A stretch of DNA of 64,000 nt, from assembly GCF_947495965.1 (NCBI RefSeq), contig NZ_CANMBB010000006.1, forward strand, positions 62,001 to 126,000, read 5' to 3'. The notes beneath the pieces were generated by a model. It did not search any database. It saw nothing but the letters and a program-made list of their open reading frames with translations, and was not told the origin of the DNA. Source of the stretch: an uncultured Maribacter sp. Lineage in GTDB: Bacteria; Bacteroidota; Bacteroidia; Flavobacteriales; Flavobacteriaceae. Position 1 is the stretch's first letter, and the number at the start of each line of letters is the position of its first letter. Of the stretch, positions 1 to 64,000 are shown one piece after another. Position numbers and translations under genes: made by a program.

Positions 1-1887
1 CTCGCCAACAATAGTATTATTCTCTCTAGGGTTAATAAACAAATTTTGGATTGTTGGAGGTCTGTTTATTAATGCTACATTCGTAGACACCCAATTTCTA
101 CCATTAATTTTATACGTAGCACCCGCTTTTGTAGCAATATTTGAAAAACTTAGCGTCTCACTTTTACCTAAGGAATTCTCTAAAAAACGTTCATTTTTAT
201 ATAACCCTTCTCTTTGGTAATTAGACGCACTATATTTTCCAGCTATAAATCCTTCCCATTTTTTTGACTCATATTTTAACTGCCCAAATACATTGTAATT
301 GTGTGCAAGAATATTGTAGTTATAGTTAAAAATATCTCCCTGTAACTTTTCTTGACTTTCATTTACATTGTTTTTTGTGTTAGAAAAAGCATCTACATCA
401 TTATGATAATTTGCTCCTAAAAGGTCTACTATTTTAGCGTAATTACCAGAATGCAACTTTTGATAGTACATCCCAACGTCTAATTTTATATCTGTTCCTA
501 AATTTACATTTGCAATACTATTTATTATAAACTGTCGGTCTTTAACCACATCATTATATAAAATATATGAGGCTGGGGAACTTATGGTATTTGTATTAGC
601 TACATATAAATTTTCCCAATCTATTTGCGCATTATCTAAAAAATCTTCTTCAGCTTTATTTGCACTATAAAAATTAGCTCCTATGGGGCTGTTTAAATAA
701 AAACTGGGTAAATATCTATAATATGTTTTATCGGGGTTAGGTGCATTATAATATCCTAATCTACTTTTAGAATGTGTGCCATATTGATACGCAACACCAG
801 TGTTTATATTTACTTTTTTAGTAGTATACCTATGGTTAAACATAAATATAGGTTCTTGTAATTTACGCTCTCTAGAATTTCTAGTTTTTCCATTCTGATT
901 TCCCCAATATGGGTTGTAAGTGTTACTTTTTAGCTCAAAAACCTCCTCTGTAATTGCAGAGGACCTTCCTCTTCTGTTCGATGCCAAGAAGCCTGTTAGT
1001 AATAGGGTATGTTTGGCATTTAAATTATATTCCACAGCACCGTAAATTGCATACGCATTATATAATGTGCCTTCTACAAATCCATTTTTAGCTCCTCTTA
1101 AAGAACCCGAAATACTATATGTTATTCCTTTTTTATTAGTTTTAGAGGTATATGTTGCCATTAATCTACCTGCATAAGTTCTATTAGAAACAGAAGAAGA
1201 GAACCTATAACCGGGTCTAAGTTGCGATGGTCTTGTATCTATATTTGTAGTTCCCAAAACTCCACCAAAAGATGAAGAAGAGGGTTTTAAACCTGCTGAA
1301 AATTCTTGGTTTCTAGTTACATCATTTAATCCCCCCCAATTATTCCATTGTGGCCTTCCGTCTATGAGTTTATTCATGGGAATACCATTAATTAGCACTT
1401 TACCATTACGAGAATCATAGCCACGGACTCTAAAGAAAGCCTGACCAAAATCAAAAGCAGCCCTATTTAAAAAAATATCTTTTGTTGCTTGTAATAAACC
1501 AGAAGTAATAGATTCTCCTTGATCATCCTCCAAATCTGCATCTGTTAAAGCAATTAAATTATTGGTTTTCTCAATTACTATATTTGGCTCTAAATAAATA
1601 GCACCTAAATCTATATCTTCTCCATTACCTATTAGCTCTAATTTCTTAGTTATAAAATTATATGCACGAACTTCTAATATAAAAGACCCTTTTATGCTCA
1701 AAGAAATATTAAAATTACCCAGTGTAGATATAGGCCTTTCTATTGGCTTTCCATTAATGCTAAGTGTTGCATTAATAGGCTCTTTTTGGTTTACTATGGA
1801 TGTAACTTTTCCGGTTATTTTATAATCTTCTTGCGCTACTGCAAATTGTAACATAAAAAGCCATAGCAACAATACAAAATATCGCAT
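1..1887 (-). CDS. TonB-dependent receptor, N-terminal part (cut by window edge)
   Basis: The frame is open from an ATG at 1887 to the window edge (629 codons, no stop), so the last barrel strands lie outside. Residues 1-19 form a signal peptide ending in FAVAQ. A carboxypeptidase-regulatory-like beta-sandwich follows (about 22-100), then a plug domain with FRVRGYDSRNG (152-162) and LINGIPMN (165-172). The remainder alternates like outer-membrane barrel strands rich in Asn, Tyr and Gly. Proteins of this type take up siderophores, oligosaccharides or other large ligands using TonB energy. Substrate cannot be told: no SusD-like partner is visible on this side. It is divergent from the nuclease-like gene at 1988, about 100 bases away. 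Confidence 0.9.
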   Translation of the reverse strand, partial: MRYFVLLLWLFMLQFAVAQEDYKITGKVTSIVNQKEPINATLSINGKPIERPISTLGNFNISLSIKGSFILEVRAYNFITKKLELIGNGEDIDLGAIYLEPNIVIEKTNNLIALTDADLEDDQGESITSGLLQATKDIFLNRAAFDFGQAFFRVRGYDSRNGKVLINGIPMNKLIDGRPQWNNWGGLNDVTRNQEFSAGLKPSSSSFGGVLGTTNIDTRPSQLRPGYRFSSSVSNRTYAGRLMATYTSKTNKKGITYSISGSLRGAKNGFVEGTLYNAYAIYGAVEYNLNAKHTLLLTGFLASNRRGRSSAITEEVFELKSNTYNPYWGNQNGKTRNSRERKLQEPIFMFNHRYTTKKVNINTGVAYQYGTHSKSRLGYYNAPNPDKTYYRYLPSFYLNSPIGANFYSANKAEEDFLDNAQIDWENLYVANTNTISSPASYILYNDVVKDRQFIINSIANVNLGTDIKLDVGMYYQKLHSGNYAKIVDLLGANYHNDVDAFSNTKNNVNESQEKLQGDIFNYNYNILAHNYNVFGQLKYESKKWEGFIAGKYSASNYQREGLYKNERFLENSLGKSETLSFSNIATKAGATYKINGRNWVSTNVALINRPPTIQNLFINPRENNTIVGE

Positions 1888-1987
1888 TATATTTGGTTAT
1901 GGTTAATGGTTGCATATTACAAATAGTAAAAATGCCCATATTATTGTATGAAAAAACCCTCTTTTTTTGCTATATATTAAATTTTTT

Positions 1988-3040
1988 ATGAAATATAACT
2001 TTACATTTTTAAAGAATATTCTTGTATTTATATTAGCTATTTATACTGGATACGGACAGGAAAAAAACAAATATACAGTCCGAACTATTGCATTTTATAA
2101 TGTTGAAAACTTGTTTGATATTAAAAATGATTCCCTTACTAGAGATGATGACAGAACTCCTTCTGGTAAAGATAATTGGACATTAGATAGATATACTACC
2201 AAAATTGAAAATACCACTAGAGTATTAAGCAAAATTGGTTCTAAAGTGACCAATACCTCTCCAGATATTATTGGGTTATGCGAAATAGAGAATATAGAAG
2301 TTTTGCAAGATTTAGTAAATCATCCTAATATAAAAAACAAAAATTATGGTATTATACATTTTGATTCTCCTGATGAAAGGGGCATAGATGTAGCTTTACT
2401 TTATAAGAAAGATGTTTTTATTCCTGATAGCTTTAACAGTCATAGACTTTTGCTTTTTAATGAAGAAGGGTATAGAGATTTTACTAGAGACCAACTTGTA
2501 GTTAGTGGCTTATTAGATTCTGATAAAATACATTTTATTGTAAATCATTGGCCATCAAGAAGTGGTGGTGCAGCAAGGAGTAAACCTAATAGACTACAAG
2601 CTGCTAAACTCAATAAACGTATTATAGACTCTATTTCTAGGACTGAAGTAAACCCAAAAATTATAAGTATGGGAGATTTAAATGACGACCCAACTGATGA
2701 TAGCCTTAAAAAAATACTACAAACCAATGGGAAAAAGAAAAAATTAGAAGATGGTTCTTTATTTAACCCTATGGAAAAACTATATAAAAAAGGAGTTGGC
2801 ACACTTGCCTATAGAGATAAATGGAATTTATTTGACCAATTTTATATGACAAAAAGTGTAACTAATTCTGTTTCTTCTAGTGGCTATAGTTTTTGGAAAA
2901 CAGGGGTTTACAATCCACCCTATTTATTAACCCAAACAGGTAAATACAAAGGCTATCCCTACAGAACATATGCTGGCGGAAGTTATGCCGGTGGTTATAG
3001 TGACCACTTTCCTGTTTACATGTATCTAATAAAAAAATAG
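1988..3040 (+). CDS. secreted endonuclease/exonuclease/phosphatase family protein
   Basis: This is a 350-residue protein with a hydrophobic N-terminus (about 8-24, signal peptide) and the DNase I-like metallo-hydrolase fold. Visible motifs in order are FYNVENLFD (metal-site Asn), GLCEIEN (catalytic Glu), VNHWPSR (His), MGDLNDDP (Asp/Asn) and SDHFPVY (terminal Asp-His). All key residues are present, so it should be an active phosphodiesterase, either nuclease or phospholipid phosphatase. I chose the ATG at 1988 because the frame upstream offers only a TTG at 1967. Export suggests a role in scavenging extracellular nucleic acid or phosphate; the substrate is inference. The convergent neighbour begins 13 bases after its stop. 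Confidence 0.85.
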   Translation: MKYNFTFLKNILVFILAIYTGYGQEKNKYTVRTIAFYNVENLFDIKNDSLTRDDDRTPSGKDNWTLDRYTTKIENTTRVLSKIGSKVTNTSPDIIGLCEIENIEVLQDLVNHPNIKNKNYGIIHFDSPDERGIDVALLYKKDVFIPDSFNSHRLLLFNEEGYRDFTRDQLVVSGLLDSDKIHFIVNHWPSRSGGAARSKPNRLQAAKLNKRIIDSISRTEVNPKIISMGDLNDDPTDDSLKKILQTNGKKKKLEDGSLFNPMEKLYKKGVGTLAYRDKWNLFDQFYMTKSVTNSVSSSGYSFWKTGVYNPPYLLTQTGKYKGYPYRTYAGGSYAGGYSDHFPVYMYLIKK

Positions 3041-3053
3041 ATTATCTATACTT

Positions 3054-3833
3054 TTAAACTTTTAATGTAAAACCAAAGTTTACATTTGAAAATTTATTGT
3101 CCTCTAAGTTCGAATTAAAGTTAATTACAGAATGGTTATATAAAGCCGAAAAACTAATCTTTTTTGTAAGTGGTAAATCTGCTTTGAATTGACTTAGTAC
3201 CCTATGATTACTAATATTACTATACAAAGGCTGAAAATATAAAGTACCGGTTATACTAAGGCTTATCTTTTTAAAAGATTGATTTAAAGATATATAACTG
3301 CTATTTCTGTGATTATAAAGTTTTTGATTTGTAGAACTAATTTTTTCTGTTTCGTACATATATGCATTACCCAAATATGCCTGTGTATTGGTAGTAGAAA
3401 AAAGCTTAAATCTTAACCCTAATCCAAATAAGTTTCTTTCGTTAATAGTAAGCTTTTTGTTATTCTGGTTTTGCAAAAAAGATTCTACACGTAATAACTT
3501 AGATATCTTGTAGTTATATCTTGCGTGCACAAAATATGAATTTTGAAAATCCTCGTTTCTAGACCTTATTAAATTTATATTACCTATTAAAAAATAAATG
3601 CTCTTAAGGTTTTTAGATTTTAATTGTGCGCCCACATTAGAGCGTATTTGAAGTATATATGCTCCATTATTATCGGTATAATTAAAAAGCATATCTGCAT
3701 TTAAAACAAACCTTAATGAATCTGTATGCATACGTTTAGATTCAATATTAACCAACTGCGCTTGAAGATAATAACTAAAGAAAAAAAGTAATAGTAAAAA
3801 ACTTTTACGAATAGTATTTAAAATAACTGTCAT
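3054..3833 (-). CDS. DUF481-like outer-membrane beta-barrel protein
   Basis: The protein has 259 residues. It opens with a signal peptide (hydrophobic stretch FLLLLFFFSYYLQAQ, cleavage near 25). The body is a run of amphipathic beta strands with alternating aromatic and polar residues and ends in a hydrophobic FGFTLKV strand, as expected of a small outer-membrane barrel. Overall pattern matches DUF481 (YdiY-like) proteins, whose function is poorly known. Codons and composition match neighbours. Assignment to DUF481 rests on pattern recognition, not on a diagnostic motif; a generic outer-membrane protein is the alternative. Confidence 0.6.
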   Translation of the reverse strand: MTVILNTIRKSFLLLLFFFSYYLQAQLVNIESKRMHTDSLRFVLNADMLFNYTDNNGAYILQIRSNVGAQLKSKNLKSIYFLIGNINLIRSRNEDFQNSYFVHARYNYKISKLLRVESFLQNQNNKKLTINERNLFGLGLRFKLFSTTNTQAYLGNAYMYETEKISSTNQKLYNHRNSSYISLNQSFKKISLSITGTLYFQPLYSNISNHRVLSQFKADLPLTKKISFSALYNHSVINFNSNLEDNKFSNVNFGFTLKV

Positions 3834-3904
3834 TTAGTTTAAAAAAAATAAAGAAAATAATCTTTAAATAATTTTGCCTATTCTATTTAGAACAATGGTA
3901 ATAA

Positions 3905-3935
3905 AAAATCCTTTTTCTTTTGTAAAAAGGATTTT
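3905..3935 (-). terminator. rho-independent terminator of the 3961-4401 gene
   Basis: Perfect 12-bp inverted repeat (3905-3916 with 3924-3935) with a 7-base loop. It is followed on the minus strand by a T-rich tract and lies 25 bases beyond the stop codon of the four-helix membrane protein gene. Confidence 0.75.
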
Positions 3936-3960
3936 CAAATTAAATGTTTATTACATATGC

Positions 3961-4398
3961 TTAAGCAAACCATTGCCCCCATGGAATTCTGCTTAAAATA
4001 AGTATTAAGCCAATACCATAAAACATTGCAATACTTTTAAATTTTTTGTTACCCTCAACAAACTTTTTGTGACGAGACCAACCAATTGTTATTAAAACCA
4101 AAGCTATAATATTTATAAATGGATGCTCTACCGCTAAAAGTCTTGCTGCAGAATTTAAACCTCCCATACCAAGCTCTTTAATTGCATTTAAACCATTTGC
4201 AGACACAAAATAAAGAATAAGTCCTACAAGTAATTGAATATGACATAAAATCATGGCAAATAGGCTAATACGTAAATCTTTAGTCATCGTAAATACCTTA
4301 TTACCAACTAAACCAATAATAGCATTTGCTACTGCTAAGAATAATACCGCCAATGCAACATAGGCCAAAGAAGAATGAAGGGTTTTTATAATTTCCAT
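3961..4398 (-). CDS. four-helix integral membrane protein (cytochrome b-like annotation family)
   Basis: This is a protein of about 145 residues with four hydrophobic segments (roughly 8-30, 43-66, 90-107 and 122-140). I take the ATG at 4398 (MEIIKTLHSS), two codons inside the longest frame. Related flavobacterial proteins are, to my knowledge, usually labelled cytochrome B or uncharacterised membrane protein. His residues sit in or near helices 1, 2 and 3 (LHSS, LCHIQLL, EHPF), which would allow haem ligation, but no haem motif proves it. It is a single gene with its own terminator. The function is unknown. Confidence 0.7.
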   Translation of the reverse strand: MEIIKTLHSSLAYVALAVLFLAVANAIIGLVGNKVFTMTKDLRISLFAMILCHIQLLVGLILYFVSANGLNAIKELGMGGLNSAARLLAVEHPFINIIALVLITIGWSRHKKFVEGNKKFKSIAMFYGIGLILILSRIPWGQWFA

Positions 4399-4443
4399 AG
4401 TCATTAATTATTTTGATAAAAATAGTGAATTTTAAGCATAAAA

Positions 4444-4466
4444 AAACCCTGCTTAGAGCAGGGTTT
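4444..4466 (-). terminator. terminator of the TonB receptor gene at 4487-7099
   Basis: Perfect 10-bp stem (4444-4453 with 4457-4466) with a 3-base loop and a run of seven T on the minus strand. It begins 20 bases after the receptor stop codon. Confidence 0.85.
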
Positions 4467-4486
4467 AAAATTATGTGATTTTGGTT

Positions 4487-7099
4487 TTAGAAATTGTAAC
4501 GCAAACTTGTATTCCAAGTTCTTCCTATTCCTAAATAATAACCAAATGCATCTCTTTGGTTAATATAAGATTCGTCAAATAAATTATAAACATTTGCTCT
4601 AAATGTTAGGGTATTTTCTCCTAAATCAAATTTATAAGTTAGCCCTGCGTCTGCTAAGGTATAAGCAGGTAATCTAATTGACTCATACTGACCTCCTGCT
4701 AAGGCTTCTGAAGCTACATCTTCTGGATCTACAAATTCATATAAATCGGTATAAATATTATAATCCATATCAATAGAAAGGCCTTCTGTAATATTTGCTC
4801 TTAGCCCAAATCCAAAAGATGTTTGTGGTGCATTACCAACTTTTACTCCTGTTAAATCTACATTACCGTTTGTTGTAATAAAATTACCTGTATCATCATT
4901 TTGTAAAGTATATGGTGTCTCTCCATCATACTTCCAATTACCTATAGACCCATAATGTCTTAAGCTCCAAACTCTTGATCCTGAAAGGTACTCAAGATCC
5001 CACTCTATACCTCTGTGCACCTGAGTAACATTCGTAAGTCTGTAAGTAGAAGTTTCATCATTTGGTAGCGCAGGGCCATTAACAGATAAAAATCTATTAC
5101 CCCACTGTGTACTGTAAATATCTAAATTAAATCTAATATTATTATTTTTAAATCTATATCCTCCTTCTAATCCAACAATCTCTTCATTATCCACTTCTGG
5201 CTCAACTAATGCATTTGAATAACGAATATTTGCAAATACATTGTCTAAAAATGGTTGGCGAGAAAAGAAACCTGCATTAGCAAAAAAAGAATGTTTTTCA
5301 TCTAATTCATAAGCTAAACCACCTTTAGCTTGATACCCTAATTTATTAAGTTTTTCTGATTTACCTAATCCGTCTCCAGCACCACTTAACCTACCTTCTC
5401 TTTGATAAGATTGTGTTGATACAGCACCTTGTATAAAGGCAGAAAACCCATTCTTAGAAAATTCAGCTTGACCAAAACCTCCCACATAATTAATATTTTC
5501 AGAATAATCTCTATCATACCTTTGTTCTTCATCTGCAAAATTAAATAGTGCAGACCAAGGATTAGCTTCAAAAGTTTCAGAAATAACGTAATCACTTGGG
5601 CGTTCAGATGCATTAAAGTTATCTACATATCCATTTAAACCAAACTTATTTATTAATTGTCTAAAGTGATCTCCTCTATAAAATCTGGTATCAAAACCTA
5701 CATTAAAACTCCAACTCTCATTAGCTTCAAAATTTAAATTAGATAATAAACCATACCAATTGTGATTATTAACAGAAGCTCTTCTTAAATAAGAACTACC
5801 AAAGTTACCATTACCATTAGCATCTGCAGTAGCAACATTATTTACCTCAATAGCATCAAAATTAATTTCTCTCTCATTAAGACCCGTAATTCCTAGATCT
5901 TCATTTCTAACACGACCTCTACCTAGGCCACCAGTTCCTCCACCTCTTCCCCAAGATGCGTATACAACTGTTGATAAATCTAATTTATCATTAATATTAA
6001 AATCCCAGTTTAAGTTTGCTACTGGTTTATGATAATAATTTCTTCTTTCAGTAAAACGTTCTCCTTCATAAAAACCAGAATTATCATTTGCTTTATCACC
6101 GTATTGTTCGTAAAATTCTAAATCTTCTGAGAAATTCTGATCATGCCACTGTGGTGCACCCGTTAATAGGAAATTAAAGGTATGTATATCATTTGGTTGG
6201 TAACCAACAGATATCATATAATTTTGACCTTGACCTGCAGTACCTATAGAATATTTTCTATACGATTGCCAATGATCTAATAATATTGAAAAGGCCCATC
6301 CTTTATCATTAATTCCTGTATTATAGTTAATAGTACCTTTTACATAGCTATCATTAGCTCCCATAAACCTAACAAATCCACCTTCTTGCTTATCTGTAGT
6401 TTTAGAAATAATATTTACTGTACCACCAACTGATGAAATTGCTAATTTGGAAGATCCCAAACCTCTTTGAATTTGAACTGCATTAGCTACATCTGACATA
6501 CCAGACCAATTAGACCAATACATATTACCGTCTTCCATCCCATTAATAGGTTGCCCATTTAATAAATAAGCTGTATTTGTTTGATCAAAACCCCTTAAAA
6601 ATATTTGGCTGTCACCAAAACCTCCTGCTTGGCTCGAAACATAAATAGAAGGAGTATTTTTCATTGCCTCTCCAAACTCAACATTTCCTGTTGCTTTAAG
6701 CTGAATATCTTTAGCTTTTATTGTAGATACTGCTACTGGAGTTTTTCTATCACCAGCTAAGTCAATTAATCCTGTTCCTACTACCACAACACCTTCTAAC
6801 TCCTCTGCATTTGGTTGTAATGTAATTGAACCTAAGCTTCCTTCTGATGTGTAGGATACTGTTTTACTTATAAATCCTATATATGAAATTACTAAGCTTC
6901 CTGAACCTTCTGAAACATTTATTGAAAAGTTACCATCAAAATCAGTTACTGTTCCATTAGTTGTTCCTTTTACCATAACATTTGCTCCTGGTAATGGACT
7001 ATTTGTTTCCCCGTCAATTACAGAACCCGTTATAGTTCCTTGTGAAAATGCAATAGCAGTAATTAAAAAAGCTGCTAGTGCGAAGTACATTTTTTTCAT
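4487..7099 (-). CDS. TonB-dependent receptor with carboxypeptidase-regulatory-like domain
   Basis: About 870 residues. The signal peptide reads MKKMYFALAAFLITAIAFSQG; I prefer this ATG (7099) over an in-frame ATG at 7123 and a TTG at 7159, because it gives a normal signal peptide. A carboxypeptidase-regulatory-like domain follows (about 22-90; GTITGSVIDGETNSPLPGAN), then a plug with IFLRGFDQTN and LLNGQPINGMEDG, and a long barrel ending in a C-terminal Phe (SLRYNF), the usual outer-membrane insertion signal. Unlike SusC proteins it has no SusD partner beside it, so siderophore or metal uptake is more likely than glycan uptake, but the ligand is unknown. It has its own terminator. Confidence 0.9.
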   Translation of the reverse strand: MKKMYFALAAFLITAIAFSQGTITGSVIDGETNSPLPGANVMVKGTTNGTVTDFDGNFSINVSEGSGSLVISYIGFISKTVSYTSEGSLGSITLQPNAEELEGVVVVGTGLIDLAGDRKTPVAVSTIKAKDIQLKATGNVEFGEAMKNTPSIYVSSQAGGFGDSQIFLRGFDQTNTAYLLNGQPINGMEDGNMYWSNWSGMSDVANAVQIQRGLGSSKLAISSVGGTVNIISKTTDKQEGGFVRFMGANDSYVKGTINYNTGINDKGWAFSILLDHWQSYRKYSIGTAGQGQNYMISVGYQPNDIHTFNFLLTGAPQWHDQNFSEDLEFYEQYGDKANDNSGFYEGERFTERRNYYHKPVANLNWDFNINDKLDLSTVVYASWGRGGGTGGLGRGRVRNEDLGITGLNEREINFDAIEVNNVATADANGNGNFGSSYLRRASVNNHNWYGLLSNLNFEANESWSFNVGFDTRFYRGDHFRQLINKFGLNGYVDNFNASERPSDYVISETFEANPWSALFNFADEEQRYDRDYSENINYVGGFGQAEFSKNGFSAFIQGAVSTQSYQREGRLSGAGDGLGKSEKLNKLGYQAKGGLAYELDEKHSFFANAGFFSRQPFLDNVFANIRYSNALVEPEVDNEEIVGLEGGYRFKNNNIRFNLDIYSTQWGNRFLSVNGPALPNDETSTYRLTNVTQVHRGIEWDLEYLSGSRVWSLRHYGSIGNWKYDGETPYTLQNDDTGNFITTNGNVDLTGVKVGNAPQTSFGFGLRANITEGLSIDMDYNIYTDLYEFVDPEDVASEALAGGQYESIRLPAYTLADAGLTYKFDLGENTLTFRANVYNLFDESYINQRDAFGYYLGIGRTWNTSLRYNF

Positions 7100-7210
7100 T
7101 TTTCTAATGTTTGTTATTTTCATTATTGTGCAAAAGTGTTGTATTTTTTTTAACAACACATTAAGACAATGTTAAATTAGTCAACCCAAATTTAACATAC
7201 AATTAGCAAT

Positions 7211-7245
7211 AAAAAAGGCTTATAACCATATAAGTTACAAGCCTT
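7211..7245 (-). terminator. terminator of the pgi operon
   Basis: Stem of 12 bp with one mismatch (7215-7226 with 7234-7245), followed on the minus strand by six T. It sits 26 bases after the pgi stop codon and closes the DUF3108-TDO-M23-pgi transcript. Confidence 0.8.
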
Positions 7246-7270
7246 TATCAAATTTTACTAATAAAGAAAA

Positions 7271-8908
7271 TTATCTCTTAAATTTTTGAAGTAATTGTAA
7301 TGTGGATGCATCATGATTAGCAATTTCTGAACCATTAATATCTTTTAGAATGGTACCAGCCAATTGTTTTCCAAGTTCTACTCCCCATTGATCATAACTA
7401 AAAATATTCCATATTACGCCTTGCACAAATATTTTATGCTCATACATTGCTATAAGTGCTCCTAGAGACTTAGGGGTTAATTTATCTATTAATAGTGTGT
7501 TTGTAGGTTTATTACCTTCAAACACTTTAAATGGTGATAATTTCTCAATTTCTTCTTCTGATAGGTTTTTAGCTTTTAATTCTGAATCTACCTGTTCTTT
7601 TGTTTTTCCATTCATTAAAGCCTCTGTCTGTGCAAAGAAATTAGCCATTAATTTATTATGGTGATCTGTTTCTCCATACAAAGATTCTTTAAACCCTATA
7701 AAATCTGCTGGAATTAGCTTAGTACCTTGGTGTATTAATTGAAAAAAGGCATGTTGCGAATTTGTTCCAGGCTCTCCCCAAATTATTGTTCCCGTTTGGT
7801 ATTTAGTTGCTACTCCATTACGGTCTACACTTTTACCGTTACTTTCCATTATACCTTGTTGTAAATAAGCAGAGAATCTACTTAAATACTGTGTATAAGG
7901 TATTATTGTTTCGGTTTCTGCACCATAAAAGTTATTATACCAAACACTAAGAAGTGCTAAAACTACCGGGATATTAGTGTTAAAGTCTTCTTCTTTAAAA
8001 TGCTCATCCATAGAGTTTGCCCCTTGTAATAAAGCATCAAAATTATCATAGCCTACTGCTAATGCTATAGACAAACCTACAGCACTCCAAAGAGAAAAAC
8101 GACCTCCAACCCAATCCCACATAGGAAAAACATTAGCACTAGAGATTCCAAATTCAGCAATTTTTTCTGCATTTGTAGAAACAGCTGCAAAATGTTTTGC
8201 TATATCTTCTTGAGTAGCATGCTCTAAAAACCATTTTTTTATGGTTGTTGCATTACTCAATGTTTCTTGCGTTGTAAATGTTTTAGATACAATTACAAAA
8301 AGTGTTGTTTCTGGATTTAAATCTCTTATAATTTCACGAACATGATCCCCATCTACATTACTAACAAAGTGTAATTTTAAATGGTTTTTGTAGAACTTTA
8401 GAGCTTCAGTTACCATTGCCGGCCCAAGATCCGAACCTCCAATACCAATATTTACAACATCAGTAAAAGATTTTCCTGTATACCCTTTTGCTTCTCCAGA
8501 TATTATAGTCTTAGTAAATTCTTTAATATGCTCCTTTACTTCATATACTTCTGGTATAATATTTTTTCCGTTTACTAAAACAGTATCTTCTTTTTTAGCT
8601 CTTAGTGCTGTATGTAACACTGCTCTACCTTCGGTTTCATTAATTAGATCTCCCGTAAAGTATTTATTTATTGCATCTTTTAACTCTAATTCATTAGCCA
8701 ATTCTACTAATAAATCTATAGTTTCTTTAGAAATTCTATTCTTAGAAAAATCGACTAAAAAATCTTCCCAATTTAGAGTGAATTTTTCTGCTCTTTTAGG
8801 GTCTTTGCTAAATAAATCTTTTAAAGTAGTCTCTTTTGTAGTACTAAAGTGTTCCTCTAATTTAGTCCAAGCTTTTGTTGTTGTTGGGTTAGTGTTCTGT
8901 AGTGGCAT
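7271..8908 (-). CDS. pgi: glucose-6-phosphate isomerase
   Basis: A 545-residue cytoplasmic enzyme interconverting glucose 6-phosphate and fructose 6-phosphate in glycolysis and gluconeogenesis. It has the long-type PGI length and motifs: [11 protein letters not shown] in the phosphate-binding region, the first family signature [15 protein letters not shown], catalytic Glu in [10 protein letters not shown], catalytic His in [11 protein letters not shown], and the second signature [10 protein letters not shown]. It is the last gene of a four-gene minus-strand operon; its ATG lies 4 bases from the end of the M23 peptidase gene, so it is probably translationally coupled. A terminator follows. Confidence 0.97.
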
Positions 8909-8912
8909 TGTT

Positions 8913-10181
8913 TTAATTAAGTGTTACTAGTTCTTCTTCTATTTTCTCTGGAAAATTAATACTATCTAATTGTTGCTTTTTAGGGTTTATAAAATTATAA
9001 TAATCTTCCCTTAAAGATTCCGCTAAAGGTTCTGCTTGAGGTAATTTTTCTTTTAGTGGATCTACTTGTCTTCCATTCTTCCAAAAACGATAACATACAT
9101 GAGGTCCTCCCGTATTTCCTGTCATACCAATCCATCCAATAACATCTCCTTGTCTTACAAACTCTCCCTTTTTAACATTTTGGTTTTTCATATGTAAATA
9201 TTGTGTAGAATAAGTACCATTGTGTCTTATTTTAACATATTTCCCATTACCCCCTCTTCTGGTAGATTCTGTAACAGTACCGTCTGCTGTAGCAATAATT
9301 GGTGTTCCAATGGCTGCAGCATAATCTGTTCCTTTATGTGGTCTCAGTTTGTAACCGTAATATTTTATTCTTCTTTTTAAATTATACCTTGAAGATATAC
9401 GACTAAATTTTACTGGAGCTCTTAAAAAGGTTCTTCTTAGGTTATTTGCATTTTCATCAAAATAATCTACAATGTTTTTTAAAGAGTCATTTTCATAAGC
9501 AAACGCATAAATTGGTTTGCCATTATGCTCAAAAAAAGCGGATTCTATTGGCCCAGCTCCTGCATAAATAGAGTCATTAATATACTTTTCTTTATATATT
9601 ACCTTAAACTTATCTCCTTTCTGAAGTCTAAAAAAGTCTATTGTCCACGCATAAACTTCTGATAAATTGTTTGTTACATTATAATCTATCCCTTGATCTA
9701 AAATAGCTTCAGACAAGGATGTTTCTATTACCCCAGAAGCTTCTCTTTCTATATATTTTACTTCTTTTTTATCTTTATAAGCTATTATACTGTCTCTTAA
9801 ATCTACTACAGTATAATTTATAGCATCATTTTCATAAATAAAAACTTGCGCCGTTTCTGTTGTATCTTTTGCTTTTAATATTACATAAGGTTTTCCTACT
9901 CGTATTTTACGAACATCAAAAGTATCTTTATAATCCTCTGAAATTTTTGCAATTTTAGGATACTCTACATGGTTTTTAAGCATTAGCTCTCCAAAGCTAT
10001 CGCCATTTTTAACCGTGTCTTTATGTACTTTAAAATTATCTAAATTAAAGCCGTACTGTTTTGTAATTACCTTTTCTTCTTGCTTAGGTTTTTGTACCTC
10101 AACCTTAGTTTTTTCTGTTTCATTGTTTTTACAAGAAGACAGTAAAACCAATGCTATTATTGTGCCCCAATATTTACGCAT
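8913..10181 (-). CDS. M23-family metallopeptidase lipoprotein
   Basis: 422 residues. A lipoprotein signal peptide (LVLLSSC, Cys17) leads to a charged linker and two small N-domains (about 50-250), then an M23/LytM peptidase domain (about 275-380). Zinc-site residues are His282 and Asp286 (HKGTDY), catalytic His330 (QYLH) and His361. The third zinc ligand, normally the second His of an HxH motif, is Cys363 (PHVCYRF). M23 enzymes cut peptidoglycan cross-bridges, or, when inactive, activate amidases. With a Cys ligand, activity is plausible but unproven. It is third in the operon with tryptophan dioxygenase (2-base gap) and pgi (4-base gap). Confidence 0.9.
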
Positions 10182-10183
10182 TA

Positions 10184-11152
10184 TTACTCTTTATTGTTAT
10201 CTGGATTAAAAATGTGGTTCACCCATTCTTTTCCCCAATCTGTTATTTCCTGTTCTGTATATATTTCTGGAAAAAATATTACTTTTTGAAAACTTGGTGG
10301 TAAATATTTTTTCCAATTTGTTCCTCCTGTTGCATCTATGGCTTCTTTCTCCTTATGTAAATACCTATGCGCAGAGCCCATATGCATTAATGGCCAATTT
10401 ACATTTGCATTTAAGTCTAACGTTTTTAATGCTTTAACTAGCTCGTTATTGTTTTGGTCTTCTTTAGAAAGCTGTAAGTATTTATCATATATAGTACTGT
10501 TATGAACTTGCTTTGCTATTCTTATTAAGCGTGGAGTATACCTGTACTCAAACTGTTTTAAGGTTAATGTCTTTTCTCCTGTTTCTTTGTCTATCGCTCC
10601 TTTTTTCCAATATATAGTTTCATACAATTCTTCTATAGTATTTTCTGAAGAAAAAAGCTCTCTTTGGGTATGATGCACTAAATTATGCATTGGAGTTGCA
10701 TAAAGCTCTATCATCCTATATTGTGCAGATTGAAAGCCACTCGCTGGCAATAATGCCATTCTGTATTTTAAAAATTGCTCTCTTTCCATTCCTTTAATCA
10801 TGATACTAAAGGATGATATTAAAGCTTTGTAATAATTATTTATTCTATTAGCCTTATCAATAAAAAAAGAAACGCTTAGAGACTTATCGTCCACCAATTG
10901 TTTCTGTTCGTGTAGTATTAATTTAAAATATAATTCGGTAATCTGATGATACATTATAAAAATCTCTTCATCAGGAAAATATGTTTTGGGAACCTGTAAA
11001 CTTAAAAGTGTATCTAAATGTATATAATCCCAATAAGTTAAATAACGTTGGTAAAGCAAACCATCTAAATAAGCGCTAAGATCTTGGCCAGAATCTTTAT
11101 ATTTTTCTTGTAGTTTTTTTATTTGAGACTCTATCTGCTCGTTATTCTCCAT
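10184..11152 (-). CDS. tryptophan 2,3-dioxygenase family protein
   Basis: 322 residues matching haem-dependent tryptophan 2,3-dioxygenase, which opens the indole ring to N-formylkynurenine. Visible are YLTYWDYIHLDTLLSLQ (38-53), DEEIFIMYHQITELYFKL (61-78) with the distal His69, and a C-terminal LMHMGSAHRYLH (255-266) followed by ATGGTNW (274-280), equivalent to the GTGGT substrate loop of classical enzymes. His257 is the likely haem ligand; the spacing to the loop looks about four residues longer than in the Xanthomonas enzyme as I remember it. It lies between DUF3108 and the M23 lipoprotein in an operon. Other kynurenine genes are not adjacent; HaaO is at 52675. Confidence 0.88.
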   Translation of the reverse strand: MENNEQIESQIKKLQEKYKDSGQDLSAYLDGLLYQRYLTYWDYIHLDTLLSLQVPKTYFPDEEIFIMYHQITELYFKLILHEQKQLVDDKSLSVSFFIDKANRINNYYKALISSFSIMIKGMEREQFLKYRMALLPASGFQSAQYRMIELYATPMHNLVHHTQRELFSSENTIEELYETIYWKKGAIDKETGEKTLTLKQFEYRYTPRLIRIAKQVHNSTIYDKYLQLSKEDQNNNELVKALKTLDLNANVNWPLMHMGSAHRYLHKEKEAIDATGGTNWKKYLPPSFQKVIFFPEIYTEQEITDWGKEWVNHIFNPDNNKE

Positions 11153-11159
11153 TATTAAG

Positions 11160-11939
11160 TTAGTCCATTATTATTTTAAACTGGTGTTTAAGACCATTAT
11201 ACCCATCTAAATCTGCCTTTATAGAACCAACTGCAATGTCTGCTTTTATTCTAATTGGTATTCTATTATCATCATTAGACACCCAAAGAGATAAACTTTC
11301 TTGCTCTTTAAATATTCTTCCTGACTGTACTAAAGGTCTAAATTTTAGACACTCTACCTTTCCGTATTTTGTCTTAACCACTTCTTTTCCAAGATACTTT
11401 AATTTAAAATTAAAAACACCGTCATCATCAAACAACATTTTTAATGTAATTGCTTCTCCTTTTACTAAATCTTGAACATTGTAATTGTTTCTAAGGTAAT
11501 AAAAAGCAGATATTAAATCTTGTATACTATCTTGAAGGTCAAAATTAAGCTTTTTCTTGTTCTTTTTATCGTTTAATAATGCCTTATCTTTCTTATAATC
11601 AAAATTTATCTCAACATCTTTCTTATAACCTCCCTCATTAATTTTACGAACAAAACGGTATGGCTTTCCATCTTTTTTATCAAAATAACTTTCATAGGTA
11701 TCATCCACTTTAAAAAATACACTTGCAAAACCTGTAGTTTCTCCATGAGCTACAACATGGTATACTGGTTTATTATTTATAGTACTATTTTTAACTTGTA
11801 AAGTGGCGTAACTAGCATTTAAAAAGCCATAATGCATTCGAAATTTAAGCCACTCTCCTGATTTAAATGAAGATTTTTGATTTTGTGCGTTACTAAATAA
11901 ACTTATGAATAAGAAAAATAAGAATATAATTTTTTTCAT
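11160..11939 (-). CDS. DUF3108 domain-containing exported protein
   Basis: 259 residues, with a signal peptide of about 18 residues (FFLFISLFSNAQ) and then an all-beta protein: FKSGEWLKFRMHYGFLNASYATLQV near the start and a conserved KYGKVECLKFRPLVQSGRIF late. This is the pattern of DUF3108, predicted periplasmic or outer-membrane proteins of unknown function related to lipid-binding beta folds. It is the first gene of the operon that continues with the tryptophan dioxygenase gene after 7 bases. The 320 bases upstream hold the candidate small RNA and the promoter region of this operon. Confidence 0.8.
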   Translation of the reverse strand: MKKIIFLFFLFISLFSNAQNQKSSFKSGEWLKFRMHYGFLNASYATLQVKNSTINNKPVYHVVAHGETTGFASVFFKVDDTYESYFDKKDGKPYRFVRKINEGGYKKDVEINFDYKKDKALLNDKKNKKKLNFDLQDSIQDLISAFYYLRNNYNVQDLVKGEAITLKMLFDDDGVFNFKLKYLGKEVVKTKYGKVECLKFRPLVQSGRIFKEQESLSLWVSNDDNRIPIRIKADIAVGSIKADLDGYNGLKHQFKIIMD

Positions 11940-12035
11940 AACCTAATAGTTGTTTAAAACATTAAAATTACTAATTAGTAGTAATAAATGTGTGTTAGTA
12001 ACAATTACTTAAACAAAATTTGTTCCAAAGTATTG

Positions 12036-12140
12036 TATAAAAAAAGCCCAGTTTTAAAACTGGGCTTTTCCTAAATAACCAACCAAACTTTAAATTATGA
12101 AAAACCAATACTTAAAGTTATAAGGGAACCACCCCTTATG
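12036..12140 (-). ncRNA. candidate small RNA with 5' hairpin and terminator
   Basis: A free-standing transcription unit is readable on the minus strand with no long frame. A promoter-like TTG (12176-12178), 22-base spacer and TACATTTG (12146-12153) point to a start near 12140. Exactly there begins a 7-bp stem (12133-12139 with 12120-12126). A single-stranded linker with TTTGGTTGGTTATTTAG (12087-12071) follows, then a perfect 28-base palindrome (12042-12069) with a T run, a strong intrinsic terminator. Expected size is about 105 nt. It lies between the patatin gene stop (12263) and the DUF3108 gene start (11939). Alternatively this is only the 3' untranslated region of the patatin transcript. 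Confidence 0.5.
12042..12069 (-). terminator. perfect palindromic terminator of the candidate small RNA
   Basis: Every base of 12042-12069 pairs (14 + 14 bases, core GCCCAG/CTGGGC), and the minus strand continues with T residues. It would also stop readthrough from the patatin gene. Confidence 0.85.
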
Positions 12141-12145
12141 CTATA

Positions 12146-12178
12146 CAAATGTAGTATATACTAGTTCTACAACAGCAA
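12146..12178 (-). promoter_or_regulatory. candidate promoter for the small RNA
   Basis: TACATTTG at 12146-12153 matches the Bacteroidota -7 box TAnnTTTG. A TTG at 12176-12178 lies 22 bases upstream, inside the 17-23 base range described for Flavobacterium; a second TTG is 16 bases away. Confidence 0.5.
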
Positions 12179-12262
12179 GCTTTAACTTACTTTAACTATT
12201 ACATTAACACTTATTGGTATTTAACCTATAATTTTATATTTTTTTTAAGAAAAAAGGGGTTG

Positions 12263-14512
12263 TTAAAACCAGTATCCTACACTTATAAACAGATTACTCT
12301 TTTTTACTTCTGGAGACCAAGAATACATTAATTGGATTGGACCTACGAAAGAATCTAAACCATACCCTATACCATAGCCAGAAAAATTTGGTGTCGTAAA
12401 CCATTCTCCTGTTCTAAAAATATCATCCTCGACATTAGAATAATTACATGCAAACATAAAATGATTTTTAGCTGCAAATTCATAGTCTAATTTTGCGTAA
12501 GCTTTTACAAAACTATTCCCTGGTAGGCTTAAAAAATCGTACCCAATAAAAGGAGTAAAACTATTAATTGTACTAGCCCCAAAACCTCCTAAAACAAAAT
12601 CGAAAGTTGATACTTTAGAAGTACCCAGTTTAAAACCTCCTTCTGTTTCTATATTTAGTGCTAAGTTTTTAATTATAGGAATAGCTACTCCTATTTTTGC
12701 TTTAGATATTGAAAATTCTTTAAAATTGTTATTATAGTCTGATGACCAAGGGTAAAAATGAAAATCGCCATTAAAATATACTCCTTTTTTAGGGAAATAT
12801 TTATTGTCATACGTATCATACGTTAATTGACTATAGGCACTTAAAAAAGTACTTTTTTCAAAAAAGGTTCTTCTATCTTTAGAATTTGCGGTACTATCTA
12901 TACTTGCGAGAGTTCTAGAGCTATATTTTATAAATTTATGTTCTACACCTAATGTAAACGCTAATTCGTCTTTTAAGACTGTTTGTACATATATTTGATT
13001 TGTTAAATCTGTTACATCTAAATTAATTCTATTAACATTAGTTATACCAGGAATATCATAATTTTCATTTATTAGACTAAAATCTATTTCTTCTTCAAAA
13101 GCATTGAATCTAGAGTTAACCCCAAAACTCCAATAACTACCTTTATCTATATAATACTGCATATTATAACGCACATTATCTCCCAAAATAAAATCAAAAG
13201 AAGCTACATCATCTCTTGTTAAAAAATTCTTTCTGGTAAGGTTAATTATTGCTGCACTTTTATAGAGATCGTCATAATGAGCTCCTAAACGAATAAAGGT
13301 TTTAGTCTTCTTTTCTTCTAAATTTAAAATGAGGTCTTCTCCAATGCCGTTTTCTAAAAGTTTATATCTATTTGTTTGAAAGTTTCCTGTTGCTGATAAA
13401 TTTAAAATTCCTTTTTGTAAGTCTGCAAAGGTTATTTCCTTACCTAAAGGGAATCTTAACTTCCCTTTTACATATCCTCTTGAATAATTATTATTACCAT
13501 CAATAATTAGTCTACTAATTATTAATGTATCCTTTATAGTTGTTTTAGAAATACCTTTTTTTCTAATTTTTTGATTAAACGCAATTGTTTTTAATTCCGA
13601 ATATTTTTGAATTGCAGCGGTTTCCCCAGTTTTTATAATTGCATCTCCTTCATTAAAATCTAACACAGAATACTCTCCTATTTTTGGTTTTATATAAATA
13701 GTAGTCTCTTCAGATTTTTTTTTCATGTCTGTAGCTACTCTAAAATTATTTATCTGTGATAAAATTTCTGTTGCAGAAATAAGTTCTTCTTTGCTAGATA
13801 AACCGTGTTGTACATCTACACCAATTACAACATTTGCTCCTAATTTTTTTACTTGATCTATTGGGTAATTATTTACAATACCACCATCTATTAACGTTTT
13901 ATCTCCTATTCTTGTTGGCTCAAAAAGGGAGGGGAGTGTACCACTAGCCATTATTGCTTCAGGTAAATATCCTTTATCTAAAATTACTTCTTCTCCCGTT
14001 TCTACATTTGTTGCAATACATACAAATGGTTTTGGTAATTTTTTAAAATCATTAATATCTTTTACATGGTACAATAGGCGTACCAACTCATTATAAATAT
14101 TTTGTCCTCCAGAATATGCAGCAGGAACTGTTATCTTAAATTTATTAAATGGTAATGTTAAAATATAACGCTCAGAATCTTCTTTTTCATAAAACGTTTT
14201 TGCACTTCTTGGTAAATTATCTTGAATAAAGCTCCCAAAATCTATATTTCTAAAAATAGAGTCTAACTCAGTGGCAGAATAACCCGAGGCATATAATGCA
14301 CCAACAATTGCCCCCATACTTGTACCGCTAATATAATCTACATGTACTCCTGCTTCTTCAATAATTTTTAATGCGCCAATATGAGCCATTCCTTTTGCTC
14401 CGCCACCACTTAAAACTAGGCCTACTTTTACATCTTTTTGTACTGCTAAGTTCTGCGCATTTACAAAAAAAGTAAATAATATTGCTGCTATTGTTATTAG
14501 TAACTTAGGCAT
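12263..14512 (-). CDS. patatin-like phospholipase fused to an outer-membrane beta-barrel
   Basis: 749 residues. A signal peptide (1-20, ending FVNAQ) precedes a patatin domain (about 28-230) with oxyanion motif GGGAKG (36-41), nucleophile elbow GTSMG (Ser65) and catalytic Asp in LIDGGIVNNYP. A POTRA-like stretch follows (about 310-380), then a BamA/surface-antigen-type barrel ending in VGYWF. The order signal-patatin-POTRA-barrel is that of type Vd (PlpD-like) autotransporters, so the lipase domain is probably displayed or released at the cell surface; whether it is cleaved is unknown. It follows uvrC by 11 bases and is probably co-transcribed. Confidence 0.92.
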   Translation of the reverse strand: MPKLLITIAAILFTFFVNAQNLAVQKDVKVGLVLSGGGAKGMAHIGALKIIEEAGVHVDYISGTSMGAIVGALYASGYSATELDSIFRNIDFGSFIQDNLPRSAKTFYEKEDSERYILTLPFNKFKITVPAAYSGGQNIYNELVRLLYHVKDINDFKKLPKPFVCIATNVETGEEVILDKGYLPEAIMASGTLPSLFEPTRIGDKTLIDGGIVNNYPIDQVKKLGANVVIGVDVQHGLSSKEELISATEILSQINNFRVATDMKKKSEETTIYIKPKIGEYSVLDFNEGDAIIKTGETAAIQKYSELKTIAFNQKIRKKGISKTTIKDTLIISRLIIDGNNNYSRGYVKGKLRFPLGKEITFADLQKGILNLSATGNFQTNRYKLLENGIGEDLILNLEEKKTKTFIRLGAHYDDLYKSAAIINLTRKNFLTRDDVASFDFILGDNVRYNMQYYIDKGSYWSFGVNSRFNAFEEEIDFSLINENYDIPGITNVNRINLDVTDLTNQIYVQTVLKDELAFTLGVEHKFIKYSSRTLASIDSTANSKDRRTFFEKSTFLSAYSQLTYDTYDNKYFPKKGVYFNGDFHFYPWSSDYNNNFKEFSISKAKIGVAIPIIKNLALNIETEGGFKLGTSKVSTFDFVLGGFGASTINSFTPFIGYDFLSLPGNSFVKAYAKLDYEFAAKNHFMFACNYSNVEDDIFRTGEWFTTPNFSGYGIGYGLDSFVGPIQLMYSWSPEVKKSNLFISVGYWF

Positions 14513-14523
14513 ACCATATTAGA

Positions 14524-16320
14524 TTATTGTTTCGTATTAAAGGCTTCAAATATTTTCTTTGCTTTAGAAAAACCAACGTTTTCTGTTAACTTTTCTAAGG
14601 ATGCTTCTTTTACTCTTTTTACCGATTTAAATTCTTTTAGTAATTCTTCTATCGTTTTTTTTCCTATACCTTCTATATTTTCTAACTCAGAGTTTATTGC
14701 GGCTTTACTTCTTTTATTTCTATGAAAAGTAATTCCAAACCTATGGGCTTCATTTCTTAGTTGTTGAATAATTTTTAAACTTTCAGATTTCTTATCTAAG
14801 TATAAAGGTATTGGATCTTCTGGAAAATAAATCTCTTCTAGTCTTTTTGCTATTCCTATAATTGCAATTTTTCCTCTTAAACCTAACACGTCTAAACTTT
14901 TTAAAGCAGAAGATAGTTGCCCTTTACCACCATCTATAACTATTAACTGCGGCAGAGGTTCTCCTTCTGAAACTAATCTTTTATATCGTCTATAAACAAC
15001 TTCTTCCATAGAGCCAAAATCATCTGGCCCCTCTACTGTTTTAATATTATAATGTCTGTATTCTTTTTTAGATGGCTTACCATTTTTAAAAACTACACAT
15101 GCAGCAACTGGATGTGTTCCCTGTATATTACTATTATCAAAACATTCTATATGCCTGGGCTCTTCAGAAAGACGAATGTCTTTTTTCATTTGGCCCATTA
15201 ATCTATTTGTGTGCCTATCTGGGTCAATTATTTTTATTTGATTAAAACGCTCCTTTCTATAATATTTAGCATTTCGTTCAGATAACTCTAGTATCCTTTT
15301 TTTGTCCCCTAATTTTGGCACTGTAATCTTTAATTCTGGTGCAACTTCTATTTTAAAAGGTAAATAAAGTTCTCTTGTAACTAAATTAAAACGTTGTCTT
15401 ATTTCTATAATAGCTAAAAGCAAAAGCTCGGCATCTGTCTCATTTAGTTTTTTCTTAAGCTCCATAGTGTGGGATCTAATAATTGCTCCATGAGAAAGTT
15501 GTAAGAAGTTTACATATGCAAAAGCTTCATCAGAAATTATAGAAAATACATCTACATTATTAATCTTAGGGTTTACCACTGTAGACTTAGATTGGTAGTT
15601 TTCTAAAACTTCTATCTTTTCTTTTATTGCTTGTGCCTCTTCATATCGCATTTCCTTAGCCATTTTTACCATTTGACTTTTAAAATAATGCAATGATGTT
15701 TTAAAATTACCTTTAAGAATTTCTTTAATATCTTTTATTTGCTGGTTATAATCCTCTAAAGATTGATATCCTTCACATGGTCCCTTGCAATTTCCTAAAT
15801 GGTACTCTAAACATACTTTATACTTTCCTGCCTCAATTTTTTCTTTAGAAAGGTCATAGTTACAAGTACGAAGAGGATAAACACTTTTAATTAAGTCTAA
15901 TAAAGTCTTTACTGTAAAAGTACTTGTGTAAGGTCCAAAATAAGCAGACCCATCTTTTATTAATCTTCTTGTACTAAATATTCTGGGAAATCGTTCATTT
16001 TTAATACAAATCCACGGATAGGTTTTATCATCTTTCAATAAAACATTATACCTAGGTCTATATTTTTTAATTAAATTGTTTTCTAACAAGAGAGCATCAG
16101 ATTCTGTAGATACAACTATATGCTTTATACTCCTTATTTTTTTTACTAATACTTTAGTCTTACCATTATCATGTTTCTTATTAAAATAGGAAGAAACTCT
16201 TTTCTTTAAATTTTTTGCTTTTCCTATATACAGAATCTTATCTTCCTCGTCATAAAATTGATACACCCCAGGGCTTTTAGGAATTGTACTTAATTGTATT
16301 TTTATGGGAATATGAGACAT
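14524..16320 (-). CDS. uvrC: excinuclease ABC subunit C
   Basis: 598 residues, the usual UvrC length. It makes the 3' and 5' incisions in nucleotide-excision repair with UvrA and UvrB. Domains in order are an N-terminal GIY-YIG nuclease (SPGVYQFYDEEDKILYIGKA, 12-31), a Cys-rich stretch (CNYDLS...CLEYHLGNCKGPC), a UVR domain that binds UvrB (about 210-245), the RNase H-like C-terminal nuclease (ECFDNSNIQG, VIDGGKGQL) and tandem helix-hairpin-helix motifs at the end (LENIEGIGKKTIEELL). The patatin gene follows after 11 bases on the same strand. Confidence 0.97.
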   Translation of the reverse strand: MSHIPIKIQLSTIPKSPGVYQFYDEEDKILYIGKAKNLKKRVSSYFNKKHDNGKTKVLVKKIRSIKHIVVSTESDALLLENNLIKKYRPRYNVLLKDDKTYPWICIKNERFPRIFSTRRLIKDGSAYFGPYTSTFTVKTLLDLIKSVYPLRTCNYDLSKEKIEAGKYKVCLEYHLGNCKGPCEGYQSLEDYNQQIKDIKEILKGNFKTSLHYFKSQMVKMAKEMRYEEAQAIKEKIEVLENYQSKSTVVNPKINNVDVFSIISDEAFAYVNFLQLSHGAIIRSHTMELKKKLNETDAELLLLAIIEIRQRFNLVTRELYLPFKIEVAPELKITVPKLGDKKRILELSERNAKYYRKERFNQIKIIDPDRHTNRLMGQMKKDIRLSEEPRHIECFDNSNIQGTHPVAACVVFKNGKPSKKEYRHYNIKTVEGPDDFGSMEEVVYRRYKRLVSEGEPLPQLIVIDGGKGQLSSALKSLDVLGLRGKIAIIGIAKRLEEIYFPEDPIPLYLDKKSESLKIIQQLRNEAHRFGITFHRNKRSKAAINSELENIEGIGKKTIEELLKEFKSVKRVKEASLEKLTENVGFSKAKKIFEAFNTKQ

Positions 16321-16663
16321 GAAATAACAAGATTATTGGCCTTTTTTAAAGTATGGTTAAATTACTATGTTTTTTAAATAATAACTATCTATTTCAACTT
16401 TTTTTAACTCTGTCCTATTTAGGAAAACCAAGTTTCCAATATTATTAAATTCTTGATTTACGAAGGTCAATATTTTTATATTGTTATTTTTTTAATATAA
16501 AATTGTATAAAATGTTAAAAACGGTTTTTGCAAGAAAAAGCTTTTTTTAATGCCTTTTAAGAAAATTGTTTTGTAATTAATTGATTATCAATTTTTTAAA
16601 TGTAATAATTACATTTTTATGTTAAGCAAATATTTCTTTTATGTAAACCGTTTTTGTTAAAAT

Positions 16664-16695
16664 GTGCATTTCATCGATATAAAAGTGTATTTCAT
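16664..16695 (+). repeat. 11-bp direct repeat with 21-bp period, candidate operator
   Basis: GTGCATTTCAT (16664-16674) and GTGTATTTCAT (16685-16695) differ at one base and start 21 bp apart, two helical turns, so both copies face the same side of the DNA. That geometry is typical of LytTR-type response-regulator sites, although the repeat sequence itself does not identify the protein. It lies 57 bases before the micro-ORF at 16752. Confidence 0.5.
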
Positions 16696-16704
16696 GGGTA
16701 ATAT

Positions 16705-16718
16705 GTAAAATATTTTAC
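16705..16718. promoter_or_regulatory. 14-bp perfect palindrome
   Basis: GTAAAATATTTTAC is fully self-complementary, sits 9 bases downstream of the direct repeat and 33 bases before the micro-ORF start. It could be a dimeric repressor site or AT-rich chance. Confidence 0.3.
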
Positions 16719-16751
16719 CTATTTTTAAAACATCAAAAAACCCGAAAAAGC

Positions 16752-16838
16752 ATGGACAGCTACATAATTACTTTAGGAACTTACTTAATATTAATGTTAT
16801 TTTTTAAGGTGTTTTACGCATCTTCTGTAAAAGAATAA
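16752..16838 (+). CDS. possible 28-residue membrane peptide
   Basis: ATG at 16752 opens a 28-codon frame ending in TAA at 16838. The product begins MDSYIITLGTYLILMLFF and ends KVFYASSVKE: a hydrophobic stretch of about 15 residues (5-19) with one acidic residue before and a basic tail after, the shape of a single-pass micro-protein. GAAAAAG just upstream could serve as a purine-rich ribosome site. It is far shorter than usual annotation cut-offs. Support comes from the hydrophobic pattern and the operator-like repeats in front; a chance frame remains possible. The next gene on the same strand starts 46 bases later. Confidence 0.35.
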   Translation: MDSYIITLGTYLILMLFFKVFYASSVKE

Positions 16839-16884
16839 TATTATAATAAGTACACTTACGTAAACTTAAAATCAACTTTTATAT

Positions 16885-17448
16885 ATGTTGAAAAAAGATT
16901 TACGTACCTTATATTTAAACAAAAGACTTCAATATTCTACACAGTCTTTACAAAGCAAAAGCTTAATAATTTCTAATAATATATTAGAGTTACCTATATG
17001 GAGTTATACCAACTACCATATATTTTTACCTATTGATACTAAAAATGAAATAGACACTAGTTATATATTGTCTATTTTACATGGTAAAGATAAAAACGTT
17101 ATTATTCCTAAAATGTTTACAAGCAACAGTTTAGAAAACTATTTACTTACAGATAACACTACATTAAAAAAAAATAAATGGGGAGTTCCAGAACCTATAG
17201 ATGGTATTAAGATAGAACCTTCTTCTATTGATGTTGTATTTGTGCCTCTCTTAGCTTTTGATAAAAAAGGGAATAGAGTAGGTTATGGAAAAGGCTATTA
17301 TGATAATTTTTTAAATAACTGCAAACCTGATGTTCTAAAAATTGGACTTTCTCTTTTTGAAGCTGAGGAACAAATTACAGATGTATATGAAAATGATATT
17401 CCGATAGACTATTGCGTTACACCAAAAAAAACATATATTTTTAAGTAA
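16885..17448 (+). CDS. 5-formyltetrahydrofolate cyclo-ligase
   Basis: 187 residues. It converts 5-formyl-tetrahydrofolate to 5,10-methenyl-tetrahydrofolate with ATP, salvaging folate. Family landmarks are the basic N-terminus with KKDLRTLYLNKR, the central WGVPEP, and the signature DKKGNRVGYGKGYYDNFL near 135-152, which holds the ATP and folate site. Length matches bacterial YgfA/FthC. The ATG at 16885 is the only sensible start. It is convergent with lspA, with 29 bases between the stops. Confidence 0.95.
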   Translation: MLKKDLRTLYLNKRLQYSTQSLQSKSLIISNNILELPIWSYTNYHIFLPIDTKNEIDTSYILSILHGKDKNVIIPKMFTSNSLENYLLTDNTTLKKNKWGVPEPIDGIKIEPSSIDVVFVPLLAFDKKGNRVGYGKGYYDNFLNNCKPDVLKIGLSLFEAEEQITDVYENDIPIDYCVTPKKTYIFK

Positions 17449-17477
17449 ATCTCTATTATCGAGTAGTTTCAGAAAAA

Positions 17478-18119
17478 CTACTCTTCTGTGGTTTTATTTT
17501 CTTCTGCGTTTTCTCCAAAAGCTTTTTTATTAAAAACTAATAAAATACCTACTCCTGTACTAATTGCGGTATCTGCAATATTAAAAACAGGCTCAAAAAA
17601 ACGAAAATTATCACCTCCAAAATAAGGAATCCATTCTGGCAAAGTAGTATCTACCATTGGAAAATAAAGCATATCTACCACTTTTCCGTAAAAAAAGCCT
17701 CCATATGGTTCATTAGAGAACAAAGTTGCTACTTGATTGTAGCTATCATTAAAAATTACTCCGTAAAACAAGGAGTCTAAAATATTTCCTAAAGCGCCAG
17801 AAAAAATACAAGAAACGGCAATTATTAGTGTATTAGAAGCTCCTTTTCTTATTACGTCATATAACCAATACCCAATGCCCGTAATTGCAAAAAGCCTAAA
17901 GACAGTTAAAATAAGTTTCCCTGTAGCATCCGAAACTGGTAGAATATCACTTAGTTTAGCTCCCCAAGCTGCCCCTTCATTTTCTATAAAAAGTACTTTA
18001 AACCAACTAAAAACCTCAACAGACTCTCCTAAAACAAAATTTGTCTTTATATAAATTTTACTAATCTGGTCTATTAAAAGTAAAATGAAAATTAGTAATA
18101 ATGACTTTTTTAAATTCAT
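17478..18119 (-). CDS. lspA: lipoprotein signal peptidase (signal peptidase II)
   Basis: 213 residues from the ATG at 18119 (MNLKKSLLLIF); a TTG seven codons upstream is less likely. An inner-membrane aspartyl protease that removes signal peptides from prolipoproteins. It has four hydrophobic segments, DQISKIYIK after the first, and the two catalytic Asp motifs GNILDSLFYG and FNIADTAIS. Between the two Asp motifs lies an insert of about 50 residues (NDSYNQVATLF to GGDNFRFF) absent from enterobacterial LspA but usual in Bacteroidota, explaining the length. Last gene of the ileS cluster; many substrates (lipobox proteins) are encoded in this window. Confidence 0.95.
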   Translation of the reverse strand: MNLKKSLLLIFILLLIDQISKIYIKTNFVLGESVEVFSWFKVLFIENEGAAWGAKLSDILPVSDATGKLILTVFRLFAITGIGYWLYDVIRKGASNTLIIAVSCIFSGALGNILDSLFYGVIFNDSYNQVATLFSNEPYGGFFYGKVVDMLYFPMVDTTLPEWIPYFGGDNFRFFEPVFNIADTAISTGVGILLVFNKKAFGENAEENKTTEE

Positions 18120-18151
18120 AATCTTATTTATAGACGGCAAAAATAGACATA

Positions 18152-18772
18152 TTATTTTACTTTATTTAACAAGATATTTCCTGTAATAGTTGTCAAATTA
18201 AAAAGGGTTTCTCCCTCTGGGAAATCCTCTTTTTTAATTTTTCCGTATTTACTATAGGTAATAAATTTACCTTGTTCATTTTTAACTATTATGTCTCCAC
18301 TTTTAGTTGTAACAAAAACATCTCCTGTTATAGTAGATAAGTTACATATACCGTCTTCTAAAGACACTCTTAAGCTTTTATAAGTACCAGAGGCTACTAT
18401 ATTGCTATTTGTCCCTAACAACAAAACATCTTTATCTTTAGGAAGCATAATTTTTAAAGCTATGGAGACCACTTTGTGAGCACTTAACTTATCATTTGGA
18501 CTAACAAAAACAGGTTGAAATTCTGTTTTTATACCAATAGAAGCGTCTCTTTCACTAACATTCAAAAGTAAATCTTTTTGATACTCTCCATCAATCAGAG
18601 CTTCTAAAATTACTTCGTTACCATCTGTTGTTACGACCTCTATTTTATAACAATTAGTAGCATCTATTTCTATAGTAGAAATAGCACTATTTAAAATGGA
18701 TTTCTTTACTACTTTCTGACTTATACCAATAAAGGAACAAAAAAGCAAAAGGGGGAAAATAAACTTTTTCAT
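18152..18772 (-). CDS. exported adhesin-like beta-repeat protein, function unknown
   Basis: 206 residues with a signal peptide (LLLFCSFIGIS, cleavage near 18). The C-terminal half (about 120-205) repeats short beta units such as YKSLRVSLEDGICNLSTITGDVFVTT and KSGDIIVKN, the right-handed beta pattern of DUF4097-like putative adhesins. The N-terminal half is not recognised. It lies between the DksA-like gene and lspA on the same strand with a hairpin in front (18787-18805) and 32 bases after, so it may be transcribed separately from ileS. Function unknown; the DUF4097 link is by pattern only. Confidence 0.6.
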   Translation of the reverse strand: MKKFIFPLLLFCSFIGISQKVVKKSILNSAISTIEIDATNCYKIEVVTTDGNEVILEALIDGEYQKDLLLNVSERDASIGIKTEFQPVFVSPNDKLSAHKVVSIALKIMLPKDKDVLLLGTNSNIVASGTYKSLRVSLEDGICNLSTITGDVFVTTKSGDIIVKNEQGKFITYSKYGKIKKEDFPEGETLFNLTTITGNILLNKVK

Positions 18773-18786
18773 GCTTAGTTATAAAG

Positions 18787-18805
18787 AACGCCCTAAAAGG
18801 GCGTT
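18787..18805 (-). terminator. hairpin between DksA-like and adhesin-like genes
   Basis: An 8-bp perfect stem (AACGCCCT/AGGGCGTT) with a 3-base loop and a short T-rich tail on the minus strand, directly after the DksA-like stop. It probably separates ileS-dksA-like transcripts from the downstream genes, perhaps partially. Confidence 0.65.
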
Positions 18806-18810
18806 TACTA

Positions 18811-19194
18811 TTATTTTTGCATATTCTTAGCTTCAATACTAAGTGTTGCATGTGGTACTAATTTAAGACGCTCTTTGTTTATAAGCTTACCTGTAACTCT
18901 ACAAATACCATACGTCTTATTTTCTATACGAAGAACAGCATTTTTTAAATCACGAATAAATTTTTCTTGACGAATAGCTAATTGCGTATTAGCCTCTTTA
19001 CTCATAGTTTGCGAACCTTCTTCGAAAGCTTTAAAGGTTGGCGAAGTATCATCTGTACCATTATTACCATCGTTCATATAAGAACTTTTAAGTAATTCTA
19101 AATGGCTTTTTGCTTTCTCTATTTTTTCTTCTATAAGAGTTTTAAACTCTGCCAGGTCTTTATCTGAATACCTTACTTTTAATTCTTCTGCCAT
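18811..19194 (-). CDS. DksA/TraR-family protein with degenerate zinc finger
   Basis: 127 residues from the ATG at 19194, which follows the ileS stop by 4 bases (TAATATTATG) and is preferred over an overlapping upstream ATG at 19212. A long coiled-coil region (about 10-90) precedes a C-terminal globular part GICRVTGKLINKERL and VPHATLSIEAKNMQK typical of DksA/TraR. Classical DksA has four zinc Cys; here only one Cys is present and the partner position is Thr (CRVT), so it probably binds no zinc. DksA proteins act in the RNA polymerase secondary channel during the stringent response; that role here is inference. Confidence 0.85.
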   Translation of the reverse strand: MAEELKVRYSDKDLAEFKTLIEEKIEKAKSHLELLKSSYMNDGNNGTDDTSPTFKAFEEGSQTMSKEANTQLAIRQEKFIRDLKNAVLRIENKTYGICRVTGKLINKERLKLVPHATLSIEAKNMQK

Positions 19195-19198
19195 AATA

Positions 19199-22100
19199 TT
19201 AATGTTTTGCAATAAACAATTTTGTGTTCACTTGGTCAAAAGTTACTTCCGTGCCACTTTCTAATTTTTCTTCAAAATGTAAATCTGCAGTTAATGTTTC
19301 TGTCTTAATATAATCTATATTTCCAGCAACTGCTTCTTCTACAATACCGTCTTTTAATATTTTAATATCAATTTTGTCTGTAACTTCAAAACCAGATTCT
19401 TTTCTAATATTTTGAATACGGTTTACTAATTCTCTAGCAATTCCTTCTTTTTTTAACTCCTCATTAATAGTAACATCTAAAGCAACAGTAAGTTTACCTG
19501 ATGTTGCCACTAACCAACCTTCAATATCTTGAGAAGAAATCTCTACATCCTGTAACTGTAAATTAATACTTTTATTTTCTATGTTTATAGATAATTCGCC
19601 ATCCTGCTCAATTTTCTGGATATCTTCTTGATTAAGACCTGCTACAGCTTGCGCAATTTGCTTCATTTCTTTACCATATTTAGGCCCTAAAACCTTAAAA
19701 TTAGGTTTAATCTGCTTTACCAAAATGCCAGAGGCATCATCTAATAATTCTATTTCCTTTACATTAACCTCAGACTTTATTAAGTCTGCAACAGCTTCTA
19801 TCTCCTGCTTCTGTTTTTCATCTAAAACCGGAACTATTATCTTTTGTAATGGCTGCCTTACTTTTATTTTCTCTTTTTGTCTTATAGATAAAACCAAAGA
19901 AGAAATAGTTTGCGCTTTTTCCATTTTACTCTCCAAATCTACATCAATAATAGCACCATCGTATTTTGGAAAATCTGCTAAATGTACACTTTCAGCAGCA
20001 TCTTTTTGCGTAGTATTTGTTAAATCTTTATAAAGCCTATCCATAAAAAATGGAGCTACAGGCGCAGATAATTTTGCAATAGTTACTAAGCATGTATAAA
20101 GAGTTTGATACGCAGATATTTTATCTTGCTCATATTCGCCTTTCCAAAAACGTCTTCTACATAATCTTACATACCAGTTACTTAAATATTCCTGTACATA
20201 ATCTGAAATAGCTCTTGTTGCTTTTGTTGGTTCATATTCTGCATACGCTTCATCTACCTTTTTTATTAAGGAGTGTAATTCTGATAAAATCCAACGATCT
20301 ATTTCTGGTCTTTCTTTTAATGGAATTTCATCCTCGGCAAATTTAAAATCGTCTAGATTAGCGTATAATGCAAAGAAAGAATAGGTGTTATATAAGGTTC
20401 CAAAAAACTTTCTTTTTACTTCTGCTATCCCCTCAATATCAAACTTTAAGTTATCCCAAGGGTTTGCATTAGATATCATATACCAACGCGTTGCATCTGG
20501 TCCATGCGCGTCCATAGTAGTGAATGGATCTACTGCATTGCCTAAACGCTTAGACATTTTTTTACCGTCTTTATCTAGTACTAAACCATTAGATACTACA
20601 TTTTTATAGGCTACGGAATCAAAAACCATAGATGCAATTGCATGTAGGGTGTAAAACCAACCTCTGGTTTGGTCTACTCCTTCAGCTATAAAATCTGCCG
20701 GGAATGTTTCTCCTTTATCAATTAAATCCTTATTTTCAAAAGGATAATGCCATTGTGCATAAGGCATAGAACCACTATCAAACCAAACATCAATAAGATC
20801 GCTTTCTCTTTTCATTGGTTTTCCTGATGGGGAAACTAAGGTAATTTGATCTACAATATTTTTATGTAAATCTATTTTCTCATAGTTTTCTTCACTCATG
20901 TCTCCCACAACAAAATCTTCAAAAATGTCTTTCTCTAAAACACCCGCTTGTAATGCTTTAGCCATTTCTTCTTTTAATTCTGCTAAAGAACCAATAATAA
21001 TCTCTTCTTTACCATCCTCTGTTCTCCAAATAGGAAGTGGTATTCCCCAATATCTAGATCTAGAAAGATTCCAATCATTAGCATTTGCTAACCAGTTACC
21101 AAACCTACCTTCTCCTGTAGATTTAGGTTTCCAATTAATAGACTGATTTAATTGAAACATTTTATCCTTAACATCCGTCACTTTAATAAACCAAGAATCT
21201 AAAGGGTAATATAAAATAGGTTTATCTGTACGCCAGCAATTTGGGTAACTATGCAAATACTTTTCTACCTTAAAGGCTTTATTTTCTTCTTTTAAACGAA
21301 TTGCTATTTCTACATCTATAGAACGTTCTGGAGCTTCCCCATCTGCATAATACTCGTTCTTAACATACTTACCGCCCCATTCTCCTAATTCTGGTCTAAA
21401 CTTACCTTGTAAATCTACAAGTGGAACTGGGTTTCCGTTCTCATCTAAAACCAACATTGGAGGTATTTCTGGCTCTGCTTGTTTTGCAACCAAAGCATCA
21501 TCTGCACCAAAAGTAGGTGCTGTATGTACTATACCTGTACCATCTTCAGTAGTAACAAAATCTCCAGAAATTACTCTAAAGGCATTTTCTGCATTTTGGT
21601 AAGGTTGTACAAAATCTATAAGTTGTTCGTACTTAATACCTATAAGGTCTTTCCCTTTAAACTCTTTTACAATGTAGTATGGTATTTTTTTATCCCCAGA
21701 TGTATATTCTAATAATTCTGGTTTTGTTTCTACTGCATTATATTTTCCTGCAAATTGTTTACTAACCAAGTTTTTGGCTAAAATTACATTCATAGGTTTA
21801 AACGTATATTGGTTATACGTTTCTACCAAAACATAGTCTATTTTAGAACCTACGGTTAAAGCTGTATTACTTGGTAACGTCCAAGGCGTTGTTGTCCAAG
21901 CTAAAAAGTATATATCTCCTTCGTTTTGTAAAAACTCTGGTAAAGTATCTTCTATTGCTTTAAATTGTGCTGTTACTGTAGTATCTGTTACATCTTGATA
22001 CGTTCCTGGCTGATTTAACTCATGTGAACTAAGACCAGTACCAGCTTTAGGAGAGTATGGTTGTATAGTATACCCTTTATAAATAAGGTCTTTATTATAA

Positions 22101-22597
22101 ATTTGCTTTAATAACCACCAAACCGACTCCATGTATTTGGATTTGTACGTAATATATGGATCTTCCATATCTACCCAGTACCCAACTTTTTCGGTCATTT
22201 CATTCCAAACATCTGTATAACGCATTACTGCCTTTTTACAAGCAGCATTATACTCTTCTACAGATATTTTTTTTCCAATATCTTCTTTGGTAATCCCTAA
22301 TTCTTTCTCTACTCCTAACTCAATAGGTAAACCATGCGTATCCCAACCAGCTTTTCTTTTCACTTGAAAACCTTTCATGGTTTTATACCTTGGAAAAATA
22401 TCCTTAATAGTACGAGCCATTACATGATGTATGCCAGGCATACCGTTTGCCGAAGGAGGTCCTTCATAAAAAACATAACTTGGTTTTCCTTCTCTAGAAG
22501 AAACACTTTTATCAAAAATATCCTGTTCCTTCCAGTATTTAAGAATTTCTTCTGCCACTTTTGGCAAGTCTAAATTGTTGTATCCCGCAAACTTCAT
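19199..22597 (-). CDS. ileS: isoleucyl-tRNA synthetase
   Basis: 1132 residues, a long-type class I synthetase that charges tRNA-Ile and edits valine. Motifs in order: HIGH-equivalent PSANGMPGIHH (about 48-58), CP1 editing domain (LAWTTTPWTLPSNTAL near 230), the tryptophan-rich WFDSGSMPYAQW and GVDQTRGWFYTL, KMSKS-equivalent KDGKKMSKRLG, an anticodon-binding domain and a C-terminal extension. It lacks the C-terminal zinc cysteines of the E. coli type, consistent with the eukaryote-like IleS subfamily often found in Bacteroidota. It heads a cluster with the DksA-like gene, an adhesin-like gene and lspA; ileS-lspA linkage is widespread in bacteria. Confidence 0.97.
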   Translation of the reverse strand: MKFAGYNNLDLPKVAEEILKYWKEQDIFDKSVSSREGKPSYVFYEGPPSANGMPGIHHVMARTIKDIFPRYKTMKGFQVKRKAGWDTHGLPIELGVEKELGITKEDIGKKISVEEYNAACKKAVMRYTDVWNEMTEKVGYWVDMEDPYITYKSKYMESVWWLLKQIYNKDLIYKGYTIQPYSPKAGTGLSSHELNQPGTYQDVTDTTVTAQFKAIEDTLPEFLQNEGDIYFLAWTTTPWTLPSNTALTVGSKIDYVLVETYNQYTFKPMNVILAKNLVSKQFAGKYNAVETKPELLEYTSGDKKIPYYIVKEFKGKDLIGIKYEQLIDFVQPYQNAENAFRVISGDFVTTEDGTGIVHTAPTFGADDALVAKQAEPEIPPMLVLDENGNPVPLVDLQGKFRPELGEWGGKYVKNEYYADGEAPERSIDVEIAIRLKEENKAFKVEKYLHSYPNCWRTDKPILYYPLDSWFIKVTDVKDKMFQLNQSINWKPKSTGEGRFGNWLANANDWNLSRSRYWGIPLPIWRTEDGKEEIIIGSLAELKEEMAKALQAGVLEKDIFEDFVVGDMSEENYEKIDLHKNIVDQITLVSPSGKPMKRESDLIDVWFDSGSMPYAQWHYPFENKDLIDKGETFPADFIAEGVDQTRGWFYTLHAIASMVFDSVAYKNVVSNGLVLDKDGKKMSKRLGNAVDPFTTMDAHGPDATRWYMISNANPWDNLKFDIEGIAEVKRKFFGTLYNTYSFFALYANLDDFKFAEDEIPLKERPEIDRWILSELHSLIKKVDEAYAEYEPTKATRAISDYVQEYLSNWYVRLCRRRFWKGEYEQDKISAYQTLYTCLVTIAKLSAPVAPFFMDRLYKDLTNTTQKDAAESVHLADFPKYDGAIIDVDLESKMEKAQTISSLVLSIRQKEKIKVRQPLQKIIVPVLDEKQKQEIEAVADLIKSEVNVKEIELLDDASGILVKQIKPNFKVLGPKYGKEMKQIAQAVAGLNQEDIQKIEQDGELSINIENKSINLQLQDVEISSQDIEGWLVATSGKLTVALDVTINEELKKEGIARELVNRIQNIRKESGFEVTDKIDIKILKDGIVEEAVAGNIDYIKTETLTADLHFEEKLESGTEVTFDQVNTKLFIAKH

Positions 22598-22735
22598 AAT
22601 CTCAGTGCTCTACCTTTAAATTAAGGCTGCAAAATTATAAATTTAGATTGAATAATAAGCCTTTATACGCAACCAATATACTTGTTAAAGCCCTCTTTCT
22701 TACATAAAGACATCTAAAAATTGATTTATTACGTA

Positions 22736-22743
22736 TATATTTG
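22736..22743 (+). promoter_or_regulatory. TAnnTTTG -7 box before the alanine-rich lipoprotein gene
   Basis: TATATTTG matches the Bacteroidota -7 consensus exactly and lies 36 bases before the ATG at 22780. No TTG stands at the expected 17-23 base distance, so the -33 element is weak or absent. Confidence 0.55.
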
Positions 22744-22779
22744 CGTTGAAAACATATTTAAACACTAAAAACATTCACG

Positions 22780-23190
22780 ATGAAAAAAGTAATTTTAGGA
22801 TCAATTTTAATGGTTGCATTAAGTGTATCATTTGTATCATGTAGAGAAGCTGCTGATAAAGCAAAAGACGCTACGGAAGCTGCTGCTGACGCTGCAGGAG
22901 ATGCTGCTGATGCTGCAGGAGAAGCTGCAGGTAACGCTGTTGATGCAACTAAAGATGCCGCTGATAGCGCTGTTGATGCTGCTGGAAATGCGGTTGACTC
23001 TGCTAAAGATGCTGCTGGAAATGCAGTTGATGCTGCTAAAGATGCTGCAGGTAACGCTGTAGATTCTGCTAAAGATGCTGCAGGTAATGCTGTTGACGCA
23101 ACTAAAGATGCTGCAAACGATGCTGCTGATAAAGCAAAAGACGCTGCAGGAGCTGCTGCTGACAAAGTTAAAGATGCAGTAAAGCACTAA
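22780..23190 (+). CDS. alanine-rich 11-residue-repeat lipoprotein
   Basis: 136 residues. The lipoprotein signal peptide ends VSFVSC (Cys21). The mature part is almost wholly Ala, Asp, Lys, Gly and Asn in 11-residue units: AGNAVDSAKDA and variants AGNAVDAAKDA and AGNAVDATKDA repeat head to tail, with looser units at both ends. Such hendecads form amphipathic right-handed coiled coils, as in LEA group 3 and apolipoprotein-like proteins. A lipid-anchored extended helix may act as a spacer, membrane-surface protector or stress protein; that is inference. The matching 33-base DNA repeats could slip and change copy number. It has its own promoter and terminator, which suggests a monocistronic gene. 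Confidence 0.85.
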   Translation: MKKVILGSILMVALSVSFVSCREAADKAKDATEAAADAAGDAADAAGEAAGNAVDATKDAADSAVDAAGNAVDSAKDAAGNAVDAAKDAAGNAVDSAKDAAGNAVDATKDAANDAADKAKDAAGAAADKVKDAVKH

Positions 23191-23205
23191 AAACTTATTC
23201 TTTTA

Positions 23206-23241
23206 AAAAAAGGGCAAAACTTAATTGTTTTGCCCTTTTTT
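23206..23241. terminator. bidirectional terminator
   Basis: Perfect 15-bp stem (23206-23220 with 23227-23241), A-rich on one side and T-rich on the other. It serves the alanine-rich lipoprotein gene on the plus strand and the TonB receptor gene ending at 23246 on the minus strand. Confidence 0.9.
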
Positions 23242-23245
23242 ATGC

Positions 23246-25657
23246 TTAAAATTTATATCCTATCCCAAGAATAAGATTTATTCCTGGAGCAACTATACCA
23301 GATGAATACGTTCTATACCTCTGGTTTGTAATATTCTCTACACTTAAAGTTGTCTTTAATGCGGATGATATTGCATATTGAGAACTAAAATTAAGGGTAT
23401 GCCAAGATGGTGCGTATGGATTACCATTTACGTCTGTAGCATATATATAATCCTTATTTTTTTCTGAACTTGCTAAATCATTATACGCTATTTCTCCGTT
23501 AAAATTTAAATATAAATCTGTCTTAATTTTTTGGTTTTTCCATACAACATGAAAATCTCCAAAAGTTGGAGCAACATGTCTTGCAGGTGTATCTGTACCA
23601 TCTTCCTCTTCTTCTATACCTTCTGTAAATGTTATGTTACTATTTATTGAAAAATTTTCGCTTATATAAGCATCCAGCCCAAACTCAAATCCATAAACAT
23701 AAGCTTTAGCTGCATTTTGAACGGCTTGAACATTACTTAATTCTCCATTATAATGTATCTCTGATGCGCCATTAAATTCAAAATCTCTACGTACCAAAGC
23801 ATCTACTAAATAAGTATAAAATGCTGCTCCCTTTACTACTAAAACATCTTTAATATTTTTATGGATACCCAGCTCCACATTATAGGCATATTCTGGCTCT
23901 AAATCTGGATTAGGCACTACTACAGAACCTGGTTCCGAATCAAAAACCTTACCAACATCATCTATATTAGGAGATCTAAAACCGGTAGAACCATTAAAAG
24001 TTACTTGTAAATTTTTCTTTGGAAACCAACTTAACCCTAAACTACCAGTTAAAGCTCCCGTACTAAGTCTTTCATTAGTAAAGGGGAAAGGAAAAAAAGT
24101 AGTGTCAAAATCTGCATCTATCCAAACATGACTATATCGTAACCCAGATAACACTGTAAAATTAGGCTTAGCCTTGTATTCTCCATTAACATATGCAGCA
24201 ACGGTTTTCCAACTTGCACCATGAGGGTATCTAGATGCAGCTCTGTTAGTTTCTTTGGTTTCAATATTTGTTTCTGTACCATTGGAATATATTTTGTTAA
24301 AAATAAATTCTCCTCCATAATACAAACGCAAGTCTCCAATTTTTTTATTTTCAAAATCTATATTTGCAGATAAAGCATCTACATTTTCTTTGGTACTAAC
24401 TAAATCTAATACCCCAAAGTTTCTACTATTTCTACTTTCTTGAAAATGCTGATATGCTGTAGTTATTTTTAAGCCATCATAAAATTTACCATTTCCTTTT
24501 TTTTGTATTTGAAAATTAGCCATAAACCATTTTTGAGGTCCATAATACCAATTGCCATAACGAAGTCCATCTCCATTACTTGCTGGCCTTATTAAACGGT
24601 CATACCTAGAGTAATCTGATGTTTCTGAATAATAGGTTCCTAAAAAGAATTTTAAATTATTATTAGGTTTAAATGCTAATTTTTGCATCACATTAATTTG
24701 ACTATAACCGCTTGTAACCTGTTTTTTAGGGTTATTGTTACGTACCAACACATCCTCATCATTAATTCTTTCTACATAATTATTTCTTAGATAAGAATCT
24801 GGGCCAGAAGTACCCATATACAAATCATTAAAATCACTATAAGTTACACTAGTTAAAAGTGCCCATTTCTTTTTTCCTAAATTAATATCTGCATGTAGTG
24901 TATTCTCCATATTTACAGAAGAAAACCTATAATTACTGTTTCCAGAAACAGCTAAACTATCTGTACTAGAATACTGTGCTTTTTTTGTGTAAAAATTCAT
25001 AACACCGCCAATAGCATCACTACCATAAATTACAGAACCTGGACCAAAAATTATTTCAGTGTTTTTTATAGTATATGGATCTATAGAAATAACATTTTGA
25101 ACGTTACCTCCTCTAAAAATGGCATTATTCATACGAACACCATCTACAGAGAGTAACAACCTATTTGTTGCAAAACCTCTTATCATTGGGCTGCCCCCTC
25201 CTAACTGGCTTTTTTGAACAAATACTTTACCACTTTTTTGCAATACATCTGCCGAAGTTTGTGGTGCAGTAAAAGAAATGCTTTTAGCATCTATAGATGC
25301 AATTTTATTAGGAATATCTTTTTTTTGTTGTTCCCATTTAGAGATAGACATAACAACCTCATCTAACTCATTTGGTTTCATAACCATAAAAACCTCATGG
25401 CTATGCTTTAATAGTTGCCTTTTTGTTTTTTTAAAAACATCATAACTAACGTGTTTAAAAAATATTTTTTCTTTTAAGTCAAAATCATCTAACTGGCACG
25501 TCCCATTTAAATTAGTAATAGTTGCTTTAGACTTATCGTTATTATATACTGCAACATTAACTATAGGAGAATTAGTGTCTGCATCTAAAACTGTTATTTG
25601 TTGCGCAGAAACTATTTGTAGAAATAGAAATACTATAAAAAATATTATTTTTTGCAT
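23246..25657 (-). CDS. TonB-dependent receptor
   Basis: About 803 residues. I start at the ATG at 25657 (MQKIIFFIVFLFLQIVSAQ), because it directly follows the recO stop (TAGGATG); the in-frame ATG at 25675 would overlap recO. After the signal peptide comes a carboxypeptidase-regulatory-like domain (about 20-95), then a plug with MIRGFATNRLLLSVDGVRMN and GPGSVIYGSDAIGGVMNF, and a barrel with the late NITNQRYRTYSSG motif and terminal LGIGYKF. The plug sequence resembles haemoglobin/transferrin- or siderophore-type receptors more than SusC. Coupling to a DNA-repair gene is likely positional only. Ligand unknown. Confidence 0.9.
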   Translation of the reverse strand: MQKIIFFIVFLFLQIVSAQQITVLDADTNSPIVNVAVYNNDKSKATITNLNGTCQLDDFDLKEKIFFKHVSYDVFKKTKRQLLKHSHEVFMVMKPNELDEVVMSISKWEQQKKDIPNKIASIDAKSISFTAPQTSADVLQKSGKVFVQKSQLGGGSPMIRGFATNRLLLSVDGVRMNNAIFRGGNVQNVISIDPYTIKNTEIIFGPGSVIYGSDAIGGVMNFYTKKAQYSSTDSLAVSGNSNYRFSSVNMENTLHADINLGKKKWALLTSVTYSDFNDLYMGTSGPDSYLRNNYVERINDEDVLVRNNNPKKQVTSGYSQINVMQKLAFKPNNNLKFFLGTYYSETSDYSRYDRLIRPASNGDGLRYGNWYYGPQKWFMANFQIQKKGNGKFYDGLKITTAYQHFQESRNSRNFGVLDLVSTKENVDALSANIDFENKKIGDLRLYYGGEFIFNKIYSNGTETNIETKETNRAASRYPHGASWKTVAAYVNGEYKAKPNFTVLSGLRYSHVWIDADFDTTFFPFPFTNERLSTGALTGSLGLSWFPKKNLQVTFNGSTGFRSPNIDDVGKVFDSEPGSVVVPNPDLEPEYAYNVELGIHKNIKDVLVVKGAAFYTYLVDALVRRDFEFNGASEIHYNGELSNVQAVQNAAKAYVYGFEFGLDAYISENFSINSNITFTEGIEEEEDGTDTPARHVAPTFGDFHVVWKNQKIKTDLYLNFNGEIAYNDLASSEKNKDYIYATDVNGNPYAPSWHTLNFSSQYAISSALKTTLSVENITNQRYRTYSSGIVAPGINLILGIGYKF

Positions 25658-25658
25658 C

Positions 25659-26378
25659 CTAATTAAACACTTCATTTAATATGGCTAGAGATTTGGGTTT
25701 TCTAAATCCTTGTAAATGTAATTCATAATAAAGCACTAAAGATTTTAACAAATTTTGCCTACTTTCTTTATGTAGCTTAATGGTGTGTATTACATCAAAT
25801 TTTATGCCTAATAGAGTTTTAAAATTATCTAAATTTTTATTTTCTATCATTGGGTTTAATGAAGGGCTATTTACAAACTCACCTTCTAACAAATCAAAAT
25901 ACAAAGCTTGTTTATTAGATGTATCTGGATATATGCCTAAATATCTAGTTAATTGTAGTAAAAAGTATAAATGAAAATTTGCAATTTCATCATTGCTATC
26001 TAACCACTGTAACATTACCTCTATATAGGAGAAAAGTTCTTCATTACACTCTTCTTCATGTATACTATGACTAAGCATTTCTGCTAAAAAAAGAGTCATT
26101 GCATTTTTTGCAATTTGGGAGTGTAGTGTTTGGTAGTGGTAATTTACTTTTGCCTCTCTTATACTTTCTAAAGTTCCTTTGTTTCTATGATTAGCAACTA
26201 TTTCTAATTGCATTAAAGGCTGAAAATATGCGGTCTTTAATTTTCCTTTTTTACTTGCCAACACACCTTTTAACAAATACGATTTAAGCCCGTCTGAAGC
26301 TGTAAAAGCTTTGACAATTAAACTTGTGTCTCCATATTTTAAGGAAGATAAAATTATGGCTTTGGTAGTAACCTGCAT
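25659..26378 (-). CDS. recO: DNA repair protein RecO
   Basis: 239 residues. RecO loads RecA with RecF and RecR at gaps coated by SSB. The N-terminal OB fold is clear (TKAIILSSLKYGDTSLIVKAFT, then GLKSYLLKGV and KGKLKTAYFQPLMQLEI). The helical C-domain follows. The zinc-finger cysteines of many RecO proteins are absent; the stretch reads ALYFDLLEGEF, as is common in Bacteroidota. Length fits. The stop codon is followed after one base by the ATG of the TonB receptor gene. Confidence 0.95.
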   Translation of the reverse strand: MQVTTKAIILSSLKYGDTSLIVKAFTASDGLKSYLLKGVLASKKGKLKTAYFQPLMQLEIVANHRNKGTLESIREAKVNYHYQTLHSQIAKNAMTLFLAEMLSHSIHEEECNEELFSYIEVMLQWLDSNDEIANFHLYFLLQLTRYLGIYPDTSNKQALYFDLLEGEFVNSPSLNPMIENKNLDNFKTLLGIKFDVIHTIKLHKESRQNLLKSLVLYYELHLQGFRKPKSLAILNEVFN

Positions 26379-26421
26379 TTTTGTTTTTAAATCTTGTCAA
26401 AGATAATTGTAATAAAGTAAA

Positions 26422-26448
26422 AAGGCTTCCCAGAAACTGGAAAGCCTT
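26422..26448 (-). terminator. terminator of gdhA
   Basis: A 12-bp stem with one mismatch, core AAGGCTT/AAGCCTT, and a T tract on the minus strand, 24 bases after the gdhA stop. Confidence 0.8.
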
Positions 26449-26471
26449 ATTTTTATATTTAAAAGTTAGGT

Positions 26472-27815
26472 TTAAATTACTCCTTGTGCTAACATAGCAT
26501 CTGCTACCTTAACAAAACCTGCAATGTTTGCTCCTTTTACGTAGTTGCAAAAACCATCTTCTTCTTTACCAAACTCAATACAAGAATTATGAATTTCTTC
26601 CATTATACCTTTTAATCTTTCATCTACCTCTTCTCTTGTCCAACTAATTCTAAGAGAATTCTGAGACATTTCTAATCCAGAAGTTGCAACACCACCAGCA
26701 TTAGAAGCCTTTCCTGGAGCAAAAAGTATTTTAGCATCATGAAAAGCATGTATAGCATCTGCTGTAGAAGGCATGTTTGCTCCTTCTGCAACACAAATAC
26801 ATCCATTTGCAATAAGTTGTTTTGCTTGGTCTACATTTAACTCGTTTTGCGTTGCACATGGTAATGCAATATCACATGTAATTCCCCAAGGTTTTTCTCC
26901 AGCATGATATGTTGCAGAGCTATATTTTTTAGTATACTCAGAAATACGAGCACGCTTGTTATTCTTTAAATCCATAACAAACGCCAATTTCTCTGAATCT
27001 ATACCGTCTTTATCATAAATATAACCAGCAGAATCTGAAAGTGTAACCACTTTACCCCCTAACTGAATTACTTTTTCTGCAGCAAATTGCGCTACATTAC
27101 CAGAACCAGAAATAACAACTGTTTTTCCTTTTATCTCTTGCCCTCTTGTTTTTAACATGCTTTGTGCAAAATATACGGTACCATAACCTGTTGCTTCTGG
27201 GCGTATTTTAGAACCTCCCCAAGAAAGACCTTTTCCTGTTAATACTCCCGTAAATTCATTTCTTATTTTTTTATACATTCCAAAAAGGAATCCTATTTCT
27301 CTTGCACCAACACCAATATCTCCTGCTGGAACATCCGTATTAGGACCTATATGTCTATTCAACTCTAACATAAAAGCATGACAAAAACGCATTACCTCAT
27401 CATCAGATTTTCCTTTAGGGTCAAAATCTGAACCACCTTTACCACCACCCATTGGCAGCGTAGTTAAACTGTTTTTAAATACTTGTTCAAAAGCTAAGAA
27501 TTTAAGAATACTTGCATTTACTGTAGGATGAAAACGCAAACCTCCTTTATAAGGACCAATTGCCGAGTTCATTTGTATACGATATCCTCTGTTTACATGT
27601 ATATCTCCTTGGTCATCTACCCATGCAACTCTAAACGATATTAAACGTTCTGGCTCTACCATTCTTAATAGAATGTTTTTGCCATTGTAAATTTCATTAC
27701 TAGCAATGTATGGTATTACAGTTTCTGCTACCTCTTGTACTGCTTGGATAAACTCAGGTTCATGGCCGTTTCTTGCCTTAACCTCATCCATAAAACCTTT
27801 AATTTTTGCCTCCAT
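26472..27815 (-). CDS. gdhA: glutamate dehydrogenase (NADP-type)
   Basis: 447 residues, the length of hexameric bacterial NADP-dependent GDH (EC 1.4.1.4). It makes glutamate from 2-oxoglutarate and ammonia. Visible are the glutamate-binding KGGLRFHPTVN, the catalytic PMGGGKGGSDFDPKGKS, the dinucleotide-binding GSGNVAQFAAEK and the late APGKASNAGGVATSGLEMSQN. NADP preference is inferred from overall similarity to the E. coli-type enzyme. Single gene with its own terminator; the upstream 206 bases to the next gene are AT-rich. Confidence 0.96.
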   Translation of the reverse strand: MEAKIKGFMDEVKARNGHEPEFIQAVQEVAETVIPYIASNEIYNGKNILLRMVEPERLISFRVAWVDDQGDIHVNRGYRIQMNSAIGPYKGGLRFHPTVNASILKFLAFEQVFKNSLTTLPMGGGKGGSDFDPKGKSDDEVMRFCHAFMLELNRHIGPNTDVPAGDIGVGAREIGFLFGMYKKIRNEFTGVLTGKGLSWGGSKIRPEATGYGTVYFAQSMLKTRGQEIKGKTVVISGSGNVAQFAAEKVIQLGGKVVTLSDSAGYIYDKDGIDSEKLAFVMDLKNNKRARISEYTKKYSSATYHAGEKPWGITCDIALPCATQNELNVDQAKQLIANGCICVAEGANMPSTADAIHAFHDAKILFAPGKASNAGGVATSGLEMSQNSLRISWTREEVDERLKGIMEEIHNSCIEFGKEEDGFCNYVKGANIAGFVKVADAMLAQGVI

Positions 27816-28021
27816 AAAGCTATTTTAATATATTATGTTTTAACAATTTAGAAATATAACGGCGAAATTATAACATTACTATAATTATATCGCTATTTTT
27901 TTTAGTTAAATTATCATAATCTTAATTTAACAATCTTAATCTTACATTGTTAAAAAACTTCAAAATTCCCCTTTTAATTGTTCTCTTTAAAAAGCATGCA
28001 TTTTATACAATGTATTACTAA

Positions 28022-29176
28022 TTAACTTAAGGCATTCTCTAAATCGTCTATTAAATCTTGCGCATCTTCTATACCCACACTAATTCTAATTAATGCATCT
28101 TTAATTCCAATTTTTTCACGCTCTTCTTTAGGCATACCACCATGAGACATACTTGCAGGATGCCCAACTAAACTTTCTACACCGCCAAGAGATTCTGCTA
28201 ATGTAAAAAGTGATAGTTTTTTTATAATAACAATGGTCTTTTCATAACTCCCTTCCTTAGGCAAAAAAGATAACATTGCACCAAAATCTTTCATTTGATG
28301 TTTAGCAATTTCATGATTAGGATGATTTACAAAACCTGGCCAAAACACTTTTTCTACTTTAGAATGTTGGTTAAGAAATTCAGCAATTTTTCTTCCATTT
28401 TCGCAATGGCGTTGCATTCTTACGTGTAACGTTTTTATTCCACGAAGCACTAAAAAGCTATCCATAGGGCCACTTATTGCTCCACTTGCATTCTGAATAA
28501 AATAGAGCTTATCTGCTAATGCTTTATCTTTAACCACGATACCCCCTAAAACAGTATCACTATGTCCTCCTAAATATTTAGTTGCAGAATGCATAACTAT
28601 ATCTGCACCCAAATCTAATGGTGTTTGTAAATATGGCGATGCAAACGTATTATCTACCGCAACTAATACTTCGTGGTTTTCTACTATTTTTGTAATAGCC
28701 TTAATATCTATTATGTTAAGCATAGGGTTCGTTGGGGTCTCTAACCAAATAAGTTTTGTTTTATTAGTAATATAAGATTCTATAGAAGCAGCGTTTTGCA
28801 TATCTACAAAATGAAAAACAACTCCATATTTCTCAAAAACTTGTTTAAATAATCTATAACTTCCTCCATACAAATCATTATTAGATATAACTTCATCTCC
28901 TGGACTAAGTAATTTCATTATAGCATCTATAGCCGCAAGCCCACTACCAAAAGCTAATCCGTATTTTCCATTTTCTATACTTGCCATAGCATTTTCTAAT
29001 GCCGTACGCGTAGGGTTAGCACTCCTAGCATACGCATACCCTTTATGCTCCCCTGGAGTAATTTGTGCAAATGTTGAGGTTTGATATATTGGCGGCATAA
29101 CTGCTCCATATGCCTTTTCTACCTCTTGTCCTCCATGTATAGTTTTACTATTAAATTTTAAAGATTTATTAGTCAT
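28022..29176 (-). CDS. metB: cystathionine gamma-synthase-type trans-sulfuration enzyme
   Basis: 384 residues of the PLP-dependent Cys/Met metabolism family. The PLP lysine is in HSATKYLGGHSD, with AFGSGLAAIDAIM and WLETPTNPMLNIID as cofactor-binding segments and a typical N-terminus with PPIYQTSTF and YARSANPTR. Family members include cystathionine gamma-synthase, gamma-lyase and O-acetylhomoserine sulfhydrylase; sequence alone cannot separate them safely. Cystathionine gamma-synthase is the best guess. It is a single gene, divergent from the lipoprotein gene at 29276. Confidence 0.85.
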   Translation of the reverse strand: MTNKSLKFNSKTIHGGQEVEKAYGAVMPPIYQTSTFAQITPGEHKGYAYARSANPTRTALENAMASIENGKYGLAFGSGLAAIDAIMKLLSPGDEVISNNDLYGGSYRLFKQVFEKYGVVFHFVDMQNAASIESYITNKTKLIWLETPTNPMLNIIDIKAITKIVENHEVLVAVDNTFASPYLQTPLDLGADIVMHSATKYLGGHSDTVLGGIVVKDKALADKLYFIQNASGAISGPMDSFLVLRGIKTLHVRMQRHCENGRKIAEFLNQHSKVEKVFWPGFVNHPNHEIAKHQMKDFGAMLSFLPKEGSYEKTIVIIKKLSLFTLAESLGGVESLVGHPASMSHGGMPKEEREKIGIKDALIRISVGIEDAQDLIDDLENALS

Positions 29177-29220
29177 AAAAAAGAATTAGTTAATACTATT
29201 TTAAATTTACAGTATTCTCC

Positions 29221-29249
29221 TTGGAGATTATAACGAAACCGTATTTTTG
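29221..29249 (+). promoter_or_regulatory. promoter with -33 TTG and -7 TATTTTTG
   Basis: TTG (29221-29223), an 18-base spacer and TATTTTTG (29242-29249) fit the Flavobacterium promoter pattern. The start codon of the RsiV-like lipoprotein gene is 27 bases further on. Confidence 0.65.
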
Positions 29250-29275
29250 TGACGTTAAAATAATTATCTCTTTCT

Positions 29276-30019
29276 ATGAAATATATTTATATACTACTTC
29301 TTTTATTCCTTGTTTCTATTAGCTGTAAAAATGAAACACTACTAACTTTTGAAACTTTATTCATTGAAGATAAAACTTGTGAAAATTGTCCAGTAGTAAC
29401 TATTGATATTCCAAAAGCATTAGAAAAAAATACCATTTCTAAAAACATAAATACTGCCTTACAAGAAGAGATAATTGCCCTTTTAAATTTTGATGAAGCA
29501 ACTAATGTTAACTCTATAAAAACTGCTATTGCATCTTTTAATGAAGGTTACACGAAATTAAAAGATAAATTCCCAGAAGAATCTACAAAATGGGAAGCTG
29601 TTATTAATGGAGAGGTGGTATATGAAAATAAATATATACTTACTATAGCTTTAGACTCTTACATTTTTACTGGCGGTGCTCATGGATATTCTGTAAAAAG
29701 ATTTTTAAATTTTAATAAGAAAAATGGCGCTGAATTAGAAAATTGGGAACTATTTAATACCAATTTTGACTTTGAAAAATTTGCTGAAATTAAATTTAGA
29801 ATTCAAGAAGATATACCACAAGACACACCTATAAACTATACTGGTTTTATGTTTGAAGAAGATTCTTTTTATTTGCCAGAAAATATTGGTTTTACAAAAG
29901 AAGGGATACAACTTTTATATAACCAATATGAAGTAGCATCCTATGCAGATGGCCCCATTACAATAACAATTCCTTATAATGAAGCCAATAAATATTTAGT
30001 TACGGGAATTAAAAATTAA
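29276..30019 (+). CDS. DUF4163/DUF3298 (RsiV-like) lipoprotein
   Basis: 247 residues with a lipoprotein signal (FLVSISC, Cys17). The body matches the DUF4163 plus DUF3298 arrangement: an N-terminal part with VVTIDIPKALEKN, then VVYENKYILTIALDSYIFTGGAHG, where the TGGAHG motif marks the domain border, and a C-terminal DUF3298 part with EDSFYLPENIGFTKEGIQLLYNQYEV. In Gram-positive RsiV this fold binds lysozyme; in Bacteroidota the role is unknown, perhaps envelope stress or inhibitor binding. It has a good promoter and is convergent with the DinB gene, one base apart. Confidence 0.85.
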   Translation: MKYIYILLLLFLVSISCKNETLLTFETLFIEDKTCENCPVVTIDIPKALEKNTISKNINTALQEEIIALLNFDEATNVNSIKTAIASFNEGYTKLKDKFPEESTKWEAVINGEVVYENKYILTIALDSYIFTGGAHGYSVKRFLNFNKKNGAELENWELFNTNFDFEKFAEIKFRIQEDIPQDTPINYTGFMFEEDSFYLPENIGFTKEGIQLLYNQYEVASYADGPITITIPYNEANKYLVTGIKN

Positions 30020-30020
30020 A

Positions 30021-30485
30021 CTATTTAGCCAAGGCTCTCCTCAATGCTAAAATTGACCCTAAGTGTATACCCTCATGAAAAACATTAAACGCTATAGCAT
30101 CTTCAGCACTATCTAAAGTTACCTGTGGCGTTGTTGTATAACTTTCATAGGAAGTAAAAATACCTTTATTATAATCTTCCTCTGTTTGTTTTGGTAATGA
30201 TAACAACAAAGCTTCCACCTCTTTTATTTCGTCTTCACTTACAGGTTCTTCTGTTGGTACAGTTCCTTTTTTGTATTTCTCTACCAACTCATTAGAAACT
30301 AAAAATTCCTTACCACTTTTCCCATATACCAGTAACTGTTGTGTTACAACAACATGTGCAATATTCCAAAATAGATTATTATTAAATCCATCAGGAATTA
30401 TAAATAGTTCTTCTCTAGGCGTTTCTGTTAAAAATCTTTTAAGAATAATTCTATTCTTCAAGGTAGTATCAAATAATTTTTCCAA
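30021..30485 (-). CDS. DinB-family protein
   Basis: 154 residues, all-helical. The three metal-binding His of DinB/YfiT-type four-helix bundles are recognisable: AHVVVTQQLL near 49, and NVFHEGIHLGSILALRRAL with His136 and His140. Such proteins are metal-dependent thiol transferases or hydrolases of mostly unknown substrate. The name does not imply DNA polymerase IV. It stands alone on the minus strand, divergent from the ArsC-like gene by about 100 bases. Confidence 0.8.
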   Translation of the reverse strand: MEKLFDTTLKNRIILKRFLTETPREELFIIPDGFNNNLFWNIAHVVVTQQLLVYGKSGKEFLVSNELVEKYKKGTVPTEEPVSEDEIKEVEALLLSLPKQTEEDYNKGIFTSYESYTTTPQVTLDSAEDAIAFNVFHEGIHLGSILALRRALAK

Positions 30486-30588
30486 TAGATTTTTATTTTA
30501 AATTAAAGGCTATACATTTTATTTTACCAAAAATAGAAAATTAGGCTTTAATTAGGTTTCTTTGCTTAGTAAACTTTGCAGTAAAAAA

Positions 30589-30942
30589 ATGAAAAAACTA
30601 TATTACTTAAGCACTTGTGACACCTGTAAAAGAATTATTAATGAATTACAACCTCTAAATAACTTTGAAATGCAGGATATAAAAGTTAATTCTATTTCAA
30701 AAAATGATATAGAAAAAATGCAAAACTTAGCAGGTTCTTATGAAGCGCTTTTTAGTAAAAGAGCAAGGTTGTACAAAGAAAGAAACTTAAAAGAAAAAAG
30801 ATTATCTGAGGAAGATTATAAAAATCTTATCCTAGAACATTATACTTTTTTAAAAAGACCTGTTTTAATTAATGGTAACAAAATCTTTATTGGAAACAGT
30901 AAAAAAACGGTTGCAGATGCAAAACTAAATATACATTCTTGA
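30589..30942 (+). CDS. ArsC/Spx-family thioredoxin-fold protein
   Basis: 117 residues from the ATG at 30589 (MKKLYYLSTCDTCKRI); an upstream TTG at 30562 is unlikely. The fold is that of ArsC-like reductases: beta strand, then CDTC (Cys10-Cys13), an Asp-rich middle with DIKVNSISKNDIEKM, and the late KRPVLINGNKIFIGNSK, where Arg before Pro is the conserved arsenate-site residue. Classical ArsC has one Cys before Arg (CXXXXXR); the CXXC here resembles Spx and glutaredoxin-like members. Reduction of arsenate is not certain; a thiol-redox role is equally possible. The EamA gene overlaps its stop by 4 bases. Confidence 0.75.
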   Translation: MKKLYYLSTCDTCKRIINELQPLNNFEMQDIKVNSISKNDIEKMQNLAGSYEALFSKRARLYKERNLKEKRLSEEDYKNLILEHYTFLKRPVLINGNKIFIGNSKKTVADAKLNIHS

Positions 30943-31832
30943 GTACTAGAACACTTGCAATCCTTGCAGCAATAGGTGCAACTACAATTTATGGTATTAA
31001 CCATACTATTGCTAAGGGAGTTATGCCAATATATGTAAAACCTTTTGGATTTATAATGCTACGGCTAGCAGGTGCAACCATTTTATTTTGGGCTATTTCC
31101 TTTTTTGCCCCAAGAGAAAAAATAGAAAAAAAAGACTGGGGCAGACTTTTATTATGTGCCATAACAGGTATGGGTATTAATATGCTTTCTTTTTTTAAAG
31201 GATTAGCATTATCTACACCAATAAACAGTGCTGTATTAATTACATTATCTCCTATTTTTGTAGTTGGTTTATCTGCAATATTAATTAAAGAAAAAATTAC
31301 TTTACAAAAAGGCATAGGTATAGCAATAGGCTTTATTGGCGCGGTTACTTTAATACTTTTTGGTGTAGAGGTAAGACAAGATGCTCCTAATATTCCATTA
31401 GGAAACTTACTTTTTATAGTAAATGCAGTTACTTATGGTATATACCTTATTCTAGTAAAAAAACTTATTGAAAAATACCACCCATTTACAGTAATGAAGT
31501 GGTTATTTCTTATTGGTACTATTATTTGTTCTCCTATTACTTTGCCAGAATTTTTAGAAATTGAATGGAATTCTTTACCCGTAAATGCTTTAGGGGGTAT
31601 TATTTTTGTAATTGTCTGCACTACATTCCTTACCTATCTATTTAACATTTATGCCTTAACCAAACTAAAAGCATCTACAGTTAGTTCTTTTGTTTATTTA
31701 CAACCATTAATAGGTATTATTTTTGCTATTTTGGCAGGAAAAGACCAGATAACTACATTAAAAATAGTTGCAACCCTACTAATAATGTTTGGCGTTTACT
31801 TAACAAGTAAAAAACCTAAACCAAATCTTTAG
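30939..31832 (+). CDS. EamA-family (DMT superfamily) transporter
   Basis: 297 residues with ten hydrophobic segments in two similar EamA halves, as in drug/metabolite transporters; the conserved Pro-rich segment SPIFVVGLSAIL and the FVYLQPLIGIIFA in the second half fit. The start is a TTG at 30939 that overlaps the stop of the previous gene as TTGA; the first in-frame ATG would remove the first membrane segment, so the TTG is preferred. Translational coupling with the ArsC-like gene is likely. Substrate unknown. The last 17 bases overlap the convergent thioesterase gene. Confidence 0.88.
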   Translation: MSTRTLAILAAIGATTIYGINHTIAKGVMPIYVKPFGFIMLRLAGATILFWAISFFAPREKIEKKDWGRLLLCAITGMGINMLSFFKGLALSTPINSAVLITLSPIFVVGLSAILIKEKITLQKGIGIAIGFIGAVTLILFGVEVRQDAPNIPLGNLLFIVNAVTYGIYLILVKKLIEKYHPFTVMKWLFLIGTIICSPITLPEFLEIEWNSLPVNALGGIIFVIVCTTFLTYLFNIYALTKLKASTVSSFVYLQPLIGIIFAILAGKDQITTLKIVATLLIMFGVYLTSKKPKPNL

Positions 31833-32292
31833 GTATTTTTACAAATTTTCTAGTGTCTTCTTTTGTAAGTACTCTAAACCCTTCAGGTTTCTCTACTTTA
31901 CTAAATGCATTTAAAAAATCGTCATTAAGACCTGTTAATGCTCTAGTTTTTAAATTTACCCAAGCACCCATCATCTCACAATGTGCAACGTTTCTACCTT
32001 TGTAATCATAAAAATTATGGTGAAACTCAAAAAATTTACCGTCTTCACTCATTCCCATAACCTCCATAGACACTCTCACTGGTTTTCCAGGAAAAACTTC
32101 TTTAAAATAATACACATGTTCATAAAAAACCACAGGACCAATACCTTGCTCTTCCATAGTTTTATGATTAAACCCTAATTCCATTAAAAAAGCCATTCTA
32201 GTATGGCTCATAAAATTTAAATATGCAGAGTTTGCTAAATGTCTATTAGCGTCTACATCACTCCATCTAATTTCAAAATCTTTTAAATACAT
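31816..32292 (-). CDS. acyl-CoA thioesterase, hotdog fold
   Basis: 158 residues from the ATG at 32292 (MYLKDFEIRWSDVDANRH), preferred over the ATG at 32313 because it matches the usual family start. The 4HBT-type motif DVDANRHLANSAYLNFM holds the catalytic Asp region and helix of the hotdog fold; later strands EVFPGKPVRVSMEVMGM and FFEFHHNFYD fit. These enzymes hydrolyse acyl-CoA or acyl-ACP thioesters in the cytoplasm. Substrate chain length is not predictable. Its 3' end overlaps the convergent EamA gene by 17 bases. Confidence 0.85.
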   Translation of the reverse strand: MYLKDFEIRWSDVDANRHLANSAYLNFMSHTRMAFLMELGFNHKTMEEQGIGPVVFYEHVYYFKEVFPGKPVRVSMEVMGMSEDGKFFEFHHNFYDYKGRNVAHCEMMGAWVNLKTRALTGLNDDFLNAFSKVEKPEGFRVLTKEDTRKFVKIPKDLV

Positions 32293-32412
32293 AGTTATTT
32301 TTTTGTTATGCATGCATAATACTTCATAAAAATAGTATAGTTTTGAAGAACAAGGAACATTTTAAGATAAAAATATTCTTAAATTTAATAGTTAACTCTA
32401 AAGTAAACACTT

Positions 32413-33387
32413 ATGACTGCAAAACCATCTTTTATAAAAGAGCTCTCTTTACCAGCTGTTGCTGCACCAATGTTTTTAATCTCTGGACCGCAATTAGTAA
32501 TTGAATGTTGTAAAAATGGCATTGTAGGCACCTTTCCTGCTCTTAACCAACGTACTAGTGAAGGATTTGAAGAATGGCTTATAGAAATACAAACCGTTTT
32601 AAGTGCTTTTGAAAAAGAAACTGGAAAAAAAGCGGCTCCTTTTGGTGTTAATCTTATTGTGCACCCAACAAATCCAAGATTACAAGAAGATATAAAGCTT
32701 TGTATTAAATATAAAGTGCCGTTAGTAATTACTTCTTTAGGTGCAGTATCGCAAGTAGTAGATGCTATTCATAGCTATGGTGGACTAGTTTTTCATGATG
32801 TGATTAAAAAACGTCATGCAAAAAAAGCTGCAGGAGCCGGTGTAGATGGTTTAATTTTAGTTGCAGCAGGAGCTGGCGGACATGGAGGCACTATAAATCC
32901 TATGACTTTAGTTTCTGAAATAAAGCAGTTTTTTGATAAAACAATTTTGCTCTCTGGTTGCATAAGTACTGGAAGAGATATTGCCTCTGCATTACAAATG
33001 GGGGCGGATTTAGCATATATGGGAACTCGCTTTATTAATACCAATGAAAGTAAAGCTACAGAGGAATATAGAAAAATGATTATTGAAGCAGGAGCTAGCG
33101 ATGTTGTTTATACGGCATCTATCTCTGGTGTACATGCTAATTTCTTAGGTGCAAGTTTACAAGCTGCAGGAATTACAGAAGAAGATTTAAAAAAAGACAC
33201 AAAAATAGACTTTGGAAAAGAGATGGATACCGAGGCTAAAGCATGGAAAACTATATGGTCTGCTGGGCAAGGTGTTGCTAACATAGAAAATACTACTTCT
33301 GTTTCTAATTTGGTTTCTACTCTAAAAACAGAATTTAAATCTGCCATAGAAGAACAAACAAAGTATTTAGAAATATACCCTAAATAA
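32413..33387 (+). CDS. FMN-dependent nitronate monooxygenase / enoyl reductase-like protein
   Basis: 324 residues of the 2-nitropropane dioxygenase family, a TIM barrel binding FMN. Motifs: PAVAAPMFLISGPQLVIECC at the start, VDGLILVAAGAGGHGG (the conserved His and Gly-rich FMN loop), LSGCISTGRDIASALQMGAD and YMGTRFINTNES, the phosphate-binding site. It may oxidise nitronates or be an unspecified flavin oxidoreductase. First gene of a tight operon: its TAA overlaps the ATG of the ACT-domain gene (TAATG), which in turn overlaps the hydrolase gene. Confidence 0.88.
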   Translation: MTAKPSFIKELSLPAVAAPMFLISGPQLVIECCKNGIVGTFPALNQRTSEGFEEWLIEIQTVLSAFEKETGKKAAPFGVNLIVHPTNPRLQEDIKLCIKYKVPLVITSLGAVSQVVDAIHSYGGLVFHDVIKKRHAKKAAGAGVDGLILVAAGAGGHGGTINPMTLVSEIKQFFDKTILLSGCISTGRDIASALQMGADLAYMGTRFINTNESKATEEYRKMIIEAGASDVVYTASISGVHANFLGASLQAAGITEEDLKKDTKIDFGKEMDTEAKAWKTIWSAGQGVANIENTTSVSNLVSTLKTEFKSAIEEQTKYLEIYPK

Positions 33388-33791
33388 TGTCTGGAGAAAA
33401 AAATTTAGGAAAATTAATAATTGGAATGACTCCAATTCTACATGAAGGAACTTATGTATTTTCTACGGTTAAAAATCTAAATTTAGTATCTAGAGAAGAC
33501 ACCATTTGTGAGTTTAAAGAAAAAGAAGGGACAACAATAGTGATAGAGCAGCAAAAAGCAGATGCAATAGGACTTACCTATGATTATGTAGCGGCATGGC
33601 TAACATTAACTATACATTCCTCATTAGAAGCTGTAGGCTTAACAGCATTATTTTCTTCGGAACTTGCAAAACATGAAATAAGTTGTAATGTAATTGCTGG
33701 GTACTATCACGATCATATTTTTGTAGATATTAAAAATGCAGAAAAAGCAATGACTGTTCTCTCTAATCTATCTAAGAATTCTACAAAATAG
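33387..33791 (+). CDS. ACT-domain protein
   Basis: 134 residues that read as two compact ACT-like halves: an N-terminal part with LIIGMTPILHEGTYVFSTV and a C-terminal part LTIHSSLEAVGLTALFSSELAKHEIS followed by NVIAGYYHDHIFVD. The second is the ACT_7 type seen in small stand-alone bacterial proteins thought to sense amino acids. It has no catalytic motif. It overlaps its neighbours by one base at each end (TAATG before, TAGTG after), so expression of the three genes is coupled. A ligand-sensing role is inference. Confidence 0.75.
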   Translation: MSGEKNLGKLIIGMTPILHEGTYVFSTVKNLNLVSREDTICEFKEKEGTTIVIEQQKADAIGLTYDYVAAWLTLTIHSSLEAVGLTALFSSELAKHEISCNVIAGYYHDHIFVDIKNAEKAMTVLSNLSKNSTK

Positions 33792-34756
33792 TGCCTCTTA
33801 TAACCTCCACATATAATCCACCGTTAGCCTTTAAAAACGGTCATTTTTCTACCATTTATTCTGGCTTATTTAGAAAAGTCTCTGGAGTAACTCAAGAACG
33901 AGAAAGAATACTATTGCCAGATAGCGATTTTTTAGATTTAGACTGGAGTTATTCTAAAATGCAAACCAAAAAACTCGTCATTATAGTTCATGGGCTAGAA
34001 GGTAATGCGCAAAGAGCTTATGTATTAGGAAGTGCAAAATTATTTAATGCTTCTAATTATGATTGTTGCTCTATAAATTTACGAGGCTGTAGCGGTGAGA
34101 TTAACTCTTTGTTTCGTTCCTACCACTCTGGTGCCACAGAAGACTTAAAAGCCGTAATTACCCATATTCTAGAAAATAAAAACTATGACGAACTTTATTT
34201 AAAAGGATTTAGTCTTGGCGGAAATTTAATTTTAAAATATTTAGGAAAAGAGCCAAAAAAAGTTCCTAATCAAATTAAATCTGCAGTTACAATATCAGTC
34301 CCCTGCAGCTTAAATAATTCTCAAGAGCAGTTTTTAAAAGCAAATAACATTTTATATGCTAAACGTTTTAAAAAACACCTTAAAAAGAAATTAATAGAAA
34401 AACAGATTCTTTTTCCTGACTTAATTTCGTTAAAACAAATTCAAAACATAAAGACTTTAAAAGATTTTGACGACACGTATACGAGTAAAGCTCACGGCTT
34501 TAAAAATGCGTTAGACTACTATAAGCAGTGTAGTTCTCTTCAGTTTTTACCTAATATTAAAATTCCAACTTTATTAATAAATGCAAAAAATGATTCTTTT
34601 TTAGGAGCCGAATGCTATCCATACTTAGAAGCAAAAAATAGCGCTTATTTATATTTTGAAATTCCTAATTTTGGTGGCCATGTTGGCTTTTTTGGCAAAA
34701 AAAACATCACTTATAGCGAAAAAAGAGGGTTAAATTTCTTTAATGAAGTGTATTAA
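33791..34756 (+). CDS. YheT-type alpha/beta hydrolase
   Basis: 321 residues, starting with GTG at 33791, which overlaps the previous stop (TAGTG). The order is that of YheT/ABHD hydrolases: PPLAFKNGHFSTIYSGLFRK at the N-terminus, VIIVHGLEGNAQRAYV (oxyanion), CSINLRGCSGE, nucleophile KGFSLGGNLILKYLG, Asp in INAKNDSFLG and His in NFGGHVGFFG. All triad members are present. Members hydrolyse esters or lipids; the substrate is unknown. Last gene of the flavin oxidoreductase-ACT-hydrolase operon. Confidence 0.88.
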   Translation: MPLITSTYNPPLAFKNGHFSTIYSGLFRKVSGVTQERERILLPDSDFLDLDWSYSKMQTKKLVIIVHGLEGNAQRAYVLGSAKLFNASNYDCCSINLRGCSGEINSLFRSYHSGATEDLKAVITHILENKNYDELYLKGFSLGGNLILKYLGKEPKKVPNQIKSAVTISVPCSLNNSQEQFLKANNILYAKRFKKHLKKKLIEKQILFPDLISLKQIQNIKTLKDFDDTYTSKAHGFKNALDYYKQCSSLQFLPNIKIPTLLINAKNDSFLGAECYPYLEAKNSAYLYFEIPNFGGHVGFFGKKNITYSEKRGLNFFNEVY

Positions 34757-34798
34757 TTTTTTCTATTTATTATCTTAGGCGCAAAATCAAACAAAACA

Positions 34799-35278
34799 AT
34801 GAAAAAAATATTCAGCATTTTAGCATTAGGAGCCTTAATTGTAAGCTGCGGAGAGAAAAAAGAAGAGAAAAAACCTGGTTTTGAAATGAACAGAACCAAA
34901 ACAGAAGCAAAAACTACCACAGAGACTCAAGAAGTACCTGTAGATTTAAGTAATAAAGGTGTAGGGCCAATTACTTCTATAACACTTGATACTGATATTA
35001 ATACAGATATGGCTACTGCTGGCGAAGAAAAATTTAAAACAGTTTGTACTGCTTGCCATATGGTAGATAAACGTATGATTGGACCTGCTTTAGAAGGTGT
35101 TTTAGAACGCAGAAGTCCAGAATGGGTAATGAATATGATTTTAAACCCAGATAAAATGATAAAAGAAGATCCTATTGCACAGGCTTTACTAAAAGAGTAT
35201 AATAACGCAATAATGATTAATCAAAATCTTAGCGAAGGTGATGCTAGGTCTATTTTAGAATACCTAAGAACATTATAA
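34799..35278 (+). CDS. monohaem c-type cytochrome lipoprotein
   Basis: 159 residues. Lipoprotein signal with GALIVSC (Cys17), then a Lys/Glu/Thr-rich linker to about 68 and one cytochrome c domain (about 72-159) with CTACH (83-87); GPALEGV follows as in class I cytochromes. A Met in MIINQ-like NAIMINQNLS is a likely sixth ligand. It probably shuttles electrons at the outer face of the inner membrane or the periplasmic side of the outer membrane. It stands alone with a very clear terminator behind. Which oxidase or reductase it serves cannot be seen here. Confidence 0.9.
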   Translation: MKKIFSILALGALIVSCGEKKEEKKPGFEMNRTKTEAKTTTETQEVPVDLSNKGVGPITSITLDTDINTDMATAGEEKFKTVCTACHMVDKRMIGPALEGVLERRSPEWVMNMILNPDKMIKEDPIAQALLKEYNNAIMINQNLSEGDARSILEYLRTL

Positions 35279-35300
35279 AAACGTTCAAAAATATATAATA

Positions 35301-35328
35301 AAAGAGCCACCTAATTAGGTGGCTCTTT
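35301..35328 (+). terminator. terminator of the cytochrome gene
   Basis: A perfect 12-bp stem with a 4-base loop (AGAGCCACCT/AGGTGGCTCT core) followed by T residues, 22 bases past the stop. Confidence 0.9.
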
Positions 35329-35561
35329 TATTTTTAGTTCCATTATACTTTCCTTTCTATAAACAACTGTACTAACTTATAGATCATATGTAGCAATACT
35401 TACCACTATATATAAGTAGTTTTACTCTCAAAATATATTACATTATAAAATTAGGATTTGGTATTCACTTTAGTATTGCCATAATTACCTACATAAACTC
35501 TAGATTCTATTAAAGTTTATTGGGAAAAAATCTGACATTATAATCAATAAAAAATAAAAAA

Positions 35562-36872
35562 ATGTGTAAGCTAGTTTTAACTATATCTGTTCTACTTTTT
35601 CATTTTGTAGTAATAGGACAATATAATATTATAGTAATAGAATCTGATGATCAAAGTAATGTTGCTGTAGGCGCCTATGATTTTGGTACTATAAAAACCC
35701 CTAACATTGATAAAATAGCAAAATCCGGAGTCTATTTTACTAATGCATACAATATGGGATGCTGGTCTCCAGCTGTTTGTATACCTAGTAGAACTATGTT
35801 ATTTAATGGTACATATCTTTGGAAGGCATCTAAAATTACAGCGAAAAATGTTCCAGGTCTTTCACTAACAGAGCGTTTAAAAAATGCTGGTTACGAAACT
35901 TATTTTACAGGAAAATGGCATGCTTTAGGAAAATCTCCTAAAAACACTTTTGATCATTATGGAACTATACTACCTGGCCAATTAAAAACCTACATAAGTA
36001 CTAAAGGGCATTATACAGATGTTGTTGGCGAAGAATCTATAGCATTCATTAACGAGGCTGCTAAAAACAAAAAGCCATTTTTTTTATATACAGCATTGAA
36101 TGCGCCACATGTACCAAGGCAAACAGAGCAAAAATACTACGACATGTACCCTATAGAAGACATTGAACTTCCTCCTAGTGTTAAAGCAGGTCCTTTACAT
36201 CCTCATATAAAATACAACTATACCACAGCTCCTTTAAACCTAAAAACAATGAAAAAGCGTTACCAACAAAACAATGCAATGGTAACCCATATGGATGATC
36301 GTATTGGAGACATTATAACTGCATTAAAGAAAAACGGAATCTATGATAACTCTATAATTGTATTTATGTCTGATCATGGAATAAGTTTTGGTGAAAATGG
36401 CGTTGCTGGTAAAGTATGCCTTTATGATATTAGCGCAAAGGCTCCATTAATAATTATGGGTCCTGGAATACCAAAAAACACTAAAAGAAGTCAACGTATT
36501 TACTTACAAGATATTTACCCTACAATTTTAGAGCTAGCGGGAATTAAAATTCCTGAGTATATAGAATTTAATTCCTTAACGCCACAAATTAAAAACAAAG
36601 TAAAACCAAGCCCTTATAGCTCTATCTATTTAGCCATGTTTAATGACCAAAGAGCTATTGTTGCAGACAATTATAAACTTATACTTTACCCCAAAACAAA
36701 GGCGTCTGAATTATACAATCTAAAAATAGACCCTTGGGAAACCAATAATATTATTTCCGAGAAAAAATCTATCTCCAAAATAAAAAAATTAGGGAGCGCT
36801 TTTTTAGAATGGCAAAAAAATACTGGCGATACTTTAAGCTTAAAAAATATATACCCAACCTATTTTAAATAA
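35562..36872 (+). CDS. secreted sulfatase (formylglycine type)
   Basis: 436 residues with an N-terminal signal peptide (about 1-20). The type I sulfatase signature CIPSR starts at Cys73, the residue converted to formylglycine, and Asp29-Asp30 (ESDDQ) supply calcium ligands. Further support is TGKWHALGK and FMSDHGISFGENG, the second metal-ligand region. The protein is shorter than many arylsulfatases and ends just after a typical LYNLKIDPWETNN motif. It likely removes sulfate esters from algal or animal polysaccharides in the periplasm. Exact family and substrate cannot be assigned. The second sulfatase gene starts 9 bases later in the same operon. Confidence 0.92.
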   Translation: MCKLVLTISVLLFHFVVIGQYNIIVIESDDQSNVAVGAYDFGTIKTPNIDKIAKSGVYFTNAYNMGCWSPAVCIPSRTMLFNGTYLWKASKITAKNVPGLSLTERLKNAGYETYFTGKWHALGKSPKNTFDHYGTILPGQLKTYISTKGHYTDVVGEESIAFINEAAKNKKPFFLYTALNAPHVPRQTEQKYYDMYPIEDIELPPSVKAGPLHPHIKYNYTTAPLNLKTMKKRYQQNNAMVTHMDDRIGDIITALKKNGIYDNSIIVFMSDHGISFGENGVAGKVCLYDISAKAPLIIMGPGIPKNTKRSQRIYLQDIYPTILELAGIKIPEYIEFNSLTPQIKNKVKPSPYSSIYLAMFNDQRAIVADNYKLILYPKTKASELYNLKIDPWETNNIISEKKSISKIKKLGSAFLEWQKNTGDTLSLKNIYPTYFK

Positions 36873-36881
36873 ACATTATTC

Positions 36882-38399
36882 ATGAAAATTAAAAACGTAT
36901 ACCTTTTAGGTGTTTTAATATTGTCCACTCTTGCTAAAGCTCAAGAAAAACCAAATGTTATAGTTGTTTTAGCAGATGATATTGGGGTAGGAGATATTTC
37001 TTATTACAGAAAAATGTATTCTGATAAAGTCATAGTTAAAACTCCAACTATTGATAAGTTAGTTAATAATGGAATGGTTTTTACTAATGCACATTCTCCT
37101 GCTGCATTATGCGCTCCCTCTCGTTATGCTATAATGACAGGAAATCATTGTTACCGAAGCGACTTTCCGTGGGGAGTTTGGGGTGCTTACCAAGAATCTC
37201 CAATTAAGCCAAAACAACTTACACTAGGAAAACTTATGAAAAATGCTGGTTACCAAACTGCATTTTTAGGCAAATGGCATTTAGGAGGTAATTATTATAC
37301 AAAAAGAGATCCTACCAAAATATATAGAGGTCCAAGAAATAAACCAGAAACCGAAGTAGATATTAGTAAAATTGTTTCTGGAGGGCCACAATCTAACGGT
37401 TTTGATTATAGTGTAACCTTAGCTGCAGGAATACAGGCTTCTCCTTATGCAGTTTATGAAAATGGAAAATTAATGCCTTTAGAAAACGATTCTAAAATTA
37501 GTTTTATTTCGCAAGAGAAAATGAATAAAATAGGGGTGAAATTAGATAAGTTAGAAGGTTTAGGGGATAGCAATTGGGATCCTCATAAAATTGGTGGCGT
37601 TTTAGCTAATAAAGCAGTCTCTTATATTGAAAGTAGAAAAGCCGAAAAGCCTTTCTTTATATTTTACTCTACCCAAGCAGTGCATTTACCACATACCCCA
37701 TCTAGAGAATTAAATGGCAAAAAAGTTGCTGGCACAACTCCTTCTAATCATTTAGACCTAGTTAAAGAGCTAGATATTCAAATAGAAATGCTTGTACAAA
37801 CTTTAAAGAAAAAGAACCTATATGATAACACTTTAATAATTATAACCTCTGACAACGGTGGTTTACACACTCCTAATACACTAAAGGCTAATCATAATTC
37901 TAGCAGTATGTACCGTGGGCATAAAAATCTTTGTTATGAAGGTGGTCATCGTGTTCCTTTTATTGCTTCATGGCCAAATAAGATAAAACCAAATTCTAAA
38001 TCTGATGTTCCAATTATTGGTCTAGATATATTGGCTACATTAGCAGATGTTACAAAGCAGAAAATAAACCCAAATAATGCTTTAGACTCCTCTACTTTAC
38101 TTCCTTTACTTTTAGGTGAGTCAACAGCAAATCCACATCCTTTTTTAATGCTACAAAGCGGAACCGCTAAAGAAGTAATAATTACAGAAAATAATTATAA
38201 GCTAATTATAAAAGTAGACAAAAAGGATAAAACCGATAAAACTAGAACACCTTATGCTCTTTTTAATCTTAAAGAAAACCCAACGGAAAATGAAGAGAAA
38301 AATTTAATAAACATTCCAAAGTACAAAAAGAAGATAGATTATTTATTTAAAAAATATAATACTACAAGAGATAGTAAAATTGCCACGGGAGTTCGGTAA
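36882..38399 (+). CDS. secreted arylsulfatase-type sulfatase
   Basis: 505 residues with a signal peptide ending STLAKAQ (about 21). Metal ligands ADDIG (Asp32-Asp33), the modified Cys77 in CAPSRYAIMTG, GKWHLGGN and ITSDNGG follow the sulfatase order; a C-terminal LFNLKENPTENEE motif closes the subdomain. It resembles arylsulfatase A-type enzymes. Its pair with the first sulfatase suggests stepwise desulfation of one substrate. No glycoside hydrolase, SusC/SusD pair or formylglycine-generating enzyme lies nearby, so this is not a full polysaccharide utilisation locus. Confidence 0.93.
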   Translation: MKIKNVYLLGVLILSTLAKAQEKPNVIVVLADDIGVGDISYYRKMYSDKVIVKTPTIDKLVNNGMVFTNAHSPAALCAPSRYAIMTGNHCYRSDFPWGVWGAYQESPIKPKQLTLGKLMKNAGYQTAFLGKWHLGGNYYTKRDPTKIYRGPRNKPETEVDISKIVSGGPQSNGFDYSVTLAAGIQASPYAVYENGKLMPLENDSKISFISQEKMNKIGVKLDKLEGLGDSNWDPHKIGGVLANKAVSYIESRKAEKPFFIFYSTQAVHLPHTPSRELNGKKVAGTTPSNHLDLVKELDIQIEMLVQTLKKKNLYDNTLIIITSDNGGLHTPNTLKANHNSSSMYRGHKNLCYEGGHRVPFIASWPNKIKPNSKSDVPIIGLDILATLADVTKQKINPNNALDSSTLLPLLLGESTANPHPFLMLQSGTAKEVIITENNYKLIIKVDKKDKTDKTRTPYALFNLKENPTENEEKNLINIPKYKKKIDYLFKKYNTTRDSKIATGVR

Positions 38400-38407
38400 A
38401 ACAAACT

Positions 38408-38449
38408 AAAAAAGCGCAGTAAAGAATAATCTTTTACCGCGCTTTTTTT
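38408..38449. terminator. bidirectional terminator between sulfatase and SulP genes
   Basis: AAAAAAGCGC (38408-38417) pairs with GCGCTTTTTT near 38439-38448, with an imperfect inner stem. A and T tracts on both sides let it serve both converging transcripts. Confidence 0.8.
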
Positions 38450-38464
38450 AATACTTAATAAGCC

Positions 38465-40036
38465 TTACTTAGCAACCACTTTATAAGTAGGGTCCTCTAA
38501 AACATTAACATCAATAATATCATCGGCATTTTTAAGTAAGCGTATACAATCTTTACTTAAATGTCTTAGATGTACTTTTTTACCTACTTTTTGGTAGCGC
38601 TCCGTAAGCTTATTTAAAGCTTCTATACCAGACATATCTGCTACTCTACTATCTTTAAAATCTATAATAATTTCATCAGGATCTCCTTGTACATCAAACT
38701 TTTCATTAAAAAGTGTTGTAGAACCAAAAAATAAAGGACCAAAAATTTCATAGTGCTTTACACCATTATCATCTACATGTTTTCTTGCTCTAATACGTTT
38801 TGCATTTTCCCAAGAATATGCCAATGCAGATATTATTACTCCTAATAAAACAGCTACTGCAAGGTTGTGGGTTATTGCAGTAATTAAAGTAACTAATACC
38901 ATTACTATAACGTCTGAGTTTGGCATTTTTCTAAACGTTTTAAAACTTGCCCATTCAAAAGTACCTATAGCAACCATAAACATTAAACCTACTAAAGCAG
39001 CCATTGGTAATTGTTCTATTAGATTAGAACCAAACATAATAAACACCAATAACATTACTGCAGCAGTAATACCTGATAAACGTGCTCTTGCTCCAGAAGA
39101 AGTGTTAATTAAACTTTGCCCAATCATTGCACAACCACCCATTCCGGATAAAAACCCAGAAAGTATATTTGCGGTTCCTTGTGCTACACACTCTTTATTA
39201 CCACTACCTCTGGTATCTGTAATTTCATCAATAATATTTAAGGTTAGTAAACTCTCTATTAAACCTACACCAGCCACAATTGCAGCATATGGGAAAATAA
39301 TTTTGATAGTTTCTAACGTGAATGGAATATTAGGAATAGAAATAGGAGGAAAACCACCTTTTATAGATTCTCCTTCTTTCATAGTATCTGCCACAGTAAG
39401 CGTGTCTATACCAAAGCCTAAAACAATTGCAGAAACTACTATAATTGCCACTAAAGAAGAAGGTACTGCTTTTGTTAATTTAGGTAACCCCCAAATTATT
39501 AACATGGTCAAAAGCGTTAATCCTAGCATTATATACATAGAACTGCCTTCTAAAAGACTGTCTGTTCCTTTTTGATAAAAATTAGGAAACTGCGCCATGA
39601 ATATAATTATAGCCAAACCGTTTACAAAACCAAACATTACAGGATGCGGTACTAGTCTTATAAATTTCCCTAAGCGCAAAACACCAGCTAATATTTGTAA
39701 TACTCCTGCAATAATTACGGTTGCAAAGACATAATTAAGAATTGACTCTGGCTCTATTCCTGGAAAGTTTCTTTTTAATTCTAAAATAAGGCCAATAAAA
39801 ACAACTGCAACAGCACCAGTTGCTCCAGATATCATTCCTGGTCTACCTCCAAAAATAGAGGTAATTAATGCCAATACAAAAGCGGCATAAAGCCCTGTTA
39901 ATGGAGAAAATCCCGGAATTAATGCAAAAGCAATTGCTTCTGGAACTAATGCTAAGGCTACTGTTAATCCAGAAAGTATTTCTGTTTTATAATCTACTTT
40001 TTGTTTAAAGTCGAAAAGATTAAGATACTTTTTCAT
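38465..40036 (-). CDS. SulP-family inorganic anion transporter with STAS domain
   Basis: 523 residues. About twelve hydrophobic segments form the SLC26/SulP membrane domain, with the early ILSGLTVALALVPEAIAFALIPG and the LSGFLSGMGGCAMIGQSLINTSSGAR loop. A cytoplasmic STAS domain occupies about 430-523 (EIIIDFKDSRVADMSGIEAL). SulP proteins carry sulfate, bicarbonate, dicarboxylates or chloride. The position directly against the sulfatase pair makes sulfate or export of excess anion attractive, but this is inference from location; the two sets converge and are not one operon. Confidence 0.93.
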   Translation of the reverse strand: MKKYLNLFDFKQKVDYKTEILSGLTVALALVPEAIAFALIPGFSPLTGLYAAFVLALITSIFGGRPGMISGATGAVAVVFIGLILELKRNFPGIEPESILNYVFATVIIAGVLQILAGVLRLGKFIRLVPHPVMFGFVNGLAIIIFMAQFPNFYQKGTDSLLEGSSMYIMLGLTLLTMLIIWGLPKLTKAVPSSLVAIIVVSAIVLGFGIDTLTVADTMKEGESIKGGFPPISIPNIPFTLETIKIIFPYAAIVAGVGLIESLLTLNIIDEITDTRGSGNKECVAQGTANILSGFLSGMGGCAMIGQSLINTSSGARARLSGITAAVMLLVFIMFGSNLIEQLPMAALVGLMFMVAIGTFEWASFKTFRKMPNSDVIVMVLVTLITAITHNLAVAVLLGVIISALAYSWENAKRIRARKHVDDNGVKHYEIFGPLFFGSTTLFNEKFDVQGDPDEIIIDFKDSRVADMSGIEALNKLTERYQKVGKKVHLRHLSKDCIRLLKNADDIIDVNVLEDPTYKVVAK

Positions 40037-40182
40037 ATCACTAATTTAAGGGCGCAAAAATAGAACAAATTCTTTTGGAACACCTTAAACTGTTTAATAA
40101 TTAAAGATATAGCGGTTTTTTATTAAAAATTTAAACTTCTTAATGTTCTTAATAACAATCCATTAGGAATTATATAAATAAA

Positions 40183-40214
40183 AAACCGCCTTAAACATAT
40201 TGCTTAAAGCGGTT
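40183..40214 (-). terminator. terminator of the 40271-41188 lipoprotein gene
   Basis: AAACCGC-C-TTAA (40183-40194) pairs with TTAA-A-GCGGTT (40204-40214) with one mismatch, followed by T residues on the minus strand. It is preceded by the same 17-nt linker found in the candidate small RNA. Confidence 0.75.
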
Positions 40215-40219
40215 CTTAA

Positions 40220-40255
40220 CTAAATAACCAACCAAAAATTCTTGAAAGAGAATTT
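40220..40255 (-). repeat. second copy of the hairpin-linker element
   Basis: Reading the minus strand, a 7-bp stem (40249-40255 with 40236-40242) is followed directly by TTTGGTTGGTTATTTAG (40236-40220) and then the terminator at 40214-40183. The linker is identical over 17 bases to the one at 12087-12071. It lies in the 3' untranslated region of the duplicated-domain lipoprotein gene; no promoter box is seen between. Confidence 0.6.
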
Positions 40256-40270
40256 AATACTTTTCTCTTA

Positions 40271-41188
40271 TTATTTTATTTTTCTACTTCGTTTTACATG
40301 CATTGTGGGGTTCGAAGTCTTTTCTCTCTTTTTACTTACCGAGTTTTTACCCGACTTTAAGTACTGCTGATATCCTTTTCCTGTAAACTCATAAACCGTT
40401 TTACTATCTGGGTGATAAAGCTCTATAGTACTATCATTAATAACGTATAGTTCAAAGTAATCATTGCCCATGAAATCATATGCAAGTGTTAAAGTTTTAA
40501 GCGTTTCATCGTTTTCTATGTTATACACCTGATAATCTCCTTCAAAATCCCATTGTAATCTAGAAATAGAGGTTCCATTTTTATCTATAGAAGATCTAAA
40601 AAAGTCTGGTAAAAACTGTAAAAAATTCTCTTCATCAAAATCGTTTATAGCTCCTTCTTCACTAGTATAACTTTTTTCCCAAGCATCATACTCTTGTAAA
40701 AAGTAATTTATGTTATCATAAAACACATAATCATAATCAAACGTATCTGTATAATATCCTTTTAAAAAGTAAGATGTTCTAGATCCAGCATCATACAATT
40801 CTATGGTATTATTATTAACTGTAAGCACCTCTAATATCCAAGAACCATCCACAACATGATCTATATCTACCGCACCACTATAGCCGTCATAATAACCTAC
40901 AGGAATTCCAAAACCATTTCCTGTATTGCCAATACCTACAATATTATTATTAGCATACATTTTTCCATTTTTAAATGAAACTGTAAATGCTCTTTGTAAA
41001 AAAGGAACTTCGCCATTACCCTTGGTAGCATTAATATCTATATACCATAAGTCATAAGATTGTAACACCTGATTGGTGGTATAAATTGGCTCGTCTATAA
41101 ATTCATCTTCTATTAATACTTCTGCATAACAAGAAGAAAGTAAGGTTCCTACTAATATAAATCCCATAAGTAATTTTACTGCTTTCAT
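40271..41188 (-). CDS. lipoprotein with duplicated domain, function unknown
   Basis: 305 residues with a lipobox LLSSC (Cys20) and an acidic start of the mature chain. Two copies of an all-beta domain are visible: the first ends NNNTIELYDAGSRTSYFLKGY (about 139-159), the second NDSTIELYHPDSKTVYEFTG (about 252-271), each after a long strand-rich segment. A basic tail (KKREKTSNPTMHVKRSRKIK) closes the protein. Similar flavobacterial proteins have, as I recall, been mislabelled nicotinate-mononucleotide adenylyltransferase; there is no HxGH nucleotidyltransferase motif here, so that name is wrong. The duplication suggests a lipocalin-like or binding protein. Function unknown. Confidence 0.75.
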   Translation of the reverse strand: MKAVKLLMGFILVGTLLSSCYAEVLIEDEFIDEPIYTTNQVLQSYDLWYIDINATKGNGEVPFLQRAFTVSFKNGKMYANNNIVGIGNTGNGFGIPVGYYDGYSGAVDIDHVVDGSWILEVLTVNNNTIELYDAGSRTSYFLKGYYTDTFDYDYVFYDNINYFLQEYDAWEKSYTSEEGAINDFDEENFLQFLPDFFRSSIDKNGTSISRLQWDFEGDYQVYNIENDETLKTLTLAYDFMGNDYFELYVINDSTIELYHPDSKTVYEFTGKGYQQYLKSGKNSVSKKREKTSNPTMHVKRSRKIK

Positions 41189-41285
41189 CTTTTAACTATT
41201 TTAAATTCCTTTAATACAAAACAAACCTCATGCCAAAAAATTTACAATGCTTCTATTGTACTATAGAAAGCTCCTTAAATTTTGG

Positions 41286-41293
41286 TAATTTTG
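41286..41293 (+). promoter_or_regulatory. TAATTTTG -7 box before gpsA
   Basis: TAATTTTG matches TAnnTTTG and lies 16 bases before the first gpsA ATG. The nearest upstream TTG is 27 bases away, longer than the usual spacing. Confidence 0.45.
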
Positions 41294-41309
41294 GAACATT
41301 AATACTATA

Positions 41310-42311
41310 ATGTACAAACAAATGAAATTTGCAGTTTTAGGAGGGGGAAGTTGGGCAACAGCTATTGTTAAGATGCTAACCGAAAACCAAGATCAGGTTA
41401 TTTGGTATATGCGTAATGAAGATGCTATTGCTCATATTAAAACTGAAAAACATAATCCTAACTATTTAAGTTCTGTAGAATTTCACTTGGATCAACTACA
41501 ATTAACTTCAGATATAAACGAAGCTATTTCTAATGCAGATTTATTGTTATTTGCTATTCCGTCTGCTTTTTTAGATAGTGAATTGCAAAAGCTTACCGTC
41601 TCATTAGAAAATAAAATTGTTTTTTCTGCTATAAAAGGAATTGTTCCTGAAACTGGGTTAATTGTTGGAGAGCATTTTCATGAAAAGTACGCTATCCCTT
41701 TTGAAAATATTGGTGTTTTAACTGGTCCTTGCCATGCAGAAGAGGTAGCCTTAGAGAGGCTATCTTATTTAACTATTGCTTGTGCAGACCAGGAAAAGGC
41801 GACAATTGTAGCAGAAAACTTAAAAAGTCATTACATAAAAACTAAAATATCGGACGATATTATAGGTACAGAATACGCTGCTATGTTAAAAAATATTTAT
41901 GCAATTGCAGCAGGGATTTCTCATGGTCTTGGTTATGGAGACAACTTTCAGAGTGTTCTTATGAGTAACTCTATTAGAGAAATGAAACGCTTTATTAAGC
42001 GTGTACATAAAATGAAAAGAAACATTAACAATTCTGCTTATTTAGGCGATTTGTTAGTTACTGGGTATTCTACTTTTAGCCGTAACCGTATGTTTGGTAA
42101 TATGATTGGTAAAGGGTATACTGTAAAAAGTGCCATGATGGAAATGAGTATGGTGGCAGAAGGATATTACGCTACCAAAAGTGCACATTTACTAATGCAA
42201 AAAATTAATAAAGAATCTGGAACCCCTATTATAGATGCTGTTTATGAAGTATTGTATAAAGGTAGAAACCCAAAAAAAATATTTACTGCACTTACCGATA
42301 AGTTAGATTAA
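41310..42311 (+). CDS. gpsA: glycerol-3-phosphate dehydrogenase [NAD(P)+]
   Basis: 333 residues (or 329 from the second ATG at 41322, which gives the classical start MKFAVLGGGSWATA). It reduces dihydroxyacetone phosphate to sn-glycerol 3-phosphate for phospholipid synthesis. The Rossmann loop GGGSWAT, the GPCHAEEVA motif, catalytic Lys in YAAMLKNIYAIAAGI and the GYGDNFQSVLMSNSIREM segment match GpsA. A short leader between the -7 box at 41286 and the first ATG leaves the start choice open. It converges with pbpC, with two bases between the stops. Confidence 0.95.
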   Translation: MYKQMKFAVLGGGSWATAIVKMLTENQDQVIWYMRNEDAIAHIKTEKHNPNYLSSVEFHLDQLQLTSDINEAISNADLLLFAIPSAFLDSELQKLTVSLENKIVFSAIKGIVPETGLIVGEHFHEKYAIPFENIGVLTGPCHAEEVALERLSYLTIACADQEKATIVAENLKSHYIKTKISDDIIGTEYAAMLKNIYAIAAGISHGLGYGDNFQSVLMSNSIREMKRFIKRVHKMKRNINNSAYLGDLLVTGYSTFSRNRMFGNMIGKGYTVKSAMMEMSMVAEGYYATKSAHLLMQKINKESGTPIIDAVYEVLYKGRNPKKIFTALTDKLD

Positions 42312-42313
42312 AT

Positions 42314-44662
42314 TTACTCTACAGTAATATGTATTATTGCTTCATTTCCTAAAGCATCTAAAACTGTAATTTTGTGTTTTCCTTCTGAAGGAATAATTCC
42401 AATTTCATGAAAATTAGTTGTTTCTTTTATAAACTCTTCATCTACATACCAATACACTGGTGTTTCTTGTTTAGAGTGCGCTAGCTTTAAAATAAGTTCT
42501 CCCTTTTCCCCATTAAAACCTTTAGTAAGCGTAATTCTGTTTCCATCCTTTGGGTAAATAAACTGCATAGGAGAAACATTTGTTGGCTTGCATGCCCTTT
42601 TAAAGCTTGGGAGTATTCTATAATCAAGATGCGTTTTTTTATAATAAAACTCCATTAAGGGTGGTAATACAAACCAAGATTCTGTTATAGTAGTAGATAA
42701 ATCTGCGCAGGAAGAATTTACCCTAAATTGTTTCTTAGCATCTAATTGTATGTTTTTATGATAAGAGCATACCTTAATTTTATTTTCTTTATTTGGAATA
42801 GAAATAGTTTTTGTGGGACAAATAGGTGTTGCTAAATACCCACTTTTAGAACAAATATTAACATCTACAAATGCATCTAGAGGCTTTAAAAACCAGTCCG
42901 ATTTTGGTAGCACATCAAAAACATCAAATAAAATAGGAGCTGCACTATGTACTCCAGTATGGTTTGGTCTTCCTTCCCCATCTGCATTGCCTGCCCAAAC
43001 ACCAACCACATAATCTTTAGTTACCCCAATAGCCCAAGCATCTTTATTACCATAGCTAGTCCCGGTTTTCCATGCTACTTCTTTACTACTATCATAAAAC
43101 TCCCAAGACTCACTCCCTTCTGGCCTATTTACCTCTTTCATAGCTTCAAAGGCTAAATAAATACTTGCAGCATCAAAACTATTTTTCTCCTTAGTAAGCT
43201 CTCCAAAATTTATAGAATCTTCCTGTTTTATAATTGGTTCTACAAATTCATTTTTATAATACTCACTAGAAGTCTCGTTAAAATGATTTACTGTAGAAGC
43301 TAAATTTGCATAGGTCTTGCATAAATCCCACAAATTACTTTCTGCACCTCCTAAAATTAAAGTTAACCCATAATGGTCCGCAGATTTATTAACTCCTCCC
43401 AAATTAAAATAGTTAAGTTGGTCTCTAAACTTTTCTAAACCATAAGACTGTAATAAGCGAACCGCAGGTATGTTTAAAGAGCGTGCTAGTGCTTTTTTTG
43501 CAGTTACGGCTCCACTATAATCTTCATTAAAATTTTCTGGTGTGTACCCGGCAATTTGTGTAGGTACGTCTGGCACTAACATTTCTGGTAATAGCTCTCC
43601 TGCATCTAACATTGCAGTATATAGCAAAGGCTTAATAACACTACCTGTACTTCTATTTGCTCTAATTATATTAACATCTTTTTGGTATTCTTTTGTAGTT
43701 GGTGTGTTCCCAACATAAGCTAAGACTTTTCTAGTCTTTACTTCTAAAACTAAAATTGCAGCGTTATGCACTAAATTTTGTTTTAATCTTTGGTAATGCT
43801 TCTCTAGAATCCTATTTGCATTTTGTTGCAATGTCCTATCTATAGAGGTTACTACACATTTCCCGTTATTATTTTTTGTTATTTCTTGTACTAAATGTGG
43901 AGCAATTTGCGGTAAAGCATACGGCTTTTTTGGTAATTCTTCTAATAGTGCTAATTCATAGGTAGTTTTGTCTAAAACACCTGTATTCAATAATTTTTTT
44001 AAAAGTCGGTTCCTTTTAAATAATAATTGTTCTTGATTTTTTCCTGGGTAAATTAAACTTGGAGCGTTTGGCAGCACCGCTAAAGTAGCAGATTGTGCCC
44101 ATGATAATTGATGAGATTGTAAACCATAGTAACGCCAAGAAGCTACTTCTAAACCTACTACATTACCACCAAATGGAGCATTACTAGTATACAATTCTAA
44201 AATTTCTTTTTTAGAATGTCTTAACTCTAATCTTGTTGCCCAAACTAACTCTATTAACTTTTCTAGGTAAGACCGTTTCTTATTCTCTCTGGCTAAGCGT
44301 ATCACTTGTTGGGTAATTGTACTACCTCCACGGAGGGTTTTACCTGCTAATAAATTTGTTTTAATAGCCTTAGCCATTGAAACAGGGTTAAAGCCAGGGT
44401 GTTTATAAAAATAAGCATCTTCAAACTCAAGAATACAGGTTTTAAATTTATAAGGAACACTATCTACTTTTGGAAACCGCCATTGCCCATCTGCTGCAAT
44501 AGTGGCTCCTATTAAAACCTTATCATTACTTTTTATTACTGTAGCTTTAGGAGAACTAAATAAAACCTCAGGAAGGCAAAAGTAATACGCAATACATAGA
44601 ACACATACTAGAACTAATTTCTTTGGATGCTTTTTTATAAACTGTACAACTTTATTTTTCAT
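42314..44662 (-). CDS. pbpC: penicillin-binding protein 1C
   Basis: 782 residues, a bifunctional class A PBP. One N-terminal membrane segment (about 13-30) precedes a GT51 glycosyltransferase domain with EDAYFYKHPGFNP and TLRGGSTITQQ, then a transpeptidase domain with active-site STGSVIKP (SxxK), SLN in ARSLNIPAV and KTGTSYGNKDAW. The C-terminal 130 residues form the PBP1C-specific domain (YPKDGNRITLTKG, then beta strands). PBP1C makes peptidoglycan poorly in E. coli and is linked to the alpha-2-macroglobulin YfhM; here that partner lies 1.6 kb upstream at 46244-51760. Confidence 0.95.
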   Translation of the reverse strand: MKNKVVQFIKKHPKKLVLVCVLCIAYYFCLPEVLFSSPKATVIKSNDKVLIGATIAADGQWRFPKVDSVPYKFKTCILEFEDAYFYKHPGFNPVSMAKAIKTNLLAGKTLRGGSTITQQVIRLARENKKRSYLEKLIELVWATRLELRHSKKEILELYTSNAPFGGNVVGLEVASWRYYGLQSHQLSWAQSATLAVLPNAPSLIYPGKNQEQLLFKRNRLLKKLLNTGVLDKTTYELALLEELPKKPYALPQIAPHLVQEITKNNNGKCVVTSIDRTLQQNANRILEKHYQRLKQNLVHNAAILVLEVKTRKVLAYVGNTPTTKEYQKDVNIIRANRSTGSVIKPLLYTAMLDAGELLPEMLVPDVPTQIAGYTPENFNEDYSGAVTAKKALARSLNIPAVRLLQSYGLEKFRDQLNYFNLGGVNKSADHYGLTLILGGAESNLWDLCKTYANLASTVNHFNETSSEYYKNEFVEPIIKQEDSINFGELTKEKNSFDAASIYLAFEAMKEVNRPEGSESWEFYDSSKEVAWKTGTSYGNKDAWAIGVTKDYVVGVWAGNADGEGRPNHTGVHSAAPILFDVFDVLPKSDWFLKPLDAFVDVNICSKSGYLATPICPTKTISIPNKENKIKVCSYHKNIQLDAKKQFRVNSSCADLSTTITESWFVLPPLMEFYYKKTHLDYRILPSFKRACKPTNVSPMQFIYPKDGNRITLTKGFNGEKGELILKLAHSKQETPVYWYVDEEFIKETTNFHEIGIIPSEGKHKITVLDALGNEAIIHITVE

Positions 44663-44689
44663 AAGTACGAAGTCATCCTACGTAACAAT

Positions 44690-45046
44690 TTATGCTATAT
44701 AATTTTTCTCTAAAAAATAGCCAACAATTGCTTCTTTCATCAATACCGATTGTTCTCCAGCTTTTAAAGCTGGTAATTCTTCTACAACAATATAATGAGG
44801 CCAACCTTCTTCATCAAAAAAATCGAACTTATAATACCCATAAGGTTCAAGCAATCTGCAAATGGCTATGTGCATTAAGTTTAATTTTTCATCTTTCTTA
44901 TACGTCTTATCATATTGCCCTAATTCCTGTATCCCTATTAAATAAATAATGGCATCTAAATCTAAGGTATCTCCTTCTGCAAACTGTGTAGAAAGTTTTT
45001 CTACTAAATTTTGCCAACGTTCTTTTAACTCTATATCTCTAGACAT
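44690..45046 (-). CDS. conserved hypothetical protein
   Basis: 118 residues, acidic, no signal peptide or membrane segment. It starts MSRDIELKERWQNLVEKL, is helical in the first half (LDLDAIIYLIGIQELG, then LNLMHIAICRLLEPYGYY) and ends with strands (HYIVVEELPALK). I do not recognise a domain. It lies between pbpC (27 bases downstream) and the divergent CvpA-like gene, on the pbpC strand, so it may be co-transcribed with pbpC. Function unknown. Confidence 0.7.
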   Translation of the reverse strand: MSRDIELKERWQNLVEKLSTQFAEGDTLDLDAIIYLIGIQELGQYDKTYKKDEKLNLMHIAICRLLEPYGYYKFDFFDEEGWPHYIVVEELPALKAGEQSVLMKEAIVGYFLEKNYIA

Positions 45047-45107
45047 TATTTAATTTTTAATCTGTAGTCTTTTGTTTTTAAAAAATCAAAGGTACAAATC
45101 AAAGTTT

Positions 45108-45115
45108 TATATTTG
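45108..45115 (+). promoter_or_regulatory. TATATTTG -7 box before the CvpA-like gene
   Basis: Exact TAnnTTTG, 18 bases before the ATG at 45133. No TTG at the expected distance. Confidence 0.5.
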
Positions 45116-45132
45116 CTTAAATCAAAACAAGC

Positions 45133-45639
45133 ATGGCTATATTAGATATTGTTTTAGGAATAGTACTTATTTGGGGGCTTTATAAAGGTCTTAAAAATGG
45201 TCTTTTTGTTGAAATTGCCTCTATAATTGCTCTCATTGCAGGAATTTATGGCGCTATACATTTTTCATACATAGCTGGCGATTATTTAGCAGAACATATG
45301 CAATGGAATGAACATTATATGAATGTTGCTTCTTTTGTAATTACCTTTATTGCAATAGTAGTTCTTGTACATATAGCAGGAAAATTATTAACTAAAGTAG
45401 CAGATTTTGCTATGTTAGGCTTTTTAAATAAAGTTGCTGGTGCTTTATTTGGAGCTTTAAAAGTTGCTGTGATTATTGGGGCTTTATTAGTATTCTTTGA
45501 CCGTATGAATAATACACTAAATTTTATTGGAGATGATGCTAAAAAAGAATCTATACTTTATGAGCCAATAAAAGAAATTGGTGCTTTTGTTTTTGATACT
45601 GTTTTACCTGAAAAAGCAGATGAAAAAACTACAAACTAA
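45133..45639 (+). CDS. CvpA-family membrane protein
   Basis: 168 residues with four hydrophobic segments (about 2-20, 25-45, 63-85 and 97-120). The pattern DIVLGIVLIWGLYKGLKNG at the start and LTKVADFAMLGFLNKVAGALFGALKVAV in the third-fourth helix region is that of CvpA, a protein first linked to colicin V production and now to envelope and purine-related stress. The C-terminal tail is charged. The role in Bacteroidota is unknown. It is divergent from the 44690-45046 gene. Confidence 0.85.
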   Translation: MAILDIVLGIVLIWGLYKGLKNGLFVEIASIIALIAGIYGAIHFSYIAGDYLAEHMQWNEHYMNVASFVITFIAIVVLVHIAGKLLTKVADFAMLGFLNKVAGALFGALKVAVIIGALLVFFDRMNNTLNFIGDDAKKESILYEPIKEIGAFVFDTVLPEKADEKTTN

Positions 45640-45788
45640 AAAACGTTTTGTCTTACAAATTTTGTTGTTTCTGAATCTTTTAATCTTCCTATTACATTAG
45701 GCAGAGTTTTTGTGTTTTTAGCCGATTAAATGTAATATATACGCAAACATTTTTTTCTTTTGTTATTAGAACAGCAGAACACTATACT

Positions 45789-46232
45789 TTGAAAAGAATA
45801 AAAGAGTATTATTTTTACAAAAAACCCCTTCATATTATTAGTTATGATTTTGGGGATTTTTACTTATACGATACTTTCATTGTTGGTGAGATAAAAGAAG
45901 ATGTTGTTATTTCTTGGGAAGCGCAAGGAAAAACTTTAGTAGAGGAATTTCAAAGTATTTATGGAGATAAGGCAAAAGAAGTAATTTACATTAGCCACCG
46001 TATTAATGATTACTCTGTAGTCCCTTCTGATTGGTTAAAATTTAAAAAATTTAACGCTAAAATTAAAGGTTACGCCATAGTTAGTTATACAAAAAGAGGC
46101 TATTTTAATGGTATGTTAGAAAAAGTTTTTGTTCCAACCACGTTAAGAACTTTTACTTCTTTAAAAGAGGCTTTAGGGTGGGCTAAAGCCTCAGAAAAAA
46201 TAACTATAAACGAGTCTTCTTACTTATTATAA
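45789..46232 (+). CDS. hypothetical protein, possibly SpoIIAA/STAS-like
   Basis: 147 residues from a TTG at 45789; no ATG exists in the first two-thirds of the frame. The product is a mixed alpha/beta protein without signal peptide: strands PLHIISYDFGDFYLYD and VVISWEAQG, helix TLVEEFQSIYGDKA, late FTSLKEALGWAKAS. The layout resembles the STAS-like fold of SpoIIAA-type proteins, but no active-site motif supports it. Its last codon ends 11 bases from the convergent alpha-2-macroglobulin stop. Function unknown; the start is uncertain. Confidence 0.55.
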   Translation: MKRIKEYYFYKKPLHIISYDFGDFYLYDTFIVGEIKEDVVISWEAQGKTLVEEFQSIYGDKAKEVIYISHRINDYSVVPSDWLKFKKFNAKIKGYAIVSYTKRGYFNGMLEKVFVPTTLRTFTSLKEALGWAKASEKITINESSYLL

Positions 46233-46243
46233 TACTCTAATTA

Positions 46244-49200
46244 TTACTGCACAACCTTTACCCATTGGCCTTTAGTGCGCACCATATAATCATTATTATA
46301 CATAGCTTCTGCTTGTACTCCAGGTAAATAATAAGTTCCTAAATAGGATGCGTTTAACAATACTCTAAACGTTTTGCTCTCTTTAGGTTTCATATCAAAA
46401 TAAAAATTAGCCCTGTCATCTCTAATATCAGTATGGGTTACATTATTCTCTGCAAAACTTCCAAAATCTGTAAATCTTGTATTTACAATTTCCCAACCAC
46501 TTGGAAATATTTGAGACATTGCCATATCATTTAATTTAGCGGTAGATGTATTGGTAATGGTAACCTCAGCAACAAAATCTGTTCCTTGCTGTATTTCTGC
46601 TATTTCTAATGTAGACCCATTTCTATTTTTATACACCACATTTGCATTAAGGTTTTGCGTTATTACTTTTTCTTGGCCAACAGGCAAAATTCCATTTGTA
46701 ATTAAACTAACATAAACTGCATTATCCTCTTTGTTTTTAATGGTTACTGTATTTGCTCCTTTTTTAATTTCAAAATTCCTATTTACTAATGTTTTAGAAG
46801 TACTAATTTTATCTGATTTTCCGTTTACAGAAATACTTGTACTAATACCTTTACCACCTACCATGTCGGCAAATTTTGCCATACTTAATAAACTATAAGC
46901 TGTTTCTTGTGTGCTTAACCATTCTTTTTCTGCTAACACACCAGCTATTTCTTTTGCTAGTTGTTGCGCTTTTACTTTGTCTTGTACTAAAACAACCGTT
47001 TCTAAAGCCATTGCTTTATTACGTAAAGCAGAACCATAAGTGTAGTATGAATTTTTTCTTTTAACAAAATCCCATTTAGCCTTTAATAATAAGTCTTTAG
47101 CAACTTTGCTTTGCCCTATTTGGGCATAGGCTGCTGCTAGTTTAAAGTAAGTATCATTAGACAATTCTTTTGTTTCTCGTAGTCTGTTCATAGATGCGAT
47201 ATCTGCATTTCCAGAAAGAGCCAAAGTATATAAACGATACGCTTGTGCTAAGGAAGAACTTGTGTTTCCAGAACGCCACTGTTTTGCTATTTGTTTTTGA
47301 TAATCTACCCAACTAGATTTAAACCCTATAGGCAATACATAACCTCTTTTTTCTGCTTCTAGTAAAAAATGCCCTGCATAAGTTGTTCCCCAATCATTAG
47401 CTTGCTTTTGTCCTGGCCAGTAGCCTAAACCTCCGTTAGCTAATTGGAACCCTCCTAATCTTTTAATAGCACTTTCTATATTTTGCTGAATTCTTTTTTT
47501 CTTATTAGAAGTAACATCAAAAATAGAAGTTAAAAATAACTGCGGAAAAGCTCCAGAAGTAGTCTGTTCTACACAACCATGAGGATAGCGAATAAGTTGC
47601 TGCATACGCCCATTAAAATTCATTGCTGGTAAGGTAGAAAACTCTACATCTAAAGAGTTGCTTCCGTTTATTCCAAAAGATTCTATAGAAATTGTTTTTT
47701 CTGCATTGGCCTCTAGAATAATAGCCTCTGTATTAGAAGTCATTGGATTAGGGTTTACCACATCTATAGGAATTTCAAAAGATGCTTTTTCGCCATTACC
47801 AGATGCTTCAACCACTACCTTTCCTATACCTTTAAAGTCGGATACATTTAGGGTAAAATATGCCATCTTCTCCTCTGGTTCTGAAAAACTTAAAGATTGA
47901 GATGCTCCGCCTTCTACGGTAAATGCTTTGTCTTGTTTTATTTTTAAAGTAACATTTTTAATTTTCTTTTCCATAGCAAATACGGTAACAGGCAATGTTA
48001 CTTTTTCGCCTGATGTAATTTTCCTTGGCAAAGAAGCCAATATCATTAATGGTTTACGTACAGGAGTTGTTTTTTCTGCAATACCATAAGCTTCTTTAGT
48101 TACATCACCAGCTACTACCATAGTACGCACAGAACCTACATATTTTGGGATTTTAATTTTATGCGATTTGGATTTTCCTGCTTTTAACTCAAACGGACCT
48201 AAATGAACCACCATAGGTTCAAACCTATTAGCTTTCTTATTTTTTGCGCCAGCTAACTCATCATCTCCACCAATTGCAAAAACCTGATTTACTTTGCCTC
48301 CAAAAGCCCCAATAACATCATCATAAACATCCCAAGTCTTTACACCTAATGCTTCTTTAGCATAAAAGGTGTTCCAAGGATTTGGAGTTTTAAATCTTGT
48401 TAAATCTAATAATCCTTCATCTACAATAGCAATACTATAAGTCATAGCTTTTCCTTTGTTTTCTTTTACCGTTACTTTTATTTCTTCTTCTGGTCTAAGA
48501 ACATCTGGCATAGAAACTACTGGCTCTAACTTTGTTTCTGGGTTTTCTACTGCTATTGGTACCAAACCATATAAACGAATAGGATTGTCATTTAATGTGC
48601 TTGCATGTGGTTGTAATAGGGTAATATGAATAAATACATTTGGTGTATATAATTCTGTTATAGGCAAGATAAATTTTGTTTCTTCTTTGGTTGTTTCTAC
48701 CCAAAGAGATTCTAAAACTTCGCTTCCATTTTCTACAGTAACTAAAGCTCTACCTCCTTCTGAACTCGGGAAAGAAATCGTAGCATTCTCGCCAACATTA
48801 TAATTTTCTTTATCCGCTGAAAAAGACAACATAGTAGCTGCAGATGGGTCGTTCTTTTTAGATTTTCCTGCCCAACCTGGCCAGTCTACGTATACTGCTT
48901 TACCTGTTGCATGGCCGCCTTTGGTATCTTCTACACGTACTAAATAACGCCCCCAGTCTGGGTACTTCAATTCAAACTCAAAACTACCTTTTCCATTAGA
49001 GCTAGTACTTATTGTTTTAGAAAAAATTTCTTCTCTATACTGGCTACTACTATATGAGGATAAGTTATCTGCAGAAGTATCCCACCACCATCTCCAGTTT
49101 ACTTTATGGATGGTAACTTTGAGGTTCTTAGCTGCTTTTGGTTTTCCATTTTCATCTACAGAAACTACCTCAAATTTATGCTTAACATCAGTTAAAAGCA

Positions 49201-51760
49201 TTCCTCTTCTTTTATCTCCTTTAGGGGCATTTAATCCAACATACGTACTATAAGGAGAGTATTGCTTTGTAAAAACATCTGTACTAAAATCTCCTCCATT
49301 TTCATACACTTTAGTAATAAATGCAGCATTTAGCATTCCTGGAGCTTTTGCTGTTACTTGCGGATTAACATTGAATTTTGCTTTTCCTTCTGCATTAATC
49401 TTACCATTAAAAACTACTTGCTCTTCGCTAGAAAAACTACGTGAAGGATCATCAAAAACATACCCAGGAAAAGTCTTAAAAGTTGTTTTCTTTGCATTAA
49501 ATTTTCCTGTTATATCTGCCTTTAAGTTTTTAGCTATAGCACCATGCAGCCATTTTACTTCTATCTCTCCATCTACTGGAGATTTACTAGACAATACCTC
49601 TTTATCAAAAGCGGTTTTTATTTTTAAACGGTTTGGCTTTATGGTTTCAATTTTTAGAGTCTTTGTAAAAGATGCTCCGCCAACAGATACTTTAGCTAAC
49701 CAATTTCCTGTTACAGCATTCTCATCGGTCTTTAAACTAAAATTGTAAAAATTATTTACGCCATTAGTTTTAACCTCTCTATGTACTATACTATTATAAG
49801 GGTCTAAAAGTTCTAGTTTTACAGGATGGTTTTCTGGTAACTTATTAGCATTATCATTTAGCATAAAAGAAAGATAAATTTTGTCTCCAGGGCGCCAAAC
49901 TCCTCTTTCTGCAAAAATGAATCCTTTTATTCCTTTTTGTAATTGAACACCAGAAACGTTAAACTTACTTACAGAAAGCGCATTACCATCATTAAGTTTG
50001 ATATAATTTTTTTGACCATTACTTTCTACAATTGCAAAAAAGGCTAGTTTATCTGAATCTAAAAATGATATTCCTTTTTCATCTGTAGTAACTTTTCCTA
50101 CTTCTTGTTGTTGGTAATTATAAAAAGTAACTTTTGCGCCAGCAATAGGTTTGGTGCTTACAATATCATTTACGGCAATAAAATAACTTTTATTAAGGCC
50201 TTTTTTTACTGTAACCCCTATATCTGTAGCCAAAACATTTATACCAATTTTTTTATTATAATAATAAGATGTGTTACATGGGTTTTCTCTCTCGGACCAA
50301 TTATAATCATAGTAATAGTCATTATAATAATTTTCAACCCCATCCCAAGAACTATTCTCTTGTTCTTCATCAAAACTATCTGTTGGATCTTCGGCCTCAA
50401 AATTTGTAGAACTACAGGTATATAAACTATACGTTCCTTTATATGTAAATTCTACTCTATAAATTGCGCCTACTTCTGGAGTAATAATGGACTTTAAATC
50501 TAAAGCATGTGCTGTCCATTTTCCATTATTATTAGATAATTTACCTACTAAATCAATCTTTTTAGTAATAATTGGCCTTGCTACGCTTCTTAAATTACCT
50601 TGTCCGTTTATAGAATTGTTTTGTAAAAATTGTAGTATGTTATTTTCATAAATTTTAAGAACAGTAACGTCTACTGCTTTTAAATTTACAGCCTCAAAAT
50701 TAATCTTAAGATTATTAGATGAAGGTAAAATAGTACCGTTAGATAGTAATCTAATTTGTGGTTTTATTTCTTCAAAAGCCACACGTTCTGTAAACTTAGA
50801 TTTTAGTTTATAGCCATCTGCACTTTCAATACCATCAAAAATTTCTAGTAATGCAGTTCCACTCATTTCTTTAGATGGGTATATTTTTAACACATTACCA
50901 TCTACAGAATACTTTGGTTTATCATCGCCTTGTAAAACTATTAAACCTTTAAAGTTTTGGCTTTTTTTAATTGGATCCGAAAAATTTAATACTATAATTT
51001 GATTCTCTGAAGGATCTAAAGTAACATCCAGAATAGTGAAATTATTTTTTCCTGCAATAGAAATTTTATTTTCACCCGCACTTTCTATGTCTAAGGCTTT
51101 TCCTGTCCATGTAACTAAAAGTTCACTATCTTCTTCAAAACGCTGAATGCTGTCTATTGTAAAAGAAAACTGAGTTCCTTCTTTTAAACCACCATCAAAC
51201 TTTGGCGTTATTTTTTTTCCTTTATGTGTAATACTTACTAAGGTTTTAGCATTTTCTAAAGAAAGAACATCGGAACTTCTTAATTGCCCGTTTATATATT
51301 GGTACTCTTTAGAGTAAGACTGTATTGCATTTGTATAAATATTAAACTGCTGTTTTATTGTTTTTACGCCAAAAGACATTTCTTTTATCTCCTCTGGAGA
51401 ATTAGGTAAAATAGTTTTTAGATCTAACGTAAAAGCATAGTCTGTATCTTGTTTAAATGCTTTCTCTGGTACAAAAGCAATTGTCTTGTTATCTAAGGCT
51501 ATTACTTTACCTGCTACTTTAGGAGAAACTTTAAATAAACTTTTATCTAACCCTAACCCGTTCTCCCAACCTTCTATTGGGGAATTAAATACGACTCTAA
51601 CATCTGATTTAACAGAAATTATTCCATGACTTACTTCAGAAATGTAATCTTGATACTTACTTAAATCATCAAAAGTATCCGAGGCATTTTTTTGCTTAGA
51701 ATTACAACTTATTAAAACAATAAAAAAAAAGAAAAGATAAAAAATAGACTTACTATTCAT
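46244..51760 (-). CDS. bacterial alpha-2-macroglobulin, thioester-containing lipoprotein
   Basis: 1838 residues. The lipoprotein signal ends LISC (Cys19). Many immunoglobulin-like MG domains follow; LQKGIKGFIFAERGVWRPGDKIYLSFML (about 625-650) is the MG2 region. The thioester motif GCVEQ lies near residue 1396 (YPHGCVEQTTS), with intact Cys and Gln, followed by an alpha-helical thioester domain (WGTTYAGHFLLEAEKRGY) and C-terminal beta domains. Such proteins trap proteases that breach the envelope. In proteobacteria the gene is paired with pbpC; here pbpC is on the same strand 1.6 kb downstream with three small genes between. Confidence 0.93.
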   Translation of the reverse strand: MNSKSIFYLFFFFIVLISCNSKQKNASDTFDDLSKYQDYISEVSHGIISVKSDVRVVFNSPIEGWENGLGLDKSLFKVSPKVAGKVIALDNKTIAFVPEKAFKQDTDYAFTLDLKTILPNSPEEIKEMSFGVKTIKQQFNIYTNAIQSYSKEYQYINGQLRSSDVLSLENAKTLVSITHKGKKITPKFDGGLKEGTQFSFTIDSIQRFEEDSELLVTWTGKALDIESAGENKISIAGKNNFTILDVTLDPSENQIIVLNFSDPIKKSQNFKGLIVLQGDDKPKYSVDGNVLKIYPSKEMSGTALLEIFDGIESADGYKLKSKFTERVAFEEIKPQIRLLSNGTILPSSNNLKINFEAVNLKAVDVTVLKIYENNILQFLQNNSINGQGNLRSVARPIITKKIDLVGKLSNNNGKWTAHALDLKSIITPEVGAIYRVEFTYKGTYSLYTCSSTNFEAEDPTDSFDEEQENSSWDGVENYYNDYYYDYNWSERENPCNTSYYYNKKIGINVLATDIGVTVKKGLNKSYFIAVNDIVSTKPIAGAKVTFYNYQQQEVGKVTTDEKGISFLDSDKLAFFAIVESNGQKNYIKLNDGNALSVSKFNVSGVQLQKGIKGFIFAERGVWRPGDKIYLSFMLNDNANKLPENHPVKLELLDPYNSIVHREVKTNGVNNFYNFSLKTDENAVTGNWLAKVSVGGASFTKTLKIETIKPNRLKIKTAFDKEVLSSKSPVDGEIEVKWLHGAIAKNLKADITGKFNAKKTTFKTFPGYVFDDPSRSFSSEEQVVFNGKINAEGKAKFNVNPQVTAKAPGMLNAAFITKVYENGGDFSTDVFTKQYSPYSTYVGLNAPKGDKRRGMLLTDVKHKFEVVSVDENGKPKAAKNLKVTIHKVNWRWWWDTSADNLSSYSSSQYREEIFSKTISTSSNGKGSFEFELKYPDWGRYLVRVEDTKGGHATGKAVYVDWPGWAGKSKKNDPSAATMLSFSADKENYNVGENATISFPSSEGGRALVTVENGSEVLESLWVETTKEETKFILPITELYTPNVFIHITLLQPHASTLNDNPIRLYGLVPIAVENPETKLEPVVSMPDVLRPEEEIKVTVKENKGKAMTYSIAIVDEGLLDLTRFKTPNPWNTFYAKEALGVKTWDVYDDVIGAFGGKVNQVFAIGGDDELAGAKNKKANRFEPMVVHLGPFELKAGKSKSHKIKIPKYVGSVRTMVVAGDVTKEAYGIAEKTTPVRKPLMILASLPRKITSGEKVTLPVTVFAMEKKIKNVTLKIKQDKAFTVEGGASQSLSFSEPEEKMAYFTLNVSDFKGIGKVVVEASGNGEKASFEIPIDVVNPNPMTSNTEAIILEANAEKTISIESFGINGSNSLDVEFSTLPAMNFNGRMQQLIRYPHGCVEQTTSGAFPQLFLTSIFDVTSNKKKRIQQNIESAIKRLGGFQLANGGLGYWPGQKQANDWGTTYAGHFLLEAEKRGYVLPIGFKSSWVDYQKQIAKQWRSGNTSSSLAQAYRLYTLALSGNADIASMNRLRETKELSNDTYFKLAAAYAQIGQSKVAKDLLLKAKWDFVKRKNSYYTYGSALRNKAMALETVVLVQDKVKAQQLAKEIAGVLAEKEWLSTQETAYSLLSMAKFADMVGGKGISTSISVNGKSDKISTSKTLVNRNFEIKKGANTVTIKNKEDNAVYVSLITNGILPVGQEKVITQNLNANVVYKNRNGSTLEIAEIQQGTDFVAEVTITNTSTAKLNDMAMSQIFPSGWEIVNTRFTDFGSFAENNVTHTDIRDDRANFYFDMKPKESKTFRVLLNASYLGTYYLPGVQAEAMYNNDYMVRTKGQWVKVVQ

Positions 51761-52061
51761 GGAATTTTATTTTATGTAAAAGTAACGCAGTTTATAACAC
51801 ATTACATCCCTGTTTTCATTGAAAAACAAAGAAAACTTACAAATGAAGAAACGCTTTTATTGTCCGAAAAATTATACACTTTATCTAAAAAGAAGTATTT
51901 CATCGAAAAAATGTAAATTTTAATAGAACCAATACAATAATTCTTTAATATTACAACCGTTAATAGTTTCCCCTTATTAACATAGAACTTAAGAAATCCC
52001 CTTTCTTAATAATAGTACCTACTTCTGTTAGAGAACAACCTACTTACAAATAGAACATTAT
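51761..52061. other. AT-rich divergent intergenic region
   Basis: 301 bases between the alpha-2-macroglobulin gene and the CAP lipoprotein gene. It must hold both promoters. I see no hairpin, repeat or convincing TTG-TAnnTTTG pair. A 26-codon frame at 51844 lacks features and was not called. Confidence 0.4.
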
Positions 52062-52538
52062 ATGAAAATGAGTATGCAAAAAGCATTCTTAGTTTTATTT
52101 GTATTTGTGGCTTTCTCTTGCACAAAAGAAACCACCGAGGATACAAACTTTATAGAAGCTAAGAACGTTAAAGAAATAGAAGAGGAACTACTTTCTATTG
52201 TTAATGAATATAGAGTAGAGCAGGGCCAAACATTACTTACGTATAGTAGCGTGGCACATGAACAAGCTAATAAACATAATGATTATATGATTTCTAAAGG
52301 AAACATAAGTCATGACAATTTTAGTTCTAGAGCTACCGCTATATCTACAGAGTTAGAAGTAGAATACGTGGCCGAAAATGTAGCAAAAGATTACAAAACT
52401 GCTAATGAAGCCTTTAAAGGATGGCTTGGTAGTTCTAGCCATAAAAAAACTATGGAAGGAGAATTTACACATACAGCGGTGAGTGTAAAAAAAGATACAA
52501 ATAACAATTTGTTTTATACACAACTCTTCTTTAGGTAA
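52062..52538 (+). CDS. CAP-domain (SCP-like) lipoprotein
   Basis: 158 residues. Signal with lipobox VAFSC (Cys20). The CAP domain (about 45-158) shows LLSIVNEYRVEQGQTLLTYS, AHEQANKHNDYMISKGNISHDNF (the conserved His and SH-D motif), ENVAKDYKT and the late GWLGSSSHKKTMEGEFTHTAV. Family members (PR-1, SCP, YkwD) bind lipids or act in the envelope; the bacterial role is unclear. It stands alone: divergent from the macroglobulin gene and closed by a terminator at 52623. Confidence 0.9.
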   Translation: MKMSMQKAFLVLFVFVAFSCTKETTEDTNFIEAKNVKEIEEELLSIVNEYRVEQGQTLLTYSSVAHEQANKHNDYMISKGNISHDNFSSRATAISTELEVEYVAENVAKDYKTANEAFKGWLGSSSHKKTMEGEFTHTAVSVKKDTNNNLFYTQLFFR

Positions 52539-52622
52539 AGAAAGTAATGAAACCTGTGGCAAGCCTCAGAGCATTTAAATCTTGATTATAGAGTAAAGAC
52601 ATTTTGTTTTATTAATTTTATA

Positions 52623-52650
52623 ACATCAGCATATTGCTGGTGTTTTTTTA
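52623..52650 (+). terminator. terminator of the CAP lipoprotein gene
   Basis: An 8-bp stem with one G-T pair (ACATCAGC/GCTGGTGT) and seven T. It ends 25 bases before the haaO start. Confidence 0.75.
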
Positions 52651-52674
52651 TTTCTAATATTTAAAATTTACAAA

Positions 52675-53214
52675 ATGCCTATACAAGCTCCTTTTAATCT
52701 TACTAAATGGATATCTGAAAACAGAGAGTTACTAAAACCACCTGTTGGAAACAAAAACCTATATAAAGATGCAGGAGATTATATTGTAATGATTGTTGCT
52801 GGTCCAAACGCAAGAAAGGACTACCACTACAACGAAACTGAAGAATTATTTTATCAGCTAGAAGGAAATATAGAAGTACATATACAAGAAGATGGTGAAA
52901 AGAAAACCATGAAGCTTGGCCCAGGAGACATGTATTTACATCCTGCAAAAGTACCGCATTCTCCAGTACGTCATGAAAACTCTATAGGGTTAGTCATTGA
53001 GCGTAAAAGAGCTGACTTAGAGGCCGAAGATGGCTTATTATGGTTTTGCGATAATTGCAATCATAAATTATATGAAACCTATTTTAAGTTACATAATATT
53101 GAAAAAGATTTTCTAAAACATTTTAAACACTTTTACGGCTCTCCAGAGCTGCTTACCTGTGCTAATTGTGGAACAAAAATGCCTGTTGATGAACGATTTA
53201 CTAAAGAAGAATAA
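52675..53214 (+). CDS. haaO: 3-hydroxyanthranilate 3,4-dioxygenase
   Basis: 179 residues. It opens the ring of 3-hydroxyanthranilate toward quinolinate in tryptophan breakdown or de novo NAD synthesis. The cupin iron ligands are His51, Glu57 (HYNETEE) and His95 (KVPHSP); a rubredoxin-like second iron site uses Cys125, Cys128, Cys162 and Cys165 (CDNC and CANC), as in bacterial HaaO. Length fits. Kynurenine 3-monooxygenase and kynureninase are not in the window, and the tryptophan dioxygenase-family gene is 42 kb away. The DUF1304 gene starts directly after its stop. Confidence 0.95.
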   Translation: MPIQAPFNLTKWISENRELLKPPVGNKNLYKDAGDYIVMIVAGPNARKDYHYNETEELFYQLEGNIEVHIQEDGEKKTMKLGPGDMYLHPAKVPHSPVRHENSIGLVIERKRADLEAEDGLLWFCDNCNHKLYETYFKLHNIEKDFLKHFKHFYGSPELLTCANCGTKMPVDERFTKEE

Positions 53215-53586
53215 ATGGATATCATTGCAAAAATTTTAATAGGGATAATTGCATTTTTACATTTCTACTTTTTATGGTTAGAAATGTTTGCTTGGACTAC
53301 TAAAGGAAGAAAAGTTTTTAAAAATTTTCCGCCAGATTTATTTGAACCTACTAAGTCTATGGCTGCAAATCAAGGGCTTTATAATGGTTTCTTAGCCTCT
53401 GGCCTTGTATGGACATTCTTAATCTCTAATGTACAATGGTCTACCAATATTGCCATTTTCTTTTTAAGTTGTGTTGCAATTGCTGGTATTTATGGAGCAA
53501 TATCCGTAAGTAAAAAAATATTCTACATACAAGCGCTTCCTGCAATTATTGCAATACTCTTATTAGTAATAAAGCGGTTTTTATAA
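53215..53586 (+). CDS. DUF1304 membrane protein
   Basis: 123 residues with four hydrophobic segments (about 3-25, 60-78, 81-100 and 104-121). IIAFLHFYFLWLEMFAWTT followed by AANQGLYNGFLASGLVW is the DUF1304 pattern, small bacterial membrane proteins of unknown function. The ATG touches the haaO stop (TAAATG), so the two are translated together. No known link to kynurenine metabolism; gene pairing alone suggests one or is chance. Confidence 0.85.
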   Translation: MDIIAKILIGIIAFLHFYFLWLEMFAWTTKGRKVFKNFPPDLFEPTKSMAANQGLYNGFLASGLVWTFLISNVQWSTNIAIFFLSCVAIAGIYGAISVSKKIFYIQALPAIIAILLLVIKRFL

Positions 53587-53624
53587 CTAAAAAATTAACT
53601 GTTAGGATTAATCAGTTTTATTTG

Positions 53625-53632
53625 TAAATTTG
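53625..53632 (+). promoter_or_regulatory. TAAATTTG -7 box before the ALDH gene
   Basis: Exact TAnnTTTG 37 bases before the ATG at 53670. No clear TTG at the usual spacing. Confidence 0.5.
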
Positions 53633-53669
53633 CTAAAAATTTAACAAATAGTATTCAAAAAGTTATAAA

Positions 53670-55220
53670 ATGTCAAAAATTGCATCATTCGGAATACAAG
53701 AAGCACTTAAAGAATTAGGTGTTACTGAAATCAATGAAGGAACATCTACTGGTTCTAATAACTTCTCTAATGGGGAAATTATAGAGTCTTATTCTCCTGT
53801 TGATGGTAAATTAATTGGTAAAGTAAAAACCTCAACCAAAGAAGACTATAATAAAGTGATGCAAACTGCAACAGTTGCATTTAAAGAATGGAAAACAAAA
53901 CCTGCTCCACTTAGAGGGGAAATTGTTCGCCAATTTGGAGAAAAGTTAAGAGAAAAAAAAGAAGCTTTAGGAAAACTTGTTTCCTATGAAATGGGAAAAA
54001 GTTACCAAGAAGGTTTAGGTGAGGTTCAAGAAATGATAGACATTTGTGATTTTGCAGTTGGTTTATCTCGTCAATTACATGGTTTAACTATGCATTCTGA
54101 ACGTCCAGGACACAGAATGTATGAGCAATACCATCCGCTTGGAGTTGTTGGTATTATTTCGGCTTTTAATTTTCCTGTTGCTGTTTGGGCATGGAACACT
54201 GCACTTGCATGGATTTGCGGAGATGTTTGTGTTTGGAAACCTTCTGAAAAGGCTCCAATTTGTGGCATAGCGTGCCAAAATATTGCTGCTGATGTTTTTA
54301 AAGCTAATGGACTTCCTGAAGGAATTTGCAATCTAATAAATGGCGATTATAAAGTAGGCGAAATGCTAACTAAAGATTCTAGAATTCCTTTAGTTTCTGC
54401 TACAGGTTCTACAAGAATGGGTAAAATTGTAGCACAAGAAGTTGCTGCTCGTTTAGGAAAATCTTTATTAGAGTTAGGAGGAAATAATGCTATAATTGTT
54501 ACCCCAGATGCAGATGTTAAAATGACGGTTATTGGTGCCGTTTTTGGAGCCGTAGGTACTGCAGGACAACGTTGTACATCTACAAGAAGGTTAATTATAC
54601 ATGAAAGCATGTATAACACTGTAAAAGATGCCATAGTAAAAGCCTATGGACAATTAAAAATTGGTAACCCATTAGATGAAACTAACCATGTTGGTCCAGT
54701 AATAGATAAAGATGCAGTTAAAATGTATGAAAATGCATTAAAACAAGTGGTTGCAGAAGGTGGTAACATACTAGTAGAAGGCGGTGTACTTTCTGGAGAA
54801 GGATACGAATCTGGCTGTTATGTAAAACCTGCAATTGCAGAAGCACAACCACATTATAAAATTGTACAACACGAGACTTTTGCTCCTGTTTTATATTTAT
54901 TAAAATATTCTGGAGACGTGCATAATGCAATAGCTATTCAAAATGACGTAGCGCAAGGGTTAAGTTCTGCTATAATGACTAATAATTTACGTGAAGCAGA
55001 AGCTTTCTTATCTGTACAAGGGTCTGATTGCGGTATTGCTAACGTTAATATAGGTACCTCTGGTGCAGAAATTGGAGGCGCATTTGGTGGTGAAAAAGAA
55101 ACTGGAGGTGGTAGAGAAAGTGGTTCTGACGCTTGGAAAGTATACATGAGACGCCAAACTAATACTATTAACTATACTACAGAATTACCTTTAGCGCAAG
55201 GTATAAAGTTCGATTTATAA
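53670..55220 (+). CDS. aldehyde dehydrogenase, ALDH7 (aminoadipate-semialdehyde) type
   Basis: 516 residues, NAD-dependent. The catalytic Cys is in GTAGQRCTSTRR (about residue 302) and the general base Glu in LLELGGNNAIIV (about 270); FNFPVAVWAWNTALAWICG and VWKPSEKAP are the cofactor-binding segments. GNNA in place of the usual GKNP marks the ALDH7/antiquitin group, which oxidises 2-aminoadipate 6-semialdehyde (piperideine-6-carboxylate) in lysine breakdown. The lysine role is inferred from subfamily; other aldehydes are possible. It has its own promoter box and terminator. The kynurenine gene next door does not need this enzyme. Confidence 0.92.
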   Translation: MSKIASFGIQEALKELGVTEINEGTSTGSNNFSNGEIIESYSPVDGKLIGKVKTSTKEDYNKVMQTATVAFKEWKTKPAPLRGEIVRQFGEKLREKKEALGKLVSYEMGKSYQEGLGEVQEMIDICDFAVGLSRQLHGLTMHSERPGHRMYEQYHPLGVVGIISAFNFPVAVWAWNTALAWICGDVCVWKPSEKAPICGIACQNIAADVFKANGLPEGICNLINGDYKVGEMLTKDSRIPLVSATGSTRMGKIVAQEVAARLGKSLLELGGNNAIIVTPDADVKMTVIGAVFGAVGTAGQRCTSTRRLIIHESMYNTVKDAIVKAYGQLKIGNPLDETNHVGPVIDKDAVKMYENALKQVVAEGGNILVEGGVLSGEGYESGCYVKPAIAEAQPHYKIVQHETFAPVLYLLKYSGDVHNAIAIQNDVAQGLSSAIMTNNLREAEAFLSVQGSDCGIANVNIGTSGAEIGGAFGGEKETGGGRESGSDAWKVYMRRQTNTINYTTELPLAQGIKFDL

Positions 55221-55244
55221 ATAAAAAATAATTCTTTTAGTAAT

Positions 55245-55280
55245 AAAAGCTCTATTGCAATTCTATGTAGTAGGGCTTTT
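55245..55280 (+). terminator. terminator of the ALDH gene
   Basis: AAAAGCTCTA (55245-55254) pairs with TAGGGCTTTT (55271-55280) with one G-T pair, followed by T residues, 24 bases past the stop. Confidence 0.75.
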
Positions 55281-55282
55281 TA

Positions 55283-55368
55283 CTCGATAATCGAGATTTA
55301 AATGCTCCGACGCTTGCGTCGAAATCAATGCTAATTTTTCTTCTAATGCCTCGTGGGCTTGCCCAGAG
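55283..55368. repeat. cluster of three short GC-rich hairpins (REP-like element)
   Basis: In 86 bases stand three self-complementary units: CTCGAT-A-ATCGAG (55283-55295), CGACGC-TT-GCGTCG (55308-55321) and CTC..GGGC-TT-GCCC..GAG (55350-55368). The stretch is clearly richer in G+C than the surrounding DNA. It looks like a dispersed palindromic intergenic repeat rather than a terminator, because no T run follows. Only one copy is in this window. The remaining bases to the OmpA gene (55369-55534) are AT-rich with no recognised signal. Confidence 0.5.
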
Positions 55369-55534
55369 TTAGTTTACTTGTCATTAAAAAATATAAAAAA
55401 AGTATAATTTGTATGTTTATTTAATGTTCTCTAACCGGTAATTAATGGTTACCTCCTTGATTTTTAGACATTCGTAAGATTTTTTTAAGATTTTTTTAAT
55501 ACATTGTAGACTAAACACTAAATGAATATTAACA

Positions 55535-56440
55535 ATGACAAAAACAACTACGAATCTGCTAGGGATTATAATTACCATCCTGGCAGGTATTTATTTTTAC
55601 ATTACGTGCTGCAGTGAATGTGGTGCAGCTGTAAAAGAGGAACCCGCCAAACAAGCCATAGTTCCAGCAGAACCAACTGCAACATCCTATCCCTTTGCTT
55701 TTAGTGATGGTGATTATGCGTTTAATGAAAATGATAATTACAACTTTAATTCGTCTGAATCAGAGATTCTTATGCCATTGTCTACAAAAGTAGAAGCTGG
55801 TATTGCAAGCCTAAAATCCTTTTTAGGAGAAAACGCGTCTAAAGTTATAAATATTACTGGCTATTATAAAAGTGATGAAACCAACGATTCTGCATTCCCT
55901 AATTTAGGGCTTGCAAGAGCAAATGCTGTTAAAAACCATTTAGTTGCTAATGGTATTTCTTCTACTCAAATTAACACCTTTGGTAGTTTAAAGGATGAAA
56001 TGGTAGATAAAGACAATGTTTATTTAGGCCCTATAGCTTATGGTCTAGATGCAAAATCTGATACCGCAGATGATGAATTAAAGGCGCTTTATGAAAAAAT
56101 TAAAGCAAATCCATTAGTACTCCATTTTAATACTGCGCAAGCTTCTATTAATCTTAATGCAGAGCAAAGACAAAAAGTAGCAGATATATCTAGATACTTA
56201 GATAAAGTAGCTGGTGCAACTGCTAATGTTGTTGGCCATACAGACAATACTGGTAACCGTAATACCAATATAGGTTTAGGACAAGAGCGTGCAGACTTTG
56301 GTAAAGCATACCTTATAAGAAATGGCATATCTGGAGATAAAATAAACACTTCATCTAAAGGGCCAGATAGTCCTGTTGCAACCAATGCTACCGAAGAAGG
56401 TAGAGCAGAAAACAGAAGAACAGTAATTACATTAAACTAA
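55535..56440 (+). CDS. OmpA-family protein with two OmpA-like domains
   Basis: 301 residues. A hydrophobic N-terminal segment (about 8-27, then CCSECG) acts as membrane anchor or signal. Two OmpA-like peptidoglycan-binding domains follow: one at about 88-155 (VINITGYYKSDE, LGLARANAVKNHLVANGIS), degenerate, and a canonical one at about 190-301 (NVVGHTDNTGNRNTNIGLGQERADF, then GRAENRRTVITLN with the diaminopimelate-binding Asp and Arg region). It probably tethers the envelope to peptidoglycan. The HhH-domain gene follows after 28 bases; the post-stop sequence is nearly complementary to the 17-nt linker of the candidate small RNA. Confidence 0.88.
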   Translation: MTKTTTNLLGIIITILAGIYFYITCCSECGAAVKEEPAKQAIVPAEPTATSYPFAFSDGDYAFNENDNYNFNSSESEILMPLSTKVEAGIASLKSFLGENASKVINITGYYKSDETNDSAFPNLGLARANAVKNHLVANGISSTQINTFGSLKDEMVDKDNVYLGPIAYGLDAKSDTADDELKALYEKIKANPLVLHFNTAQASINLNAEQRQKVADISRYLDKVAGATANVVGHTDNTGNRNTNIGLGQERADFGKAYLIRNGISGDKINTSSKGPDSPVATNATEEGRAENRRTVITLN

Positions 56441-56451
56441 ATAACAAACAA
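56437..56451 (+). promoter_or_regulatory. possible pairing site for the candidate small RNA
   Basis: CTAAATAACAAACAA spans the OmpA stop codon and, as mRNA, is complementary to 13 of 15 positions of the linker at 12087-12071. It lies about 20 bases before the HhH gene start, where pairing could block ribosome entry. This is inference from sequence only. Confidence 0.3.
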
Positions 56452-56468
56452 TAAAAAAATTATAAAAT

Positions 56469-57071
56469 ATGGATTTTGCAAATATGAACATTTGGTGCTG
56501 GTTAATTCCTTTATTAGTAGGAGCAATTTGTGCTTACTTAGGCTACCTAATTGGAAAAGGAAAAACAACTACTATAGATAATAGTGCCGATTTAAAATTA
56601 TTAGAAAATAAAAATGCAAAACTACAAGCAGATTTAGATGCTTGTATTAGTAAACGTGCTGCATTACAAACAGATTTAGACGCTTGTAATGTTAAGTTAT
56701 CTGCAAAAGCTGCTGCTCCAGCTGCTTCAGCAGTTTCTTCTTTTGCTGCTGGTGCTGCAATTGCATCTATTCCTTTTGATGGAGATGCTGCAAAAGCTGC
56801 GTTTGGAAAGAAAATTAATGAAGATGACTTAAAAGTTGTGGAAGGCATTGGACCAAAAATATCTGGAATGTTTAATGATGCTGGAATAAAAACTTGGAAA
56901 GCATTATCAGAAGCTACAGTAGCAGAATGTCAAAAAGTTCTTGACGGCGGTGGTGATCGTTACAAAATACATGATCCAGCCTCTTGGCCAATGCAAGCAA
57001 AAATGGCGTATGAAGGTAAATGGAAAGAACTTGCAAAATGGCAAGATGAACATGACCACGGAAAATTATAA
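56469..57071 (+). CDS. membrane-anchored coiled-coil protein with helix-hairpin-helix domain
   Basis: 200 residues. One hydrophobic segment (about 8-28, WCWLIPLLVGAICAYLGYLIG), a coiled coil (about 38-80, repeated ADLDACISKRAALQTDLDAC), an Ala-rich linker and a C-terminal domain (about 115-195) with DDLKVVEGIGPKISGMFNDAGI, the helix-hairpin-helix pattern usually seen in DNA-binding or protein-binding modules of the ribosomal L21/DUF4332-like kind. The very end (WPMQAKMAYEGKWKELAKWQDE) is conserved in such proteins as I recall. It forms an operon with the OmpA gene. A link between envelope and DNA is possible but unproven. Confidence 0.8.
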   Translation: MDFANMNIWCWLIPLLVGAICAYLGYLIGKGKTTTIDNSADLKLLENKNAKLQADLDACISKRAALQTDLDACNVKLSAKAAAPAASAVSSFAAGAAIASIPFDGDAAKAAFGKKINEDDLKVVEGIGPKISGMFNDAGIKTWKALSEATVAECQKVLDGGGDRYKIHDPASWPMQAKMAYEGKWKELAKWQDEHDHGKL

Positions 57072-57086
57072 TTAAATAACCAACAA
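57072..57086 (+). promoter_or_regulatory. second possible pairing site for the small-RNA linker
   Basis: TTAAATAACCAACAA follows the HhH gene stop directly and differs from the complement of the linker at 12087-12071 at two positions, one a potential wobble pair. It sits just before the terminator, in the 3' end of the OmpA-HhH transcript. Confidence 0.3.
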
Positions 57087-57087
57087 C

Positions 57088-57122
57088 AAAAAGCCCAATC
57101 AAAAAATTTGATTGGGCTTTTT
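57088..57122 (+). terminator. terminator of the OmpA-HhH operon
   Basis: A perfect 16-bp stem (57088-57103 with 57107-57122), core AGCCCAATC/GATTGGGCT, three-base loop and T run. It may also work for the converging desaturase gene. Confidence 0.9.
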
Positions 57123-57139
57123 TATATTTTAGAAAATCT

Positions 57140-58135
57140 TTACAATCTACCGTTGGCCTCTACCCACTTAAAATTATATTGATCTTCAGGAAATTTCAAA
57201 CGCTCAGAAATACGTAATAAACGAGCTGGTAACTTCATTAAATAATCTCTTGCCTTTTGAGCCTCATCATTTAAAGACCTTACAGTATCTATTTCCCAAT
57301 AGCTATTTAGTTTCTTTAATATTTCTATGTAATCATGTGCTGTATACACTCCTAATCTTTGCGCGCAGTTAGAAAAGTTCTCAAAAGCTGTTCCTATACT
57401 TCCACCAGATTCTCTAAGAAAGTGTGCAGGCATAACTATCTTTTGTTTCATCATATCTGCAAAAGCTATCATCATTCCAGAAGGGTCTTCAGATAAAATA
57501 GTTTTTACAAATTCTCTATATGCTAAATGGTGCCTCATTTCATCACCAGCAATAATAGTACACATTTTACCTAAAAGTGCATTTCCTTTTTTCTTAGCCA
57601 TTTGCCCAACACGCTTATGCGATATATTGGTAGCTAATTCTTGAAAAGATGTATATACAAAATTCTTATAAGGGTCTCTATCTGTTCCAATATCAAAACC
57701 ATCCGAAAGTAAATGTTGCGTTGTAATTTCTACTTCGCGCATATTTACTCTTCCAGATAAATATAAATATTTGTTTAGTACATCTCCATGTCTATTTTCT
57801 TCTCCCGTCCATGCTCGTACCCATTTAGACCATCCATTTGCCTTACCGTCATGTTGGTTTATCCCTTCTACATCCATTAACCAAGATTCATATGTTGGCA
57901 ATGCTTCTTCTGTAATAGTATCGGCTACCATGGTAACCCAAAAATCATATCCTAATTCTTTAGACTCTTCACGTAATTGCTTTACGGATTCTAAAAAATT
58001 ATCGCTCTGTGAATCTGGTAAAAAATCTGTAGGTTGCCAAATCTCTTCAATAGGAATAAGAAAAGAATCTATAAAGCCCTCTACTTTATGCTCTATAGCC
58101 TGCATAACTTCTAACCTTATATTTTTTTCAGACAT
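57140..58135 (-). CDS. acyl-ACP desaturase (ferritin-like di-iron enzyme)
   Basis: 331 residues. It introduces a cis double bond into an acyl chain on acyl carrier protein, using ferredoxin and oxygen. The di-iron ligands are in EENRHGDVL (Glu113 to His116) and GDEMRHHLAYREF (about 197-209), with further Glu in EEALPTYESWLMD. Soluble: no membrane segments. In bacteria this plant-type enzyme is found in Bacteroidota and Actinobacteria; delta-9 specificity is likely but not proven. Neighbour genes are not lipid-related. The gap to the phosphoesterase gene upstream is 64 bases. Confidence 0.93.
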   Translation of the reverse strand: MSEKNIRLEVMQAIEHKVEGFIDSFLIPIEEIWQPTDFLPDSQSDNFLESVKQLREESKELGYDFWVTMVADTITEEALPTYESWLMDVEGINQHDGKANGWSKWVRAWTGEENRHGDVLNKYLYLSGRVNMREVEITTQHLLSDGFDIGTDRDPYKNFVYTSFQELATNISHKRVGQMAKKKGNALLGKMCTIIAGDEMRHHLAYREFVKTILSEDPSGMMIAFADMMKQKIVMPAHFLRESGGSIGTAFENFSNCAQRLGVYTAHDYIEILKKLNSYWEIDTVRSLNDEAQKARDYLMKLPARLLRISERLKFPEDQYNFKWVEANGRL

Positions 58136-58199
58136 AAATTATTTTTTTGCAAAGTTCGTTAATAATATAGTGTTTTTGCCTCTAAAACTACATCTATTT

Positions 58200-58925
58200 T
58201 TAATTTCTTCCCTTTTCTGAAGGATAAAAAGTGTAAACTGGATCACTTTGCCATATTTTCTTACTTTTTATATCAAAAATAGTAAGCGGTCCTTTAAAGG
58301 CTGCTCCAGTATCTATATTCCAAACATTTGCAAAATTCTGGGGTGTAGTTTTACCCATTCTTGTCACAGGTGTATGCCCAATATATATTTCTTTGTAATT
58401 TTTTAATCGTGCTGGGTAATTTGAATCTTCTTCTTGTAAATCTGGATTTAAAGAAACTGCTAATTCCCATAATGTACGATCCCAATAAAAGGTTTTTGTA
58501 AAATACTCATGCTCAATACCTTTTAAGTTTGTGAATCCTGCATGAAGAAAAAGTCTATTTTCTTTATCTAGATAATAGTTTTTTAATTCTTTATAGAATT
58601 GAATATGCCTTTTTTTTGTTTCTTCTGAAACTGCCGCATAAGAAGTACTAGTTGCTGTGCCTCCATGTTGCAGCCACACTGGATTATGTTCTTCTTTTAA
58701 TAACCAATCTAAACATAGCTCATCATGGTTACCCCTTAAATAAATACATTTATGTGTTTTCTGTAGTTCTAATAAAAATTCTACTGTTTCTACAGCTTCA
58801 CTCCAGCCATCTACATAATCTCCTAAAAATATTAAGGTATCTTCTGTAGTTACTTCTGCTTTTTCTAAAACTTGTTGTAGTGCCTTTAAACCAGAATGTA
58901 TGTCTCCTATTACTAATGTTCTCAT
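58200..58925 (-). CDS. metallophosphoesterase, PPP (ApaH/PrpA-like) type
   Basis: 241 residues with the full calcineurin-like metal motif set: GDIHSG (Asp8, His10), GDYVDGWSE (Asp36, Asp39), RGNHDELC, LFLHAG, and IYIGHTPVTRM. These enzymes are serine/threonine phosphatases or diadenosine tetraphosphatases, cytoplasmic and manganese-dependent. Sequence does not decide between them. It ends 64 bases before the desaturase gene on the same strand; divergent from the PfkB kinase gene. Confidence 0.88.
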   Translation of the reverse strand: MRTLVIGDIHSGLKALQQVLEKAEVTTEDTLIFLGDYVDGWSEAVETVEFLLELQKTHKCIYLRGNHDELCLDWLLKEEHNPVWLQHGGTATSTSYAAVSEETKKRHIQFYKELKNYYLDKENRLFLHAGFTNLKGIEHEYFTKTFYWDRTLWELAVSLNPDLQEEDSNYPARLKNYKEIYIGHTPVTRMGKTTPQNFANVWNIDTGAAFKGPLTIFDIKSKKIWQSDPVYTFYPSEKGRN

Positions 58926-59085
58926 ACTACAAAAATCGTAATTATGAACAGGAATATACTATTTTATACCTTTAAAAAACTTTTTTTTAACCTAAGCATT
59001 ACAAACCACAAGTATAGTACTCCAAATTTATAAAGGAACAGATATATTTTTCTAACTACTTTAGCGTTATCTGAAAAAGGATAAA

Positions 59086-60033
59086 ATGAAAAGCGTATTC
59101 TGTATTGGAGAATTATTGATTGATTTTATTGCTAAAACTGAAAAAAACAATTTAGGTAAAGCAAAAGATTTTTCTAGAAACCCTGGTGGAGCTCCTGCAA
59201 ATGTGGCCTGTGCTATAAGTAAACTTGGAGGTTTAAGCAAGTTCATTGGTAGTGTTGGTAAAGATTCTTTTGGAAGCTATTTATTAGAAGTACTTAAAGA
59301 CAATAATGTAGATGTATCTTTAGCGCAAAGGAGTGATGCCTTTACAACGCTTGCTTTTGTTTCTTTAGATGAAAAAGGAGAGCGCGATTTTGTTTTTAGC
59401 AGAGGCGCTGATGAAAAATTAAAGTATGATTCTTGTATTAAAAAAGAATTTAATAATAACATAGTTCATTTTGGTGCTGCAACTGCCTTATTAGGAGGTA
59501 ATTTAGAGGATGCCTATAACCGGTATTTTTTTGATGCGCTTACACAAAATACATTTATAAGTTTTGACCCAAATTTTAGAAGTGATTTATGGAATAACCA
59601 AACCGATGTTTTCATAAAAAAATGCTTGCCTTTTATTCAAAAATCGCATTTATGTAAATTTAGTTTAGAAGAAGCACAATTACTTTCTGGAGAAACCAAC
59701 CCAATAGACTGCTCTGGTGTATTACATGAAATTGGTGCCCAAGTTATTGCTATTACGTTAGGCAAAAAAGGAACTTTAGTAAGCACAAATAAAAAACAAA
59801 AAACCATACCAAGTATAGAGGTTAAAACGGTAGATACCACCGGTGCTGGCGATGCTTTTATTGGTTGTTTATTGTACCAAATAGCATCTTTAACCTCTAC
59901 TTCTGGGATTATGGAAGATTTTAGTTTATTAAATAAAATGGTAATAAAAGCTAATAAAGCTGGGGCTTATTCAACTACTGGTTATGGAGCAATTTCTTCT
60001 TTGCCAAACTATAATGCTGTTTTTAATTCTTAA
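59086..60033 (+). CDS. PfkB-family sugar kinase, probably fructokinase
   Basis: 315 residues. The ribokinase fold is clear: N-terminal GELLIDFIA, substrate loop NPGGAPANVACAISKLGG, lid strands and the C-terminal signature VDTTGAGDAFIGCLLY with catalytic Asp. The GGAPANVA motif and overall length favour fructokinase (fructose to fructose 6-phosphate); other sugars are possible. The ATG at 59086 follows an AAAAAGG purine run that could be a ribosome site. Its last 4 bases overlap the end of the convergent AlbA_2 gene. Confidence 0.9.
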   Translation: MKSVFCIGELLIDFIAKTEKNNLGKAKDFSRNPGGAPANVACAISKLGGLSKFIGSVGKDSFGSYLLEVLKDNNVDVSLAQRSDAFTTLAFVSLDEKGERDFVFSRGADEKLKYDSCIKKEFNNNIVHFGAATALLGGNLEDAYNRYFFDALTQNTFISFDPNFRSDLWNNQTDVFIKKCLPFIQKSHLCKFSLEEAQLLSGETNPIDCSGVLHEIGAQVIAITLGKKGTLVSTNKKQKTIPSIEVKTVDTTGAGDAFIGCLLYQIASLTSTSGIMEDFSLLNKMVIKANKAGAYSTTGYGAISSLPNYNAVFNS

Positions 60034-61169
60034 TTATTATACTGCACCTTACGCAGAATTCTTAAAGAAGCTTTAAGGTCATTATAAATTTTTCTGTCCG
60101 TTTTTTTAAGCAATGGTCTTGCTTTTTCCATTTTCTCTTTTGCATCTTTAAAATTATTTAAATAACAAATTAAATAGGTAGCAGGCAGTTGTTTTAAATC
60201 TTCTAATTCTGTTTCATTTAAACTAATTCCTTTTTTTATTTTAGAAAGCAGGGCATTATTAGTGTTATAAATATGGTGCAAATCTTCTTTATTATACTGC
60301 GGCGGGTTAAATATTAATTTACTTTTTATTACATATTTTCCATTATCATTAAAAGCAATGGTAACCTCTTCTAAAGGATAATATTTTACTTTATTTCCCA
60401 AACCTAACTGTACATATTCTGTAGTAGTAAAAGAGTCATTTGTATAGGTAATTGTTACCTCATCTAAGGTGGAATAAAATAGCTTTACTTGCTCATTTAT
60501 AAGCTCTATATCTACCCTAGAAAAGTAAGTTTCTTCTTTTACTTTTTTAATATTGCCTGCCCAACAAACTACAAACTGCTCTTTAAAAACTTTATAGTTA
60601 CTTTCTAAATCCTTGTGCCTATTATTTATAAAATCTATAACACCATCTAGAGTTAACTCTATATTATTTTTGGCATGCTTTTCTATAGTTGCAACGGTCT
60701 CCGAATTATTGTCTATTAACTCTATGTCATAGGCCTTTGGCAAGCTTATACTACCTTCTCTAAAAAAAACAGAACCCCCATAATATTTCCAAATATTTTT
60801 TCGAAGAGAACAAACTTTCCCGTTAGAAGATACGGTTACTAAACCAACCACTTTACCCTCTGGTAAATGAGGAAAAGGAATATTTTCATAAGCTATTAAT
60901 GGCGGATTATCTAGATAGGCATTTACTAAATTTTGAATTTTACTATCATCAAAAAAATCTACTCCTACAATTTTATTGTCCTCATCTTCTACTCCAATTA
61001 CTATAAAAGAATTATTATTAGGATTGCTATTAGCTAAGGCACAAACATGTTTTAAAAACTTGCCTTTCCCTTCTTTTTCTCCAATGTTTATAAAACGTTT
61101 TTTATCATAAAAACTATTTTCATCGTTATGAGCAAGAAGGTTTTTTACTAATAGTCTTTTGTTAATCAT
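60030..61169 (-). CDS. AlbA_2 (Schlafen-type) domain protein
   Basis: 379 residues, cytoplasmic. The N-terminal part (about 15-165) carries the AlbA_2/Schlafen putative nucleic-acid-binding pattern: ENSFYDKKRFINIGEKEGKGKFLKHVCALANSNP, then NNSFIVIGVEDEDNKIVGVDFFDD and SVFFREGSISL. The rest (about 170-379) is an unrecognised alpha/beta region ending in basic helices. Such proteins are often ATP-dependent regulators or defence-related, but here the gene is coupled to a short-chain dehydrogenase gene by a 4-base overlap (ATGA-type), in an otherwise housekeeping stretch. Function unknown. Confidence 0.8.
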   Translation of the reverse strand: MINKRLLVKNLLAHNDENSFYDKKRFINIGEKEGKGKFLKHVCALANSNPNNNSFIVIGVEDEDNKIVGVDFFDDSKIQNLVNAYLDNPPLIAYENIPFPHLPEGKVVGLVTVSSNGKVCSLRKNIWKYYGGSVFFREGSISLPKAYDIELIDNNSETVATIEKHAKNNIELTLDGVIDFINNRHKDLESNYKVFKEQFVVCWAGNIKKVKEETYFSRVDIELINEQVKLFYSTLDEVTITYTNDSFTTTEYVQLGLGNKVKYYPLEEVTIAFNDNGKYVIKSKLIFNPPQYNKEDLHHIYNTNNALLSKIKKGISLNETELEDLKQLPATYLICYLNNFKDAKEKMEKARPLLKKTDRKIYNDLKASLRILRKVQYNN

Positions 61170-61921
61170 AATTCTTTATTCACTATAGTACTACTGGCTT
61201 GTGCTGTTGGCATAACTACTAAATCTGCAATATTAACATGGTAAGGGCGTGTAACAGCAAAATGAATAATATCTGCAATATCTTCTGGTTTTAAGGGTGT
61301 AAATCCTTTATAAACCGTATTTGCTTTTTCCGTATTGCCTTTAAAACGAACCTCACTAAACTCGGTTTCTACAAGTCCTGGGTTTATAGCACCAACTTTA
61401 ATCCCATGTTTGTTAAGGTCTATTCGCATTCCTTGGTTCAAGGCATCCACAGCATGTTTACTTGCACAATACACATTACCATTTGGGTACACCTCTTTAC
61501 CAGCAGTAGAACCAATATTAATAATATGTCCGCTTTTATTCATTATCATTTTTGGAATAATGGCTTTAGAAATATAGAGCAAGCCTTTAACATTAATATC
61601 TAACATAGCATCCCAATCTTCAATATTTCCATCTTGGATAGGTTCTAAACCATGGGCATTCCCTGCATTATTTATTAAAATATGAATCTTAGAAAACTCT
61701 TTTGGCAAAGTATTAATAGCATTGTGTACAGCATGCTTATCTCTTATATCAAAAGAAAGAATATGCACCTTAACTTTTTCATTTAAAGCTTTTTGCATTT
61801 CTTCTAATCTTTCTTTTCTTCGCCCGCAAATAATTATGTTTATACCTTGTTCTGCAAAAAGAAAAGCTGTTGCTCTACCAATTCCGCTAGTTGCTCCTGT
61901 AATTAAAGCTGTTTTATCCAT
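61166..61921 (-). CDS. short-chain dehydrogenase/reductase (YdfG-like)
   Basis: 251 residues. Rossmann motif TGATSGIGRATAF (8-20) with Arg at CGRRKERL favouring NADP, the NNAGNAHG motif, catalytic Ser in NIGSTAGKEVYP and YCASKHAV (Tyr-x-x-x-Lys), then NPGLVETEFS. The sequence resembles YdfG-type 3-hydroxy acid dehydrogenases. It oxidises or reduces small hydroxy acids; exact substrate unknown. The stop overlaps the start of the AlbA_2 gene by 4 bases, so the pair is co-translated. Confidence 0.92.
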   Translation of the reverse strand: MDKTALITGATSGIGRATAFLFAEQGINIIICGRRKERLEEMQKALNEKVKVHILSFDIRDKHAVHNAINTLPKEFSKIHILINNAGNAHGLEPIQDGNIEDWDAMLDINVKGLLYISKAIIPKMIMNKSGHIINIGSTAGKEVYPNGNVYCASKHAVDALNQGMRIDLNKHGIKVGAINPGLVETEFSEVRFKGNTEKANTVYKGFTPLKPEDIADIIHFAVTRPYHVNIADLVVMPTAQASSTIVNKEL

Positions 61922-62167
61922 TTTTAAGGTTATATTTAGGCAATAAAATGTGAAATTTAGACTACTCCAAAAAATTAACGAATCATTAAAAACACTCGTT
62001 AGACCAAGTTATGGAGTGAAAATAAAAAGAAATGACTTAAAAACTTCATAAAAATAGAGGTTTACCTCATTTTTTAACCAATTGTTAACAGCTAAAGAGT
62101 GAATAAATTTTCAATTTGCACTTCTGTTAAAAATAAAATAAAAAAATACCAAAATATATAAAGTTAT

Positions 62168-63169
62168 ATGGAAGAAAATACCACGGTAGACATTAGCGCA
62201 GTGAACGAGAAAATTGCCCAAGAAAGCGCTTTTATTGATCTTCTTATTACAGAAATGAATAAAGTAATTGTGGGTCAAAAACATATGATAGAAAGATTGC
62301 TAATTGGTCTTTTAGGGCAAGGGCATATTTTATTAGAAGGTGTTCCTGGACTAGCAAAAACACTTGCTATTAATACGCTATCTAAAGCAGTAAAAGGAAG
62401 TTTTAGTAGAATCCAATTTACACCAGATTTATTACCTGCGGATGTAGTTGGTACTATGATTTATAATATGAAAGTCAATGACTTTTCTATTAAGAAGGGT
62501 CCAATTTTTGCAAACTTTGTACTGGCAGATGAGATTAACCGTGCTCCTGCAAAAGTACAATCGGCACTATTAGAGGCCATGCAAGAAAAGCAGGTTACTA
62601 TTGGTGACCAAACTTTTGTTTTAGACAAGCCTTTTTTAGTAATGGCAACGCAAAACCCAGTAGAACAAGAAGGAACTTACCCTTTACCAGAAGCACAGGT
62701 AGACCGTTTTATGCTAAAAACAGTTATTGATTATCCTAAAATGAATGAGGAGCAAATGGTAATGCGCCAAAATTTATTAGGAAAATACGAAGAAGTAAAA
62801 CCTGTTGTAAGTGTAGACCAAATTTTAAGTGCTCAAAAAGCAGTTAGAGAAGTTTATATGGATGAGAAAATAGAAAAATATATCCTGGATATTATTTTTG
62901 CTACTCGTTATCCAGAAAAATATAATCTAGAAAGCCTTAAACCATTAATTAATTTTGGTGCGTCTCCTAGAGGTAGTATTAACCTTGGAGTTGCTTCTAA
63001 ATGTTATGCCTTTATTAAAAGAAGAGGGTATGTAATACCAGAAGATGTAAGGGCTGTTGTGCATGATGTATTAAGACACCGTATAGGAATTACATATGAA
63101 GCGGAAGCAGAAAACATTACTTCGGAAGAAATAATTAATAAAATTATTAATGAGGTTGAGGTACCATAG
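62168..63169 (+). CDS. MoxR-family AAA+ ATPase
   Basis: 333 residues. Walker A GVPGLAKT (58-65), Walker B FVLADEINRAP (about 116-126), sensor 1 MATQNPVEQEGTYPLPEAQ and sensor 2 in FGASPRGSINLG match MoxR ATPases, chaperones that act with vWA proteins on cofactor insertion, envelope integrity or stress. The next gene is a DUF58 protein, the standard partner, 98 bases on. The gap holds a long hairpin. In Bacteroidota this pair opens the Bat (aerotolerance) operon; the continuation lies outside the window. Confidence 0.95.
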   Translation: MEENTTVDISAVNEKIAQESAFIDLLITEMNKVIVGQKHMIERLLIGLLGQGHILLEGVPGLAKTLAINTLSKAVKGSFSRIQFTPDLLPADVVGTMIYNMKVNDFSIKKGPIFANFVLADEINRAPAKVQSALLEAMQEKQVTIGDQTFVLDKPFLVMATQNPVEQEGTYPLPEAQVDRFMLKTVIDYPKMNEEQMVMRQNLLGKYEEVKPVVSVDQILSAQKAVREVYMDEKIEKYILDIIFATRYPEKYNLESLKPLINFGASPRGSINLGVASKCYAFIKRRGYVIPEDVRAVVHDVLRHRIGITYEAEAENITSEEIINKIINEVEVP

Positions 63170-63239
63170 GCACTAATGTGCCAGTATTAAGTACAAAGTA
63201 TAGAGAAATAAGTTTTCTCTATACTTTGTACTTAATACT
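63169..63239. repeat. long hairpins in the moxR-DUF58 gap
   Basis: GGCAC-TAAT-GTGCC (63169-63182, starting in the moxR stop codon) is followed directly by a perfect 26-bp inverted repeat (63183-63208 with 63214-63239) with a 5-base loop. The right arm and its continuation hold two direct copies of ATACTTTGTACT. There is no T run, so it is not a classic terminator. It could be a mobile palindromic repeat, an RNase processing site or an attenuator that sets moxR over DUF58 expression. Confidence 0.75.
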
Positions 63240-63267
63240 TTGTACTAAATGAGCCAAGGGCGAATAT

Positions 63268-64000
63268 ATGGATACAAAAGAGTTACTAAAAAAAGTTCGT
63301 AAAATAGAAATAAAGACTAGGCGTCTTTCTGATAATATTTTTGGAGGAGAATACCACTCTACCTTTAAAGGTCGTGGTATGACATTTAGTGAAGTACGTC
63401 AATACCAATTTGGAGATGATGTACGTAGTATAGACTGGAATGTAACTGCAAGATATAACGAGCCTTTTGTAAAAGTTTTTGAAGAAGAACGGGAACTTAC
63501 CATGATGCTTATGGTAGATGTTAGTGGTTCTGAACATTTTGGCTCTAACAATCAATTTAAGAAAGAGATAATTACAGAAATAAGTGCAACACTTGCCTTT
63601 TCTGCATTACAAAATAATGATAAAGTAGGTGTAGTTTTATTCACAGATGAAGTAGAACTTTTTATTCCTCCTAAAAAAGGAAAAACACATGTTTTACGTA
63701 TTATTAGAGAACTACTAGAATTTCAACCAAAAAGTACCAAAACCAATATTGCAGAAGCATTAAAATATGTTTCTAATGTTATGAAAAAGAAAGCAATAAT
63801 TTTTGTGCTTTCAGACTTTATAGCAGACGATTATGAAAAAACTCTAAAAATTATAGGCAATAAGCATGATGTTACTGGTATAAGAATCTATGATGAAAGG
63901 GAAGAAACCATTCCAAATCTAGGTATGGTTCAAATGCAAGACGCAGAAACAGGAGCTATTAAATTAGTAAATACCCAATCTAGAAAAGTCCGTACAGCGT
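63268..64000 (+). CDS. DUF58-domain protein (cut by window edge)
   Basis: The ATG at 63268 opens a frame with no stop to the window end (244 codons). The N-terminus MDTKELLKKVRKIEIKTRRL and the signature GDDVRSIDWNVTARYNEPFVKVFEEERE mark a DUF58 protein; MLMVDVSGS begins a von Willebrand A-like domain with a near-MIDAS Asp-x-Ser-x-Ser pattern, followed by FIADDYE. It has no signal peptide. DUF58 proteins work with MoxR ATPases; together they begin the Bat operon in Bacteroidota. The C-terminal end is outside the window. Confidence 0.93.
   Translation, partial: MDTKELLKKVRKIEIKTRRLSDNIFGGEYHSTFKGRGMTFSEVRQYQFGDDVRSIDWNVTARYNEPFVKVFEEERELTMMLMVDVSGSEHFGSNNQFKKEIITEISATLAFSALQNNDKVGVVLFTDEVELFIPPKKGKTHVLRIIRELLEFQPKSTKTNIAEALKYVSNVMKKKAIIFVLSDFIADDYEKTLKIIGNKHDVTGIRIYDEREETIPNLGMVQMQDAETGAIKLVNTQSRKVRTA

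What the first reader, a model, noticed from the sequence alone, without database searches (positions are those of the whole stretch)
12036..12178. Candidate small RNA between the patatin and DUF3108 genes
Seen: on the minus strand a TTG-22-TACATTTG promoter pattern is followed at the expected distance by a 7-bp stem-loop, a U/G-rich unpaired linker and a perfect 28-base palindromic terminator with a T run. No protein frame runs through it. Known: Bacteroidota promoters use TAnnTTTG at -7. Inference: the unit encodes a free RNA of about 105 nt, and its linker (GGTTGGTT core) would be the pairing region.
Basis: partly seen in the sequence, partly recalled or inferred. Interest (0 to 1): 0.7.

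Follow-up and report, generated by a model that had tools for sequence, protein, structure and literature searches.

The report
Conserved small RNA of Flavobacteriaceae bacteria
The stretch is almost certainly a real, independently transcribed small regulatory RNA gene that has been kept with little change across much of the bacterial family Flavobacteriaceae, but which messages or protein it acts on is still unknown.

Summary
It is conserved in 8 of 8 genomes of the genus, 147 of 299 sampled over the family (weak matches included) and 279 of 298 of the genus of G342, inferred to be Flavobacterium. In a phylum sample all 21 matches (of 296 genomes) are in the same family. In 57 aligned homologs 27 of 28 core columns are invariant while terminator and 5' stem covary. 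A promoter box and an upstream direct repeat sit at fixed distances. The gene often lies between HPPD and DUF3108 (128 of 177 places), but DUF3108 has its own sigma54-like promoter and the RNA occurs without DUF3108 beside it: a free RNA, not a leader. No Rfam match. Function is inferred: antisense pairing at translation starts (modest support), or binding an unknown protein. The linker-terminator module recurs in a second RNA element of the window (40179-40272, -) and in a sigma54-driven sister family.

The parts
12181..12196 (-). Direct repeat GTTAAAGTAAGTTAAA, possible activator site (inferred)
   Evidence: GTTAAA-N4-GTTAAA (<=2 substitutions) in 58 of 70 homologs examined, 57 of them ending 34-36 nt before the end of the -7 box (6 further places without the GGTGGT loop, and L088 and L098, were dropped). 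4 exact matches in the whole own genome, 6 for the reversed control.
12146..12153 (-). -7 promoter box TACATTTG
   Evidence: TAnnTTT[G/A] in 68 of the same 70 just upstream of the 5' hairpin. Exact TAnnTTTG 10-15 nt before GGTGGT in 60 of 78 places. Consensus TAnnTTTG of the primary sigma factor of F. psychrophilum in PMC9723704 (section 15).
12039..12141 (-). Small RNA gene, about 102 nt; start 12141 inferred from the published -12 to -5 position of the box, end in the T run
   Evidence: Covariance model R1: 123.2 bits (the window's sequence is in the model). Homologs.
12120..12139 (-). Hairpin 1, loop GUGGU
   Evidence: 6 of 7 pairs have a change on both sides in 57 homologs, 83.7% of cells paired in the outer and 94.2% in the inner part; UGGU invariant in 57 of 57
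12086..12119 (-). Hairpin 2, which holds UUUUUCAUAA between its arms
   Evidence: 0 of 8 pairs have a change on both sides in A1, so covariation does not test it there. The Flavobacterium form has other arms (UAUAAA/UUUAUA, read by eye); the 5' arm is lost in L064, L067 and L078 (by eye).
12076..12103 (-). Core TTTTCATAATTTAAAGTTTGGTTGGTTA
   Evidence: 27 of 28 columns invariant in the 57 sequences of A1, the other (A46) in at least 90%, apart from insertions of extra T. Forms outside A1 differ at a few positions: Flavobacterium AUUUAUAG and often GGUUAGUU, L064 and L067 CAUGA.
12042..12069 (-). Intrinsic terminator, perfect 28-base palindrome
   Evidence: 9 of 9 pairs have a change on both sides, 98.8% of cells paired. 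Scanner did not report it.
12013..12029 (-). Sigma54-like promoter of the next gene (TTTGGAAC...TTTTGT), not part of the RNA
   Evidence: TTGGAA-N6-TTG downstream of the RNA: exact in 58 of 76 places, <=1 substitution in 65 of 76; permuted control 9 of 76
11160..11939 (-). DUF3108 gene (neighbour)
   Evidence: PF11306, E 6.7e-63
40179..40272 (-). Second RNA element: hairpin, UUUUUGGUUGGUUAUUUAG, terminator; between gpsA and a SulP-family permease gene, 3' of ORF305
   Evidence: fold z -4.85; 3 of the 78 GGTTGGTTA sites of the own genome are followed by a terminator-like hairpin, this one, the RNA above and one inside a 341-codon open frame; same position in 6 of 6 genus genomes examined. Model R1 gives it only 20.1 bits, E 0.046.

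Best explanation
It is a free, trans-acting small RNA gene of Flavobacteriaceae. Shown by comparison: a primary-sigma-type promoter box with a fixed upstream repeat, an RNA that would start at hairpin 1, a covarying terminator, and presence in some genomes without the usual neighbours beside it. Inferred: it represses several mRNAs by pairing its conserved 3' half (UUUUCAU in the loop of hairpin 2 and the open linker UUUGGUUGGUUA) with the A-rich start-codon regions (AACCAA...AUGAAAA) that these bacteria use instead of Shine-Dalgarno sequences. No Hfq or RRM_1 protein was detected in this genome, so pairing would be unaided or helped by an unknown protein.
For: Conservation. Covariation: 15 of 24 pairs with a change on both sides; 95.0% of cells paired against 85.4% in shuffles, 0 of 500. 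Box and repeat at fixed spacing. Downstream gene has its own conserved promoter motif. RNA with no DUF3108 found beside it: L060, L063, L068 (two copies), L071, L073, L125. Pairing: the 41-nt core pairs better with 318 start regions (-12.21) than with internal windows (-10.86); the difference -1.34 compares with 0.30, sd 0.45 for shuffles, 0 of 60 as low. In one relative 23 of 24 core bases are antisense to a start region (L022). No Hfq or RRM_1 in the own genome. Known Bacteroidota sRNAs GibS and FopS act at translation starts (PMC11697453, passages).
Against: No transcript was seen. Part of the start-codon signal is expected of any sequence that holds the complement of AUGAAA. Taken apart (shuffles of 60 as extreme on the difference / on the mean): loop half 5 / 8, linker half 4 / 19, hairpin 1 37 / 4. 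By count of strong duplexes 2 of 60 shuffles reach the whole core. Upstream 6-mers of the perfect site are not clearly above reversed 6-mers (633 to 588). TAACCAACC occurs 78 times in the genome against 63 for the reversed pattern. No long conserved target was found. The next gene's start is no special target (6 of 60). A 27- to 28-nt invariant run is longer than a usual seed (recalled).
Confidence: 0.5

Rival explanations
1. The RNA is a free sRNA whose conserved element is a protein-binding platform: UGGUU motifs in the loop of hairpin 1 and in the linker bind an unknown RNA-binding protein, which is either titrated or serves as chaperone for a class of sRNAs.
For: The same UUUUGGUUGGUUA linker next to a terminator recurs in RNAs with unlike 5' parts: the gpsA-SulP element and the sigma54-driven sister family. 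UGGU is invariant in the hairpin 1 loop of 57 of 57. The linker is mostly unpaired in the DUF3108-locus type (0.90). Neither Hfq nor RRM_1 was found in the own genome.
Against: No protein partner is known. Predicted unpaired probability of the linker is lower in the sister family (0.46) and the gpsA element (0.62). Paralogous sRNAs can also share a pairing seed, as the FopS family does (PMC11697453, passages). GGTTGGTTA followed by a terminator-like hairpin is rare, 3 of 78 in the genome, one of them inside an open frame, so a large client class marked by this 9-mer is absent.
Confidence: 0.3
2. It is a 5' leader or attenuator of the DUF3108-TDO genes.
For: DUF3108 lies within 700 nt downstream on the same strand in 165 of 177 places.
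Against: The perfect terminator covaries, and DUF3108 has its own conserved promoter motif after it. The RNA occurs with no DUF3108 found in the fetched stretch in L060, L063, L068, L071, L073 and L125.
Confidence: 0.06
3. It is a processed 3' end of the upstream mRNA (patatin here, HPPD elsewhere).
For: Same strand and close upstream gene in most places.
Against: Conserved -7 box and repeat at fixed distance. The upstream gene differs between lineages (HPPD, patatin, UvrC, TDO) while the RNA stays.
Confidence: 0.04
4. Conserved DNA element or chance palindrome, no functional RNA.
For: The terminator alone is a common motif; many weak matches cover only the terminator part of the query.
Against: Near-invariant core plus covarying stems plus a promoter box over many genera.
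Confidence: 0.02

Closest known systems
Rfp18 (and the other Rfp RNAs) of Flavobacterium psychrophilum, PMC9723704
   Same: Free structured sRNA described as widely conserved in Flavobacterium; our RNA has a model match in 279 of 298 genomes of the genus of G342, inferred to be Flavobacterium because its RNA has the form found in named Flavobacterium records. Rfp18 may be this RNA.
   Different: Identity could not be tested: sequence and coordinates of Rfp18 are in supplements that were not open to me. Its predicted pairing is in its 'third stem-loop'; in our RNA the third stem is the terminator.
Rfp36 of F. psychrophilum, PMC9723704 Table 2
   Same: RNA with a sigma54 (SM4) promoter, like the sister family
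   Different: Sequence not available; not the window's RNA, which has a primary-sigma box
GibS / FopS sRNAs of Bacteroides (RF04319 for FopS), PMC11697453
   Same: Bacteroidota sRNAs; FopS is a multi-copy family with one conserved segment; act at translation starts (passages)
   Different: FopS model scores 19.2 bits against a cut-off of 56; FopS has a single-stranded 5' end, here the 5' end is a hairpin; its partner RbpB is an RRM-1 protein and no RRM_1 match was found here
rteR (RF04181) and BTnc231 (RF04180)
   Same: Bacteroides sRNAs, the best two Bacteroides sRNA scores
   Different: 22.4 against 72 and 21.3 against 80.4 bits: below cut-off

Membership tests
Independently transcribed small RNA | own promoter | tested here: met
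   -7 box in 68 of 70, repeat at fixed distance in 57 of 70; by conservation only
Independently transcribed small RNA | own terminator | tested here: met
   9 of 9 terminator pairs have changes on both sides; against: scanner found none
Independently transcribed small RNA | not coding | tested here: met
   no ORF of 60 aa or more; insertions of one or more T in the core between lineages would shift any frame; shorter frames not tested further
Independently transcribed small RNA | detected transcript | not testable with these tools
   no expression data
Base-pairing trans-acting sRNA | pairs with mRNAs in trans | tested here: inconclusive
Hfq-dependent sRNA | Hfq in the genome | tested here: not met
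   no PF17209 match in the own genome (99.75% complete); the control rings in 5 of 14 named genomes
FopS (RF04319) | score above the Rfam cut-off | tested here: not met
   19.2 against 56 bits
Any family of Rfam 15 | score above gathering cut-off | tested here: not met
   0 matches in the window
Cis leader of DUF3108 | found only in front of that gene and in its transcript | tested here: not met
   165 of 177 places have DUF3108 within 700 nt, but none was found beside L060, L063, L068, L071, L073 and L125; own promoter motif of DUF3108; co-transcription itself not testable
Rfp18 | same sequence and locus in F. psychrophilum | not testable with these tools

The most novel reading that the evidence does not exclude
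Flavobacteriaceae mark a set of small RNAs with one shared 3' module, UUUUUGGUUGGUUA just before the terminator, that is read by an RNA-binding protein of an unknown kind, which stands in for Hfq in bacteria such as this one, where neither Hfq nor an RRM_1 protein was found. The DUF3108-locus RNA, the gpsA-SulP element and the sigma54-driven sister RNAs would be clients of this protein with different 5' parts and different triggers.
Probability: 0.22. Interest if true: 0.85.

Novelty: new member of a known kind. Interest (0 to 1): 0.6.

Why it matters
No match to this RNA is in Rfam 15, and in my seven searches of the paper library I saw one functional study of an sRNA in Flavobacteriaceae (Rfp18). 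An RNA whose core hardly changes over many genera points to a partner that cannot change: many mRNAs at once or a dedicated protein. It gives a direct handle on how sRNAs work in bacteria without Hfq, and the model R1 makes it easy to annotate.

Tried and rejected
Rfam, whole window at gathering score and the region at E up to 10: nothing above cut-off; the best raw score (STnc430, 28.0 bits, plus strand) is far below its cut-off of 47.

Pairing with 16S rRNA: best duplex -22.1, shuffle mean -22.1, 29 of 60 as low: rejected. One search was the same test, failed by a script error, and was re-run. 23S rRNA was not tested.

Pairing with the start region of the next gene: 6 of 60 shuffles as low: no support.

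A regulon of the upstream repeat: the exact repeat occurs 4 times in the genome (control 6), only the copy here has a -7 box within 120 nt downstream: no sign of a regulon of exact sites.

GGTTGGTTA as a general terminator mark: 3 of 78 sites against 2 of 291 for 60 sampled permuted 9-mers; in the same 464 kb 2 of 13. One of the three lies inside an open frame of 341 codons. No general class.

Rows dropped: before the 177 places, L098 (no true core) and those of L104-L126 that my core pattern missed (L107, L123, L124). The 177 places are not independent: 80 are named loci picked by one exact Flavobacterium-form string and several come from one genus or genome. Before the 70: L088, L098 and six places without GGTGGT (L059, L068 twice, L064, L067, L078). 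Before A1: L088, L093, L098 and identical forms, then 16 of 73.

The first whole-family BLAST search (142 of 299 at E <= 0.001) mixes true homologs with terminator-only matches; I used it to collect sequences. My downstream-promoter count with a wrong spacing (3 of 76) was corrected. Weak model hits L123 and L124 (42.7 and 43.9 bits) lack the core by my pattern and are probably chance or very distant.

Literature: searches. The letter-string search held 31 papers, of which 15 were listed; I judged them by title and start of abstract, and none is about an sRNA. Read: PMC9723704 (abstract, outline, section 15 part 1 and passages), PMC11697453, PMC5395568, PMC5069720, PMC9029176 (passages only). 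PMC5395568 lists candidate F. columnare ncRNAs in a supplement I could not open. I cannot say that the RNA is not in print.

Full report
Check of the observation. The fold is far better than shuffles (z -5.84, 0 of 200). The linker is not simply unpaired: AACUUUAAGU pairs with AUUUAAAGUU, so that UUUUUCAUAA is held inside a second hairpin, and only the stretch UGGUUGGUUAUUUAGG before the terminator is open. The tool's terminator scan missed the site, for a reason of its rule.

Conservation. All 8 genomes of the genus hold it. In three of them (G001, G002, G004) the BLAST match starts within a few bases of the predicted 5' end of the RNA, while the region upstream has drifted. Across genera the first 75 or so bases are 95-100% identical in many genomes, while the terminator changes sequence and keeps its stem. 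From 73 distinct sequences I aligned 57 (left out: 13 further forms close to the included ones and L064, L067, L078, which lack hairpin 1's loop and the 5' arm of hairpin 2). 27 of 28 core columns are invariant in 57 of 57, the other in at least 90%. With the structure written by hand, 15 of 24 pairs have changes on both sides, 0 of 500 shuffles reach the observed values, and sliding the partners destroys the signal. Hairpin 1 and the terminator covary; hairpin 2 has no pair changed on both sides in this set. The Flavobacterium form departs from this core at a few positions (AUUUAUAG, more Ts, often GGUUAGUU) and its hairpin 2 arms would be UAUAAA/UUUAUA (by eye), which fits pairing.

Distribution. 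With model R1: 147 of 299 genomes over the family at E <= 0.001 (many hits near 40-50 bits are distant forms and some may be chance), 279 of 298 in the genus of G342 at E <= 0.01, 72 of 393 in the order at E <= 1e-4 and 21 of 296 in the phylum at E <= 0.001; every listed hit of the last two is in the same family.

Transcription unit. In 70 homologs the -7 box is found in 68, and a direct repeat GTTAAA-N4-GTTAAA lies 34-36 nt before its end in 57. That is a fixed, activator-like position (inference); the regulator is unknown and the exact repeat is nearly private to this promoter in the own genome. Downstream, DUF3108 has its own element: TTGGAA-N6-TTG, which has the spacing of a sigma54 -24/-12 promoter, exact in 58 of 76 places and within one substitution in 65, against 9 for a permuted control, often starting about 10 nt after the RNA's T run.

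Neighbourhood. In 177 places DUF3108 follows within 700 nt in 165 and HPPD precedes within 700 nt in 135 (the places are not independent). A common order is HGO, HPPD, RNA, DUF3108, TDO; the window has patatin directly upstream and no HPPD or HGO match in its 64 kb. The RNA also occurs where DUF3108 is not found in the fetched stretch (L060, L063), and lies in other places in G030 (three copies) and G185 (two tandem copies after TDO). So the RNA is not tied to one gene.

Mechanism. Two readings remain. Pairing: the core is the near-complement of a flavobacterial start region (CTTTAAATTATGAAAAA). Against 318 start regions from a sample of the own genome it binds better than inside genes, beyond 60 of 60 shuffles on the mean and on the difference, while 2 of 60 reach it in the number of strong duplexes. 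Each half alone is only suggestive (difference: 5 and 4 of 60; mean: 8 and 19 of 60) and hairpin 1 shows no preference for starts (37 of 60; on the mean 4 of 60). Candidate sites include a TonB-dependent receptor gene (L007, site begins 26 nt before the start codon), secA (L004, 72 nt before it) and, in G006, a gene without Pfam match at its start codon (L022); none is shown to be a target. Protein binding: the linker plus terminator is shared by RNAs with unlike 5' parts. Of 78 GGTTGGTTA sites in the own genome three are followed by a terminator-like hairpin: one inside an open frame, this RNA, and a second element at 40179-40272 in the same window. The second element is at the same gpsA-SulP place in 6 of 6 genus genomes examined (G001 was not), and remains in G002, G004 and G006, where ORF305 in front of it is missing or reduced to a remnant. 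A sister family (14 copies in 10 loci examined) has the loop GUGGUUAC, the linker UUGGUUGGUUAGU and the terminator, and a sigma54-type promoter TTGGCAC-N5-TTG (<=1 substitution) in 12 of 14 copies, against 0 of 76 for the DUF3108-locus type. Neither Hfq nor RRM_1 was found in the own genome. I hold pairing at translation starts as the more likely because the characterised Bacteroides sRNAs work so (PMC11697453, passages), at about one half for the whole statement; that it is a free conserved sRNA I hold at above 0.9.

What is known. No Rfam family matches. F. psychrophilum has 85 newly named Rfp RNAs; Rfp18, described as widely conserved in the genus, affects two metalloprotease mRNAs (PMC9723704, passages and section 15). 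It may be this RNA; the sequences are in supplements I could not open. Hence 'new member of a known kind', with the caution that it may already have an Rfp number.

Noticed in passing
window 40179-40272 (-): Second RNA element with the same UUUUUGGUUGGUUAUUUAG linker and a terminator, between gpsA and a sulfate-permease-family gene; found in 6 of 6 genus genomes examined, also where ORF305 in front of it is missing or a remnant.
   Followed up: partly
L300, L301, L302, L304, L307, L308, L310, L311, L313, L316: Sister sRNA family with a sigma54-type promoter (12 of 14 copies), loop GUGGUUAC and the same linker; up to three tandem copies. No DUF3108-locus genes detected in these loci. By eye a 5' extension could pair with the segment before the core; single-sequence folds show this in some copies only.
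   Followed up: partly
window 12013-12029 (-) and homologs: Highly conserved sigma54-like promoter motif in front of the DUF3108-TDO genes.
   Followed up: partly
177 places: Common order HGO, HPPD, RNA, DUF3108, TDO (aromatic amino acid breakdown genes); the window has no HPPD or HGO.
   Followed up: partly
L071, L073, L125 (G030); L068 (G185): Dispersed or tandem copies of the RNA with no DUF3108 found beside them; the G030 copy in L073 lies near gpsA, like the window's second element.
   Followed up: partly
window 12263-14512 (-): Patatin-like phospholipase fused to an Omp85-superfamily domain (PF01734, PF19143).
   Followed up: no
own genome G000: No match to Hfq (PF17209) or RRM_1 (PF00076).
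   Followed up: no
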